From assembly GCF_001281045.1 (NCBI RefSeq), contig NZ_CP012622.1, positions 310,001 to 374,000 on the forward strand: a stretch of 64,000 nucleotides of DNA. Direction: 5' to 3'. The DNA comes from Spiroplasma cantharicola. Its GTDB lineage: Bacteria; Bacillota_I; Bacilli_A; Mycoplasmatales; Mycoplasmataceae. The position numbers were made by a program, and so were the translations under genes. Positions 1 to 64,000 of this stretch are shown here, piece by piece; positions within the stretch are counted from its first letter, which is position 1; each line of letters begins with the position of its first letter. The notes beneath the pieces were generated by a model. The model did not search any database. It was not told where the DNA came from and saw only the letters and a program-made list of their open reading frames with translations.

Positions 1-32
1 AAAGACTGTATAGAATAATAAGTAATCTTTTT

Positions 33-60
33 AACTGTATTTAATACAGTTTTTTATTTT
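33..60 (+). terminator. Rho-independent terminator of an upstream gene
   Basis: An 8-bp stem AACTGTAT/ATACAGTT with loop TTA is followed by a T-rich run. It ends transcription of something lying left of the window. Bases 1-18 read Lys-Asp-Cys-Ile-Glu-stop in frame 1, which could be the last codons of that gene, but this is too short to identify. Confidence 0.8.
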
Positions 61-422
61 TTTGAATTATTTTTATATCCAATAGTCATATTAGATATAG
101 GAATTAGAGAAAAATATTAACTTTATTTAATAAAAATATAGTTTCAAAAATACAACATAAACATATTCAACTATATTATTAGATATAAAAAATCTTAATT
201 AATTAATGACAATTATTCTGTAAATTGATCCAATTAACAGTTTTGATTTGAAGAAGAAATTCATGATGGATAATATTAATATAAAAACAAAAATTATTTT
301 TTTGTTTTTTTTGTTTTATTTTGTTTATTAAGTTCCTTCTCTAATTATGCTATTTTGTTAATTTGATGTAAAATAATAGGGTTGCAAAAGGCAACGCCAC
401 ACTTTTCTAGGATTGGAGAACA
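61..422 (+). other. Gene-free AT-rich leader before RNase Y
   Basis: No convincing gene is present. A second hairpin, AAAAACAAAAA (283-293) / TTTTTGTTTTT (299-309), has terminator shape, so something short may be transcribed from the left part. A -10-like TAAAAT (369-374) stands just before a small hairpin GTTGC-AAAAG-GCAAC (381-395), which would lie at the start of the rny transcript. No good -35 was found. Confidence 0.45.
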
Positions 423-1958
423 ATGCTAGTTATGAATGATGATTTAGTACACTTGTATATTGCGATAATATCTTTTTTAATAGTACTTTTAATTGTATTA
501 GGTACAGTTATTGTATATTTAATTAAGTCTCGTCAGCGCAAATACATTTTGAAAAAAACATTAGACGAGTCAAAAGAAATTAAAATGAAAATATTAGCAG
601 AAGCAAAAGCTGATGCAGCTTTAATAAAACTTAATGCTGAAAGTGATGCTTCGTATATTCGTGAAGAAATTTCTATCGAAAACAAAAATTTAAAACAAAA
701 AAAAGAACAATTTTTTGAAGAAATAGAAGTTTTGAATAAAAAGGAAGAAGAATTAATTCAAGATAAAATTAATACAAATAAAATAAAAAGTGAATTAAAA
801 ATTCAAAAAAAGAAATATCAGTTAGCTCTTGAAAATATTTCAAATTTAACAGAAGAGCAAGTCAAAAGTGAATTATTTAATATTGTAGAAAATAAATATT
901 TAAATGAACTTTCAAATAAAATTAAAGATTACGAAAATAAATTAAAAATTAGAGCTGAAAAAAAAGCATCTGATATATTAATTGATGCAATGCAAAGTTG
1001 TCATATTCAAATTACTTCTGAAAAAAATACAACATTTTTTGAAATTGAAAATGATTCTTGAAAGGGAAAAATTATAGGTAAAGAAGGTCGCAATATTAAA
1101 ACTTTTCAATCTTATGGAGGTGTTGATTTAATAATTGATGATACACCAAATAGGATTACCATTTCTTCTTTTAACCCTATAAGAAGAGAAATTGCTTATT
1201 TAACTTTAACTGAACTTATTAAAACTGCAAGAATTCATCCTGCAACAATTGAAGAACAATTAATTATTCAAGAAGAAAAATTAAATAAACATTGTTTTGA
1301 AATTGGTAATGAAGTCTTATTAAATTTAAATATTGATGATTTACCTGAAGAAATAGTTAAAATGATTGGTAAATTAAAGTTTAGACATAGTTATGGACAA
1401 AACGCTTTACAACATTCAATTGAGGTTGCAAAGATATGTAGAAAAATTGCATTAGAAATGGGTCTTGATGAGAAGATTGGACTTAAGTCGGGTCTTTTAC
1501 ATGACATTGGAAAAGCTGTGGACTTCGAGCAAGAAGGAAGTCATGTAAAATTAGGAGTCGATATTCTTAAAAAATACAATTTGGAATTTGAAATAATTAA
1601 TGCTGTTGAATCACATCATAATGATGTGGAAAAAGAAACCTATTATGCAGAAATTGTTGCAATTGCTGATGCAATGAGTGCTGCAAGACCAGGAGCAAGA
1701 AATAATGATGCCAATGAATATTTTATAAGAATGCAAGAGCTTGAAGATATTTGTTTACAACAAGAAGGTGTTATTAAAGCTTATGTTTTAAAAGCTGGAA
1801 GAGAAATTAGAGTTATGGTTAATCCAACTGTTATTGATGATTACAATATGAAAAAAATTTCCTTAAATTTAAAAGAAAACATTCAAAAAATAAATAAAAC
1901 CCCTGGAGATATTTATATAACAATAATTCGTGAAAAACGTGAAGTTATAAGATTATAA
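423..1958 (+). CDS. rny: Ribonuclease Y (membrane-anchored endoribonuclease)
   Basis: RNase Y starts mRNA decay by endonucleolytic cuts and is held at the membrane. The 511-residue protein has the family order: an N-terminal membrane helix (about residues 9-33), a long charged coiled coil to about 205, a KH RNA-binding domain with a GKIIGKEGRN loop (about 214-225), then an HD phosphohydrolase domain whose LLHDIGK metal-binding motif lies near 358-364. The length is normal. The reading frame crosses a TGA at 1059 (Trp). The start ATG at 423 has GGAG four bases upstream; ATG 432 is an in-frame alternative with looser spacing. It is followed by its own terminator, so it is probably monocistronic. 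Confidence 0.96.
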
Positions 1959-1985
1959 AAACACCAAGATAATGGTGTTTTTTGT
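1959..1985 (+). terminator. Terminator between rny and ffh
   Basis: An 8-bp stem AAACACCA/TGGTGTTT with loop AGATAA begins right after the rny stop codon and runs into T residues. Confidence 0.85.
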
Positions 1986-2013
1986 TATAATTAATTGAGA
2001 TTGGAGTGAAACT

Positions 2014-3357
2014 ATGGGATTTGGAGATTTTCTAGCTAATAGAATGAAAAAGTCTATTGAAAAGAATTTAAAAAAGACTACTTTAAATAGTGATAATGTA
2101 AAAGACGTATTAAGAGAAATTAGATTAGCTCTTTTAGAAGCTGACGTAAATATTGATGTTGTTAAAAAATTTATAGCAAATATTCAAGAAAAAGCTGAAG
2201 GAGTTTTTATTGAACAAGGTGTTAGAGCAGATCAACAAATGGTTAAAATAGTTCACGCAGAACTAGTTGAAATTTTAGGAAAAACTAATAAGGCATTAGA
2301 AATTGATAAAAAACCTTCAATTATTATGATGGTTGGTTTACAAGGAGCTGGAAAAACAACAACAGTTGGTAAACTTTCACATTTAATTACTAAAAAAAAT
2401 AAGAAAAAAACTCTAATGGTTGGTTTAGATATTTATAGACCAGGTGCTATTGACCAATTAGTTGAGTTGGGACAGAAAAATAATTTAGATGTTTTTGAGC
2501 AGGGAAAACAAAGTCCGGTTAAAACTGCACAACAAGCAGTAGACTATGCTCAAAAAAATGGATATGAAGTAATAATTTTAGATACAGCTGGACGTTTACA
2601 AATTGATAAGCAATTGATGGATGAACTTAATGAAATTAGAAAAGTAGTTTCTCCTCAGGAAATAATTCTTACAGTTGATGGAATGACAGGGCAAGATATT
2701 ATAAATGTTTCACAAGAATTTGATAATTTATTAAAATTAACAGGAGTTATTGTTACGAAACTAGATGGTGATGCTCGAGGTGGGGCTACATTATCAATAA
2801 CTGATATTACAAAATTACCAATTAAGTTTATTGGTGAGGGTGAAGGAATTGGAGCTCTTGCTGAATTCCATCCAAAAAGAATGGCTGATAGAATTCTTGG
2901 GATGGGTGATGTTGAAACATTGTTTGAAAAGGCAGCTGATGTTGTTGATCAAAGAACAATGGAAAAAACAATGAAAAGAATGTTTGCAGGACAATTTGAT
3001 TTAGAGGATTTGAGAAATCAAATGGAGCAAGTTGCCAAAATGGGAAATCTTGGTGGAATTATGAAAATGGTTCCAGGATTAAATGGAAAAGTTAGTGAAT
3101 CTCAGATTAATCAAGCTCAACAAAAACTTTGAGTGGCAAATATTTTAATGACATCAATGACTTTAAAAGAAAGAAGAGAACCAAGACTTTTAAAAGCAAT
3201 TACTAGAAAACAAAGAATTTTAAAAGGTTCAGGTAGAACTGAAAAAGAATTTAATGAACTTTTAAATCAATTTGATAAAGGTAAAAAACAAGTTCTTGAA
3301 TTAACTAAATCACTTAAATCAGGAAAAATGCCAAATCTTGGTGGTCTAAAATTTTAG
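2014..3357 (+). CDS. ffh: Signal recognition particle GTPase Ffh (SRP54)
   Basis: Ffh binds signal peptides emerging from the ribosome together with SRP RNA and delivers them to FtsY at the membrane. The 447-residue protein has the helical N domain, the G domain with GLQGAGKTTT (about 108-117), DTAGR (about 190-194) and TKLDGDARGG (about 249-258), and a Met-rich M domain from about 300 to the end. One TGA at 3130 codes Trp; reading it as stop would cut off the last 74 residues of the M domain. The start ATG follows TTGGAGTG. It is flanked by terminators on both sides, so it is a single-gene unit. Confidence 0.97.
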
Positions 3358-3383
3358 TTAAAAAGAAACTAAAATTAAAACAA

Positions 3384-3410
3384 AAAAAGAACTAAATTTA
3401 GTTCTTTTTA
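3384..3410. terminator. Bidirectional terminator between convergent genes
   Basis: A near-perfect palindrome AAAAGAACTAAA/TTTAGTTCTTTT lies between ffh and the minus-strand gene. It has T-runs on both strands, and the minus-strand stop codon lies inside its right edge, so it can serve both transcripts. Confidence 0.8.
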
Positions 3411-4307
3411 TTTTGCTTCAATTGCTTTTACTTTTTTTTCTATTTGAGAAATAGCTTGTAATTTTTTATTAGCTTCTTCAATTGTTTTTTGAGTACTTTC
3501 TAATTCCATTCTTCGTTTCTCAGCATCTTTCATTTTCTTTCAAACACCAGTTTTCATTGCATCTGACATTAACAATACTGAAAGTAAAGTTATGTTAAAG
3601 ATATCATTAATGATTTTAGATACATGTTTTTTTTCTTTTGCTGATAAGTTTTCAGCCTTATAAGTTTCCAAACTTTTAACATCTTTGAAAAAATTGTCTG
3701 CAAAATATTTTCCAAATTTTTGATAAATTAATGCTTCACCTTCATGAGCAAATAAAGATATACTTTTAAATAAAATTAGTTTCATTTCAACTTCATCTTC
3801 ACTAGTAGATCTAAATTGTTCTATAACATAATTTAATCTATCATCATGGAATTCATCAACCAATTCTTCGACAACAATTCTTGAAGGTTGTCCAACTAAT
3901 TTTAAAATTGGTTTTTTTCCTGCAGTTTCATATTCTATAAATTCATAGTTCATTGCTTTAATGTATTTTTTAATACGTAAAGGTAATATATACATATCAT
4001 ATGCAATATATTCTGAATACCTTCATTTTCTTGCAATAATTTGTGTGATTATATTATAAACCATTTCCAATACAGTTAAGTTTAATGATCTTTCACTTAC
4101 TTTAAACTCTAATTTGTTTAATCTCAATAATTGATAATATTCATATCCATAGTATTCAAGTGAAATCATATTAAAATATGTTTGAATAGTTGAATTATTC
4201 ATAATCGCAGAATAAGAAAATTGAATATCTGGTACAAGAGCATCAACTATATTTTCAAATTGTGGTCTATAGTCCAAAATTGAGTAAAATTTATTTTTTT
4301 CAGCCAT
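3408..4307 (-). CDS. Conserved-looking hypothetical protein, coiled-coil tail
   Basis: I do not recognise the family. The 299-residue protein is read across two TGA Trp codons. It has no signal peptide or clear membrane segment. The first 250 residues look like a soluble, mostly helical protein rich in Tyr and Ile near the N-terminus, and the last 40 or so residues are Lys/Glu/Ala-rich with coiled-coil character. The start is supported by GGAGG eight bases before the ATG on the minus strand. It is the only intact minus-strand gene in the window and is convergent with ffh and divergent from rlmH. Confidence 0.85.
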
Positions 4308-4397
4308 AAAATATCCTCCAAAATATAGTTATATTTTATCATATTTCCTTTTGAATAAATATGTAAGTGTATAATAATAAGGATTTTAGGAGTTTGT

Positions 4398-4862
4398 ATG
4401 AAAATAAAAATAATTTGTTTTAATAAAGTAAATAAAGAATATAAAGAAGTTTATAAAACATATATAGATAAACTTAAAAATCATTGTACTTTGGAAGTGA
4501 TTGAAATTAATGAATTTGATCATGGCGATATAAAATCAAATATGGTAAAAAATGAACAAAATATTAATTTGAAAATATTAGAAAGTAAGGAATATGAATT
4601 TTTTTTATTAGATATAAATGCAAAACAGTACAGTTCTGAATTAATTGCACAAACTTTACAAGAAAATCAAAACTATAAAAGTGGTAAAATTTGTTTTATT
4701 ATTGGACCAAGTGATGGATTCAGTGAAGATTTTAGAAATATACATAAAAATAAAATTAGTTTTGGTCTAATTACTTTGCCTTATAATTTAGTAAGAATAA
4801 TTTTATTAGAACAAATTTATCGAGGTTTTAAAATCATTAAAAATCAAAAATATCATAAATAA
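4398..4862 (+). CDS. rlmH: 23S rRNA (pseudouridine1915-N3)-methyltransferase RlmH
   Basis: RlmH methylates pseudouridine 1915 in helix 69 of 23S rRNA on assembled 70S ribosomes, using SAM. The 154-residue length matches the family (about 155-160). The SPOUT-fold features are visible: a FIIGPSDGFS loop at about 101-110 and the diagnostic C-terminus YRGFKIIKNQKYHK. The ATG is preceded by TTTAGGAG. A TATAAT at 4370-4375 is the likely -10. The gene is divergent from the minus-strand unknown and close to rbgA, a second ribosome-maturation gene. Confidence 0.95.
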   Translation: MKIKIICFNKVNKEYKEVYKTYIDKLKNHCTLEVIEINEFDHGDIKSNMVKNEQNINLKILESKEYEFFLLDINAKQYSSELIAQTLQENQNYKSGKICFIIGPSDGFSEDFRNIHKNKISFGLITLPYNLVRIILLEQIYRGFKIIKNQKYHK

Positions 4863-4930
4863 TTAAAAAATAAATTAGATTTTTTAATAATTAAACTATA
4901 AAATGATACTATCACTGAGGAGGTAATCCT

Positions 4931-5890
4931 ATGAATGACGAAAAATCAAGTTTCAATTGGTTTCCAGGTCATATGAATAAAAGTATTAAAGAAATCGAAC
5001 AAAAGATTTCAATAGTTGATCTGGTTATGGAAATTGTTGATGCAAGAGCACCGTTCTCAACACAAAATCCATTACTAAGAAAAATACTAAATACTAGACC
5101 AAGATTAATAATATTAACAAAATTTGACTTATCAGATAAAGACATAACTAATCAATGGACTGAATATTTTAAGTCTATAGGAAATACAACATATATTGTA
5201 AAAGATAAACAAGCTGATATTTACAGTGATATTTTAAAACTTATAAATGAAATGACTAAAGAGTCACAATTGAAACAGAAGAAACGGGGAATAGAAAAAC
5301 CTCAACTCAATGTTTTAGTTGTTGGTATTCCAAATGTTGGTAAATCAACAGTTATTTCAAAACTTTCAAAAGGAAAAACTTTAAAAATTGGTAATAAGCC
5401 TGGTGTTACAAGAGGAATGCAAAGAATTGTAATGACAAACAGTATTACATTGATTGATACTCCGGGAATCTTACCTGCAAAGTTTGAAAATGAAACGGTG
5501 GCTTGTAATTGTGCTGCTACGAACTCAATTAGATTAGATGTTATTCCAAAAGAAAGAATGGCAACTAAATTAATGAGATATATTTATAATTCATATCCAT
5601 CATTAATTGAAAATACTTATAAAATTAATAAGCATGTATTAAGACCCATTGATTATGATGATACATTTACTATTTTTGAAGAAATTGCAAAGAGAAATAA
5701 ATTTACAATTCTTGATGAAATAGCTGATGTTGAAAGAGCAATAGAATTATTTATTCAAGATATTATTAAAAACAATTTGGGAAATATTTCATTTGAAAAG
5801 CCAATTGAAATAAAGGAAATATCGAAACAAACGATTCAAGAGAAAGATTTAGAATCAGCAATAGTAAGTGATTTAACAGTTGAATGATAG
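4931..5890 (+). CDS. rbgA: Ribosome biogenesis GTPase RbgA (YlqF)
   Basis: RbgA is a circularly permuted GTPase that acts in late assembly of the 50S subunit. The 319-residue protein has the permuted motif order: TKFD (G4) at 63-66, GIPNVGKS (G1) at about 132-139 and DTPG (G3) at about 176-179, after the N-terminal WFPGHM signature. The final sense codon is TGA (Trp319) followed by TAG; a standard-code reading would end one codon early. The last seven bases overlap the ATG of rnhB. The SD is GAGGAGG. Confidence 0.96.
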
Positions 5891-6516
5891 AAAACCCAAG
5901 ATACTTATTTGATCAAAAAATAAGAGAAGAAAATAAAGTTAATTTAATTTCAGGCAGTGATGAAGTTGGCAGAGGAGCAATGGCTGGTCCAATTGTTGTT
6001 GCTAGTGTAATTTTAAAACCTGAGTATAATAATTTTAAAATTAGAGATTCTAAATTATTAAATGAAAAACAAAGAGAAGAGTTGTTTGAAGAAATTAAAC
6101 AAAATTGTATTGCATATAGCATTTGTGAATATGATTCTAAGTTTGTAGATGAGTTCAATCCCAAAAGGACAAGTCAAATTGGTATGATTGATACAATAAA
6201 AAAATTAAAAATTAAGCCAGATATTTGCTTAATTGATGGAGAAAATATAGAATTAAATTTGTGTAAAACGATAAAAATTATTAAGGGTGACAATTTGAGT
6301 ATTACTATAGGAGCTGCGAGCATTTTAGCAAAAGTTTATAGAGACAGAATAATGAATAATTATCATTTAAAATATCCACAGTATAATTTCATAAAAAATA
6401 AAGGTTATTGTACAATTGATCATCAAAATAGAGTTAAAGAATTTGGTATTTTGGATATTCATAGATTTTCTTATAAACCAATAAAATTTCTAAAGGAGAA
6501 AAAAGATGAACTTTAA
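5884..6516 (+). CDS. rnhB: Ribonuclease HII
   Basis: RNase HII removes ribonucleotides embedded in DNA and RNA from RNA-DNA hybrids. The 210-residue protein carries the SGSDEVGRG catalytic motif (Asp26, Glu27), a second acidic site in CLIDGEN near 117-120, and the AASILAKVYRD segment that supplies the remaining acidic residue. The start overlaps the end of rbgA and the stop overlaps the next gene, the same translationally coupled arrangement as ylqF-rnhB in Bacillus. Confidence 0.96.
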   Translation: MIENPRYLFDQKIREENKVNLISGSDEVGRGAMAGPIVVASVILKPEYNNFKIRDSKLLNEKQREELFEEIKQNCIAYSICEYDSKFVDEFNPKRTSQIGMIDTIKKLKIKPDICLIDGENIELNLCKTIKIIKGDNLSITIGAASILAKVYRDRIMNNYHLKYPQYNFIKNKGYCTIDHQNRVKEFGILDIHRFSYKPIKFLKEKKDEL

Positions 6517-8185
6517 TAAGAACAATGAAGTCTATCAGGAGTGATTAAATTCTAATCACTTAGATGAAAATTTAAAAGAAGAATTATTGAAAGCAAGTGA
6601 TGAAGAATTAAATGCTGCATTTAATATTCAACTAGAATTTGGAACTGCTGGAATAAGAGGTATTCTTGGAGCAGGACCAGGAAGATTTAATTTGTATACA
6701 ATTAAAAAAGTAACTATGAGTTATGCAAAATTGTTATTATCAAAATATGGAGATGTTTTAAACAGAGGAGTTGTTATTGGTCATGATAATAGAAAATTTT
6801 CAAAAGAATTTTCTCAATTGACTGCTGAAATTCTAACAAGTTTTGGTATTAAAGCTTACTTATTTGAAAATAACATTATGAAACCAACGCCAGTAGTTTC
6901 ATTTGCAACCAAACAATTAAATGCAATTGGTGGTATTGTAATTACTGCAAGTCATAATCCAGCTATTTATAATGGTTATAAAATTTATGATGAGTTTGGA
7001 TGCCAATTAATTGATGAAGATACACAAATAATTGCAGAATATATGGAAGAAATAAGTGATATTTTAAATTGAAATTATAAATTTGATGAAACACTTCTTG
7101 AAGTTGTACCTCAAAATGTTTTAGAAAAATATAAGGAAATGATTGAAAATTTACAATTCTATAAAAAGAAACCAAGAAATAAATTTAAAATGATTTACTC
7201 AGCTGTTAATGGAACTGGAACAGAGTTTACTCCACCATTATTGAGAAGTTTTGGTTATGAAGTAATCGAAGTTGCAGAACATGCCTTTGAAGATTCAACA
7301 TTTAAAAATGTTGGAAATCCTAATCCAGAATTTGAACCGGCTTGAAAAATTCCATTAGAATATGGAGAAAAACATAAAGATGCTTCAATTATAATTATTC
7401 AAGATCCTGATGCTGACAGAATAGGTTGTGCAGTTAATCATAATGGTAAATGAATTAGAATTGATGGTAATCAAACAGGACCATTATTAATTGAATGAAA
7501 ATTAAGTCAAATGAAAGAACATAATTTAACTCCAGAAAATCCAGCTATGTATTCTAGTTTTGTTACAAGTGATTTAGGAGATAGAATTGCAAATGAAACT
7601 TATAATGTTAAAGTTATAAAAACTCTTACAGGATTTAAATGAATGGGTTCAGAAATCTTAAAAGAACCTGAAAGAAATTTAAATTTTGTATTTGCCTATG
7701 AAGAAAGTTATGGTTATGTTCTTGACTCTTCAACAAGAGATAAAGATGGAATTCAAGCAACAACAATGTTAGTTGAAGCTGCATGATATTACAAACAAAA
7801 AGGCAAAACATTAATTGATGTATTAAATGATTTATATGCAAAATATGGTTATTACTATACATACACTGAAAATTTAAATTTTAAACCAGAAGAAATTAAA
7901 TCGAAAGTTGAACCTATAATGAAAAAACTTAGAGAAGAAGAGTTTTCATCAATGGGTGGCTTAAAATTAAGTTATGTTGAAGATTATATTGATGGGTTAT
8001 TCAATATGCCTGGACAGAATTTAATGAAGTTTTATTTTGAAGATGGAAGTTGATTTGCAGTTAGACCTTCAGGAACTGAACCTAAGGTTAAAATATATTT
8101 TATTTGCGTTAGCAATAATGAAGAATCAGCTATATCTAAGTGTGAGTTAATTTTTAAAGATCTAAAAAAATTCTTAGAAATATAA
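6506..8185 (+). CDS. Phospho-sugar mutase (phosphoglucomutase/phosphomannomutase, PgcA-like)
   Basis: This enzyme of the alpha-phosphohexomutase family interconverts hexose 1- and 6-phosphates. The 559-residue length fits the long PgcA/mycoplasma type. All four family signatures are present: TASHNP with the phosphoserine (about 152-157), the metal loop DPDADR (about 302-307), the sugar-binding EESYGY segment (about 400-405) and the phosphate-binding RPSGTEPK near 521-528. The gene contains many TGA Trp codons, so standard-code ORF calling fragments it. The start ATG has AAAGGAG at 6492-6498 and overlaps the rnhB end by 11 bases. Substrate preference (glucose, mannose or pentose phosphate) cannot be decided from sequence. 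Confidence 0.95.
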
Positions 8186-8212
8186 AATAATGCTTTAGCA
8201 TTATTTTTTTTA
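8185..8212 (+). terminator. Terminator after the mutase gene
   Basis: A 9-bp stem AAATAATGC/GCATTATTT with loop TTTA is followed by T residues. It ends the rbgA-rnhB-mutase unit. Confidence 0.85.
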
Positions 8213-8293
8213 CATTTAAAATGAAAATTGTTAATTTAGTACTTATAATAATAGTGGCATTAATATAAATGAAAGCTAAAAGTAAGGAGAAAA

Positions 8294-9625
8294 ATGAAAA
8301 CATTAATTATTGGAGGTAGTGCAACTGGAATGGGTGTTGCTGCTAGGCTTAAAAGAAATGATCCTAGTATAGAAATAACAGTTATACAAGATAAAGATTA
8401 TGTTTCTCTTGGAGCCTGTGGTCTTCCATATTTTGTTGCAAATAATTTTGAAGATAAAAATATTTTAATAGCAAGAAAAAAAGAAGAGTTTGAAAAAACT
8501 GGTATTAAAATTATTTCTAACGCAAAAGTAGATTCAGTTGATTTTAAAAATAAGACAGTATCTTTTAATGGTCAATTTGAATCTTATGATAATTTAGTTT
8601 TAGCAGTTGGCGCAAAGCCTATTAAGCCAAATATTATTGGTGTTGAAGGAGAAAATGTTTTTTCTCTTACAACATTAGAAGATGGAGTTTTGTTAAAAGA
8701 AAAAATACTTAACAATGACAAAATCAAAAAAGTTGTTATAGTTGGAGCAGGTTTTATTGGATTAGAAATGACTGAAACTTTTGCTGAATTGAATAAACAA
8801 GTATATTTATTAGAAATGGAATCAAAAGTTATGAAAAAAGCTTTTGATGAAGAAATCTCAAATTTAATTGAAGAGAAATTAATAGAGAAAAAAATTAATA
8901 CTCTACTTGGTGAACAGTTAGTAGAAATAAAATTGAAAAATGATAAAGTTAATTCAATTTTATTAAAAAGTGGAAAAGAAATTAAAGCAGATGCAGTTTT
9001 ACTTTCTGTTGGTTTTCAACCAAACACTTTATTTTTAAAGAATAGTGATTTAAAAATGAATGACAGAGGAACAATTATTGTCAATCAAAAAGGTGAAACA
9101 AATATTAAAGGTGTTTATGCAGCTGGTGATTGTGCAACTTCTAAGGACTTTATTAATAATGAAGATATTTATTCACCACTAGCAACTGTTGCTAGCAAAT
9201 TTTCAAAAGTAATTGCAGATAATATTGCTGGTAAAAAAGCTAGTTTTGCAGGTTCTATTCAAAGTTCAATGTTAAGAATGTTTGACCTTGAAATAGCAAG
9301 AGCTGGATTAACAGAACAAATGGCATTAAAAAATAATATGAAAATTAAATCAGTTTTTATTAAAGATAAAGACCATACAAACTATACTCCAAATCAAAAA
9401 GACTTATATCTTAAATTGATAATTAATGAAAATACAAGGGAAATAATTGGAGCTCAAATGGCAGGAAGTAATAGTTCTGTTTTAAGAATTTATGCTTTGG
9501 CAGCTTTAATTTGACAAAAGGCAAAGGTAGATAGTGAATTAGAACAAATCGATTTACCTTATGCTCCACCATTTTCAAGAACTGTCGATATCATTCACAT
9601 CGCTTTATCTAAGTTAAATAAATAA
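8294..9625 (+). CDS. CoA-disulfide reductase-like FAD/NAD(P)H flavoprotein
   Basis: The 443-residue protein belongs to the pyridine nucleotide-disulfide oxidoreductase class with one redox cysteine. An N-terminal FAD-binding GGSATGMGVAARL (7-19) is followed by the redox site SLGACGLPYFV with Cys42, then the NAD(P)H-binding VGAGFIGLEM (about 152-161) and AAGDCA (about 276-281). The CGLPYFV context resembles CoA-disulfide reductases more than NADH oxidases. There is no C-terminal rhodanese domain. The likely role is keeping low-molecular thiols reduced or removing peroxide/O2; both enzyme types share this fold. SD AAGGAGA. It is 16 bases upstream of a symporter gene that may import cystine. Confidence 0.88.
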
Positions 9626-9641
9626 GAAGGGAAAGATTAAT

Positions 9642-11336
9642 ATGTTATTCTTGGCAGAAGAAGAAAAAGGCCATAACTTACTTAGAGATTTTGTAGCTAT
9701 TAGTACATGACAATCACTTGTGGCAATATCTATATTTATTTCTTTACAAGTAGGACTATGATTCTTTTTAAAAAAATATAAATTTGCATTTATGTACAGA
9801 GTTATTCTTGGTATGGCAATTGGTTTAATATTTGGTATAGTATTACAATCAATTATAGGTTTTCCAGATTCGGATTCTTTTGAAGAGATTTCAAAACCTT
9901 GAAATGAGCTATATTGAATTTATGAGTTAAATATTTGAGCGTCGTTCTTTAAAAATATATTTATTAATGGTGTTTATTTATTAACAGTGCCAATTGTTTT
10001 TATTGCAATATTTAAAATAACATCTAAACCAGGTGAAACTGGTTTGGGAAGAATTACAGCAAAAGGAATTGCATTATTGCTATTTAATGTTGCTGTAATG
10101 TTCACAATAACTTTTTTTATAGGGTTATTAGTAAAAGTAGGACAGGGATTTGAATTAACTTCAGATTCTTCTGTTACTGGTAAAGATAATGTACCTTTAC
10201 CTCAAATTATTTGAGAGTACATTCCAAATAATATTATTGGAGCTTTAGCAAAAAACACAATTATTCCTGTAATGGTAGTTGGAGCTTTAGCTGGTGGAAG
10301 TGTAAAAATTTTATCAAAAAGAAAACACGTTGAAATGGAAGCTATTAGAAAAGCAATGGATACAGGATGAGATGTTATGATGTCTATTTTAATGACATTT
10401 ATGAAAATCATGCCTTTAGCTGTTATGTCTATGATTACTGTTTCAATTACTTCAAGACCAATTGGAGCATTAGTTTCAATTGGAAAAATAATTGGTGTAG
10501 GTTATTTAGGAGTTGCTATTGCATTGGCTCTTTTAACATTAGAAATATTCTTAAGTGGAATAAAAGTTGGAGCTTGATGAAAAAACGCTTGAAAACCTTT
10601 AATCCAAGGTTTTTCTACACAATCTTCTAATGCTTCCTTGCCAATAGCAATGGAAACATTAACACAAGATATGAAAGTAAATGGAAGATCTGCAAACACA
10701 ATTCAACCAATTTCTACAACAATGGGATTGATTGCTTGTGCTGGAGTTCAATCAGGATTAGCAACAAGTATCTTATGAACAGGAACTAGTTCAGGAAGTG
10801 CTGTTCATGATATGGGGCTATTTACATTCTTTATAATGGCTTTATTTGTTACAGTAATTGCTTCACTTGGAATAGCAGGTGTTCCAGGAACTGCAACAGT
10901 TGTTACTGTTGGTGTACTTGGAGGTATTGGATTTGGAGGATATGCAGGAAGTGTCTTACAATTAATTGCACCTCTAGATGGTTTGTTTGATATGGGAAGA
11001 ACTGGTGCCAATGTTGTTGGAGGTGTTGCTGTTGCCACAATTGTTGCAAAATCAGAAGGACTAATTGAAGAAGGATCCAATCTTTTAAATGAAAGAGGAA
11101 TTCATTCACAACAAAGAATTCTAGAATCTAAAAATTTAAAAGATGAGCATACTAAAATTCTAATTTCCTTAAATTCCACATCAATGAAAGAATTAAAAAA
11201 TAAAGACTTAACAAAAGAAGATAAGGAAAAAATTAAACTTAAATTAAAAGAAGATTTAAAAAAAGAAAAGCAAGTATATAAAGAAAAGAAAATTATTTTT
11301 AAAGATAAAAATAATAAAAAAGGAGATAAAAAATAA
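9642..11336 (+). CDS. Dicarboxylate/amino acid:cation symporter (SDF family, possibly cystine)
   Basis: This is a secondary transporter of the DAACS/SDF family with multiple hydrophobic segments. The 564-residue protein has the family's serine-rich re-entrant loop, visible as STQSSNASLPIAMETL near 324-339, and a second polar loop with IQPISTTMGL. An SSNASLP-type loop is seen in TcyP-type cystine carriers, so cystine is a reasonable guess but not proven. The last 100 residues are a highly charged Lys/Glu cytoplasmic tail absent from typical family members. Many Trp codons are TGA. The stop shares one base with the ATG of the following lipoprotein gene. Confidence 0.88.
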
Positions 11337-11980
11337 TGAGAAGAATATTATCACTTTTATCAAGTATTTCTTTGATTGCTTCGTCTTCAACTTTAGTTGC
11401 TTCATGTACTGAAAATAGTAAAGAATTCAAAACAATTGATTTTGAAAAGCCATCAGAAACTATAAAAGAATTTGAGTCAATTAAATTAAAACTTAAAAAT
11501 AGAAGTAAAATTAATGGTCTTAAAATTGAAAGTTCATCAAATCTTAAGGTTCAACTTAGTGGTAAAAATAATGATGAACTTATTATAATTGCTGGAGCCA
11601 TTAAAAAAGAAAATGACCAAGAAACAAATGAAAAAGAATGAGTTAAAATGAGTGCAAAAAATGCTTATACAGAAGTAATTGAATTTAAAATTACTGCTAA
11701 TTTAGAAGGTTATAAGGCAATTGAAGTTAGTGGTTTAAATAATGAAAATAATCTTCATTTAAAAGCAGGTTTAAAAGAAACAATTGTAATTTTAAATTAT
11801 GAGCAATTAATTAATTTTAAAATCAATTCTGATAGTACTGAATCAATTAATTATATGCAAAATGGAGATAATATAATTGTAAATGCTAAGCAAAACTCTC
11901 AAAGTGGTGCAAGTCTAAAACTTATATTATCTGCTGATAATTCTAAGGTTGCATTGGAAATTAATATTGAAGTTATTTAA
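11336..11980 (+). CDS. Lipoprotein of unknown function, coupled to the symporter
   Basis: The 214-residue protein starts with a signal peptide ending in a lipobox (LVASC, Cys24), so it should be lipid-anchored on the outer face of the membrane. The mature part is Ser/Asn/Lys-rich, with alternating hydrophobic stretches that suggest beta-sheet; the two halves (about 30-100 and 110-214) look loosely alike. The start overlaps the symporter stop (TAATG), so the two are translationally coupled. This suggests a surface partner of the transporter, though no substrate-binding motif was recognised. Confidence 0.85.
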
Positions 11981-11981
11981 A

Positions 11982-12012
11982 AAAATAATTGTTAAATCAA
12001 TTATTTTTTTTA
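11982..12012 (+). terminator. Terminator after the symporter-lipoprotein unit
   Basis: A 10-bp stem AAAATAATTG/CAATTATTTT with loop TTAAAT is followed by a T-run. Confidence 0.85.
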
Positions 12013-12049
12013 TTTTTATGTCGATATTAATAGTGGGAGGAATGTTGAT

Positions 12050-12355
12050 ATGAATAATGTAACTATTATTGGCCAAATGGAAGGTGAACCTCAAGTTGTT
12101 TTTGATTCCAAAGATGGTCAAAAAAAATTATATAAATTTGTTTTAAAAGTACCAAGAAATTATAAAACTAAAACTGGTGAAACAATTGCTGACTTTATTA
12201 ATGTTAAAGTTTGATCTAATATTTTAGGAGAAGAATATGAATATTTTGATCAATCTTATATTGGTGTTGAAGGAAGAATTGTATCTTTTGGAAATGTTGA
12301 AAATAATAAATATGGAAATGAATTAGTTGCAAATAAAATTTTTCAATTAAGCTAA
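12050..12355 (+). CDS. ssb: Short single-stranded DNA-binding protein (SSB-like OB fold)
   Basis: The 101-residue protein begins MNNVTIIGQMEGEPQ and carries the FVLKVPRNYKT and FINVKVWSN strands typical of the SSB OB fold. It stops immediately after the core: the flexible linker and acidic protein-docking tip of a replication SSB are missing. Its size and the adjacent dprA recall SsbB, the transformation-associated SSB. SD GGGAGG lies nine bases before the ATG. A full-length replicative SSB, if present, would be elsewhere in the genome. Confidence 0.85.
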
Positions 12356-13111
12356 GTGGAAAATGTACTATTATATTTTTCAATAAAATATAGCGGTGAT
12401 TGAGATCAAATTTATAATGCTTTAGATACAAAAGAAAAAATTACTCATAAAGATTTGGATGAAATTTCAAACAAGGTTGATTGTAATTTTATAACTATTT
12501 TAAACCCATTATATCCAAACTACTTAAAAAATACTCATAAACCACCATTTGTAATATTTTATAAGGGTGACTTGTCTCTTATTTCTAACCACAATAAAAC
12601 TATTGCATTAGTTGGTGGAGACGAGGTAAATGAGTATGGAATTAAAAGTACTCAAACTTTTATGAAGGAATTAAATGAAGAGGGTACAGTATTTTCTACA
12701 ATTGAAAATATTGGTGTAAACAATGAAGTATTGGATAATGGGTTAAAAAATAATTACAAACTAATTAAAATAGTTGAAGAAAGTATGAAAGATTATCTTA
12801 AAAAAACACTTGATATACCAGAAAGAAAAAATTTATTGGCAATTACAGAAATATATGAATCAAATAACAATATTGTTAATCTTATGGGAGATTATGCAAA
12901 TAGAATGTTATGTGGCATTTCAAAGGCAATCTTATTTATTCAATTTAAAGAACGAGATATAATAAAAAAACTATTCTCTTTTTCAATAAATGAAGGTAAA
13001 GAAGTCTTTGCAGTTCCTGATAGCATCTATTCAAAAAATGCTACAAATAAATTAATTAAAGATGGTGCAAAGTTAGTAGAAAATGCAAAAGATATATTAA
13101 ATCAGATTTAA
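12356..13111 (+). CDS. dprA: DprA/Smf-like protein, degenerate
   Basis: DprA protects incoming single-stranded DNA and loads RecA in transformation. The 251-residue product has the family's entry segment (LNPLYPNYLKNTHKPPFVIFYKGDL in two halves, about 43-67) and the C-terminal nucleotide-fold strands (EGKEVFAVPDSIYS). The usual motifs are altered: the GxRxxSxYG position reads GGDEVNEYG, the GiDxxAHxxAL segment is not recognisable, and the FPxRNRiiaxLS box reads IPERKNLLAITEI. The translation start is GTG directly after the ssb stop, with no clear SD, so it is coupled to ssb. It may be a non-functional relic or one retaining only a structural role. Confidence 0.75.
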
Positions 13112-13114
13112 TAA

Positions 13115-13123
13115 TGATATAAT
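13115..13123 (+). promoter_or_regulatory. Extended -10 promoter of the structured RNA
   Basis: TGATATAAT is a perfect extended -10 (TGnTATAAT), standing four bases after the dprA stop codon. Initiation about seven bases downstream would put the RNA start near 13130. No strong -35 was seen. Confidence 0.6.
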
Positions 13124-13128
13124 GTTTT

Positions 13129-13259
13129 TGTGATAGAAATATCACACTTGTAAGGCTAACGCCTAAAAAACTAAGTATAAATTAACTAATCATTTTATTC
13201 CCGACACACAAATGATAAAAGTTATTTAATTCAAAGAGAGATTTATCTCTCTTTTTTTT
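13129..13259 (+). ncRNA. Structured small RNA or attenuator leader, unknown family
   Basis: No reading frame covers this segment, but it folds compactly. Stem 1 is TGTGATA/TATCACA closed by a GAAA tetraloop (13129-13146). Stem 2 is AGGC/GCCT with a UAAC tetraloop (13153-13164) inside an outer ACTT/AAGT helix. Stem 3 pairs TAACT with AGTTA and ATCATTT with AAATGAT, leaving a 14-base loop TATTCCCGACACAC (13196-13209). A strong terminator, AAAGAGAGAT/ATCTCTCTTT plus an eight-T run, closes it. With its promoter just upstream, this is either an independent RNA of about 130 nt or a cis-acting leader of the ABC exporter. It does not match the SRP RNA, tmRNA or RNase P layouts I know; M. capricolum MCS4 RNA is of similar reported size, but I cannot compare the sequences. 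Confidence 0.65.
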
Positions 13260-13298
13260 GCTTTTTAATGTATAATTTTTAAGAAAAAGGTGAAAAAA

Positions 13299-15170
13299 AT
13301 GTCAAATAATAACATAATTGAAGAAGTAAGTTCAGAAAAAAAAGCAAAAAAGTCGAATAATAAAGAATTTAAAAAGAAAAAGAGTGGTAAAGCTTTCTTT
13401 GCTATTATTTTTCATTATTTAAAAAGACATCCATTAGTTGGTATATTTTTGGTTATACTAACATTTGCATCTTCTCTTGCAGGAGTTTTAAGTCCCAAAA
13501 TTATTCAAAATATTATGTTGATATTAGTTTCAAAAAGTACTGAAAATGAAATTACAACTACACCTCTATTTGGGTTTAATTTGACTTGACAAGATTGAAT
13601 TTATGTACAACTTGGATTATTTGGGTCATTGGCAATATTTACTTTTGCTTCAAATTATCTTGCAGGAATAATGGGTAAAAATGTGGAAATTGAACTAAGA
13701 AATAAAACATTAGAAAAACTAGTAAAACAAGATATGAGTTATTATTCTGATAAAAAAATTGGAGAAATACTAACAAAAATTGTTTCAGATACTCAAATTA
13801 TTGGAGATCAAGCACAACAAATACCAGTAACAATGTTAAATGCATCATTTACATTTTTTGGAGCATTAATTATGATGTTTACAATTGATACTTATTTAAC
13901 AGTGGTAGTAATAATAACAATGATCGTAATTGTAACATCAATATTTTCAAGTTTTGGAATTGTTAAAAAAGCAGCTTTCAAGACAAGAGATTCTATTACA
14001 TCAATTAATGGTGATGTAACAGATAGAATAGCAACTGTTAGATTAATTAAAGCATCAGGAACAGAAAATTATGAAACAGAAAGATTTAAAGAAATTCATA
14101 AAGATTACTTTAAAAAATCAAGTAGTTTAATTAAGTTGCAATCAACAATTGTAACTATTTTAGTAGCAGGAATAAGTTCAATTCAAATGATAATAGTTAT
14201 TGCTGCAGCAATAAAATGACATGATGAACCAGCAACAATTTCTGTTGTTTTAACAGCATTTATTTCATCAGTTGGAACAATGGTTGGACCAATTATGCAA
14301 GTTGCAAGATTACAAATTGGATTAATCCAAGCTTCAACTTCAGCTGTAAGAATTGATGAAATTCTTACTTCAAAATCAAGAATCGATCCTCATTATAATC
14401 CTGAAGAGGGAATTAGAATTGAAAATATTGATAAAGCAATTATCTTTAAAGATGTAGAGTTTAGATATCCAGAAAAACCCGAAAAAATTATTATTCCAAA
14501 ATTTTCATTTACATTTGAACATGGTAAATCTTATGCATTTGTAGGTGAAACTGGAGCAGGTAAATCAACAATAGCGAAACTATTGTTAAGATTTTATGAT
14601 CCTTTTAAAGGTAAAATTTTAATAAATGGAACTAATGATTTAAGAGATGTTAATTTAGCAAGTTATTTAGATAAAGTTGGTTATGTAGAACAAGAACCTC
14701 AAATTTTATTTGGAGATGTTCTAGATAATATCAAATATGGTCGATTTAATGCCACTGATGAAGAAGCTATTGAAGCTGCTAAGTTAGCTGAATTGCATGA
14801 CTTAGTAATGACTTGACCAGAAGGATACAAAACTATTCTTGGAGAACGTGGATTCATGTTATCTGGTGGTCAAAAACAAAGATTAGTAATTGCAAGAATG
14901 TTCTTAAAAGATCCTCAGTTATTAATTTTAGATGAAGCAACAAGTGCTTTAGATAATATTGTTGAAAAAGAAATACAATCTAAATTAGATACATTAATGA
15001 AGGGTAGAACAACTGTTACTATTGCACATAGATTAAGTACAATAAAAAATGTTGATACAATTATAGTATTGGCCCCTGAAAAAGGTATTGCTCAAGTTGG
15101 TAGTTTTAGTGAGTTAAAAAATAAAGCAGGTCACTTTAAAAATCTATACGATGCAGGATTGATGGGTTAA
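13299..15170 (+). CDS. ABC exporter (fused membrane and ATPase domains)
   Basis: This is a type IV ABC half-transporter of 623 residues that should work as a homo- or heterodimer. A Lys-rich N-terminal stretch precedes six membrane helices (about 45-350). The ATPase domain has Walker [10 protein letters not shown] (about 415-423), the LSGGQKQR signature (about 521-528), Walker [13 protein letters not shown] (about 540-551) and the H-loop AHRLS near 575. The start ATG has AAAGGTG upstream; GTG at 13290 is in frame but is part of that SD. It is clearly paralogous to the exporter at the right end of the window (both share an SYYSDKKIG segment). Substrate is unknown. Confidence 0.93.
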
Positions 15171-15181
15171 TTATAAATATT

Positions 15182-15209
15182 AAAACCTCTTACTAAGTAA
15201 GAGGTTTTT
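15182..15209. terminator. Terminator after the ABC exporter
   Basis: A 12-bp stem AAAACCTCTTAC/GTAAGAGGTTTT with loop TAA is followed by T residues. Its symmetry would also let it end transcripts from the minus-strand remnant. Confidence 0.9.
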
Positions 15210-15221
15210 AAATATTTAAAT

Positions 15222-15455
15222 CTATGATAAAGGATTAACTGTAATTCATTCAATTATTAAATTAATTTTATTTTTAGTCTTTGATTCTAAAACTTTTTGA
15301 ACACTTTCACTTTGAATAGTTTCTTTATATTCTTCAATAAGTTCTGTTGGTTCTTCTTTTGTCGTAAATCATAATACCTTAATACTATAACCAAAAGCTC
15401 ATGTATCTTCAATAATGGTCTCTTGATATTTTATTCCTTTTATTAATAAAATATT
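15222..15455 (-). pseudogene. Minus-strand gene remnant, about 77 codons, no start
   Basis: On the minus strand a 77-codon frame ends at TAG (15222-15224). It uses TGA as Trp three times and has the normal amino acid mixture of genes here (for example WAFGYSIKVLWF and a KEEPTELIEEYKETIQ stretch). No ATG or SD is present, and the frame meets a stop at 15456-15458 in very AT-rich DNA. It is best explained as the C-terminal end of a decayed gene. I do not recognise the family. Confidence 0.5.
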
Positions 15456-15553
15456 TTAATAAAATAAAAATTTTTTTTTATTTTATTAACAATGAAAAAG
15501 TAGCTTAAATGTATTATACTTAAAAAGTCTAAATTTTAATGGAAGGAATAATT

Positions 15554-17167
15554 ATGATAGCAAAAGAACAAATAAATGAAAAAACATCGAATATAGATGA
15601 AAATATCCCGTTAATTGAGATTAGCAATATTACAAAAACTTATAAGCATAAAAATGCATTAGACGACGTTAGTTTAGTAATAAATCCAGGAGATAGAATT
15701 GGAATTATTGGACCAAATGGTGGGGGAAAATCAACTTTGAGTGAAATACTTGGAGGAATTAGAAAACCAACCTCAGGTAAAATAAAAAGACAAGAAAATA
15801 TGACAATTGGATTACAATTCCAAGAATCAAAGTACCCAATTGGAATAACAGTTTTGGATATGATTAAGTATTATTTAGAAACATTTAACATACCAATGAA
15901 TGAAGGAAAACTAATTGAAATATTAAGAAAGTTTCAAATTGAAAATTATAAAAATAAATTTCTAGAAGGTTTAAGTGGTGGTCAACAACAAAGAGTAAAT
16001 ATTCTTTTAAGTTTAATTCACAATCCTGATTTAGTTATTTTTGATGAAATTTCAACAGGATTAGATATTGAAGTTAGAAGTGAAATTTTTGATGTAATTA
16101 AAGAAAATGTTGTAAGCAAAAATAAAGCAATGATTTTGGTAACACATATGATGAGTGAAATTGAAGAACTTTGTGATAAGTATATTTATATTCACAATGG
16201 AAAAATTAGAGAGCAAGGTCTTGTTAAAGATTTAGTAAAAAAACATGGATCAGTTCATAATTTTACTTGAAAAAAATTTAAAGAAGAAAAGGCAGCTGAT
16301 TTAAAAAAAGACATTGAAAAAGCTGATAAAGAAAATAAAAATAAATTAGATAGAATCATAAATAGTGAAAAAAATAAAGGAAAAAATATTCCTTTAATAA
16401 AACTTTTAATGAAATATTATGCAAAAGGTTTTGCAGTACCATTTTTCTTATTTTTCTTCCCATTAATTCTTCTATTCTTAGAAGGATTTGTATTCAAATC
16501 AATGGAAATGCCTGGAGCTGCAGGAAGTGGAAAACCGGGGGCCTTATTACATAATTTAATAGGTTCATTAGCAATAATGCAAATAATTTCTGTGGGTGTT
16601 TTTATAATTCCACAAACAATTTTAGAATTTAAAAATAGTGTTCTTATGAAAAGAATTGGAGCAACAAATATAAAACCAATATTCTTTATATTAACTGTTG
16701 TGGCTATGGGAATTATTTTTATGCTTATGGGATTCTTTTGAACTTTATTATGAGCTGGAATAATGTTTGGTGGAGAATTTGGTTGAGCAAATGTTGCATT
16801 ACCAGTACAGTTTGGTGAATCAATACCTTTCTTATTATTGACATTGGTTCAAGCTGTTTCAATGGGAATGTTATTAGCAAGTATTTTTAAATCAACAACA
16901 ACTTATATTGCAGTTTCAAATATTTTATATATGCCAATAGCATTTTTAGGTGGATCTTTCTTACCAATTGATTTAATCATGAATAGTCCAGTTCTAAAAT
17001 ATGCTACCTATTTAAATATATTTAAATATTGCATGGAACCATTCTCGAATGCATGAGCTGGAAGATTTATATTTGATTTAGAAACTGGAATTTATTTAGC
17101 GGTTTCTATAGCAATGATAAGTGCCTTTACAGTAACAGCCTCATTTAAATTAAAATGAGAATCTTAA
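15554..17167 (+). CDS. ABC-2 type transporter, ATPase and permease in one chain
   Basis: The 537-residue protein joins an N-terminal ABC ATPase (about 10-235; Walker A GPNGGGKST near 53, signature LSGGQQQR, Walker B DLVIFDEISTGLD, H-loop LVTHMM) through a Lys-rich linker to a C-terminal ABC-2 permease with about six membrane helices (about 295-535). In most bacteria the two parts are separate genes. The frame is open through several TGA Trp codons at the junction, so this is a real fusion. ATG 15554 is chosen because GGAAGGA lies six bases before it; ATG 15539 lies upstream of that SD. Candidate -10 is TATACT (15515-15520). Substrate is unknown (lipid, drug or polysaccharide export are options for the family). 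Confidence 0.88.
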
Positions 17168-17178
17168 AAAATATTTTT

Positions 17179-17211
17179 ATGCACAATTTTATATTGTGCA
17201 TTTTATTTTTT
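17179..17211 (+). terminator. Terminator after the ABC-2 transporter
   Basis: A 9-bp stem ATGCACAAT/ATTGTGCAT with loop TTTAT is followed by a T-rich run. Confidence 0.85.
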
Positions 17212-17238
17212 AAGGCTTTTTTTTGTTATAATTAAGCA

Positions 17239-18558
17239 ATGGAAAAAATAGTTAACATTATTGGTGCTGGTTTAGCTGGTTGTGAAGCTGCTTACCAATT
17301 GGCAAAAAGAAATATCAAAGTTAAATTATATGAAAAAAAGACTTTAAAAAGAAACCCAGTCCAAAAATTGGATTATTTTGCTGAGTTAGTTTGTTCAAAT
17401 ACTTTAAGATCAAGTGATTTAAAAAATGCAGTAGGTACTTTAAAAGAAGAAATGAGAATGTTTGACTCATTAATAATTAAAGCTGCTGAATTTGCTCAAA
17501 TACCAGCAGGAGGAAGTCTTGCAGTCGATCGAGAATTATTCTCTAAATATATTACTAATGAAATGAAAACAAATAAGTATATTGAAGTTATTGAACAGGA
17601 ATTTCAAAAAATAGATAAAAATCAAATAACTTTAATTGCTTCAGGACCTTTAACTAGTAAAACATTACAGTTAGAAATATCAAAATTAATTGGACAAGAT
17701 TATTTTTATTTCTTTGATGCTGTTGCTCCAATTATTACAAAAGATTCAATAAATATGAATATTGCATTTAGAAAAAATCGCTATGAAAAAGGAGAAACTC
17801 AAGATTATATCAATTGTCCAATGAATAAAGAGCAGTATGAATTATTTCACAAAGAACTTGTAGCAGCTCAATTAGCTCCAGTTCACTTAGAATCAGAGCA
17901 AAATTTAAAGTATTTTGAGGGTTGTATGCCACTAGAAGTAATGGCAAAAAGAGGATTTGACACTTTAACTTTTGGTCCATTAAAACCAGCTGGTTTGAGA
18001 AATTTAGATGGAACAAATAATTTTGCTGTAGTTCAATTAAGACAAGATAATGCAGCCGATAATCTTTATAACTTTGTAGGTTTTCAAACTAATTTAACAT
18101 GACCTGAACAAAAAAGAGTATTTAGACTAATACCAGGGTTAGAAAAAGCTAATTTTGTAAGATATGGTGTTATGCACCAAAATAATTTTATTAATTCACC
18201 AACTGTTTTGAATGAATTTAATCAATTAAAATCGAATCACAATATCTTTTTTGCAGGCCAAATTACAGGTGTAGAAGGTTATGTTGAATCAACATCTTCA
18301 GGTATTATAGCTGCTATTAATATTGCAAGATTAATAAATCAAAAAGAACTTAAAAAATTTCCAATTGATACTGTTATGGGTGGTTTGCAAAATTACATTA
18401 TTGCCACTAGTTCAAAAAATTTTCAACCAATGAAAGCAAATTGAAGTATTGTTGAAAATTTAGAAATTAAGTCTAAAATTAAAAAAGAAGAGAAAAAAGA
18501 TATGTATTCAAATAGAGCTTTAAATTCAATGAAGCAATTTATTAAAACATTAGTATAA
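17239..18558 (+). CDS. trmFO: tRNA (uracil-54-C5)-methyltransferase TrmFO, folate/FAD-dependent
   Basis: TrmFO makes ribothymidine 54 in the T-loop of tRNAs using methylenetetrahydrofolate and FADH2. The 439-residue length is normal. The N-terminal FAD site reads [12 protein letters not shown] (7-18); the two cysteines implicated in catalysis appear at Cys52 (LVCSNTLRS) and Cys229 (FEGCMPLE), and the C-terminal FAD contacts appear in [14 protein letters not shown]. In Bacillus this gene sits with dprA and topA; here dprA is about 4 kb upstream with two transporters between, and topA is not in the window. Confidence 0.96.
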
Positions 18559-18574
18559 ATAACGAAAGGTTAAT

Positions 18575-20170
18575 ATGAGAGAAATCGATAAGCAAAGTAT
18601 TTTTTGATATGGTTTACATAACTTAGTTCATGAAAATGCACAACTTAAATACTATATTACAACTCAAAAAGAACTGATTTATAATTTGTATCCAGTAGTT
18701 TATTTAGGAGTTATTCAATATTCTTTATATCGAGGAATAGTTTTAACAGAAATTCCATTAGAAGAGAATAATTCATATACAGAATATATTCTAGAAAGAT
18801 ATGAAGAAATTTATAAAATTAGATATAGATTTGTAAAAGATAAACCAAAAAAAGCAAATTTAAAGGACAAAGAAACATATGAATTATGTTGAGATATAAT
18901 TTCCAATCTATTATTACCCTATATTAATGAATATTGTTTTAGAACATATGATATGTGAAAAAACTTATCTCAAGCGTATATTAGAGAATTAGTAATTAAC
19001 TATGAGTATGATATTAACTATGAATCAGATGATGGAAAAATTAAAGCTTCGACAATGTATCCTTTTGTTTTTACTTTAAGTTTAATTGGAGTTCAAGAAA
19101 AACAAGGTTTATATCAAAGAATTGAAAAATGTTATCAAAAAGATGTACTGATAAGAAAATTTAATTCTGGAAGAGAATGAAGAGAAAAAGAGTTAGATTA
19201 TTTAAATGAAACATATGAATTAATTCAAAATGATGAAGAGTGATTATTATTCTTAAGTAATTTTTCATCATCAAAATGAGATAATTTTGATTTAAAAGAA
19301 CGTTTTAAGGCTCTTTTTCAATTAACTAAATTAACAACTATTCTTATGAAAGAAGAAATTAGTGCTGTAACTATGCTTGATGATGGTGAAGAGCTATATG
19401 ATCAAATTAAAAACTATCTTCCCTTATTTATATTTGATGATAAATATATTAATGAAAAGGGAGAATTAAAAACAGAATTAAAGAAATCAAATGTCAAAAT
19501 TTTATCACCATTTGCAAATCAAAATATTAATATAGAAGTTTTAATTCCTTATATTGAATCAAAAGGAGAAAGATTTATTTCATATAATCCTGAAACTCTT
19601 TTCAGAACATCAGAAATAATTTATACTGTACTTGCAAAATTAAGATTAATTTTATTAGTTCATGAATATTTACCTAATTTAATTGATTCAAGAATTATGC
19701 CTAAAAAAAAGTTATATGTTGATGTATTAAATCTTTTTGAAGAAGTAAAAGAAGATAAATTTAAAAGGAAATTAGATGTAGAAAATTTATTAGAATTTGA
19801 TTTTTTAATTTCTGAAGATGATATTAATGAAGTATTGGAGTTAAAATATACTAAATTAGAGGATTTCTATAATAAAAAATGTTTCTATAAAATTGGTAAA
19901 ATCATTAGTTTATTGCTTGGTGTTGAAAATACAACAGCATCAAAAATGAATTATGATTTGTTTGAACTATTTAAAAATATTCTTATTTTAATGGGTCCTC
20001 ATCCTTTGGATCATACAGTTCAAACACAAATATTAGTAAAAAAACTTTATTCAAAATTTGAAAAAATGTGTAAAGAATATGAAAAATTACTAAGTGAAGA
20101 TTTTGAAAAATCTAAAATGTATATTTCAAATTTGGAGCTCCCTTTAAAATTATTAAGATGAAAAACCTAA
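18575..20170 (+). CDS. Hypothetical protein, 531 residues
   Basis: I do not recognise this protein. It is a soluble-looking, mostly helical, Tyr/Leu/Lys/Glu-rich protein with no signal peptide or membrane segment, read across many TGA Trp codons. It starts 16 bases after trmFO behind CGAAAGG and probably shares its transcript. Its last residues (LELPLKLLRWKT) are echoed in frame by a second short stretch (LELPLNLL) about 70 bases beyond the stop, just before the lipoprotein genes, suggesting a duplicated gene end. Confidence 0.8.
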
Positions 20171-20287
20171 ATTAATTAAAAAAATATAATAACTTTTATA
20201 TTATGTTTGGAACTTCCATTAAACTTATTATATAAAATGTTAGTTATTTTATATATAATATTTTTGAAAAGGACAAAGGAAAATATA

Positions 20288-21151
20288 ATGAGAAAATTAT
20301 TAACAATTTTAGGAGCTGTTAGCTTAGTGGCTACATCAAGTTCTAGTGTAATAGCATGTAACAATCCAGTACCACCACCTCCTGTTGAGAAAGTGGATTT
20401 AACAGATGAATTATTAAAAGAGTTTGTTAAGGAAAATAATGAATTTAGCTATGAAGGACCTTTTGTATTTGAAGAAGGGTACTTATTTAGCGATAAAAGT
20501 ATTAGCACATACTGAATTTTAGGAACTTTAGCTTTAACAAAATTTTATGATTCAATTAATGAAAATTTTAATTATGATGGTTTTTCATTCATTGGAGGTA
20601 GCGCAGAAATTGTTGATAAAACAATTGAGAGCATTAAAAATAATGTAAAATATACATTTAAAGTAGGTTTTTCTTATAGAAGTAATAATAAATTTAACCA
20701 AGAACAAAATGATAAATTATTTTTTAATTTTACTTTTATTCAAACAAAAAAATATGACAATCTTGAATATTTAAATAAATTTTTCAACTTTGTAATAAAT
20801 CAAGATTTTTATGAAAATAATAGAGGTATGAGTACTTCAAAAAATAAAAAAATTGATATATTTCAGACAATTAGAGTTCGACTAACATCAAAAGCATTAG
20901 AAGAAATTGCTGACAAAACAAAAAAAATTGAAAAGTTAGAGGAAGAATTTATTAATGGTTTTAAAAATGATGAAGGAACTCAATCAAAATCATTTTTGAA
21001 CTCAGTAAAAATTAATATTAAAGATTTTGATAAGTCTGAACTTGACGAATATAGAGATACCTATAACCTAGATTTAAAAATTGCATTGAAAGATAATATA
21101 AGTATATTTATAAATAAGAAATTAAATATAATTTTATCTAAAAAAGGTTAA
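20288..21151 (+). CDS. Lipoprotein, first copy of a tandem pair
   Basis: The 287-residue protein begins with a signal peptide ending at lipobox Cys24 (SVIAC), followed by a short Pro-rich stretch (NNPVPPPPVEK). The remainder is charged, without recognised domains. The start ATG has AAAGGA at 20274-20279; the frame extends further upstream, but the signal peptide fixes this start. The second copy follows 60 bases later with a nearly identical first 50 codons. Likely an outer-surface protein of unknown role. Confidence 0.88.
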
Positions 21152-21211
21152 ATGAAAATTGGAAAATAATTATCAGAAATTGAAATAAATAGTATAGAAA
21201 AGGAAAATATA

Positions 21212-22069
21212 ATGATAAAATTATTAACAATTTTAGGAGCTGTTAGCTTAGTGGCTACATCAAGTTCTAGTGTAATAGCATGTAACAATCCAGTACCACC
21301 TCCTGTTGAGAAAGTGGATTTAACAGATGAATTATTAAAAGAGTTTGTTAAGGAAAATAATTAATTTAGTTATGAGGGACCTTTTATATTTGAAGAGGGG
21401 TATAAAATAAATAATAGTATAACTAGTACAAAGTGATTTTTAGGTCATTTAGGTTTAACAAAATTTTATGATTTAATTAATGAAAAGTTTAATTACAAAG
21501 GATTTTCATTTCTAGGAGCTTCAGCAGAACTTCTAAATTATGAAAATAGTGTTATTAAAAATAATACTGAATATACTTTTAATTGTAAATTTAGTTATCA
21601 AAGTAATAATAAATTTAATGAAAGAGATAACGATACATTACCTTTTATTTTTAAATTCACTCAAACAGAAAAATATGAACAAAAGGAATATTTAGAACAA
21701 TTATTCGGTACTGTAATTAATCATCGTTTTTATAAAAATAATGAGGGAATGAGCACTTCAAGTTCTGAAAAAATAGATATTTTTAATAGTTTATCAATTG
21801 ATTTAACTACAAAAGAGCTAGATCAAATAGAAGAAAAAAATGATAAATTGAAGGAATTGGAAAATAAAATTACTAAAAATATTAAGGCTACAGAAGAATC
21901 TCAGGAAAAATCAATATTAAATTTAGTAAATATTAATGTAACTGATTTTAAGAAAATGGATTTTGATCAATTTAAAGATGTCTATAAGCTAGATTTAAAA
22001 ATTTCTTTAAAGACAGATAATAGTGTATTTATAGTTAAAGAATTAAATACAACTCTAAAAAAAGAGTAA
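21212..22069 (+). pseudogene. Lipoprotein, second tandem copy, broken by a nonsense codon
   Basis: This is a paralogue of the preceding lipoprotein with the same leader and lipobox. Codon 51 is TAA (21362-21364), where copy 1 has GAA, so one base change explains it. Beyond the stop the frame stays open for 235 codons and still aligns with copy 1 throughout (for example GMSTS... and KIDIF segments), so loss is recent, or translation restarts downstream. An in-frame ATG at 21749 has GAGGGA just upstream but would give a protein without signal peptide. As read, the gene can make only a 50-residue stub. Confidence 0.8.
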
Positions 22070-22091
22070 TTTAAAATTATTTAAAAGTAGA

Positions 22092-22198
22092 AAGGCAAAA
22101 TAATATTATTTTAGAAAAACTATAATACTATATATTTAGAACCAAAATGTTAAAAATATAGTATTATTCTTTAAAATTTGCTATTATTATTTTGTCTT
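22092..22198. repeat. Long imperfect inverted repeat before tRNA-Arg
   Basis: Outer arms AAGGCAAAATAATA (22092-22105) and TATTATTTTGTCTT (22185-22198) pair fully with one G-T wobble. Inner arms ATAATACTATA (22122-22132) and TATAGTATTAT (22157-22167) pair perfectly. The whole forms a hairpin of about 107 bases with internal loops. It may be an elaborate terminator for the lipoprotein genes or a small mobile or regulatory hairpin. Confidence 0.6.
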
Positions 22199-22204
22199 AT
22201 TTTT

Positions 22205-22281
22205 GCCCACGTAGCTCAGTAGGATAGAGCATGCGCCTTCTAAGCGTAGGGTCAGAAGTTCGAATCTTCTCGTGGGCGCCA
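22205..22281 (+). tRNA. tRNA-Arg (anticodon UCU)
   Basis: A full cloverleaf can be drawn: acceptor GCCCACG/CGTGGGC, anticodon arm TGCGC/GCGTA with loop CTTCTAA giving anticodon TCT, T-arm AGAAG/CTTCT with TTCGAAT loop, discriminator G and an encoded CCA. It reads AGA/AGG arginine codons; AGA is the dominant Arg codon in the genes of this window. Confidence 0.96.
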
Positions 22282-22294
22282 ATTTTAAAAATAC

Positions 22295-22321
22295 ATACTA
22301 GCTTTTGCTAGTATTTTTTTT
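22295..22321 (+). terminator. Terminator after tRNA-Arg
   Basis: An 8-bp stem ATACTAGC/GCTAGTAT with loop TTTT is followed by a T-run. Confidence 0.88.
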
Positions 22322-22366
22322 ATTTTTTTGTAAAATAAGATGGTTGAGGTTTAAAGGTAATAAAAT

Positions 22367-23137
22367 ATGGAATTCAAGTATAAATCAAAAATATCAGAAG
22401 TAAAAAAATATGACACAATTGCAAAGGTTTATTTAAGTTATTATGTTGATCCAGTTAATAATGAAATTAACAAATTAGAAGTAAATAACCACGAATTATT
22501 ATCTTTTAATGATCATCCAACCTCAATTATCAAGAAAAATTGAGATTATAATTTTGAAGGTTTTAATGAAGTTAAAAAATATAGTCCCAAATTTGTTACA
22601 AATTTTACAAATAAAGCTTATCAAAAACAAAAATTACTTAACGAGATTAAGTTTAAAATAAATTATCAATTTATGGCACTTAATTTAAATGATTTAAAAA
22701 AATATGAAAAATATAGTGTTAAAAAAGCTGAATTTATAAAAGTGGATAATAAAGAACAATTAGACAATTTTGTAAAAATAGTTGGCACAATATTTTCAGA
22801 TGAAGTAACAGATTCTAAAAAATTTTATGGAATATTTGAAGAATATCAAAAAGTTAGTGAGCTTTACATTATAAAATATGATGATCAATATGTTGGAACA
22901 GGTCATTTAACTCACTTTGATGAAAATATAACAGTTATTGATGATATTGCAATGTTAGAGATTGCAAGAGGAAAAGGTCTTGCTACTTTTTTAATGAAAT
23001 CATTAATAAATAGATGTTTAGAAAAAGGACAAAAAGAAGCTTGTCTTTTTGGAAGTAAAATGGCCTTTAATATTTATAAAAAATTAGGTTTTAAAGAAGA
23101 AGATTTCTGATTAGAACAATTTAAGGTAGTTTACTAA
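22367..23137 (+). CDS. GNAT-family acetyltransferase
   Basis: The 256-residue protein has a C-terminal GNAT domain: a beta strand IDDIAML followed by the acetyl-CoA pyrophosphate loop RGKGLATFLM near 201-210, then a helix and the GF-containing end of the fold (IYKKLGFKEED). The first 100 residues have no match I know and are Lys/Asn-rich; they may be an adaptor or a second degenerate GNAT lobe. Substrate is unknown. SD AAAGGTAAT, and the gene follows the tRNA terminator, so it has its own promoter. Confidence 0.83.
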
Positions 23138-23267
23138 AAAAAAGAATATAGGTGATTTTATTAAAAAGTTTAGTATACAGTTAGTATTTATATGTTTTTT
23201 ATTTTTTATGTATTATTTTTATAGTGCATGAGTTAATAATTTAAAAGATAAGGGTGAAGGAGAACTT

Positions 23268-24419
23268 ATGTTCCAATTATTTGATCCCTTTAAATTAATT
23301 CTTTTAGGTACAATTTTTACAATAATTTATGGTGCAATTAAGAACCTATTATTTTCGAGATTTGTCAATCTTAAAAATTATAGAAAAAATTTAAGAAATA
23401 ACATTCTTTTTGAGTTTGACAATACAATTATCTATATTGATAATTTGAAAAAAATTATAGTAGCAAATGATTTATCTGGAGCTAAAAAGGCTTTAAAAGA
23501 TTTTAAAGCAATTAGTTATATTCCAGATTACTTATCAGATTTTATTGATAAATTGGCAAATACTTTATTGTTAGAAAAAGATATAACAATCTATAGTGAG
23601 GCAATTGAAGTAATTTCAAATAATGTAAAAGAAACATTTAATTTAGAAAGAGAAAGAACACTTAAAAATCAAAGAGGATTACAAGAATTAAAAATGTCAG
23701 AAGCCTATTATACAAATACAAGTTGAGATTCAATTAAGTATAATTTAGCTTTAAATAACTTGGACAATAGTCAAGCAAGCAGATGAAAAATATCTAGTTT
23801 ATATATTTCTAAGTTTAAGAATTCATTATTTATGGCATTTTTAATCAATGTAACTGTTTTTGTAATTACAGGAATTATAATGTCTTTAAATAATGTCAGA
23901 ATAAATAATTACTTTTTTGCTGGTTTTGCATTAGCAATGTTAATAGTTGCAATGATTCATTATAATATTTCAATTATTTTATCTTCAAGAAAATTAAATA
24001 TTAAAATCTATTGATTACATTTATTAGTTTATTATGTAATTATTTCTATAATATTTGCAAACATTATACTTAATATTATTTTCTTTCCTGATGTTTCAAC
24101 AAGTAATGGTTCAGAACAACCAGTTTGATATAACTCAGAACTGCTTAATTTATTAAAAAGTATATTATATATTGTATTTTCAACAATGTTATTAACATAC
24201 GTATTTGGAGGTCTTTTGGAACTATTGGAACAATCCAAATTTAATTTAATAAATTCAATTGAAACATTTATAATACCATTAATAATATTTATTTCTACTT
24301 TAGTAATAAATATACTATCAATATATAATACTCAAAACACATACTATATTATCAATTTTACAATTCTTATAATGTTTTGAATATTTATAGGGATATGAAA
24401 TAAATTCTTTGCAAGATAA
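23268..24419 (+). CDS. Multi-pass membrane protein of unknown function
   Basis: The 383-residue protein has one hydrophobic segment at about 8-28, a charged soluble portion of about 150 residues, then about six membrane helices from 189 to the end. No family was recognised. ATG 23268 is chosen because GAAGGAG lies five bases upstream. The frame stays open further upstream and would add another hydrophobic stretch (around VFICFLFFMYYFY), possibly from an ATT near 23160 behind AGGTGA; that longer form cannot be excluded. Confidence 0.78.
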
Positions 24420-24506
24420 TAATTAAAATCCTTTTTATTGTAATAAAATATAATTTTAAATAAACTGAAACATATTATTTCTATTATTGCTTTTATTATT
24501 AAATAT

Positions 24507-24647
24507 ATGAGAAAAAATATACACGCAAAGATTTGCTATAAATGCAAGACTAGAATTTCAGATGGAGATGTTTATGAGTACTTTGAAAAGCAAGACATTT
24601 TTTCAAATAAAGTGATTTTCTATGCTCATAAGGAGTGCTTAAAATAA
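24507..24647 (+). CDS. Small putative zinc-finger peptide, 46 residues
   Basis: This short frame encodes Cys10-x2-Cys13 and His41-x2-Cys44 separated by 27 residues, the spacing of a single zinc knuckle or half of a LIM/treble-clef site. The sequence between is ordinary and charged (for example SDGDVYEYFEKQD). No good SD precedes the ATG, which weakens the call, but the frame ends exactly at a strong terminator. Function unknown. Confidence 0.6.
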   Translation: MRKNIHAKICYKCKTRISDGDVYEYFEKQDIFSNKVIFYAHKECLK

Positions 24648-24685
24648 GTTTGTTAAGTAATTTAACTTGACAAACTTATTTTTTA
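24643..24685 (+). terminator. Terminator overlapping the rpsP promoter
   Basis: An 11-bp stem AATAAGTTTGT/ACAAACTTATT (24643-24653/24670-24680) encloses a smaller AAGT/ACTT stem and is followed by TTTT. The small peptide's stop codon lies within its left arm. Confidence 0.85.
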
Positions 24686-24697
24686 GTTTAATATAAT
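24667..24697 (+). promoter_or_regulatory. Promoter of the rpsP operon
   Basis: A consensus -35 TTGACA (24667-24672) is followed by TAATAT (24689-24694, spacer 16) or TATAAT (24692-24697, spacer 19). The -35 lies inside the right arm of the preceding terminator hairpin. Confidence 0.7.
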
Positions 24698-24730
24698 ATT
24701 GTTCTTAAATAGAAAAAAAGGAGGAAAACA

Positions 24731-25105
24731 ATGGTTAAATTAAGATTAAAAAGAGCTGGTAAAAAAAGAGCTGCATTTTATAGAATTGTAGCTTCAGATG
24801 CCCGCGTTAAACGTGATGGAGAGTACATTGAATTAATTGGTACATATAATCCAATTAATGGAGAAGTAAGTCTTAAAAAAGAAATAGCTTTAAAATGACT
24901 ACAACAAGGTGCTCAACCAACTGATACTGTAAGAAACATTCTTTCAAAAGAAGGTGTTATGACTGATTTACACAATGTTAAATTGGAAAATAAAAAAGCA
25001 AAACCAAAAGCACCTAAAAAAGCTGCAAAACCAAAAGCAGCTTCTGCTCAAAAAGCAGCACCTAAAAAAGTTAGTGAAGCAAAAGAAAATACTTCAAATA
25101 AATAG
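24731..25105 (+). CDS. rpsP: 30S ribosomal protein S16 with Lys/Ala/Pro tail
   Basis: S16 binds 16S rRNA early in 30S assembly. The first 85 or so residues are a normal S16 ([19 protein letters not shown] opening, then LIGTYNP and [19 protein letters not shown]). The 124-residue total exceeds the usual length because of a tail of about 35 residues made mostly of Lys, Ala and Pro. It is the first gene of an operon with the order rpsP, unknown, rimM, trmD, rplS. SD AAGGAGG. The stop TAG shares its G with the GTG start of the next gene. Confidence 0.97.
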
Positions 25106-25368
25106 TGAAACAAGATATTTTTAAAGCATTTGAAAGAATTTTAAAAGATATTATCCCAAGTGACGTATTATATGTTTTAAAGCAAAAATATGAAACTGAT
25201 CAAACTTACGAGTTTATACTCGTAATTCAAGAAAAGGATCAAGAACTTTTTAAAAATAAAAAAAATGAAGGTTTTTTAGAAGCAATTACAAATATATGTA
25301 ATTCTGAGATATCAATTTTTTCTAAAAAAATTATTATAGATTTAGAGGTCTTAGAACTGCATGTTTAA
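25105..25368 (+). CDS. KhpA-position small protein, degenerate KH candidate
   Basis: In Firmicutes the gene between rpsP and rimM encodes KhpA (YlqC), a small KH-domain RNA-binding protein. This 87-residue product has the right size and place, and its pattern (strand FILVIQEKD, helix EGFLEAITNICN, strand KKIIIDLEVLE) follows the KhpA core. The Gly-rich GKxG loop that contacts RNA is replaced by FKNKKN. The identification rests mainly on position. The start is GTG overlapping the rpsP stop, with an upstream region that is coding, so translation is probably coupled. The end overlaps rimM by eight bases. Confidence 0.7.
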   Translation: MKQDIFKAFERILKDIIPSDVLYVLKQKYETDQTYEFILVIQEKDQELFKNKKNEGFLEAITNICNSEISIFSKKIIIDLEVLELHV

Positions 25369-25855
25369 TAATTTACAAAAAATAGGAAAAATTGTAGCAA
25401 CTCATGGCTTAAAAGGTGAACTTAAATTTAAATTAGAAAGTGGTCTAATTCTTATTAAGGAAATAAAAAGCGAGCAATTTTTTTTAGAAAGTATTTCAAA
25501 AAATTTAGATGTTTTTGAAGTTAAAAAGTCTTATTTTTTAAATAAAAAACATATAATTGCTTTAGACAATATCAATACTATTGAAAAAGCTCAGAAATTA
25601 ATTAATAATACAGTTTATGTAAAAAGAGAGTCTGAACTTATAGAAGAAGAGTTTAGTTATATTGGTTTTGAATGTTTTTATCAAAACAAATCCTATGGAA
25701 AAGTTATTGATGAAATGTTTAATGGAGCCCACGACTTGATAAAAATTGTAATAGAAAATAATCAACTTTGAATTCCTTGTGTTGATTTCTATTTAGAAAA
25801 TATCAATCTTGAAGAAAAAAAAATATATCTAAAGCAACTTGAGGTTTTAGTATAA
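25361..25855 (+). CDS. rimM: 16S rRNA processing protein RimM
   Basis: RimM binds S19 and helps mature the 30S head. The 164-residue protein starts with the RimM signature [17 protein letters not shown] (8-24) and has a C-terminal PRC-barrel-like part ([18 protein letters not shown]). A TGA at 25769 is Trp; stopping there would remove the last strands. The start lies inside the previous gene and the stop shares one base with trmD, so the block is tightly coupled. Confidence 0.94.
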
Positions 25856-26586
25856 TGAAATTTTCAATTATAACTTTATTTCCAAACTTAATTAATTCTT
25901 ATATATCAGAGTCAATAATTAAAAGAGCAATTGAAAAAAATAGTATTGATGTAGAAGTTATTGATCTTAGAAAGCATACAAAACTTAAACATAATCAAGT
26001 TGATGATTATCAACTTGGTGGTGGTAAAGGTATGGTTTTAATGGTAGAACCAGTAGTTAATGCAATTGAAAGTTGCAAAAGGGAAAATAGCTTAGTAGTT
26101 TTAACAAGTCCTCAAGGTAAAACTTGAAATCAAAATTTGGCAAGAAAATATTCTTTAAATTATGAGCATATAATATTAGTATGTGGCCATTATGAAGGTT
26201 TCGATGAAAGAATTTTAGATTATGTGGATTTAGAATTATCAATTGGTGATTATGTTTTAACAGGTGGAGAAATAGCAAGTATAGTTATTTTAGATTCTAT
26301 AACTAGATTATTAGAAGGTGTCATTGCAAAAGATTCCCATTTAAATGATAGTTTTGAAAATAATTTATTAGATCATCCAGTTTATACAAAACCAATTGAA
26401 TTTAGGGGTAAAAAAGCTCCTGAAGTTTTAACAAGTGGACATCATGCAAATGTTGAAAAATATCGTCAAGAAGGTCGATTAAGAAATACTTTTAATAAAA
26501 GACCAGATCTTTTAGAAAAAAGTGAATTAAGCAAATCAGATTTAGATTTTATAGAAAAATTAAAAAAATTGAAAGGAGATAATTAA
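25855..26586 (+). CDS. trmD: tRNA (guanine37-N1)-methyltransferase TrmD
   Basis: TrmD methylates G37 next to the anticodon and prevents +1 frameshifting. The 243-residue protein shows the SPOUT knot motifs: [14 protein letters not shown] (about 50-63), [11 protein letters not shown] (about 110-120) and [13 protein letters not shown] (about 131-143). The C-terminal half has the expected tRNA-binding part with [17 protein letters not shown]. One TGA Trp at 26125. Confidence 0.97.
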
Positions 26587-26588
26587 TT

Positions 26589-26990
26589 ATGAATATGTTA
26601 ACAAAAAACACAAAAGCATTAATTGATGAACAATTAAATACTAATCTTCCAAACTTTACATCAGGAGATACTATCAAAGTTAATGTAAAAATTAAAGAGG
26701 GAGAAAAATTCCGTATCCAAGCATTTGAAGGTGTAGTTATTAAAACTCAAGGAAGTGGAATTTCATATTCAGTTTGTGTAAGAAAAAATTCAAATGGAGT
26801 TTTTGTTGAAAGAACATTCCCAGTTCATTCACCAATTATTGAAACAATTGAAATAATTAAACGTGGACGTGTAAGAAGAGCTAGAATTTACTATATTAGA
26901 AAATTAACTGGAAAAGCTGCACGTATTAAAGAAGTTATTAATAATAAAGCAAAAGATGCTTCAGCAGTTAAAAAAGCAGTTAAAAAATAA
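26589..26990 (+). CDS. rplS: 50S ribosomal protein L19
   Basis: L19 lies at the 30S-50S interface. The 133-residue protein shows [28 protein letters not shown] and the [24 protein letters not shown] core. The C-terminus carries a short Lys/Ala tail. A strong SD (AAAGGAG) follows the trmD end; the trmD stop is two bases upstream of the ATG. It is the last gene of the operon, closed by a terminator. Confidence 0.97.
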
Positions 26991-27001
26991 TTATTTAATT
27001 T

Positions 27002-27032
27002 AAAATCTTTCAATTATTTGAAAGATTTTTTT
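27002..27032 (+). terminator. Terminator of the rpsP-rplS operon
   Basis: A 12-bp stem AAAATCTTTCAA/TTGAAAGATTTT with loop TTAT is followed by T residues. Confidence 0.88.
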
Positions 27033-27095
27033 GTTTCTATTTAATTAATTTTTAAAAAAGGTAAAATATTAAATATTAAGAGGTGCTTGTTTTTT

Positions 27096-27839
27096 ATGAA
27101 AAATTACTATGAAGATATAATGCAAAAAATTAATGAAATTATGAGCAAAAATGATTATGATGAGGCTTTCAAAATTGTTTGTGAAGAATTAAGTGCTCCG
27201 TATGTCCCTCAAGATTTTGAAAAACAATTAGAACAAATGCAAAAAATTATAATGGAAAAAATTAAGTTTGAAGAAAAAAACTTTACAAATTGAAATACGG
27301 AAAAAGTTGCAAATATTATGGCAAAAAAATTAGACCAAGATTCTCATTTAATGGCATTTGATGCACTAAGAGGATTAAATGCCAGATTAATTTTAGAAGA
27401 TATTAAAGCTTACTTATTAGATAGTGAAATTAAACCAGAGTATAAAACTTTTTTAATTATGGTTTTAATTGAACAATTAGTCGATCAAGAAATATTGATT
27501 GAAAAGAACGGTAGCAAGATTTCAATAAATCCCGCAAAGTATAATTTGAGAGAAGCACAAGATATTTTAAAAGATATTGAATTAAAAATAGAACAAACTA
27601 TCTATGATTCAAATCCAAGTCTATTTACAATTTGTCAGCATATTGCAAATACTTATTTTTATAATGTTTTTCCAATTTTAAATTTTGACAAATTTACTTT
27701 AAATGATTTAGCAATGGCAATTATTATGAAAGCATGTGATTCATTAGGAATTGTTTTAGAAGAAAGTTTAGAATTAAAAATAGATTTTAATAAGGAAAAT
27801 ACAATGATATTATTAAGTGAGTTAAATAATATCATTTAA
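27096..27839 (+). CDS. DUF3196-like helical protein
   Basis: The 247-residue, Trp-poor, all-helical protein resembles the mollicute DUF3196 family by its N-terminal pattern (YYEDIMQKINEIM, then EEAFKIV-like repeats) and by its size; function is not known. The N-terminal 90 residues look like TPR-type helical repeats. ATG 27096 is preferred; TTG 27087 lies closer to the AAGAGGTG SD and could be used. It heads a run with the zinc-ribbon protein and obgE, 18 and 26 bases apart, and no terminator in between. Confidence 0.7.
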
Positions 27840-27857
27840 AGAAAAGAGGTAAAAATT

Positions 27858-28211
27858 ATGATAAAAACAACTTTCACAGAAGAAGATTTTGTAAAATATA
27901 ATGACCCAAAAAGCGTTATGATGCAATTATTTGGAGTTACTTGTTCAGTTTGTGGAATTGATGAAATTGATTATGTAGATGAAAAGGCACCAAAAACTTT
28001 AGGACAGATTGCTAAAGAAATATTGGATGAAGATCCAGAAATTGATGATGATGAACTAAATGACATGATAGAGCCTCAAATTGATGCATGACAAGAGTTA
28101 GATGATTATAATGCTTCAATTGGTATGCCAACATTTTTATGCCATAACTGTTATACTCAATTAATTAATGGTGAAATATCAATATCAATGAATGGTGATA
28201 TTGTAGATTAA
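27858..28211 (+). CDS. Putative zinc-ribbon protein
   Basis: The 117-residue acidic protein has two CxxC pairs, Cys29/Cys32 (TCSVCG) and Cys95/Cys98 (LCHNCY), suited to bind one zinc ion. The segment between them is strongly acidic (EDPEIDDDELND). No family was recognised. SD AGAGGT. It is probably co-transcribed with the DUF3196-like gene and obgE, so a ribosome-linked or translation-linked role is possible but inferred only from position. Trp78 is coded by TGA. Confidence 0.8.
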
Positions 28212-28237
28212 AAAATAAAAAGAGGAGAACTTAGTTC

Positions 28238-29530
28238 ATGAAATTTGTAGATTTAGCGCATTTTAATATCAAATCTGGTAAAGGTGGCGATGGAGCCGTT
28301 TCTTTTCGTCATGAACTATACGTAGCAAATGGTGGACCTAATGGTGGTGATGGGGGTAAAGGTGGCGATATTATTTTTATAGCTGATGAAGGTAAGTCAT
28401 CACTTTTAGATTTAAAATTACAGAAGTTTTATAGTGCAGAAGATGGTTTTAAAGGTGACATAAAAAATATGCACGGTAAGAATGGGAAAGATACCTATAT
28501 TAAAGTTCCAGTAGGAACAATTATTTATAATAACGATACTAATGAATTATTATTCGATTTTATTAGTGATGGTCAACAAGAAGTACTTGCTCAAGGTGGT
28601 AAAGGTGGCAGAGGAAATGCAAGATTTGCAAATTCGAGAAATAAAGCACCTACAATTTTTGAAGCTGGAGATCCAGGTCAAGAAGTAAATATTAAAGCAG
28701 AATTAAAAGTATTAGCAGATGTTGGTTTTGTTGGTCTCCCTAATGCAGGTAAATCTACTTTATTAAGAGCGATTTCTAATTCAAAACCTCAAATTGCAGA
28801 TTATCCATTTACAACTTTAAATCCCCAGCTGGGAGTAAGTAGAGATAAAAGTGGAAGAACTTTTACAGTTGCTGATTTACCTGGTTTAATTGAAGGAGCA
28901 AGTTTAGGAAAAGGTTTAGGACATGAATTTTTAAGACACATTGAAAGATGTAAAATAATTTGTCACGTTATTGATATGTCAGGAAATTACGCAACTGAAG
29001 ATGTTATCAAAAATTATGAATTAATTAGAAAAGAGTTAATTGAATATAATTTTAATTTAGAAAAAAGAGTTGAAATTATTGTTGCTAATAAAATTGATAT
29101 TGATGAAGCAAAAATTAATCTTTTATATTTTAAAGAAAAATATAAAGATAAAAAAATTATTGAAGTGTCAGGATTAACTAAAATTAATATTGATGAGTTA
29201 TTATTAGAGATTGGTTCTACTTTGGAAGTTGTTAAAGATATTCCTTTATGAGAAATTAAAGATGAAAATCCTCAAGATTATAAAGTTTATAATTTTGAAA
29301 CTGATTTAAAAGATATTCAAGTGAAAAACCTTGGAAATGGTAAATGAAAAATTGAGGGAGAAGATGTTTATAAGGCATATCAAAAAACTCCAATTTCAAC
29401 TTATGATAACTTACTGTTGTTTAATGAAAAACTTAAACATTTAGGAGTTTATAATATTTTAAGAGAAAGAGGAGCACAACGTGGTGATATTGTAAAGGTT
29501 TTTGATATAGAATTGGAGTGAATGGATTAA
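28238..29530 (+). CDS. obgE: GTPase ObgE/CgtA
   Basis: Obg is an essential GTPase of late 50S assembly and stress response. The 430-residue protein has the Gly-rich Obg fold (KSGKGGDGAVSFRHE; NGGPNGGDGGKGGD), the G domain with GLPNAGKST (about 166-174), DLPGLIEGA and NKID, and a full C-terminal OCT domain (to ELEWMD). The OCT domain starts after a TGA Trp near residue 338. SD AGAGGAG. nadE starts one base after the stop. Confidence 0.97.
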
Positions 29531-29531
29531 T

Positions 29532-30260
29532 ATGCAACTAAAAGAATATATAGATTATTTAGTACAATGATTACAACAAGAGGTAAAAAAAGCAAATCAA
29601 AAAGGAGTTATTGTAGGAATTAGTGGGGGAATTGATTCAGCTGTTGTTGCAGCTATTGCAAAAAAAGCTTTTCCAAATGACTATTTGACAGTTTGAATGC
29701 CATGTAACTCTAGTGATCTAGATGAAAAATGTAAGTTAGAACTAATTGAAAAATTTGATTTAAAAAATGTATCTGTTGATTTATCAAAAACTTTTAATGT
29801 TTTATCTGATTCATTAAATGATTCTGGAATTAAACAATCAAAAATTGCACTTGCAAATTCTAAAGCTAGATTAAGAATGACAACACTTTACTCAATGGCT
29901 CAAACTCATAATTACTTAGTTTTGGGAACGGATAATGCAGATGAATGGCATATAGGTTATTTCACAAAATTTGGTGATGGTGGAGTTGATTTACTTCCAA
30001 TAGTTCATCTTTTAAAAAGAGAAGTTAGAGAGGCTGCAAAAATTTTAGGTGTTCCTCAATCAATTATAAATAGAGCACCAACTGCTAGTCTATGAGAAGA
30101 CCAAACAGATGAATCTGAAATTGGCTTCAGTTATGACTTAATAGATGATTATATTAGCGGTAAATCAGTTGATAAAGCAGTAAAAGATAGAGTTGATTAT
30201 TTACACAAAATTTCTGAACATAAAAGAATTGGTGCTCCAATACCTAAAAATATTAGATAG
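29532..30260 (+). CDS. nadE: NH3-dependent NAD+ synthetase
   Basis: NadE converts nicotinate adenine dinucleotide to NAD with ATP and ammonia. The 242-residue length and lack of a glutaminase domain fit the ammonia-dependent type. The PP-loop GISGGIDSAVVAAI (29-42) and the C-terminal NADEWHIGYFTKFGDGG substrate motif are intact. One base separates its ATG from the obgE stop. A nicotinamidase-like gene at 37323 may supply an earlier step of the same salvage route. Confidence 0.96.
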
Positions 30261-30262
30261 TT

Positions 30263-30310
30263 AGTGATTGAAAATATTAAGTTTAATCACTTCTTTTTTT
30301 TTTTTTTTTT
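30263..30310 (+). terminator. nadE terminator with a T17 tract
   Basis: A 7-bp stem AGTGATT/AATCACT (30263-30269/30285-30291) is followed by TTC and an uninterrupted run of 17 T (30294-30310). The run directly abuts the promoter of the lipoprotein cluster. Confidence 0.8.
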
Positions 30311-30318
30311 GATAAAAT
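30310..30318 (+). promoter_or_regulatory. Extended -10 of the lipoprotein cluster, abutting T17
   Basis: TGATAAAAT matches an extended -10 (TGnTAnAAT). No -35 match was found at the usual distance; the T17 tract occupies most of the would-be spacer. The position is 22 bases before the first lipoprotein ATG. Confidence 0.5.
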
Positions 30319-30340
30319 GGCGGTAAAGGGGAAAAATAAA

Positions 30341-31423
30341 ATGAAAAAATTATTAGCAGTACTTGGTTCAATAACATTAATAACTTCAAGTTCATTTACA
30401 GTTGTATCTTGTTTTGGAGGTAAAACAGACACATCAGAAGATAAAAAAACAACTTGAACTGATGAAGAAATTTTGCAGAGATTTGGTTCATTAGAAATTA
30501 ATCAATTAGAAAATGGTGATTTAGAGCTATCTTCAAAAGAAGATCACTTTAAAATTTGATCAGGATCAGATGATGGAAATAAGTATCAAAGAGTTGTTAA
30601 AAGTCAGGATGTAGAAGGAATTAAAGCTAATTTTTTATATGATAGTTTACTTCCACCAGAAGCAAGTTTAGAAAATCCATTTGGAATTGAATTGATGTCA
30701 GCATTTTATGTTGGTAAAAGTGAAGAGGAAGTTAAAAATGCATTTCCTAAATCACACAGTAAAACTGTATTAGAATTTGGCTCAGAAATGACATATGATA
30801 ATCAATTTAAATGAAGAAATAAAAATGCTTTTTCAATATTTTTAGGTTCAGGACCAAGAGAAGGTAATACTTTTTCATGTACAAGAATGTGATCTAAAAC
30901 AATAAAAGTAAAAACTAATCAAGGAGAAGATATGTATGTAGGCTTATTTTCTCTATATGTAGATTATTTTGTAGGATATGTAACAACTAATTTAAGTTCT
31001 TGAATGAAAGATTTTTTTGAAGAATATAAAAGTCAATTAAAGTCTCCTAATTTAGAAATTGTAGAGGAAGTAAATCAAAAACAAGAGATTATTGCTAATA
31101 AGGATAATCAACATTTAAAATTAAAATTGAGTAATGCTGAGTTTACATTTAATGATTCAATTAAATATAAAAATGATGAAAATAGAAAAATTAATGCAGC
31201 ACTTAATTTATATCTCAATAATAAAATTTGAAATCATTGAGAAGAATTTAATTATAAATATGAAGACTCAGATTATGATGGATTTAACTTTTTTGAAACA
31301 ATTGACTCAGAAAAACCTAATAGTGATAATCATTATAATTATGGTTTTGAACTATCAGGTCCAAATCAAAAAAGATGAGATTATAATAGTATAATTTATA
31401 CAAAAATAGATATAGTAGAATAA
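30341..31423 (+). CDS. Lipoprotein A1 of a tandem triplet
   Basis: The 360-residue protein has a typical Spiroplasma lipoprotein leader (MKKLLAVLGSITLITSSS) and lipobox ending at Cys24 (VVSC), followed by Phe-Gly-Gly. The mature protein starts with an acidic TTWTDEEIL region and continues with a conserved GSGPREGNTFSCTRMW segment. The last residues (RWDYNSIIYTKIDIVE) are shared by all three copies. No domain was recognised. SD AAAGGGG. Upstream lies the T17 tract. Confidence 0.9.
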
Positions 31424-31445
31424 CTAAATTAAGGGGAAAAATAAA

Positions 31446-32549
31446 ATGAAAAAATTATTAGCAGTACTTGGTTCAATAACATTAGTAACTTCAAGTTCAT
31501 TTACAGTTGTATCTTGTTTTGGAGGTAAAATAGACCCACCAGAAGATAAAAAAACAACTTGAACTGATGAAGAAATTTTGGAAAGATTTGGATCATTAGA
31601 AATTAATCAATTAGAAAATGGTGATTTAGAGTTATCTTCAAAAGAAGACCACTTTAAAATTTGATCAGGATCAGATGATGGAAATAAGTATGAAAGAGTT
31701 GTTAAAAGTCAGGATGTAGAAGAAATTAACACTAATTTTTTATATGATAGTTTACTTCCACCAGAAGCAAGTTTAGAAAATCCATTTGGAATTGAATTGA
31801 TGTCAGCATTTTATATTGGTAAAAGTGAAGAGGAAGTTAAAAATGCATTTCCTAAATTACACAGTAAAACTGTATTAGAATTTGGCTCAGAAATGACATA
31901 TGATAATCAATTTAAATGAAGAAATAAAAATGCTTTTTCAATATTTTTAGGTACAGGACCAAGAGAAGGTAATACTTTTTCATGTACAAGAATGTGATCT
32001 AAAACAATAAAAGTAAAAACTAATCAAGGAGAAGATATGTATGTAGGCTTATTTTCTCTATATGTAGATTATTTTGTAGGATATGTAACAACTAATTTAA
32101 GTTCTTGAATGAAAGATTTTTTTGAAGAATATAAAAGTCAATTAGATTCTCCTTATTTGAAAATTCAAGAAGATATAAATCAAGAAATCAATGATACTAA
32201 TGCAAATAATCAGCATTTACATTTAAGATTTGAAAATGCTAACTTTAAATTTACTCAAAAAATTAATTATAGAGAAGATGAAAATGAAGAGATAGAAACT
32301 ATGAAAGTATCAGAAGCATTAAATTTATACCTTTTGCATCAAATTTCATTACATCATTATGGATTTAATTCTAAAAATGAAAAATCAGATTATAGTGGTT
32401 TTAAATTCAATTGGGATTTGGACTTAGAAGATCCTAATAAGGAGGATTATGATAATCATTATAATTATGGTTTTGAACTATCAGGTCCAAATCAAAAAAG
32501 ATGAGATTATAATAGTATAATTTATACAAAAATAGATATAGTAGAATAA
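31446..32549 (+). CDS. Lipoprotein A2 of a tandem triplet
   Basis: The 367-residue paralogue is almost identical to A1 over its first 230 or so residues (to SWMKDFFEEYKSQL), differs strongly over about 90 residues (about 232-325), then becomes identical again from about DNHYNYGFELSGPNQ to the end. The differing part carries an insertion (EEIETMKVSEALN) relative to A1. It starts 22 bases after A1 with the same leader and SD region. Same lipobox Cys24. Confidence 0.9.
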
Positions 32550-32568
32550 CTAAATAAAGGTGAATAAA

Positions 32569-33693
32569 ATGAAAAAATTATTAGCAGTACTTGGTTCAAT
32601 AACATTAGTAACTTCAAGCTCATTTACAGTTGTATCTTGTTTTGGAGGTAAAATAGACCCACCAGAAGATAAAAAAACAACTTGAACTGATGAAGAAATT
32701 TTGGAGAGATTTGGATCATTAGAAATTAATCAATTAGAAAATGGTGATTTAGAGTTATCTTCAAAAGAAGACCACTTTAAAATTTGATCAGGTTCAAATG
32801 ATGGAAATAAGTACAAAAGAGTTATTGATAGCGAAGATGTAGAAAAAAATAGTGTTAATTTTTTATATGATAGTCTACTTCCAACAGGAGCAAATTTAGA
32901 AAATCCATTTGGAATTGAATTGATGTCTGCATTTTATGTTGGTAAAAGTGAACAGGAAGTTAATACTGCACTTGCAAAATCTCACAGTGATGCCGTTAAA
33001 GAATTTGGCTCAGAAATGACAAATAATAATCAATGAAACTTGAGAGAAAAAAATGCTTTTTCAATATTTTTAGGTTCAGGACCAAGAGAAGGGAATACTT
33101 TTTCATGCACAAGAATGTGATATAAGACTATAAAAGTAAAAACTATTCAAGGTGAAGATATGTATATAGGCTTATTTTCTCTATATGTAGATTATTTTAT
33201 AGGATATGTTACAAATAATTTAAGTTCTTGAATAAAAGATTTTTTTGAAGAATATAAAATTCAATTAGAGTCTCCTAATTTAGAAATTAAAGAGCTTGTA
33301 AATGAAAGTGCAAATATTAGTACAAATCCCAATAACCAACATTTAAATTTAAAATTTTCAAATGCTAATTTTAAATTTAATGGGATAATGGAATATAAGA
33401 GAGATGAAAATTCAGAACTTGAAAGTATAAAAATTTTTTCAGCACTTAATTTATATATTAAAGATAAAATTTGAAATCATTCGTATGAATTTAATTCTAA
33501 ATATGAAAACTCAAATTATAAAGATTTTTTATTCGATGATAGAAGCGATTTAAATGATCCTAATAATGATCCTGAGACACATTATAACAATGGATTTGAA
33601 ATATGAGGTCCAAACAATAAGAGATGAGATTATAATAGTATAATTTATACAAAAATAGATATAGTCAACAAAGAGGAAAAAAATAATTTTTAG
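32569..33693 (+). CDS. Lipoprotein A3 of a tandem triplet
   Basis: The 374-residue paralogue matches A2 in the leader and the first 80 residues, then diverges moderately (for example VIDSEDVEKNSVN and NTALAKSHSDAVKEF), with a further variable block at about 240-340. It ends with the common WDYNSIIYTKIDIV plus an extra NKEEKNNF tail. SD AAAGGTG. It closes the cluster before a terminator. All three probably share one transcript. Confidence 0.9.
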
Positions 33694-33697
33694 ATTA

Positions 33698-33728
33698 AAA
33701 ACTTCAACTTTAATAAGTTGAAGTTTTA
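33698..33728 (+). terminator. Terminator of the lipoprotein triplet
   Basis: A 13-bp stem AAAACTTCAACTT/AAGTTGAAGTTTT with loop TAAT, followed by T-rich DNA. Confidence 0.88.
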
Positions 33729-33837
33729 TTTATATTTTTAAAACTCTTAAAATTTAATTAAATTCTTAATTATTAAAACTTTTTTACATTAATAGACGTT
33801 TTTGTTAGATAATTAAATAAATAAGGAGAACTATAAA

Positions 33838-34329
33838 ATGACAGAAGTACAAGCAAATAGTATAAGTGAATATATTGATAATTTACCTGATGAAATAGCA
33901 GATAAGATGTTTGAGGAATTAATAGCAGGTATGAGTTTATATTTTGCAATCGTTTTATTTGGTGAAGAAATTGAAAAAAATTATGAACCACTAAAATTAG
34001 ACGGTAAATCTCTTGAAGAAATATCAAGAGTTGTTAAAGAAAACGAAATAGGAGAAGAAGAGGTTTATTCTGCATTAATGGGTTCATTACAAGAAGAATC
34101 AGATGCTGAATTATTTGCAGAAGATTGTGTTCAATCAATTGCTTTTAGTCCTGAATTTCCTAAAGAAGTTTTAGCAAAATTAGAAGAATTAAATATTGAA
34201 ATTAATGATTTTTCAATGAATTTAATTGTTACTTTAAAAGATGAATTTATTGACTTTTTTGTTAATGATTTAGATATTCAAGAGTGAAAAAACGATATTA
34301 TTGATGCATTAGTGGCAAGCTGAGACTAA
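33838..34329 (+). CDS. Small acidic hypothetical protein
   Basis: The 163-residue protein is strongly acidic (many Glu/Asp, few Lys) and predicted helical throughout, with no Cys-rich or membrane segment and no family I know. SD AAGGAGA lies nine bases before the ATG. Two TGA Trp codons lie near the end (EWKNDIIDALVASWD). It is flanked by terminators, hence a single-gene unit. Confidence 0.83.
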
Positions 34330-34340
34330 TAAAAAAAATA

Positions 34341-34371
34341 AAACTAGATTTAAAAAAATCTAGTTTTTTTA
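34341..34371 (+). terminator. Terminator after the acidic protein
   Basis: An 11-bp stem AAACTAGATTT/AAATCTAGTTT with an A-rich loop, followed by T residues. Confidence 0.85.
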
Positions 34372-34439
34372 ATAAATATGATATTATAATATTAATTGTA
34401 GATAGGGTATTTACAGTTGGGCTAAAAAAGGTGATTGTT

Positions 34440-34715
34440 ATGAAAACACTATTATTAAGTAAAACAAATTTTAAAGTATTAGACTTTAGTCTTCCTTTAT
34501 GAGTTGTATTGCTAGTTTTTACAATAATTGCATCTATTTCTTTAACTATATATTTTTTGATACTTTTTAGAAAAAATAGAAAATTTTATTTTGAAAAAGA
34601 ACAGGTATCAGCAGATGAATTTAAAAGACTTGAAAAATTTGAAATTCAAAGAAATAATTTTGAGCTAGAAATAGCAAAAATTAGAAAAATTCAAAGAGAT
34701 AGAATAAAAAAATAA
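34440..34715 (+). CDS. Small single-pass membrane protein, 91 residues
   Basis: One hydrophobic helix (about 19-45, PLWVVLLVFTIIASISL) is followed by a Lys/Arg/Glu-rich cytoplasmic helix with coiled-coil character. SD AAAGGTGA. A TGA Trp codon lies just before the membrane helix, so a standard-code reading would miss the N-terminus. It precedes another membrane protein gene by 36 bases with no terminator, suggesting they are made together. Family unknown. Confidence 0.8.
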
Positions 34716-34751
34716 AACCTTTTTATGCTCATAAAAAAGGGGGCACTTTTT

Positions 34752-36227
34752 ATGAGTGGATTAATAAATCCAATTAAAAATGAAGAATTAAATGATAATC
34801 AAAACCAACAAACAGTTGGAACTTTTGCGTTGAATTCAAATCCTCAAAATAACCCTAATTATTTTAATGAAACAGCTATTTATCAAAAAAATTTAATTGA
34901 AAATAAAAACTCTGGTTATATAAGACCAAGACAATTAAATTTTGATAATAGTTATCAACAAAATAAAATGCCAGAATATAAAAGAAGCGAAATTAGAGAT
35001 CCCAATGAAAAAGTTTATTTTCAAAATAATCAAAGGGATTTTATGCAATATCAACAACCACGATATCAACCATCTCAAATACAATCTTATGTAAATTATC
35101 AAAATCAATATAATAATAATCTAAAACAAGAACGTTTAGATTTTGAAAATATGTCAAGAATTAACTATGGAAATTATAGAGATGAAAATCAATATAACAG
35201 AATGGTTTATCCACCAAATAATCAAATTAATAATATTCAAAGAAATGAAATTTATAGTAATAAACCTCTATATGAAAATTATCATATGCCAAATAATAAT
35301 ATGCAATATGGCTATAATGATTTTTCAAATAATAATCAATTTTATAATCCAAATCCAAATTTTGGATATAATCCAGAAGTTGATTATGCACCTGTAAGTT
35401 CAAACAACTATAATCCATATGAACATAATTCATATGGACAAAGAATGAAAAATGCAAATATTATTCCTAAAGAAATTGCAAGAGAAATAAGAAGTGAAAA
35501 ATTAAGAATATTTTTAATATTCTTAATAGGAGTTGTTGGAATAATTACAAGTTCAATTATGTTAGCAATATATTATAAAGCTGGTGAAGCAGGAACTTAC
35601 ATGGGTGTTGAGAGAGCAAAAGTTATGTATCCATTTTTCTCAATTACTTTATTAATTGTGGCTTCAGGATTTTTTATAACAAGTTTAACTGATTTTGCTT
35701 TTATTTACTCAAATGTGAAAAAATATGAAAAGGACCTTTTATTTGGCAAGGAACTCGTACCTTATTTCATAACAAGAAATTATAGAAGTTTAATTTCAAG
35801 AGGAGTCTTTTTAAACTGAGTCGCCTTTTGTATTTACATCTTTGGAGCAATTTCATTGGGAATAATGTATGGTTTACAAAGTAAATTTTTAAATGGGGGA
35901 AAAATTTATTTCTTCTTTTGAGAAGTAAAATTAAAATCATTAGATTCAGAAATTAAAACAAATATTGTTATTTTATTTATTACTTTAATAGTTCATGTAT
36001 TAAACATTGTAACAACTAGAACAAGAAAAAATAATTTAATTGGATATTATGGTTATGAAATAATACCACAACATGAAATCAAAGAAATTAGAAAAAGAGC
36101 AAATAAAATTTGTATGATAATATTCTTTACTTCAATGGCAATTATTTTATTCTTAATTGTTATACCTTGATTAATTATTAGAAAAAAAAGAGGTCTTTCA
36201 TTAACACCATGAGGAGCAATAAAATAA
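34752..36227 (+). CDS. Membrane protein with a long Asn/Gln/Tyr-rich N-terminal region
   Basis: The 491-residue protein begins with about 240 residues dominated by Asn, Gln, Tyr and Pro (for example YNDFSNNNQFYNPNPNFGY), low-complexity and probably disordered. Then come about five membrane helices (about 250-272, 292-320, 350-375, 403-425 and 452-478) and a short basic tail. The start ATG has AAAGGGGGC upstream; an earlier in-frame ATG at 34725 lacks an SD. The end overlaps hemW by 19 bases. Family unknown; the disordered region may face the cytoplasm as an interaction platform. Confidence 0.83.
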
Positions 36228-37321
36228 TTGACAGAAAAATTAATAGTTTGTATGTTCACATTCCATTTTGTGAACATATTTGCTTTTATTGTGATTTTGT
36301 AAAAGTTAAAAAACCCCAAGATCCCCAAGTAATTGAAAAGTATTTAGATAAAATTGAATTAGAGTTAGAATCATATAAAAATAGACTAGATGATGTTCAA
36401 AGTATTTATATTGGTGGGGGAACACCTAGTTGCTTAAATGAAGAACAAACAACAAGAATGTGTACAATTCTTTCAAAATATACTAACAAAGAAAATTTTG
36501 AATATTCAATAGAACTAAATCCTGAATCAGTTACAATAGAAAAATTAAATATTTATAAAAAATTTAACATTAATCGAATCAGTATGGGAATTCAAACATT
36601 TGATAATGAACTTCTAAAAAAAATTGGAAGAATTCATGATAACTCGTTGGCAATAAAAGCTTATAAATTAATTAAAAAAGCAGGCTTTAAAAATGTCAGT
36701 ATTGATTTAATGTATAATTTATATGATCAAACTAAAAAAAATATAGCAACAGATTTGGAGTATCTTAAAGATTTGAAACCAGATCATATTTCTTGGTATT
36801 CTTTAATAATGAAAGAAAAATCAGTTTGAGGAAGAAAAAATATGAAAGTGCCTGAAAATGATGAACTTTTTGATGAATTAGTTAATCAAGGTCTTAAAGA
36901 TTTGGGCTACATTAGATATGAAATTTCGAATTATGCTTTAGGCAAAGATAATAAATCACTTCATAATATTAGTTATTGAAATAATTCTACTTTTGCTGGA
37001 GTAGGTATTGGAGCTACAGGTTTTGAACAAATTGAAGGTAAGTATTATTTAACTAAAAATGAAGGTAATATTTTAAACTATAAAAAAGAATTTGAATTAC
37101 TTTCTCAAGAAGATTACTTTTTTCAAATTATAATGATGGGCTTAAGAATGGTAGAGGGAATTGATATTTCCTTAGAAAAAAACAAAGATATAATTGATTT
37201 TTATCAAGAAAAAATCCAAGAAAAAATTAAACAAAATTTATTAGAAATAGTTAATAACAATCTTAGATGTACGGAAAGGGGATTTAATATCTTGAATGAG
37301 ATATTAATTGATTTTTTATAA
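36209..37321 (+). CDS. hemW: HemW-like radical SAM protein
   Basis: The 370-residue protein belongs to the HemN/HemW radical SAM family. The cluster-binding site CEHICFYCDF gives Cys21, Cys25 and Cys28, and the SAM-binding IYIGGGTPS follows at about 71-79. The protein is short like HemW, a heme chaperone, and not a coproporphyrinogen dehydrogenase. Mollicutes generally have no heme pathway, so the true substrate is unclear. The ATG lies inside the preceding gene, and the next gene starts two bases after its stop. Confidence 0.9.
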
Positions 37322-37322
37322 T

Positions 37323-37829
37323 ATGAAAAAAGCTTTAATTGTAGTTGATTATCAATATGATTTTGCCCATCCATTGGGAAAACTTTATGTTCCTCAAGGA
37401 GAGTTAATTAAAAAAGAGATTGAAAATAAAATCATAGAATATAAAAATAATGGAGATTATGTTATTTTTTCAGGGGACTTTCATCCACAAAAACATGTTT
37501 CATTTAAACAATGACCAGAACATTGTGTTGTTGGTTCAAAAGGTGCAGAATTTTTTGTTGATTCATCAAATGTTGATTTAATAATAAAAAAAGGAACTAA
37601 ACTAGAATATGATAGCTATTCTGCTTTTTATATTTCTAAAGATACAAAAAATAGAGAAGAATTAAATGTAGAATCACAATTAGATTCTTGATTAAAAAAT
37701 AAAAAAATTGAAGATTTAGAGATTTGTGGTTTAGCATTAGATGTTTGCGTTCAAGCAACATATGATGATGCTATTAAAAAAGGATATAAATCTGTAATAA
37801 ATTATAATCTTTGTAAAAAAATAAAATAA
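37323..37829 (+). CDS. Nicotinamidase/isochorismatase-family hydrolase
   Basis: The 168-residue protein opens with the family strand ALIVVDYQYDF (catalytic Asp9), has the metal-site-like GDFHPQKHVSF segment (about 52-62) and the catalytic Cys142 in GLALDVCVQATYDDA. This context (DFH..xH, then CGLALDVCV) is that of PncA-type nicotinamidases, which make nicotinate from nicotinamide for NAD salvage, consistent with nadE nearby. It is coupled to hemW. Confidence 0.88.
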
Positions 37830-37857
37830 AGTATCGATTAATTGTTTGGAGGATTAT

Positions 37858-38604
37858 ATGCTTGAACAATTAAAAAATATTAACAATAACAATTTTGCTC
37901 TTTTAAAAGTAGTAAATAATGATAATTTTGTTGATTTTAAAGATATTATATATAATTTTTTAAATCAGCCTCAAATAAGAATTGAAAAGAAATATGATAT
38001 ACTTTTTTCTCAGGCTTTTAAGATTAATTGTTTTAAAAAGGTCGTAAAAGAATTGGAAAAAGAGTTTACTAAAAATTATGTTTTATGAAAATTAACTGAA
38101 AATATATCTTATTGAACATCAATCTTTTTTTCAAGTAAATTTTCTATAGGAAATGGAATGATAATTTTACAAAAAATATTCATTTTAAAACAAATTTTCT
38201 TAGTTCAATTAAGGTACAATTCAAATATTTGATTGAAATTAAATAAAAAGCAAACTGAGAAAATTAAGCCCTCTAAAAATTTAGACAATATTAATTACAA
38301 GTTACTTTTATTATTTTGTGATTTTAATGAAAATGAGGATTTGAGAAGTCTTATTACTAAAGAACAAAAGGAACTTTTAAATTTAGTTTTAAAATCAGAT
38401 AAAATTGAAGATTATGTTGAATTGAATAATAAGATCAAGATAAATATATTTAAATATTTACCAATAAATATAAAACTTTTTCAAGGTGAAGTAACTAGAT
38501 TAACTTCAAAATTAAATAAAAAAGAAAAAGCAAAGTTAGCTTATGTTACATTTATGCAACTTTACTGTATTTTTGTTGAAGAAAATTATATTAATAAAAA
38601 TTAA
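37858..38604 (+). CDS. Hypothetical protein, 248 residues
   Basis: Unknown family. It is a Lys/Asn/Ile-rich protein, probably helical, with a modestly hydrophobic middle (about 90-115, IGNGMIILQKIFILKQIFLV) that may be buried or membrane-associated. SD TTGGAGGA six bases before the ATG. It follows the nicotinamidase gene by 28 bases and ends at a terminator, so it is probably the last gene of that transcript. Several Trp are TGA. Confidence 0.78.
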
Positions 38605-38608
38605 AAAG

Positions 38609-38633
38609 ACACCATTTATTTGGTGTTTTTTTG
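38609..38633 (+). terminator. Terminator before the clpB control region
   Basis: A 6-bp stem ACACCA/TGGTGT with loop TTTATT, followed by seven T. Confidence 0.8.
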
Positions 38634-38649
38634 TTAAAAATTTCAAAAA

Positions 38650-38676
38650 TTAGCACTTAAACATTGACATTGCTAA
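38650..38676 (+). promoter_or_regulatory. CIRCE operator 1 before clpB (HrcA site)
   Basis: TTAGCACTT, nine bases, then CATTGCTAA matches the HrcA operator (TTAGCACTC-N9-GAGTGCTAA) with a few mismatches. The -35 box TTGACA lies within its spacer and right arm, so HrcA bound here would block RNA polymerase. Confidence 0.78.
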
Positions 38677-38691
38677 AACAAAATGTAATAT
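38664..38691 (+). promoter_or_regulatory. clpB promoter
   Basis: TTGACA (38664-38669), 16-base spacer, TAATAT (38686-38691). It lies between and partly under two CIRCE operators. Confidence 0.8.
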
Positions 38692-38699
38692 ATTATTGA

Positions 38700-38726
38700 T
38701 TAGCAATTAGATACATAGAGTGCTAA
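38700..38726 (+). promoter_or_regulatory. CIRCE operator 2 before clpB (HrcA site)
   Basis: TTAGCAATT, nine bases, then the perfect half-site GAGTGCTAA. The element lies around and just after the expected transcription start and ends 18 bases before the ATG, the classic CIRCE position. Confidence 0.88.
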
Positions 38727-38744
38727 TTAAGAGGAGGAATGTTT

Positions 38745-40892
38745 ATGGATTTTACACAAAAACCAGATCCTTTAAATGATCCAGAAATCCTAAATAAATA
38801 TACAAGGGATTTAACAAAGGATGCTAAAGAGGGAAAAATAGATCCAATCATTGGTAGAGATGATGAGATTATGCGAGTAATTAGAATCTTAAGTAGAAAA
38901 ACCAAAAACAACCCGGTTTTAATTGGAGAACCTGGTGTTGGTAAAACAGCTATTGCAGAAGGTTTAGCTCAACGTATAAATAAAGGTGATGTTCCAAGTG
39001 TTTTGAAAGATAAAAAAATTCTAGAACTAGATATGGGAAGTGTCATGGCTGGTGCTAGTTTTTTAGGAGATTATGAAGCAAGAATTAAGGGAATTGTAAA
39101 TGCAATTCAAAAAGAAAATGGTCAAATAATATTATTTATTGATGAACTACACTTAATTGTAGGAGCAGGAAAAACTGGAAATGGTGGAGGAATGGATGTA
39201 TCCAATTTACTAAAACCATCTCTTGCAAGAGGTGGTATAAAAGTAATTGGAGCCACAACTTTAAAAGAATATCGAGAGTACATTGAAAAAGATGCAGCAT
39301 TAGAAAGAAGATTTCAAAAGGTGATTGTAAGTGAACCTACTATTGAAGAAACAATTTCAATTTTAAGGGGCCTAAAAGAACGTTTTGAAACATATCATGG
39401 AGTAAGAATCCATGATAATGCTTTAGTAGCAGCAGCACAATTAAGTGATCGATATATTTCAGATAGATTTTTACCAGATAAAGCAATTGATTTAGTAGAT
39501 GAAGCTAGTGCAACAATTAAAACAGAATTAGCTTCAGTTCCTACAGAACTATATCAAATTGATAGAAAAGTTATGCAATTAGAAATTGAAAAAGCAGCTC
39601 TTTCTAAAGAACAAGATGATAAGTCAAAAGAGAGATTACAACAAGCTGAAAAAGAACTTAAAAAATTAAAAGTTATACAAGCTGATTTCAATAATAAATG
39701 AAATTCTGAAAAAAAATCATTAGAAAAAATTAATCAATTTAGATCCACAATTGATAGTTTAAAAATAGAATTAGAACAAGTTCAAGCACAAGCTAATTAT
39801 CAAAGAGCTGGAGAAATTCAATATTCATTATTACCTGCATTGGAAAAACAATTAAGTTCAGCTTTAGATAATAATAAGGAAAAATTGATATCTGAAGAAG
39901 TAAGTGAAACAGAAATTGCTTCAATTGTTTCTAAATGAACTGGAATTGAGATGGAAAACCTAATTGAAAGTGAAAAGCAAAAGCTTTTAGGTTTAAGTAC
40001 AGCACTTAAAAAAATGGTGAGGGGTCAAAATCAAGCACTTGATTTAGTCTCTGATGCAATTATTAGAAGTAGAAGTGGAATTAAAGATCCTAATAAACCA
40101 ATAGGAAGTTTCCTATTCTTAGGTCCAACTGGTGTTGGTAAAACTGAGGTTGCAAAATCACTTGCAAAAAATTTATTTGGAAGTGAAAAGAAAATGTTAC
40201 GTTTTGATATGTCAGAATACATGGAAAAACATTCAGTATCTAAATTATTAGGTTCTCCTCCAGGTTATGTTGGTTATGAAGAAGGAGGTAAACTTACTGA
40301 AGCTGTTAGAAGAGCTCCATATTCAATATTATTATTTGATGAAGTAGAAAAAGCTCATCCGGATGTATTTAATATATTTTTACAAATTTTAGATGATGGT
40401 AGAGTTACTGATTCACTTGGTAAAACGATAGATTTTAAAAATACAATAATAATTATGACTTCAAACATTGGTTCTGAATATTTAATTTCAACACCACCTG
40501 AATTAATTGATCAAGATATTCTAACTGAAAATTTAAGAAAATTCTTTAGACCTGAATTTTTAAATAGAATTGATAACATTGTTAACTTTAATGCTTTATC
40601 AAAAGATGTGATTAAAGAAATTATTATAAAAACTTTGGATGAATTAAAGGAAAGAGTTTTATTAACAAATGAATACATAATAAACTTCACAGATTCATCA
40701 ATTAAAAAAGTTTTAGAAGAAGGTTATGATCAACAATATGGTGCTCGTCCAATTAAAAGATATATCGAAAGAAATATTGAAACTTTAATTGCAAGAGCTA
40801 TAGTTTCAGGGGAAATAGAACCAAAGAGAAATTATGTAATTGATGTTAATAATAACAATTTTGTACTATCAACTTCAAATAAATTAAATTAG
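38745..40892 (+). CDS. clpB: ATP-dependent disaggregase ClpB, lacking the N domain
   Basis: ClpB pulls proteins out of aggregates with DnaK. The 715-residue protein begins almost directly at the first AAA+ module (Walker [10 protein letters not shown] about 61-69, Walker B ILFIDELH), continues with a full coiled-coil middle domain (about 290-410) and has a second AAA+ module (GPTGVGKTE from about 460, [13 protein letters not shown]). The substrate-binding N domain of about 150 residues is absent. ATG 38745 is chosen because GGAGG lies seven bases before it; ATG 38739 is too close. The stop codon TAG lies inside the next CIRCE element. Confidence 0.96.
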
Positions 40893-40915
40893 CACTTGAT
40901 TATTAAGAGTGCTAT
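40889..40915 (+). promoter_or_regulatory. CIRCE operator before hrcA, overlapping the clpB stop
   Basis: TTAGCACTT, nine bases, GAGTGCTAT: one mismatch in the right arm end. Its second to fourth bases (TAG, 40890-40892) are the clpB stop codon. It should mediate HrcA autorepression of the hrcA-grpE-dnaK-dnaJ operon and might impede clpB read-through. Confidence 0.88.
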
Positions 40916-40954
40916 TGATAAACTAGAAATGTATTGTTATGGAGGTGTTTTTAA

Positions 40955-41974
40955 TTGTTAACAAAACGTCAAAATTTAATTTTGAAATCTATTATTGAAG
41001 AATATATTAAAACTGCATTACCAGTTGGTTCTAAAAGAATTCAAGAGGTTTTAACAATGGAAGTATCTTCAGCAACAATTAGAAATGAATCAGCATTTTT
41101 AGAAGAACAAGGCTTTTTAGAAAAAGCACATACGTCTTCAGGAAAAGTTCCTTCAACAAAGGGTTATCGATATTATGTTGATAACCTTATGGAATCAAAT
41201 AATATTGAAGATATCAAAGTTCAAATCAATGAAATTTTTAAAAAAAGAGGAGCGACTATTGATGAAATTTTAGAAAAAACTTCATCAATATTAAGTGAGA
41301 TGACAAAGTTAGCAACAGTTGTTGCTACTTCAGAAATTAATGGAGAGTTGCTTTTATCAAAAATTGAGTTAATACCAATTTCAAGTAAGTCAGCAGTAGT
41401 TATATTTGTTCTTTCAAACGGAGCAATTGAAAATAAAAATATAAGTCTTGATTCAATAAGTTTAGAAGAATTAAGATTATCAATTGATTTATTTAATGAG
41501 AGATTAATAAACTCAAAAATTTCAGAAATTGAAACTAAATCTCAGGCGATGATTCCTGTTTTAAGACAACAAGTTAAAAAGTATGAATTTGTCTTACAAA
41601 CTTTAATTGGTGCGTTGATTCATACCGACTCAAATAAATCAAGAACAAGTGGTGTCAAATATTTATTAGAAAATCCAGAGTTTAATGATGCAAAAAAAAT
41701 AAAAGATATTATTCAATTTATTGAAAATGCTTCTCCTTTTGTTTGATTTAATTATCAAAGTAAAACAAACAAAACCACTGTTGCTATTGGTTTAGAAACA
41801 GGTAATCAAAATGATGATATTGCAGTTATTGGAACAAACTTCCCCACAAAAGGTGGGGGCAAAGGTGCTTTAGCTCTAGTTGGGCCTAAAAGAATTGAAT
41901 ATGATAAAGTATCAAAACTTTTAGAATGAATAAGCAATAAAATCGAAGAAAAATTTTTGTTGGAAGGAGAATAA
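40955..41974 (+). CDS. hrcA: Heat-inducible transcription repressor HrcA
   Basis: HrcA binds CIRCE operators and is kept active by chaperones; heat relieves repression. The 339-residue protein opens with the winged-helix MLTKRQNLILKSIIEEYI and VGSKRIQ, has the SSATIRNE recognition helix (about 34-41), and a C-terminal segment with a Gly-rich AVIGTNF and GALALVGPKRIEYDKV end. The start is TTG with GGAGGTG seven bases upstream; no in-frame ATG fits. A TGA Trp near residue 264 must be read through. Confidence 0.96.
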
Positions 41975-41976
41975 CA

Positions 41977-42642
41977 ATGGAAAAAGAAAAAATGAAATCA
42001 ATTTTAGATTTATTTGAAAATATTAAAAAAGAATTAAAAATAGATTCAAAAGAAAACAAAGATCAAAAAAACAATAAAGATCACAAAGAACAAAAAAATC
42101 CTCATGAAAATAAGGACAGTAAAGAAAATAAGGATAAAAATCACGATAAAGAAAATAAAGTTGAAGAACTTACTAATATTGAAAAATTAGAATTAGAGTT
42201 TGTCGCTTTAAATGAGCAAATTGCAAAACTTGAAGAAGCAAGATTAATTGCAGTTGCAGATAATCAAAATACAGTTAGAAGATTCCAAAATGAAAGTGCT
42301 TTGGTTAGAAAATATGGTGGAGAAAAATTAGCCTCTGAGTTAATTCCAGCAATAGATATGTTTAGAGGAGTTTTAAAATCAACTCCTGATAATCCCGAAA
42401 TTAAAAATTATTTAATGGGATTTGAAATGATTATTAATCAAATTGATCAAGCATTAACTAATGCTGGGGTGACAATGGTTGTTGTAAAACCAGGAGATGA
42501 TTTCAATCCAGAAGTGCATTCTGCAATTGAACAAGTAAAAAGTGAAGAGTTTAAATCAGGAAAAATAGCAATTGTTGTTTCAAATGGTTATAAACTACAT
42601 GATAGAGTTATTAAACATGCAGCTGTAAAAGTTGCAGAGTAA
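41977..42642 (+). CDS. grpE: Nucleotide exchange factor GrpE
   Basis: GrpE releases ADP from DnaK. The 221-residue protein has a low-complexity N-terminal stretch of about 45 residues made of Lys, Asp, Glu, Asn and His (for example NPHENKDSKENKDKN), then a coiled coil and the canonical C-terminal wing (ALTNAGVTMVVVKPGDDFNPEVH, AAVKVAE). Two bases separate its ATG from the hrcA stop. SD GAAGGAGA lies at the end of hrcA. Confidence 0.96.
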   Translation: MEKEKMKSILDLFENIKKELKIDSKENKDQKNNKDHKEQKNPHENKDSKENKDKNHDKENKVEELTNIEKLELEFVALNEQIAKLEEARLIAVADNQNTVRRFQNESALVRKYGGEKLASELIPAIDMFRGVLKSTPDNPEIKNYLMGFEMIINQIDQALTNAGVTMVVVKPGDDFNPEVHSAIEQVKSEEFKSGKIAIVVSNGYKLHDRVIKHAAVKVAE

Positions 42643-44502
<1,860 letters not shown>

Positions 44503-44506
44503 TTTT

Positions 44507-44536
44507 AAAAAACAACTAATTTGTAGTTGTTTTTTA
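44507..44536 (+). terminator. Terminator/attenuator between dnaK and dnaJ
   Basis: A 12-bp stem AAAAAACAACTA/TAGTTGTTTTTT with a five-base loop and T-run, inside the operon. It should lower dnaJ expression relative to dnaK; no separate CIRCE was seen for dnaJ. Confidence 0.8.
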
Positions 44537-44558
44537 AAGATAGGAAGGAAGGTATATT

Positions 44559-45689
44559 ATGGCTAAAAGAGATTACTATGAAATTTTGGGTATTGCAAAA
44601 TCTTCATCTGAAGACGATATCAAAAAGGCATATCGTAAATTAGCTAAAAAATACCACCCAGATATTTGTAAAGAACCAGATGCAGAAGAAAAGTTTAAAG
44701 AAGCTACAGAGGCAGCTGAAGTATTATTAGATGCAAATAAACGTCAAGCTTATGATCAATTTGGTCACGAAGGACTAAGTGGAATGGGTTCTGGTTTTGG
44801 TGGTGGATTTGGACAAGGATTTGGTGACTTCTTCTCAAATATGGGAGGAGCTGGCGATTTTTTCTCAGACATATTTTCAAATTTTTTTGGAGGTAGAGGT
44901 GGTTCTTCTTCAAGAGGCAGATCTTCTTCAAGGGGAAAAGATGTTGTAATAAGTGTAAGTTTAACTCTAAAAGAATTACTATTTGGTGTAGATAAAGAAG
45001 TTAAGTTAGATTTAATTTCGAAATGTGATGATTGTGATGGAGTTGGAGCAAAATCAAAATCTGATATAGTTGATTGTGAAGTATGTAATGGTCATGGTGT
45101 AGTTACTGTGCTTCAAGATATGGGTATTGCTAAATTTCAAACACAACAAGCGTGTCCAAAATGTAAAGGTAATGGAAAAGAAAATAAAAACCCATGTAAA
45201 ACTTGTAGAGGAAATGCAACAGTTCTTAAAAAAGAAACAGTTTCAATGCCAATACCAAGAGGTTTAGTTCCAGACCAACAAATTGTTTTAAGAAATGCAG
45301 GGAATTATTCTCCATCTGGTGGAGAACGTGGTCATTTATATGCAGATATTCATTTAAGTGGTTCTAAAAATTTAAGAATAGTAAATGATTTTGACATTAA
45401 GTTTAGATTTGATATTAGTTATCTAGATGCTATCCTTGCAAATGAAATTCCCATTAGAACACTTGATGGCAATATTAATATAAAAATACCAAAAGGTATT
45501 AAAAATGGTGAAATTATTACTGTTAAAAATTATGGATTATACAAAGGTGTTAAATCATCTCATAGAGGTAATTTATTATTAGAAGTTAATCTTGTAATTC
45601 CAAAAGATATTGAAAAAATTGAGAGAGAAAAATTACAAAGTATCTTAGATTCAACAGATTTTAAAGTAAAAAACAATTTAGAAGAATAA
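44559..45689 (+). CDS. dnaJ: Chaperone DnaJ (Hsp40)
   Basis: The 376-residue type I DnaJ stimulates DnaK ATPase and delivers substrates. The J domain has the invariant HPD at 33-35, followed by a Gly/Phe-rich region (about 70-115), then four zinc-binding CxxC repeats ([32 protein letters not shown]; the last with Ala for the final Gly) and the C-terminal beta domains. SD TAGGAAGGAAGG. It closes the HrcA operon at a strong terminator. Confidence 0.97.
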
Positions 45690-45710
45690 CCTATTAGGTT
45701 ATTTTTTTTC
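45685..45710 (+). terminator. Terminator of the dnaK operon
   Basis: An 8-bp stem AATAACCT/AGGTTATT with loop ATT, followed by T residues; it overlaps the dnaJ stop codon. Confidence 0.88.
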
Positions 45711-45735
45711 CATAAAGTATTATTTTTCAAAGCCA

Positions 45736-45754
45736 CTAATTATTGTATAATTAG
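45736..45754 (+). promoter_or_regulatory. Palindrome covering the -10 of the repeat-protein gene
   Basis: CTAATTAT-TGT-ATAATTAG is a perfect 8-bp inverted repeat. A TATAAT (45746-45751) lies in its centre and right arm, 19 bases before the ATG at 45770. It could be an operator for an unknown regulator. Confidence 0.55.
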
Positions 45755-45769
45755 TTAGTGAGGTTTATT

Positions 45770-48001
45770 ATGTCTGATAAAATAAAAGTTTTAAAAATTA
45801 ATAAAAATTTAGCAAATAGTTATGAAAATAATTTAGATGATTTTTCTAACAATAAATTATGATTTGATGAAAATACAGGTGAAACATTGGTAACAGAATT
45901 TGATAATACAATGGAATTTAAAAGTAAAAATGTTTCAAAAATTGATCTTGTTCAAAATGCTAATTCTCATTTTTTTGCTCCAGAAAATTCCAATAATCTA
46001 AACTTTAATAAAAGTGATATCGAAAATAAAAAATATGAATCAATTAATCTTATAGACAAAATGATTATGCCAAGAAGATCTGATATTAGAAAAGAAATTA
46101 TTGATATGAGAGTAAGAAGTTATGAAAATGAAAAAAATGATAAAGAATATCTTCTTAATCAATTAAATAATGATTCAAAAATGCCTAATAATTTTAGAAA
46201 TTATAATTTAGCTAAAAATGAGAATATAGTATCTAACAATAATTATTATGAAAAAAATATAAGAGAGCTTGAAAATTCTTTAAATAAAAAAATTGATGAT
46301 ATCAAAAAAACAGTGGAAGTAACTTCAGAGCAAATAAATGAAATTTTTAATTATAATAATGAAATTATTATGAAAAAAACTATTAAAGATGAAGACAATA
46401 AATTGATTAAATCATCAAATAAAGCTCAATTAGAAATAAATGAAAAACCAAAGTCATTATTTTCTGAAATAATTAATGAAACAAAAATGATTTCTGATGT
46501 AAAAAGCTCAGGTGAGTCAATTTTTTTACTTAATGATGAAGGAAAGACAACTTCAAAAATTGAAAATGAACAGTTACCAATAAACGAAAATGTAATTCAA
46601 GAATCAACAATTTCTAATTTAAATACTCAAGATTCAACAGTTTTTGATTCAGACAAACAACAAGCATCAATTTCTGAATTAAATGTTGAAAAACCACAGA
46701 TTCTTCAATCAGGTGAAGATAAAGAAGGTTCAATTTTTGAGTTAAATAAACAAGAAGGATCAATTTCTGAATCAAAGATTGAAGAAACAAGTGAAGATAA
46801 AGAAGGCTCAATTTTTGAGTTAAATAAACAAGAAGGTTCAATTTCTGAATCAAAGATTGAAGAAGCAAGTGAAGATAAAGAAGGCTCAATTTTTGAGTTA
46901 AATAAACAAGAAGAATCAATTTCTGAATCAAAGATTGAAGAAGCAAGTGAAGTTCAATTAAATAATCAGGAATTGTTAGTTTCTGAAGTTGAAAAAACAG
47001 AATCAATAAAAGAAAACATTGAAGAACAAAAACAAGTTAAAGTAGAATCAAATTTTGCTAATGCAACAGAATTTTTTGAAAGTCAATTAGATGATGAAAA
47101 GTTATTAGCAGCAAACAGACTATTAGTAGAAAATAAATTATTAACTGAAAATAAAAGATTAATTGAAGAAAAATTATTAATCGAAAATAAACTTTTAGCA
47201 GAAAATAAGAGATTAACTGAGGAAAAAATTTTAATGGAGCAAAAATTTTTAGCTGAAAAAAAATTAAAGGAAAACGAACTTGAAAAAGAAGATAGTTTAG
47301 TGGAAAAGAGATTGTTGGAAGAGAAGAGAAAAATTTCAGAAGAACAATGATTAACTGAAAGAAAACTTTTTATTCAAAATAAATTAGCAGAAAAAAGAAG
47401 GTTAGAAGAACAGGGAAAAGTAGTTGCAAAAGATGAAATAATTAGTGATAAACAATATATGCTACAAGCAAATGAAATTGAAATAGAGGATAACATTGTA
47501 GAAGAAAAGACTGAATCACAAGCAATAAAATCTCAAACTAATTCAAAACAGGAATTAGATAATATTGTTCATGTCAATTTTGAAGATCAAAATACTAATA
47601 AAAAAAATAATGATAATATTTTAAATCTTAATAGAACACTTCCAAGTGCAGATTTAGATACAAAGGAATTAAACTCTTTCTTTAAAGAAGATAATAATTA
47701 TTCATTGCCAGTAATAAATAATTCTGATTATACAATTGCCAATACAGTGGATGATCTTCAAAAAGCTTTTAATAATCTTGAAAATAGAAATAAAAAAGAT
47801 CAAATGAAAGCAAAATTTTTTGAAAAAGATGGTGGAACAACTCAACTTGTTGAAAGTTTACAAAAAAAATCAAAAGAAAATAAGAAAAAAGAAGCTTCAA
47901 AATCTTTCGACTTTGATTCTTTTGAAAATTGATATAATGATTCAAAAGTAGATAAAAAAATTAGTAAATTAACAAAAAAGGAACTTAAAAAAAAGAAATA
48001 A
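45770..48001 (+). CDS. Large charged coiled-coil protein with 26-residue repeats
   Basis: Unknown function. The 743-residue, Glu/Lys/Asn/Ser-rich protein lacks signal or membrane segments. Residues about 316-393 are three tandem 26-residue repeats (EDKEGSIFELNKQEGSIS...), encoded by exact 78-bp units at 46715, 46793 and 46871 with a partial fourth. A following segment (about 445-530) repeats the seven-to-eight-residue pattern LL-x-ENK-RL-x-EE, a strong coiled coil. The C-terminus is very basic (KKISKLTKKELKKKK). It may be a scaffold or cytoskeletal protein. mnmA starts 15 bases after the stop. Confidence 0.83.
46715..46948 (+). repeat. Three tandem 78-bp repeats inside the coiled-coil gene
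   Basis: Units starting at 46715, 46793 and 46871 are near-identical (a few substitutions) and stay in frame, each encoding 26 residues. A fourth partial unit begins at 46949. Unit number can change by slippage or recombination without breaking the frame. Confidence 0.88.
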
Positions 48002-49144
<1,143 letters not shown>

Positions 49145-49191
49145 AAAAAATGAGTTAAAATAAAAATGAATTAGAAGAAGGTGTAGTTTAC

Positions 49192-49821
49192 ATGTTGCTA
49201 AGCAGTTCAACAAGTACGATTGTAATTGGAGTTGTTGTTTTAGTTGTTTTAATTTTTGTTATAGTTTCATCAATAACAAGTAAAAAGGCTCAAAAAGTAG
49301 AACAACAAAAAAGAAAGAAAGTAGTTAAAGAAGAAATTAAAAATTATCTTGCAAAGACACAAAACATAAAGAATATTAAAGTTGAATATGAAAAGGTTTA
49401 TGCAAGAAAAGGTGTTGAATATAAATATAGAGACGTTTTTGACGTTGTTGTTCAAATGTTTGAACCAAAGACTAATAAATTAATATCAACAAACGCTTAT
49501 GAAGTTGAGGGAATAACAACAAAATCAGGTAAAAATAATTATGTAACTGCATGACAAGTTAATGGCGAAATTGATCTTGAAAATACAAAAAGAAGAATTG
49601 CTATTGCTGAAAAAAAAGTTAAATTAACAAAACAAGAGAAAGTTGTATTAAAAAAAGAAGAAAAACAAAAAACTATTGAACATAAAACTCAAGTTAAAGA
49701 AGAACTTAAAAATATTAAAGTTGAGAAAAAAAATCAAAAAAGCAATAAGGATATTTCTCTTCAAATGGATAAAGCTATCAAAGCAACAACAGTTAAATTT
49801 ATACCAAGAAGAAATAAATAG
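49192..49821 (+). CDS. Single-pass membrane protein with basic C-terminal tail
   Basis: The 209-residue protein has one hydrophobic N-terminal helix (about 9-29, TIVIGVVVLVVLIFVIVSS) and a soluble cytoplasmic part. The last 80 residues are Lys/Glu-rich and coiled-coil-like. The middle portion (about 58-125) looks like a small mixed alpha/beta fold. The layout recalls YajC-type or membrane-anchored RNA-binding proteins, but no family was recognised. SD GAAGGTG. Confidence 0.78.
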
Positions 49822-49848
49822 CATATTTTTTTAGATATGTTTTTTTAT
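49822..49848 (+). terminator. Weak terminator-like hairpin
   Basis: A 5-bp stem CATAT/ATATG with T-rich loop, followed by TTTTTTT. The weak stem makes termination uncertain. Confidence 0.5.
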
Positions 49849-49864
49849 TTAGGGGGATTATAAA

Positions 49865-51937
49865 ATGAAAGTAGTTACAAAAGAAGATTTTAAAAGATAT
49901 ATGAGTGTTTGCCCTAAAATTGCTTGAATTTTTCATAGTTTAGAGAATTTTAAAAAAATAGTTAATCTAAGAAAAAATAAGATTGTTGAAACACATTACA
50001 AAGTTGAAATGAACAGTGATGAAGATTTCAATTCGTCTTTTGGTTTTAATGCAATTGATTTGTATTCTGATTTGCTTACACAAGAAGAAAGTCTTTTAAC
50101 AAAAGAACAGTTAATTCAAAAAGACTTATTGATTAAGCAATTAAATGATTTGAATGGTTTTGAAATTTCAGGTCTTCCTGCAGAAACAATTGTTGATGGT
50201 TTAGCAGTAGGTGAAGCTGCACGTGAGTATTATATTGAAAAGCTATATGAAGATAATGCCAAAAATAAAACAAACTTTGAATATTTTGATTTTCAAGATA
50301 TGGAATATCATCAAACAATTAAAAAAACCAAGGAGCTTTTAGAAAACAGAAATATTAAGTATTTATTTGAACCAACTTTTGAAGCTAATGATTCTATGCT
50401 TAGAGTTAGATGTGATGTTTTAATTAACCATGGTAATAGACATGTAACAATTGTTGAATTTAAAGCATCAACTGCATCAAAAGTCGAACATTTTTTTGAT
50501 GTTATGTATCAAAAAAAAGTTTTAGAAAAAAATGGTTATATTGTTGATGATGTAAATATAGGTTTAATAAACAGAGATTACATTAGAGCCACTGGTATTC
50601 AAAATGAGAGACGAGATTTTGAAGTATCAAATTTATATAATATTGATTTTGAAAATGATGTGAAGCCTAAAATTATGGATATAAAACTACCAATTAGTGG
50701 CGAATCTGATTTAGTATATTCGCAATTAATAAGAATCACAGATAAATTAGATAACTCTACAAAATTACCAAAAATAAATAGTCTAATTGATGGTATGGAA
50801 GCAAATGATTTTTATTTTGATGGGTGTATAAATGAAATATTAAATTTTTTTGAATCAGAAAAAAATTTATTTAATAGTAAGTGTCAAAAAATCAAATTTG
50901 AATATGCAAAATTAAGTTATAAAATTGAAGAAAAATACTGTCAACACGTTGTTCCATATTATGATAAAACTAATTTCAATCTTTATGAGCTTTCAGGTTT
51001 TAAAGCTTCTGCTGCAATTATTCATAGATTATTTCCAAATGATATATATATAGAAAATATTAAAAGTTTAGAGGATAGTAAATATATCTATAACTCTAAA
51101 AACTTATTTAAAGATGATCAAAAGAGAGTCATTAAGGTAGTTTCTAATTTTATTAAAAATAAAAAACTTGAAGCAAAAGATATTATTAAAGAAGGTTCCT
51201 ATGAAACAATATTAAATGATTTAAAACAATATTATAAATATCCAGTTTATATGTATGACTTTGAAACAGTTAAATGAGCGATTCCTAAATATGATAATTC
51301 ATGGTCTTATCAACAAATTCCCTTTCAGTATTCAATTCATGTAATTGATAATCCAAATTATGATTTTAATGATCCAATAAATACAATGAAGCATTTAAAT
51401 TTTATTGCAAGTAAACAAGAAGACCCAAGACCAGAATTTTTATTAAATTTTATTAGAGATTGTTTTAAATATGGCCCTGGTGTTTATGTTGCTTATAACA
51501 AATCTTTTGAAAAAGGGGTTTTAAAAAATCTTATCTATTGTTATCCCCAATTTACTGTTCCATTAACCTATATCTATATGAATACTATTGATTTGATGGA
51601 ATTTTTTAGAAAAAAATGTGACAATTGATTAATTTATCATCCTGAATTTAGAGGTTCATATTCTATTAAAAAAACTCAACCAGCTTTGGACAGTAGTTTA
51701 AATTATAAAGATTTAAAAATTAATAAGGGAGATAAAGCAAGTCAAACATTTAGACAATTTTTAGATAATATAATTAGTCAAGAAGAGTATGAAATAATTT
51801 TAAAAGAAGATATGCTTAAGTATTGTGATAGAGATACATTAGCAATGATTGTAGTGTTACAAAAAGTAGTTGATATTATTAAAGAATATAACCCAAATTT
51901 CTTAGAAGATCTTGAAAAGCAAAAGGAGGATAAGTAA
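49865..51937 (+). CDS. DUF2779-type protein with two nuclease-like domains
   Basis: The 690-residue protein resembles mollicute DUF2779 proteins. The N-terminus (CPKIAW with Cys16) and a later VRCDVLI...TIVEFKAST pair (about 180-202) match a PD-(D/E)xK/RecB-like nuclease core of the Cas4 type. The C-terminal half has DnaQ-like exonuclease motifs: YDFET (Asp and Glu at about 463 and 465), AYNKSFEKG near 541-549 and YCDRDTLAM at about 653-661. It may act on DNA or RNA ends in repair or defence; activity is not shown. It is followed one base later by fmt. Confidence 0.78.
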
Positions 51938-51938
51938 T

Positions 51939-52886
51939 ATGTATAAAGTGATATTTTGTGGAACACCTAATATATCAGTTGAAATTTTAAAGGGGTTAGA
52001 AAATATTGGAGTTTCAATTGAAGCAGTTATTACTCAACCTGATAAGCAAATTGGTAGAAAAAAGGAAATTAAATTTTCACCAGTAAAAGAATATAGTTTA
52101 AGTAAAAAATATAGACTATTTCAGCCTTTGAAAATCTCACAAATTTATGATGAGTTAAAAAAAATAGAAGCAGATTTTATGGTTACTTGTGCTTATGGAC
52201 AATTTATTACTCAACCCATTTTAGATCTTTTTAAAAATTGTGTTAATGTTCATGCAAGTCTTTTACCTAAATATAGGGGTGGAAGTCCTATTCAATATGC
52301 AATTATGAATGGAGAAACTAAAACTGGAATTTCATTAATGAAAATGATCAAAAAAATGGACGCCGGGGAAATATATTGTCAATCAGAAATAGCAATTAGA
52401 CAAGAAGATAACTCAGCTTTAGTTTTTGAAAAAATGGCTGTTTTAGGAAAAAAAATGATAGAAGAAAATTTATTAAAAATATTTAAAGGTGAGTTAAATG
52501 GAATTCAACAAGATGAGTCAAAAGTAACTTTTGCATATAATTTAAAAAATGATCAAGAAAAAATTGATTGAAATAAGTCTGCAAATGAGATTAATAATTT
52601 TATTAGAGCTTTAAGTCCTCAGCCAGTAGCATTTACATATATTAATCAAGAAAGAATTAAAATAAAATCAGCAAGAGTTATAAAAGATGAAGAAAAATTA
52701 ATAACATTGGATATATTATTTGCTAATGGTGAAATTATTGCAATAGATAAAGAAGGCATTATTGTAAATACTACTAATGGTTTTTTAAAAATTCTTGAAC
52801 TTCAAAGGGAAGGTAAAAAAATGGTTAGTGCAGCTACTTTTAGTGCTCCAAATTCACCTATAAAAGTAGGTTGAATATTCAAATAA
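51939..52886 (+). CDS. fmt: Methionyl-tRNA formyltransferase
   Basis: Fmt formylates initiator Met-tRNA. The 315-residue protein has the N-terminal Rossmann-type strand (IFCGTPNISVEIL), the loop with VNVHASLLPKYRGGSPI (Asn and His of the catalytic site), and a C-terminal OB-fold domain reached through a TGA Trp near 212. The family ATG is at 51939 with GGAGGA eight bases upstream, inside the end of the preceding gene. SLLPKYRGG is the diagnostic motif. Confidence 0.96.
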
Positions 52887-52978
52887 TTCTTTTAATTTCT
52901 AATAAATTCTTTCAAAGTAGCACAAAAGAACATTTTTTAGATATAATTTAAATAGATACATTAAAGGGAGATTAATTT

Positions 52979-53536
52979 ATGTCAGTAAACGATTTAAGAC
53001 CTGGAAGTACATTCTTATATGATGGAAACATTTTTGTGGTTTTAGAAAATTCATTTTCTAAAACAGGAAGACAACAGGGAAAAGTTACAGTAAAAGTAAA
53101 AAATTTAAGAACTGGTGCAAGAGTAGAAATTACTTTTACTGGTGGAGAAAAAGTAGATAAGGCTCTAATTGAAAAAAAAGATATGCAATTTTTATATAAT
53201 GATGGTTCAAATTGCGTTTTAATGAATACCGAAACATATGAGCAAGTTGAGATTGCTTCAAATAAATTAGAGTGAGAATTAAAGTTTATTACAGATGGTA
53301 TTATGGTAAAAATGACAGAGTATGATGGAGAAATTTTAGGAATAACTATTCCTGAAAAAATTGAATTAACAATAGTTGAAGCTGAGCCAGCTGTTAAAGG
53401 TGATACAACTAGTGGTGCTCAAAAAAAAGCAAAAGTTGAAACTGGATTAGAGATAACTGTTCCATTATTTATTAAAGAAGGAGAAAAGGTCCTAATTAAT
53501 ACTACTGATGGTAAGTATGCTGGAAGAGCTAATTAA
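52979..53536 (+). CDS. efp: Elongation factor P
   Basis: EF-P rescues ribosomes stalled at proline runs. The 185-residue protein has the KOW-like N-terminal domain (NDLRPGSTFLYDG), the middle OB domain and the C-terminal OB domain ending VLINTTDGKYAGRAN. At the tip of the functional loop, where PGKG (Lys32 or Lys34) is typical, the sequence is KTGRQQG with Arg31. A TGA Trp near residue 99 joins the halves. A TATAAT lies at 52942-52947; SD AAAGGGAGA. Confidence 0.95.
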
Positions 53537-53560
53537 AATAAGAAATTAGAGGTGAATAAT

Positions 53561-53851
53561 ATGTACATATCTATGGAAAGAAATTCTAGAGGAAATCTAG
53601 AAATAGATGAAAAAATACTAAGTAAAATAATTGAATTTGATGTTGTTTCAATAGCAGTTGGTTATAAAAGTATAAGTGTAAGTGTAACTATTCATCAGGA
53701 AACAGATTTATTTATTTTGGTTAGAGTATATGCTCTTGGAGAAGGTAAATTCTTTATGGATGGTGTTAAAGCTACATCAATTATTAACGACTCTATTTTT
53801 AAAACTTTAAAAGTAAAACCAAAAAATATTGCATTTGCATTTATTAAATAG
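53561..53851 (+). CDS. Small protein, possible Asp23/Gls24 relative
   Basis: The 96-residue protein follows efp by 24 bases behind AGAGGTG. Its pattern, a helix LSKIIEFDVVSIAV followed by alternating strands ISVSVTI and LFILVRVYAL, loosely recalls Asp23/Gls24-type envelope stress proteins, which also occur near efp in Bacillus. The resemblance is weak; treat as hypothetical. GTG 53552 is in frame upstream but forms part of the SD. Confidence 0.7.
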   Translation: MYISMERNSRGNLEIDEKILSKIIEFDVVSIAVGYKSISVSVTIHQETDLFILVRVYALGEGKFFMDGVKATSIINDSIFKTLKVKPKNIAFAFIK

Positions 53852-53925
53852 CTTCTGATATATTTAACAATTTAATATAAGTATCTTAGTTTGAATGATA
53901 GAAGAGGATAATAAAAAAATTATTT

Positions 53926-53962
53926 AAAAAACAAACAAAGTTTAAATTCTGTTTGTTTTTTA
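53926..53962 (+). terminator. Terminator after efp and its neighbour
   Basis: An 11-bp stem AAAAAACAAAC/GTTTGTTTTTT with a 14-base loop, followed by T-rich DNA. Confidence 0.82.
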
Positions 53963-54360
53963 TTTTCTATAAAATTTATAATTTTAATTGCTTATTTTAC
54001 CTTTAATGGTTTTTGACTTAATTTTTTAAATTTAAAGTGATAATTTTTATATAAAAACTTTGAGAGAATATATTAACTGAGAATGTTCAAAATTTTAATT
54101 ATTATGTAACTAGATTTGATTATCATTTCTAAATATTATGAAAGTATTTTTTAAGGTTTGATATTTTAACCAAGTTTAGGTATGCTACAAAAATTATTTA
54201 ATAATTAACTCAAAGAAAATATGTTATTACTAGTCATAATTAGTAATAAAAAAATCATATTATTAATGTTATTAACACTTATTGTAATACAATTTTAATA
54301 ATTTTATATCCCCCTTATCTATAATAACCTTTAAAAATAGGGGGAAATAGTGTATAATAA
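53963..54360. other. Gene-free AT-rich region with inverted repeats
   Basis: No reading frame of gene quality was found on either strand. It contains an inverted repeat ATTACTA/TAGTAAT (54226-54232/54241-54247) followed by seven A; read on the minus strand that has terminator form. Near the right end lies the C5/G5 hairpin listed separately, and a TATAAT at 54353-54358. Confidence 0.6.
54309..54345 (+). promoter_or_regulatory. C5/G5 inverted repeat before the coiled-coil gene
   Basis: CCCCC-T-TAT pairs with ATA-GGGGG across a 19-base interval, with one bulged T. Runs of five C and five G are very rare in this AT-rich DNA. It ends eight bases before TATAAT (54353-54358), so it spans the -35 region and may be an operator or cis structure. 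Confidence 0.5.
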
Positions 54361-54387
54361 ATCTATATTTAAATGGAGGAACTAGGC

Positions 54388-56301
54388 ATGGCGGTTAATA
54401 ATAAATCATTAGGAAAAAAAATAAGTACTACAAGGACAAAAACAGTTATTGTAAAAAAGCCTGGCTCAAATGAATATTTATATCAAAAATTTGGTCCTAA
54501 AGCATTAGCTCTAATTAATAAATACAATTTGCAAATTGATGATAGTTATAAAAAACTTATTTCTTCATATGAAAGAATTAATTCGTTACCTAAAGATGAT
54601 CCAAGAAAGCCTAATTTAATTGACTTATGAGAAGGTGAATTTAATAGGATTTTTAAACATTTTTGAGAAAATTTTGCAAATGGACAATTTTCAAATGAAA
54701 GAACTATATCTGGTTGAAAAGATAGATTAGATGTTAAACCAGTATCTGTTTTACCAGATGAAAAAAGAAGAGATTTAATCTCAAGACTTTCTCCTACAGC
54801 AGCAGATTTTAAAGGTAATAAGACTACAAAAGAAGAAATTTTATTTAGAGCTGGTTATCAGAATCAAGTTAAAACTGAAAAAATAAATTTTACAGCAACA
54901 GCTAAAACTGGACAAAATTTATTTGAAATTGAAAACTTATTAAGTGCAGCAGAGGAAAAAGGTGTTGGAGAGCCAGAAAGCATTTTAAAAAATAGTTTTG
55001 CTGCTTTGCAATCAAGTGAAAATGAAGTAGATTCAACTAAATCATTTATTAGAATTGATGAAGAAACTGAGTTAATGACTTCAACTGCAATTCCAGATCC
55101 TAATTTATTGGATTTTATTAATGAAGGAACAGTAGCAACTAGTTTAGAAGAAAATCAAAAAAGTGATGAAGTTGTTAATAAAGAGATAAATAAAGAAACA
55201 AAAAATAAAGAACTTAAAGAAGTAAAAGAAACTGAAGAGAAAAAAACAGAAAATATTGGATATATTGCAAAAGAAAATATGTCTAGAGAAGAGTTTAACA
55301 GGACAAATAATATTGAATTAACAGAAAATAGCTTTGTACAAGAAGATCAGAGCCTTGCTGCTTTAGAGTTAGGAACTGAGTTTTTCCAAAAACATTTAAC
55401 TGAGGAATTTGATATTAAAACTAATGTCTATGTTACTGAAAAAATGGGTAAAATTGAATATAGTTCTAAAGATGAATTGATACTTCCTGAAAAGAGAAAT
55501 ATTCTTTCAAAAGAGGGTTTTGAAATTAATTTAAACCCAGAAAAAACTAGTTTATTAGTTACTAATCCAACTAAAATAGATAAATCAGATGAAGTAAGAC
55601 CTTATCATGAAGAAAGACCTGTAGGTCATTATCCAATAAATTATGATGCTTCTAAAAGACCAATGATTCACGATTTAATTGCTGCAAATGAACGAGAAAG
55701 TCTAGCTCTTGATGAAATGACTCATAAAGTTGAGTATTTAAGACAATTAAGAAATGATCGTCGTCATAGAGTCAATATGATGAAAATTGAAAGAGCTAAT
55801 AGTTATATCATTACTCGTGCTAGAAGATTAGCAGAGTCTCGCGAATTAAAAAGACTTAAGAGACGTGAAGATGTTAATGTAAAAGCAATCGAAAAAGCAG
55901 AGAGATTAAGAAGATTACATGAACGTCAAAAATTAATTGAATTAATGAAAGAACGTCAATTAAAGAGAACAGAAGAAAAACGTGTAGCTTCAGTTTTAAG
56001 ACTTGAACGTGAAAGACGTTATGAGAGAGATGCTAAATATAGAGCTGAAATAGCAACCATTGATGCACAAATTAGACAAGAACAAGAGTTAATAAAAGGT
56101 ACTGAGTTAAAAATGAAGGCGTACTTTACAAAGATTAATGATAATGAAATGTTTGATGAATCATTAAAAGTTGCTAAGGAAATAGTTCCAAGTTACAAAG
56201 CAATTCAAGAAAAAGCTGCAACAATTCAACAACTAGAAGAGAAAAAGCGTAAAGATAGAGTTGAAAAAATCAGCAGAAAATTTATAAAAAATATTAAATA
56301 A
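54388..56301 (+). CDS. Large charged coiled-coil protein
   Basis: Unknown function. The 637-residue protein has a basic N-terminal globular part (about 1-150, including GSNEYLYQKFGPKALALINKYN-type helices and several TGA Trp), an acidic Glu/Lys middle, and a highly charged helical region (about 440-600, rich in Arg/Glu/Lys) that should form a long coiled coil. No signal or membrane segment. ATG 54388 is chosen because GGAGGA lies seven bases upstream; ATG 54373 overlaps that SD. It is followed by a second coiled-coil protein gene; a structural role is plausible. Confidence 0.83.
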
Positions 56302-56313
56302 TTTCAAAAAAGG

Positions 56314-56349
56314 CAATTTTTAATTAAAATTGTTTTTTTTTTTTTTTTT
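56314..56349 (+). terminator. Terminator with a T17 tract
   Basis: A 7-bp stem CAATTTT/AAAATTG with loop TAATT runs into 17 consecutive T (56333-56349), then further T-runs broken by single G. Confidence 0.8.
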
Positions 56350-56506
56350 GTTTTTTGTTTTTTTTATTAATATTCAAAAATTCTTTTAAATTATGAAATA
56401 TACTTTATTTTTTAAATAAAATATGATATTTATAGTAAAATATTTTTAACTAGTAAAGTTTGTTTAAATGTTTTAAATGAACTATAGTAATAAATTTGAT
56501 ATAGAT

Positions 56507-56535
56507 TTTTTAACTCTTTCAAAAAGAGTTAAAAA
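56507..56535 (+). promoter_or_regulatory. 13-bp hairpin in the leader of the second coiled-coil gene
   Basis: TTTTTAACTCTTT/AAAGAGTTAAAAA is a perfect 13-bp inverted repeat with a CAA loop, ending 25 bases before the ATG. It has no T-run after it and so is not a standard terminator; it may be an operator or a leader structure near the ribosome-binding site. Confidence 0.55.
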
Positions 56536-56560
56536 GGGAAAAAAGAGGTACTAAATAACA

Positions 56561-58288
56561 ATGATAGTAAAAAATAAATCAAGAGTAAGAACTGAAAGTG
56601 ACTTTTCATTATTATCTGGAAAAGTAAGAGCAAGAGTTAAGAATTTAATTGAAAAAAGACTTAATACTAAAACAATAATAATCTTTGCTCAAGAATATGA
56701 AGCTTATGATTTCAATTTTCGTTTACAATTAATTGATTATATCAATTATATAATGGAAATTGAAAACGCTAATCTACCAACTTATTTAAGAAGTAGTAAT
56801 CAAGCAGCTAATGAGGCAGTTTATCAAAATTTAAAAAGAACTATTTTTAAACCAAAAGAAATTGATAAAAAGAATTTTCAATTTCAATTAAATGATTCTA
56901 AAATATCTACTAGCAAAAAACTAGTTAATAGTTCTATTCAAGCTGATCCTAAAAAGAAGGAAAAAGAGGTTCCAAAGTTAAACTCAATTGATAGAAAATC
57001 AATTGAGAAATTACTTTTAGAAGCAAAATTTAAAGAAGAACAAGAAACAAGACTTAGAGACTCAAAATTAAAAGAACAACAAAAATTAGTTGAACAGCAA
57101 AGAAAAGAATTAGAGGAGAAAATGTCTCTTCAAAGGAAAAAAACCGAAGAACTTGCAGCTAAGTTAAGAGAAGAAAAAAGAATTTTAGAAGAAAAGAGAA
57201 GAGCAGAAGAAAGAAAACAAGAATTAGAAAAACAAAAGATTCTTGAACAAAAACTAAAAGAAGAAAAAGCAGCAAGACTAATAGAAGAAAAAAAATTAGC
57301 TGAAGAACAAAAAATTGCTGAAGAAAAAAGAAAACTACTAGAAAAACAAAAAGCAATTGAGAAAAAAATAAGAGAAGAGAAAGCAGCAAGACTTAAAGAA
57401 GAAAAAAGGTTAGCTGAGGAAAAAAGAAAAGCTGAAGAGCAAAGATTAGCAGAGTTGGAAAGAAAAGCCGAAGAAAAAAGGTTGGCAGAACAACAAAAAT
57501 TGGCAGAAAAACAAAGATTAGCTGAAGAAAAAAGAAAAGCTGAAGAGCAAAGATTAGCAGAATTACAAAGAAAAGAATTAGAAAAACAAAGAAAAGAATT
57601 AGAAGAAAAAAGAGCAATTGAGAAAAAAATAAGAGAAGAGAAAGCAGCTAAGCTTAAAGCCGAAAGAGAAGCCTTAGAAGCTAAATTAAAAGAGGAACAA
57701 AGAATTGCTAAAGAGCAAAGATTGGCTGAAGAAAAAAAAGCTAAAGCTGAAAAACAACAAAGACTTTTAGCAGCACAAAAAGCTGCAAAAGAAGCAGAAA
57801 AAGAAAATGAAGAACGAATGATACAAACTAAATCTGTTAAAGAACGAGATTACTTAAGAGAGCAAGCAGAAAAAGAAAAACTTTGAATGCAATTATATGG
57901 TAGATCAAGAGAAGAAGCACAAAAATATAGACAAAATCAAGAAGAAGATAAAGTATCTAAGATTAGTCAACATAATAAAAAATTGTATATAAATTCAACA
58001 GATGAAGCTCAAAAGACTTTTGATATTCTTGGATATGAATTTTCAATTTCTGAGACTATAGACCCAAAAAACAAGTTTTTTAGTTTTTGATATGATTTAA
58101 AAAAGAAATTAAATACATCAAATATATCAATTTGGTTAAAGATTCATCCAGAAAAGCAAAGATCAATTCTTAAAAAGAGATTAAAACTTGAAGCAGGACT
58201 TTGAGAAAAAATAAGATACTTATTTACAAATGAACCAATTAAAAAGAAAAATAAAGCTGAACCAACTAAAAACAATAAGAAATCTTAA
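56561..58288 (+). CDS. Glu/Lys/Arg-rich coiled-coil or single-helix protein
   Basis: Unknown function. The 575-residue protein has a small N-terminal domain (about 1-100), then about 300 residues of almost pure Glu, Lys, Arg, Gln, Ala and Leu (about 145-440, for example RLAEEKRKAEEQRLAEL), a pattern of stable single alpha helices or long coiled coils. Parts are duplicated in the DNA (shifts of 108 and 261 bases, both in frame). The last 135 residues are globular with several Trp (TGA) and a Lys-rich end. It may link or space other structures in the cell. Confidence 0.83.
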
Positions 58289-58387
58289 TAAAATCATTAA
58301 ATAATCAATATTTTAATATTAAATTTGTTTATTGAAGAAAATATTTATTAAGATTAGACTAATTTACATTATTCATGGGAGGCAATT

Positions 58388-59011
58388 ATGATATGCTGTG
58401 ATTGTAAAAGCAAAAGAAATCATTGCAGTTGTTCAATTTTTGAATGTGATTGTACAAATATTATAAGTTGCTTTTGTTGTTTGTTTGGAAAATGAGAACA
58501 AAAAGAGAATCAATTAAATATTAGTCAAACTTTTATAAATTACTCAAAAGAGGTAATAAAAATAAAGATAATACCAAATATTATTAAAAAAGATATTGAA
58601 AATAGTTTAAAAGAATTTAAAAAAGTGGAAAATAGTTTGAATAAAATTAATAAGGACGATTATATTAAATACATAGATTCAAATTATGACCCAGAATATA
58701 TTGCTAGATTAATAGAAAAAAATAACATTGCTAAATTAACTTATTTTATAAGTAAACTAGAATTATATATTGATCTTTCTAATATTTTAATTGAAATAAG
58801 TAAGTATTTAGATTATAAAAATGTCTATCTAAAAATAAAGGCAATTACAAATGAGATTGTTTCATTATTACCATCAATTGCTGAAATATTTGCTTCATAT
58901 GAAGAATCACTTGATAATTCCTTAGAGTATGAAGCGTTAAAAGAAAAAATGTATCTTTTTGATTTAAATTTAATTAATTTGGAAAATAAGTTAGAGTTTA
59001 AAATTACTTAA
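58388..59011 (+). CDS. Protein with a ten-cysteine N-terminus
   Basis: The 207-residue protein has Cys at 3, 4, 6, 13, 15, 20, 22, 28, 30 and 31, i.e. ten in the first 31 residues, alternating as CxC and CC groups with His12 among them. The rest is Asn/Ile/Lys-rich and helical without further Cys. The cluster suggests metal binding (zinc or an iron-sulfur cluster) or lipid modification; no known family was recognised. GGGAGG lies six bases before the ATG. A TGA Trp at residue 36 separates the Cys-rich part from the remainder, so standard-code tools would miss the N-terminus. Confidence 0.78.
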
Positions 59012-59069
59012 TAATAGTTAATTATTTGTTATAATAAAAAAAGTTATGTATAAAAGAGGAGACATTTAT

Positions 59070-60359
59070 ATGAAATTTAGTACAAAAAAAATTGCTGAAA
59101 AAGGGCAAGGAACTTGAATAGTTACAATAGAGGGTAAAGAGTGAGAAGATGCAGTAAAAAAAGGTAAATCTAAGGCTGCAGCAAATATTGAAATACCTGG
59201 TTTTAGAAAAGGTAAAGCGCCAAAAGAAAAAGTTGCTCAATATTTAACACCTGTTAAATATTTAAATGCAGCAGTTCAATCAATCATGGATAAAGCTTGA
59301 AATTTTGCAAGAGATCAAAAATCTGATGTTGAACCATTTAATTCACCAGTGCCTACTCCTGTAAAAATAAGTGAAAAAGAATGTGAATTACACTTTGTTT
59401 TTGACTTGAAGCCAGAGATACAAATTGGAACTTATAAGGGCTTAAAAGATAAGGAATTAGTAAAAGAGGAATTAAAGGTTTCAAAAGAAGAACTAGATAA
59501 AGCAATTGATCAATATAGAGAAAGATTTGTAATGGAAAAACTTAAGGAAAAAGATGGAAAAATTGCTAAAGGTGATTCAGTATCTTTTGATTTTGAGGGA
59601 TTTATTGATGGTAAAGCTTTTAAAGGTGGAAAAGGACTAGATTTCAAATTAATTATTGGTAGTGGACAAATGATTCCTGGTTTTGAAGATGCAATGGTTG
59701 GAAAAGGATTAGGAAAATCATCAATTAATGTAGTCTTTCCAAAAGACTATACTGAAGAATTAAAAGATAAAAAAGCTGAGTTTAAATTAGAAATAAAAGA
59801 AATAAAAGAAAGAATTTTGCCAGCTAAAGATGATGAGTTAGTAAAAGATTTAAATTTACCTGGAATTACTACTTTTAAAGAATTAGAAAGTAGTTTAAAA
59901 ACTCAAATTTTAGATCAAAAATCTGTACAATCAAAAAATATCTTTGTAAATAAAGTAATAGATTTAATAAGATTAAATTCAAAAATTGAAATTCCTAAAT
60001 CAGCAATTAATAAGGAAATTGAAAATTTATATAAAGAATTTGAAGCAAAAGTTCAAAGTCAAAAAATTACATTAAAAGATTATAAGAAACAAACAGGTTT
60101 AACTGACAACGATATTAGAAATGAATTATTTGAAGATGCAAAAAAACGTATTGAAAGTTATTTAATAACTGATAAAGTTAGAAATACTGAAAAATTTGAA
60201 GTATCAGAAGAAGAATTAAAACAAAAATATGAAAATTTAGCTAAAACTTTTGGTGTTGAAATAGATTTCATTAAGAAATCTTTATTACCTGAAGCACAAA
60301 TAAAAGAAGAAATAATAAAAGAAAAGATCGTTGATTTCCTATATACAAATAACGGTTAA
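59070..60359 (+). CDS. tig: Trigger factor (ribosome-bound chaperone)
   Basis: Trigger factor binds nascent chains at the ribosome exit. The 429-residue protein has the ribosome-binding loop IPGFRKGKAPKEKV (about 42-55), an FKBP-type PPIase domain (about 165-250; FEGFIDGKAFKGGKG and QMIPGFEDAMVGK) and the helical C-terminal arms. Three TGA Trp codons lie in the first 75 residues; without them the N-domain would be lost. SD AGAGGAGA. Confidence 0.97.
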
Positions 60360-60386
60360 AAAATACAAATTTCTTGTATTTTTTTA
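60359..60386 (+). terminator. Terminator between tig and lon
   Basis: An 8-bp stem AAATACAA/TTGTATTT with loop ATTTC begins at the tig stop and is followed by T residues. Confidence 0.82.
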
Positions 60387-60391
60387 TTTTT

Positions 60392-60418
60392 TTAGCACTT
60401 AACACTTGCAAGTGCTAA
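60392..60418 (+). promoter_or_regulatory. CIRCE operator before lon (HrcA site)
   Basis: TTAGCACTT, nine bases, AAGTGCTAA: the arms are perfectly complementary. The -35 box TTGCAA (60406-60411) lies inside it. Confidence 0.88.
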
Positions 60419-60433
60419 AAATTATGATATTAT
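60406..60433 (+). promoter_or_regulatory. lon promoter
   Basis: TTGCAA (60406-60411), 16-base spacer, TATTAT (60428-60433) preceded by TGA as an extended -10. Its -35 lies within the CIRCE element. Confidence 0.72.
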
Positions 60434-60458
60434 ATTTTTGTACCTAAGGAGGAATATT

Positions 60459-62834
60459 ATGAATAAAAAATTACCTATGTTAATTACTCGAGGGAGTTAT
60501 ATCTACCCAACTTTTGAGCAAGTTTTAGAAATTGGTAGAGATAAAACTACTTTAGCAGTTAAAGAAGCAGTTGATAAATATGAGGGGAAAATCCTAATGG
60601 TTTCACAAAAAAAACCATTAGAAGATGATCCAAAATTAAAAGATTTATTCACATTTGGTGTTTTAGCTGAAGTAAAAATAAAAAAAGAATGAAAAGATGG
60701 TACATTAACTGTAAATATAAAATCAATATCACGTGTAGAAATAAGTGATATTGAATTGAAAGAATTTTATATTGCAAATTATAAAGTAAAAGATAGCTTA
60801 AAAAGCTCAAGTAAAGAAGCATTAGATAAAATTACAAAATATATTAAAGCAATGATAAGTTCTCAAGAGGAGTTTCCATCAGAAATAGGAGATATCATTA
60901 AATCTTCATCACCTAATGTTAATCCAAACTTTATAGTAGATAGTGCTGCAAATTTAATGCCTTTTATGCCAATTGAAAAGAAACAAGCAATGCTTGAGGA
61001 ATTGGACCCTGTTAAAAGAATTGAAATTATTAATGAGTTTTTAGATGAAAAACGTCAATCTGCAGATATTGAATCATCAATTAGTAAAAAAATTAAATCA
61101 AGAGTTGATGAACAACAAAGAGAATTCTATTTAAGAGAGAAATTAAAAGCTATTAAAGAAGAATTAGGCGATATGGATGGTGAAGGAGATGACTTGGCTA
61201 AATATAAAAAACGCCTTGAAACTGAACCTTTCCCTGAAAATATTAAAAAAAGAATTTTATCAGAAATTGATAAATGTGAGGGTATGCCTGCTTCATCTTC
61301 TGAGGCAAATATTACAAGAACATATATTGATTGAATGATGCAAACACCATGATGACAAAAAACTGAAGAAAAAACAAATTTAACATTTGCAAAAAAAGTT
61401 TTAGATAAACATCATTACGGACTTGAAAAAGTTAAAGAAAGAATTATTGAGTATCTAGCTGTAAAACAAAATACTAATAAAGTCAAAGGACAAATAATTA
61501 CATTAGTAGGTCCTCCAGGTGTTGGTAAAACTAGTTTAGCAAAATCTATTGCTGAATCAATGGGAAGAGAATTTGTGAAAATGGCTCTTGGTGGAGTTAA
61601 AGATGAATCAGAAATTAGAGGTCATAGAAAAACTTATATTGGGGCAATGCCAGGTAGAGTAATTCAGGGAATGAAAAAAGCAGCAGTTAAAAACCCAGTT
61701 TTCTTACTTGATGAAATTGATAAAATGGCAAGTGACTATAGGGGAGATCCAGCTTCAGCAATGCTTGAAGTTTTAGACCCTGAACAAAACTCAAAATTCT
61801 CAGATCATTATTTAGAAGAAGAATATGACTTAAGTGATGTTGTATTTATTGCAACAGCAAACTATCCAGAAAATATTCCTGAAGCTTTATATGACAGAAT
61901 GGAAATTATTGAATTATCAAGTTATACTGAAATTGAAAAAATGAAGATTGCAGAAGAATACTTAATTCCAAAAGTTCTAGATGATCATGCTGTTACAAAA
62001 GAACAAGTGGTCTTTAAAAAAGAAGCAATTAATGAAATTATTAAGCACTATACTAGAGAAGCTGGTGTAAGACAATTAGAGAGATGAATAGCTTCAATTG
62101 TTAGAAAATTTGTTGTAAAAATGTTAAAAAAAGAAATTGAAAAATTAGTTGTTACTCCTAAAGTAGTTAATGAATTACTTAAAAAACGTATTTTTGAACA
62201 TACTGAAAAGGAAAACGAAGCACAAGTTGGTGTTGTTACAGGTCTTGCATATACTCAATTTGGAGGAGATATCTTACCAATTGAAGTAAATCATTTTCCA
62301 GGTAAGGGAGGACTTATCCTTACTGGTAAACTTGGAGATGTAATGAAAGAATCAGCAACAATAGCTTATGACTTTGTTAAATCAAACTATAAGGCATTTG
62401 CTATTCCAAAAGAAGTATTTAATGAAAATGATATTCATATTCACGTTCCTGAAGGAGCAGTTCCAAAAGACGGACCAAGTGCTGGTGTGACAATTACTAC
62501 AGCAATTGTTTCTGCTTTAACAAATAAACCTGTGCCAAAAGAAATTGGTATGACAGGTGAAATTACACTAAGAGGGTTAGTATTCCCAATTGGTGGTTTA
62601 AGAGAAAAATCAATTTCTGCTCATAGAAGTGGTTTGAAAAAAATCTTAATTCCTTTTAAAAATACTAAAGATATTGAAGACATTCCTGAAGAAGTAAGAA
62701 AAGAACTTGAAGTAGTTCCTGTTCAAAAATATTCAGAAGTTTATGAAAATGTATTTGGTATAAAATTAAACGATCTTGTTAGAGAATTACCAATTGCAAC
62801 TCCTTCAAAAGAAGAAGGCAAAAAAGCTCATTAA
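60459..62834 (+). CDS. lon: ATP-dependent protease Lon
   Basis: Lon degrades misfolded and regulatory proteins. The 791-residue protein has the N-terminal substrate-recognition domain, an AAA+ module with Walker [10 protein letters not shown] (about 351-359) and [10 protein letters not shown], and the protease domain with the Ser-Lys dyad at Ser674 (KDGPSAGV) and Lys717 (GGLREKS). The 43-residue Ser-Lys spacing is the family's. ATG 60459 has AAGGAGG seven bases upstream; an in-frame TTG at 60438 lies before the SD. TGA Trp codons occur at several points, including a WMMQTPWWQK segment. Confidence 0.97.
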
Positions 62835-62840
62835 TATCTA

Positions 62841-62866
62841 AAAAACAACTTTTAATAGTTGTTTTT
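62841..62866 (+). terminator. Terminator after lon
   Basis: A 10-bp stem AAAAACAACT/AGTTGTTTTT with loop TTTAAT; its right arm ends in a T-run. Confidence 0.85.
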
Positions 62867-62916
62867 ATATTTTTATGATAATATATCAACAATATAAAAT
62901 AGAGGTGAAAATTTAA

Positions 62917-64000
62917 ATGGACAATTCATATAATGCTACTAGTAATCCAATTGGAGATGCGATTGTAGTAAATAATAAAGAAGAATCTAAACAATATATT
63001 CCAGATGATAAGGTTTATAAATTAGTTAAAGAAAAAAATAAACTTAAATTTTCATGAATAGTATTAATTTATGGATGAAAATATAAGGCTTTATTTTTAA
63101 GTGTTGTTTTTGTTGTAACATTCAGTGCATTTTTAGTAAGTTTAAATACATTATTTTTAAGAAATGTTCTTAGTGCTGCACAAGCTTCTGATGGTAGATA
63201 TTGAAATCTATCTTGACAATGATGAATGGCTGTAACAGCAACAGATTTAATACTGCTATATTTTTGTACATATATTAGGAACTCATGTTCTATTATGCTC
63301 GCAGTAAATATTGAAGTCGAATTGAGAAATCTAACAATAAAAAGATTACTAGAACAAGATATTAGTTATTACTCTGATAAAAAAATTGGAAAATTAATGA
63401 CAAAATTAGTTGGAGATACTAACGTTATTGGAAATGAAATTTCAGGAATGATTGCTTGAGTAATTCAAGCTCCATTAGTTATTGTAATGGGAACAGCAAT
63501 GATGTTTGCTATTCATTGGCAACTTGCTTTAGTTGCAAGTATTTGTGTATATTCACTAACTTTTCTTGTGATATTGTTTTCTTTACAATATCAAAAAAAA
63601 GTAAAGAAAGTTAGAGATGTAATTTCTGATGTTAATGGTGATGTAATTGACCGAATTGGGGCAATTAAATTAGTTAAAGCAACAGGTACTAGAAGATATG
63701 AAGAATCAAGACTAGAAGAGCTTCATAAACCTTATATTAAAGCTTTTAAACCAATTTCAAAAATAGATGGTACTTTATTGGCAATCCTAATTGCTTCAGA
63801 TGTACTAATAAATTTAATTATGATAACTATTGCAATAGAGTTTTTTAATGATAACAAAATGTTAACAACAACTTTACCATCATTCATTTCAGCTATGGTT
63901 GGATTGACTCGTCCATTATGACAAATTGCAGCTATTATTCCAGGACTTTCAAGAGCAGCTGCTAGTTCAGCTCAAATATATGAAGTCATTGAAAAGGATC
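62917..64000 (+). CDS. ABC exporter, N-terminal part (runs off the window)
   Basis: The 361 visible residues contain a hydrophilic N-terminus, about six membrane helices and the start of the ATPase domain linker. It is paralogous to the exporter at 13299 (shared [24 protein letters not shown]-type segment and VNGDVIDRIGAIKLVKATG). The Walker A and following motifs lie beyond base 64000. TGA Trp codons include a run WQWWM near residue 100. Many mollicutes encode two such half-transporters side by side, so a partner gene may follow. SD AGAGGTG. Confidence 0.9.

Follow-up and report, generated by a model that had tools for sequence, protein, structure and literature searches.

The interval between dprA and an ABC exporter gene of Spiroplasma cantharicola holds a compact structured element, which raises the question of whether it is an RNA gene in its own right or a leader of the exporter and, if the former, on which genes it would act. 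The window analyzed here is a stretch of 64,000 nucleotides covering positions 310001-374000 of the 1.18-Mb genome, with TGA read as tryptophan. A sequence-only reading of this DNA had described an extended -10 promoter, three hairpins and a strong terminator in a segment with no reading frame, and our inspection bears out each of these elements in its place, with the promoter TGATATAAT confirmed by direct reading (Table 1). The only frame found there is a 7-codon GTG frame in hairpin 1 (window 13130-13153: GTG ATA GAA ATA TCA CAC TTG TAA), and we judge it to encode no peptide, because it loses its start (GTC) in three relatives and its changes track the stem. The fold energy of the RNA is -27.2 kcal/mol against -14.6 +/- 2.8 for shuffled sequences (z -4.43; 0/200 as good), and the terminator is the sole one within 500 bases, where 0.1 would be expected. 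Hairpin 3 displays UUUUAUUCCCGACA within and beside its 14-base loop, and from the fourth U onward the loop bases are more than 90% unpaired in the fold ensemble.

Table 1. Parts of the small RNA (sRNA) locus and its flanking genes, in window coordinates
Feature	Position	Strand	Basis or remark
Small RNA	13129..13259	+	length ~125-130 nt; 5' end deduced from the -10 box
Hairpin 1, GAAA-type loop, TGTGATA-GAAA-TATCACA	13129..13146	+	direct reading and alignment A2
Linker CUUGUAA (CUUGUA part invariant)	13147..13153	+	alignment A2
Hairpin 2, AGGC-UAAC-GCCU (DNA AGGC-TAAC-GCCT), loop variable	13153..13164	+	direct reading, pair changes
Hairpin 3, stem AUCAUUU/AAAUGAU around [TATTCCCGACACAC]	13189..13216	+	direct reading; 100% paired
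UUUUAUUCCCGACA, predicted targeting sequence; first three U double as stem top	13193..13206	+	invariance, unpairedness, complementarity
Intrinsic terminator	13233..13259	+	stem 13233-13254, then T's
Extended -10 promoter TGATATAAT	13115..13123	+	direct reading
TATAAT, likely own promoter of the exporter, 3' of the sRNA terminator	13271..13276	+	direct reading
dprA, upstream neighbour, outside the RNA	12356..13111	+	Pfam PF02481, 5.4e-24
ABC exporter, downstream neighbour, outside the RNA	13299..15170	+	Pfam PF00664 and PF00005

An orthologue of the sRNA is present in 20/20 genomes of its GTDB genus (blastn E 9e-68 to 4e-11; model R1), and UUUUAUUCCCGACA is identical in all 20. It had been suggested that relatives be examined for compensatory changes in the stems and for conservation of the loops, and both were found: in alignment A2, 98.4% of pair cells hold standard pairs, compared with at most 48% when the partners are slid, and three base pairs are altered on both sides. 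In hairpin 1 a G-C pair becomes C-G on both sides in three genomes, the closing C-G of hairpin 2 has given way to U-A in nine sequences and to U-G in two others, and a C-G pair of hairpin 3 is changed to U-A in G009. The CUUGUA linker and the segment 5' of hairpin 3 are also conserved in this alignment. The terminators of distant relatives have unrelated stem sequences in the same place, each with its T run. Because the sequences share ancestry, the shuffle counts are not to be read as probabilities, but these terminators, together with the switch from G-C to C-G in hairpin 1, would be difficult to explain without selection acting on the RNA.

In most of these genomes dprA lies upstream of the sRNA and the exporter downstream, an arrangement that, with a terminator preceding the exporter, would suit an attenuator or leader of the exporter whose terminator is read through under some signal. 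Against this, in G005 the exporter is absent and a different gene lies downstream, while promoter and terminator are kept; in G009 another gene stands upstream, the next gene downstream is on the opposite strand and the exporter is again absent, with the sRNA promoter and terminator kept; and a paralogue in G009 (L028), flanked on both sides by opposite-strand genes, again has a promoter and a terminator of its own. In G003 it is the upstream gene that lies on the opposite strand. A TGnTATAAT or TATAAT box is found at constant distance in nearly all copies, including the paralogue and the G009 copy away from dprA, and in the G003 copy the box is TATATT. Since the neighbours of the sRNA vary, the paralogue stands alone and the exporter carries its own TATAAT 3' of the terminator, a leader role is unlikely; the terminator hairpin is also retained in the minimum free energy and centroid folds alike, and altogether we regard the attenuator as very improbable. 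The sequence-only reading had left open an independent small RNA or an exporter leader; the evidence strongly favors the independent RNA, and G005, G009 and the paralogue contradict the leader. As far as sequence alone can tell, the element forms an independent transcription unit, as a trans-acting base-pairing sRNA would, and it is not always upstream of, and co-transcribed with, the exporter, as a cis-acting attenuator or riboswitch would be. The paralogue (L028 1485-1625; G009:C1:1214132-1214208) shares the 5' hairpin and CUUGUAAAAGG with the sRNA and has a different loop, UUUCAAUCCGACAAUG, possibly a second specificity, for which a search for targets in G009 gave one weak internal match only. 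As a separate observation, G018 has a split dprA and G011 a split ABC exporter (L017, L015).

The proposed covariance-model search against Rfam matched the sRNA to no family, consistent with its earlier description as being of unknown family: only tRNA reaches the gathering score in the window and nothing does in eight loci, and a permissive scan returned three chance-level matches only, none of them to RsaE/RoxS. The RNA likewise matches none of the family models for SRP RNA, tmRNA, RNase P and 6S RNA, in agreement with the view that its layout is unlike theirs. With model R1 there was no match at E 0.01 in the other 40 genomes of the family, and a search of 320 genomes across the order yielded only two further matches (E 0.016 and 0.024), which look like chance and were rejected, one lying inside a coding frame, the other belonging to a different RNA after truA. 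Ten exact pattern matches in GTDB, with a best model score of 26 bits, were also set aside as apparently due to chance. In all, 300 other genomes of the order yielded no convincing homologue of the sRNA. Apart from this, an intergenic structured RNA candidate was noted after truA in a different genus (L058 1440-1610; G026:C1), with a GGGUGUU/AACACCC closing stem followed by a terminator and no Rfam match at the gathering score.

Candidate targets were sought in four genomes, each sampled over 400 kb or about one-third of its length, by computing duplex energies between the loop and script-predicted translation starts. The three best of 276 starts in the G000 sample belong to a permease (-14.4), lipoprotein b (-14.1) and lipoprotein a (-12.1), which are adjacent genes at genome positions 376930-387209; this ranking uses the stricter start prediction, and two lipoprotein starts had been noticed earlier in G000. 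The first five of 305 starts in the G006 sample are an ABC ATPase after GH85, two permease copies, lipoprotein b, and GH85, which represent a locus of this kind and a GH85 operon. The ATPase site, which runs into the end of the GH85 coding frame, may match by coincidence. The permease is an FtsX-type protein (PF02687) of ~1,745 codons, divergent from lipoprotein a, and the locus has one or two lipoproteins of ~800 codons each.

A loop match is present at the permease start in 11/11 orthologues tested, where it reads GUCGGG, GUUGGUGG, or (G)GGGAAU. The 11 permease starts have a mean of -14.5 kcal/mol compared with -8.1 +/- 1.3 for loop shuffles that keep CCC (0/1000 reach it), the seven left without G000, G014, G016 and G006 have a mean of -14.7 (0/1000), and 18 starts of the lipoprotein family without G000, G014 and G016 give -10.1 against -7.4 for shuffles (0/400). 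The subsets leave out the genomes that first drew attention to the site, along with those most closely related to them. Relatives of the two G000 lipoproteins were picked solely by protein similarity, and in nine genomes their starts show AGUCGGGGAAAAUG, AGUCGGGAAAAUG or UAUCGGGGGAUAAAAUG; at the lipoprotein starts of G011 and G007 a C to U change opposite a loop G keeps a G-U pair, the loop itself being invariant. The lipoprotein b leaders are best conserved in an AGUC(G)GGGAAAAUG block; in most cases this block sits between an AGGAG-like site and the AUG, so it is not simply a Shine-Dalgarno sequence. What emerges is a seed that is conserved and unpaired and that complements distant mRNAs close to their start codons. 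The sequence-only reading had suggested that the UUCCC of the loop could pair with GGGAA in ribosome-binding sites, which is supported in kind, but the gene it gave as an example, at 9642, is not special, ranking ninth of 54 window starts at -7.8 kcal/mol.

The site is absent from the lipoprotein starts of G015, G001, G017 and G008, and no targets of the sRNA were found in G003 and G009. Enrichment across lipoproteins in general is seen in G006 and, for GGGG(A) starts, in G000, and is weak in G004 and absent in G001, two genomes whose lipoproteins do not as a rule have G-rich starts; because it is so uneven, we restrict the target claim to the named families. A single universal target with the full complement TGTCGGGAATAAAATGA was considered and rejected, its counts being little above the reversed control, and CUUGUAA and ACUAAU as second seeds led to no coherent targets. 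Two lipoprotein arrays were observed in passing: three tandem genes at window 30341, 31445 and 32569 (MKKLLAVLGSITL), with two GGGGA starts and one GGUGA start that make weak loop matches (-7.7 to -8.6 kcal/mol), and five near-identical tandem genes with near-identical leaders at genome positions 193633-196463 (L109).

The GH85 glycosidase genes (PF03644) are less clear-cut candidates. Their starts often carry AGGGGAAUAAAAUG, and when GH85 sets are compared with CCC-keeping loop shuffles, 27/400 and 61/400 reach the observed values, which is weak beyond the CCC core and suggests that the set is not clearly special beyond its own G run. GH85 relatives in genus g8 have GGGGAAU-like leaders too, though the sRNA was not found there; those of L241, L243, L245, L246 and L247 read CUGGGGAAUGAAAGGA or CCGGGGAUAG. 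At the ~90 places inspected for a g8 counterpart RNA with a ATTCCCCAG loop, none resembled such an RNA. The GH85 gene of G018 (L196) is interrupted by several stops.

These G-rich g8 leaders fit with a different account of the stand-alone sRNA, in which its loop binds a protein or another RNA and the permease match is secondary, for example reflecting a G-rich leader element with a role of its own. This account would also accommodate the invariance of all 14 loop bases, which exceeds the needs of one seed, and the conservation of CUUGUA and the segment before hairpin 3, for which no target is known. However, the matches reach past the G run (0/1000 and 0/400 shuffles), and separate targets match distinct, overlapping parts of the loop, which would itself explain full conservation, and we consider protein or other-RNA binding unlikely.

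The explanation we favor, and hold to be fairly likely, is that the feature is a stand-alone, trans-acting regulatory sRNA that blocks ribosome binding at the permease/lipoprotein module. Conservation, structure, independence from the neighbouring genes, and a loop-target complementarity well beyond chance are computed results, and we infer from sequence that the RNA is transcribed, that it pairs in the cell and that repression is the outcome. Its own extended -10 promoter and terminator would set the two ends of the sRNA transcript, and hairpin 3 would offer UUUUAUUCCCGACA to short leaders just 5' of start codons, the predicted partners being the mRNAs of the FtsX-type permease, of one or two lipoproteins at its locus and probably of the GH85 glycosidase lipoproteins. 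A loop-leader contact of 7 to 13 pairs would cover the ribosome-binding region, most likely leading to less translation of the surface module. The targets are predicted to differ in the part of the loop that they use, with overlap between these parts (GUCGGGAA, UCGGGGGAUAAAA, GGGAAUAAAA), and this would account for a loop that is fixed throughout. A more ambitious proposal, that this one genus-wide sRNA coordinates a surface regulon of FtsX permease, lipoproteins and GH85 operon, whose members read different parts of an invariant loop, is tentative, and we would place it somewhat short of an even chance. Genome-reduced bacteria of this kind are not known to have Hfq. Pairing sRNAs are known both to repress and to activate or stabilize their targets, and the sequence does not give the direction of regulation, so that the same mRNAs might instead be activated or stabilized; the sites overlap the ribosome-binding region as far as the start codon, however, and we find activation improbable. 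The sRNA thus probably switches off a membrane permease and its neighbouring surface lipoproteins.

For the non-coding transcripts of mollicutes, both transcriptional noise and a possible regulatory role have been discussed (PMC5138195). The locus described here contributes one genus-wide RNA that has a structure, a promoter, a terminator and a set of target leaders defined well enough to be tested, and it is a rare case in which both an sRNA and its likely targets can be read from the sequence of a genome-reduced bacterium. In insect-associated bacteria that have few transcription regulators, it offers a direct test of whether surface proteins are controlled post-transcriptionally.

Among known small RNAs, MCS4 of Mycoplasma capricolum is a mollicute RNA of similar size; model R1 has no convincing match outside the genus in 320 genomes of the order. 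A published RNA-seq study of two Spiroplasma species, S. diminutum and S. taiwanense, listed no highly expressed non-coding RNAs other than tmRNA and RNase P; it used an mRNA library kit and discarded contigs of <100 bases (PMC5726471). Because of these two features the absence of the sRNA from that study is weak evidence, and a short RNA could have escaped it. For Mycoplasma hyopneumoniae and its relatives, sRNAs have been predicted whose mRNA targets include lipoproteins and transporters (PMC5088518), and in this they resemble the Spiroplasma sRNA, whose own predicted targets are backed by conservation across species; that paper makes no mention of Spiroplasma. The Staphylococcus aureus RsaE and Bacillus subtilis RoxS RNAs are, like the Spiroplasma sRNA, stand-alone, similar in size and equipped with a C-rich motif. 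The model put forward for RsaE-type RNAs is that a UCCC motif base-pairs with the mRNAs they target and thereby blocks the initiation complex (PMC9266662). They differ in sequence and layout, and with no Rfam match the Spiroplasma sRNA is not a member of their family by that test. RsaE acts in metabolic adaptation, whereas the predicted targets of the Spiroplasma sRNA make up a permease-lipoprotein module.

What the first reader, a model, noticed from the sequence alone, without database searches (positions are those of the whole stretch)
30341..33693. Mosaic triplet of lipoprotein genes
Seen: three tandem paralogues with the same leader, lipobox and C-terminal WDYNSIIYTKIDIV. A1 and A2 are nearly identical over the first 230 residues and again at the end, but differ in a block of about 90 residues; A3 shares the ends and differs in two blocks. 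Identical flanks with divergent centres are expected from gene conversion among tandem copies, a route to surface variation in mollicutes (established for several mycoplasma lipoprotein families). No domain was recognised.
Basis: partly seen in the sequence, partly recalled or inferred. Interest (0 to 1): 0.6.

Follow-up and report, generated by a model that had tools for sequence, protein, structure and literature searches.

The report
Recombining tandem lipoprotein genes in Spiroplasma
Three neighbouring surface-lipoprotein genes of a Spiroplasma have exchanged their ends while one central block stays different in each copy, and relatives show they are the survivors of a larger, undescribed cluster of surface-protein genes that has mostly been lost here.

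Summary
A1 (30341-31423), A2 (31446-32549) and A3 (32569-33693) are complete code-4 lipoprotein genes, 19-22 bp apart. A1 and A2 are 98% identical in DNA over codons 1-232, 68% over codons 233-330, and 100% at the end. Synonymous divergence is 0.35 in the block and 0.029 in the flank (p=6e-6). A faster-mutating block is an unlikely cause: in single-copy orthologues of two sister species it is as conserved as the flanks. Recombination that homogenised the flanks after the split from those species is the best explanation. Block dN/dS is about 1.2, not shown to exceed 1. Copy number at this locus is 3, 1, 1 in three related species. The two large genes are paired at about 20 loci in the family, with small lipoprotein genes beside them. 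At the window's locus only the small lipoproteins remain. Function is inferred: surface lipoproteins of an undescribed surface module; orphan immunity proteins are the main rival. Switching within a population is untested, and antibody evasion is an unlikely driver in an arthropod host.

The parts
30341..31423 (+). A1, lipoprotein gene, 360 aa, code 4
   Evidence: NF038029 leader above cut-off
31446..32549 (+). A2, lipoprotein gene, 367 aa
32569..33693 (+). A3, lipoprotein gene, 374 aa
31037..31330 (+). divergent block of A1 (codons 233-330)
   Evidence: 68% nt to A2, 73% to A3; dS 0.35 and dN 0.44 to A2
32142..32456 (+). divergent block of A2 (end approximate)
33265..33579 (+). divergent block of A3 (end approximate)
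32794..33093 (+). second, milder divergent block of A3 (codons 76-175)
   Evidence: 84-85% nt to A1/A2, against 96-99% for codons 1-75
30294..30310 (+). T17 tract, both the tail of a nadE terminator-like hairpin and directly 5' of a -10-like element
30310..30318 (+). TGATAAAAT, extended -10-like element; the same element lies upstream of the first gene of the cluster in G009 and upstream of the lipoprotein gene in G003
33698..33727 (+). intrinsic terminator-like hairpin after A3, closing the putative A1-A3 operon

Best explanation
A1-A3 are a small tandem array of membrane-anchored surface lipoproteins that evolves by duplication and homologous recombination (gene conversion or unequal crossing-over) between copies. 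The 5' 230 codons and the 3' end are homogenised, while a C-terminal block of about 98 codons stays or becomes different in each copy under weak constraint. In relatives the gene is the last of a cluster: membrane protein, 840-aa lipoprotein, 780-aa exported protein, small lipoprotein. At this locus the first three genes have been lost and the lipoprotein gene now follows the cluster's original promoter region. Shown: mosaic structure, relative timing, orthology, the cluster and its loss. Inferred: surface exposure, one transcript, and a role as the variable, contact-making part of a surface complex facing the host or other microbes.
For: A1/A2 flanks dS 0.029 and block dS 0.35; divergence from the G009 orthologue is dS 0.45-0.7 in the same parts, so the flanks are far younger than the species split and the block is nearly as old. 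G009/G003 single-copy orthologues are 98% identical in block and flanks alike, so the block has no high intrinsic rate there. Conserved synteny nadE - lipoprotein gene - 163-aa gene in G000, G003 and G009, with the full cluster in G009. The -10-like element TTGATAAAATGAATTTGAAAGG precedes the membrane-protein gene in G009 but the lipoprotein gene in G003, whose spacer also seems to keep the end of the exported-protein gene. Three tandem copies with a 5'-conserved pattern in G019, and other tandem lipoprotein arrays with it in G000 and relatives. A sister-species pair has 3 against 9 copies of a comparable array, with 100%-identical duplicates. The 840/780 pair has lipoprotein genes beside it at the about 20 loci examined.
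Against: No strain or population data, so recombination is inferred from one genome plus other species. dN/dS of about 1.2 in the block was not tested against 1 and is close to it (pN 0.33, pS 0.28). The block tree groups A1, A2 and A3 (support 0.82), so part of the block divergence may postdate duplication and reflect fast change rather than retained old sequence. Surface exposure and function are untested, and the structure model failed (mean pLDDT 37). Small lipoproteins at the different loci share mostly the leader; homology beyond it was shown only for some.
Confidence: 0.72

Rival explanations
1. Orphan immunity array: the 780-aa exported protein and/or the 840-aa lipoprotein act against competing bacteria, and the small lipoproteins are immunity proteins, kept as diversified tandem copies after the effector genes were lost, as for tipC and esaG arrays.
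For: Small lipoproteins sit beside the large exported pair at the about 20 loci examined and are often tandem. Where the large genes are gone (G000, G003 and G019 in this family; the second window locus) lipoproteins remain. In G002 each lipoprotein copy is preceded by the exported gene or a C-terminal copy of it. The tipC pattern in Streptococcus (lipoprotein leader, conserved ends, variable centre, recombination) is alike (PMC9484751).
Against: No toxin domain in the large proteins. Their C-termini are not polymorphic: the four C-terminal copies in G002 are 95-97% identical, and two sister species are 97-100% identical there. One partner is itself a lipoprotein.
Confidence: 0.15
2. Antigenic or phase variation in the mycoplasma sense: the array is reshuffled and switched within a population to vary the surface.
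For: Mosaic copies; a T17 tract next to the -10-like element, one of 34 T16-T21 tracts in the genome, some of them between TTG and TA-rich -10-like sequences upstream of lipoprotein genes. Poly-A promoter tracts switch vlp genes of M. hyorhinis (PMC10502178).
Against: No population data. The A1 tract is also the tail of a terminator-like hairpin (-7.9 kcal/mol) and is absent from G003 and G009. No separation into expression site and donors. An arthropod host has no antibodies.
Confidence: 0.1
3. No recombination: a recent duplication followed by strong diversifying selection on one block.
For: dN/dS in the block is 1.2-1.3 for two of three pairs; the block tree groups the three copies.
Against: Selection on amino acids should not raise synonymous divergence twelvefold in the block alone, and the abrupt return to 100% identity at the 3' end is hard to explain without recombination.
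Confidence: 0.03

Closest known systems
tipC immunity-lipoprotein arrays of Streptococcus and esaG arrays of S. aureus (PMC9484751)
   Same: Tandem paralogues with conserved blocks at the ends, variable regions between, recombination between copies, and copies kept without the cognate effector (esaG); TipC also has a lipoprotein leader.
   Different: No known toxin was found here; the neighbouring exported proteins have no toxin domain and conserved C-termini. A type VII system was not looked for.
Tandem-like lipoproteins (lpl) of the S. aureus nuSa-alpha island (as described in PMC9484751)
   Same: Tandem lipoprotein genes whose copy number changes by recombination through a shared block.
   Different: Conserved block central in lpl, terminal here; no sequence comparison was made.
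Mycoplasma variable surface lipoproteins (vlp of M. hyorhinis, vlhA of M. gallisepticum and M. synoviae)
   Same: Mollicute surface lipoproteins in multigene families; vlp has homopolymer tracts at promoters (PMC10502178).
   Different: vlp vary by slippage and repeat number, vlhA of M. synoviae through one expression site recruiting pseudogenes (PMC2825196 abstract); here three full ORFs stand behind one putative promoter and switching is not shown.
Spiroplasma citri adhesion-related proteins (ScARP/SARP1; PMC2386487, PMC3485318)
   Same: Large exported Spiroplasma surface proteins comparable in size to the 780/840-aa partners, which by eye contain recurring short aromatic-rich motifs.
   Different: ScARPs are plasmid-borne with a C-terminal transmembrane helix; the partners gave no match in the plasmid collection.

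Membership tests
Mollicute lipoproteins (NF038029 leader) | leader with lipobox scoring above the curated cut-off of 24 bits | tested here: met
   37-38 bits for all three
MOLPALP family (TIGR04547) | whole-protein score of at least 65 bits over the 807-position model | tested here: not met
   35-43 bits, leader only
Tandem paralogue arrays evolving by intergenic recombination | adjacent paralogues, shared conserved blocks, significant recombination signal | tested here: met
Tandem paralogue arrays evolving by intergenic recombination | copy number and block combinations vary among strains of the species | not testable with these tools
   one genome per species held; between species the copy number varies
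Mycoplasma-type phase/antigenic variation | variants within a clonal population | not testable with these tools
   no reads or strains
Mycoplasma-type phase/antigenic variation | homopolymer or repeat tract in the promoter spacer | tested here: inconclusive
   T17 beside TGATAAAAT, but also a terminator tail, and absent in G003/G009
Toxin-immunity arrays | neighbouring gene encodes a toxin with a polymorphic toxic domain | tested here: not met
   no toxin domain recognised; C-termini conserved
ScARP/sarpin adhesins (for the partner proteins) | sequence similarity to ScARP | tested here: inconclusive
   no tblastn match in the plasmid collection, but it was not verified that ScARP plasmids are in it

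The most novel reading that the evidence does not exclude
The window triplet is the orphaned, diversified lipoprotein part of an undescribed Spiroplasmataceae surface system (840-aa lipoprotein or membrane-anchored protein + 780-aa exported protein + tandem small lipoproteins, sometimes + a membrane protein) that acts in microbe-microbe conflict, the small lipoproteins being immunity or recognition proteins whose arrays outlive the effector.
Probability: 0.15. Interest if true: 0.75.

Novelty: new member of a known kind. Interest (0 to 1): 0.42.

Why it matters
Recombining tandem lipoprotein arrays are known in mycoplasmas and firmicutes; no report for Spiroplasma came up in the searches made. 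The triplet, its single-copy orthologues in two related species and its tandem relatives in a third make the timing of recombination measurable. The cluster behind it, at about 20 loci in the family and without any recognised domain, is an unstudied set of surface genes in a genus of insect symbionts and pathogens.

Tried and rejected
Pfam, NCBIfam and PDB profile searches of the lipoprotein and both partner proteins: nothing beyond the leader. AlphaFold2 from the three window proteins: mean pLDDT 37, not used. Two genome-contig scans and one viral-contig scan by back-translated patterns found no relatives; whole-genome search found them. Plasmid search with the partner proteins: none. Several translations were made one base off and are void. 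The idea that the partners are MOLPALP lipoproteins was dropped. High intrinsic mutation rate of the block was rejected with the G009/G003 pair. The T17 tract as a proven phase switch was rejected for lack of evidence.

Full report
What is there. The window lies at 310001-374000 of a single 1,179,577-base contig. A1, A2 and A3 are intact ORFs with TGA read as Trp. They are separated by 22 and 19 bp, each with its own ribosome-binding-like sequence, and closed by a terminator-like hairpin at 33698-33727. nadE (named from its sequence) ends 80 bp upstream.

The mosaic is real. By block, A1/A2 DNA identity is 96, 98, 100, 68 and 100% for codons 1-75, 76-175, 176-232, 233-330 and 331-360. A2/A3 is 99, 84, 93, 69 and 87%. 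Synonymous divergence A1/A2 is 0.029 in codons 1-232 and 0.35 in the block (Fisher p=5.6e-6); dN/dS in the block is 1.27 (A1/A2), 1.25 (A1/A3) and 0.76 (A2/A3), against 0.5-0.7 in codons 1-232. Against the G009 orthologue, synonymous divergence of all copies is 0.45-0.7 in codons 1-330. The flanks of A1 and A2 are thus much younger than the species split, the block nearly as old. The rate control is the pair G009/G003, single-copy orthologues that are 98% identical in block and flanks alike; the block is not a hot spot by itself. The block tree still groups A1-A3 (support 0.82), so the copies may have arisen after the split and then changed fast, with later homogenisation of the flanks. A2 and A3 share their first 75 codons (99%), while A1 and A2 share codons 76-232 and the end, so probably more than one exchange tract is involved.

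Relatives. Full-length members were found only in four other species of the genus, among 60 relatives searched: one copy each in G009 and G003, three tandem copies in G019 (one with an in-frame stop), and decayed copies in G013. In G000, G003 and G009 the gene lies at the same place, between nadE and a 163-aa gene. The G019 triplet shows its own mosaic, 5' part conserved and 3' part divergent.

The lost cluster. In G009 three genes stand between nadE and the lipoprotein gene: a 632-aa membrane protein, an 838-aa lipoprotein and a 779-aa exported protein. The same order, decayed, is in G013, and G019 keeps a fusion remnant of the membrane protein and the exported protein before its three lipoproteins. 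The four-gene order is therefore probably older than the reduced state. In G003 the promoter-like element that precedes the membrane-protein gene in G009 stands before the lipoprotein gene, with what looks like a scrap of the exported-protein gene end between; in G000 it stands before A1. Since G003 and G009 are the closest pair, loss probably happened at least twice, and lipoprotein genes survived each time. Searches with the 838-aa and 779-aa proteins show the pair side by side at about 20 loci in the family. The loci examined have small lipoprotein genes beside the pair, 1 to 9 of them, often tandem. Most of these small lipoproteins match the window family only through the leader; for one group the comparison after removal of the leader gave 94% probability, so a common origin of all of them is not shown. 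The window's own genome keeps one such pair at 196-202 kb with five tandem 182-aa lipoproteins. A second locus in the window (20290-22069) repeats the story: an intact lipoprotein gene and a pseudogene copy, 97-99% identical in the first two tenths and 58-73% after, where G003 has three lipoprotein genes plus the large pair. Turnover is fast: a 163-aa lipoprotein array has three full copies in G003 and eight full plus one truncated in G009, two of them identical.

Working model. Tandem lipoprotein genes duplicate and recombine; the leader and N-terminal part are kept alike, and the C-terminal block varies. The simplest role is that of the variable surface partner of a larger surface complex. 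The host of a Spiroplasma is expected to be an arthropod (general knowledge), so antibody escape is not a likely driver; binding partners, phages or competing bacteria are alternatives. The rival I rate highest is orphan immunity, because tipC arrays look alike and the lipoproteins outlive the large genes, but no toxin domain or polymorphic tip was found.

Promoter tract. A T17 tract precedes the -10-like element of A1. The genome has 34 T-tracts of at least 12, all 16-21 long. Some lie between TTG and a TA-rich element a short way upstream of a gene, including lipoprotein genes, and others follow hairpins. The A1 tract has a hairpin before it and a -10-like element after it, so its role in expression is open.

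Limits. One genome per species, no strains, no reads, no expression data, no usable structure.

Noticed in passing
window 20290-22069: Second tandem lipoprotein locus: intact gene 20290-21151 and a pseudogene copy 21212-22069 with an in-frame TAA, nearly identical in the first part and divergent after; G003 has three copies plus the 917-aa and 697-aa partner genes here.
   Followed up: partly
window 30294-30310 and 56333-56349; genome-wide list: All 34 T-tracts of 12 or more in the genome are 16-21 long, none 12-15. Some are terminator tails; others sit between TTG and TA-rich -10-like elements upstream of genes, including two 605-aa lipoprotein genes: possible phase-variable promoters.
   Followed up: partly
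L068 3080-11468 (G000 193-202 kb): Five tandem 182-aa lipoprotein genes with a divergent island near the 3' end, next to a 939-aa and a 710-aa gene of the partner families.
   Followed up: partly
L072 2855-18026 (G000 737-753 kb): Seven tandem ~610-aa lipoprotein genes with 3' ends 59-65% identical between some copies; two have identical T17 promoter-like tracts.
   Followed up: partly
L046 4474-14874 (G002): Four ~344-aa lipoprotein genes, each preceded by the exported-protein gene or a C-terminal copy of it; these C-terminal copies are 95-97% identical while most of the lipoproteins are far more divergent.
   Followed up: partly
L043 6379-7554 (G019): An ORF fusing the start of the membrane protein to the C-terminal part of the exported protein, a deletion scar of the cluster.
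   Followed up: no
L041 8981-13836: The 779-aa and 838-aa proteins appear by eye to contain recurring aromatic-rich motifs (such as YYELFGEKFDSKKEAIDYF); not tested statistically.
   Followed up: no
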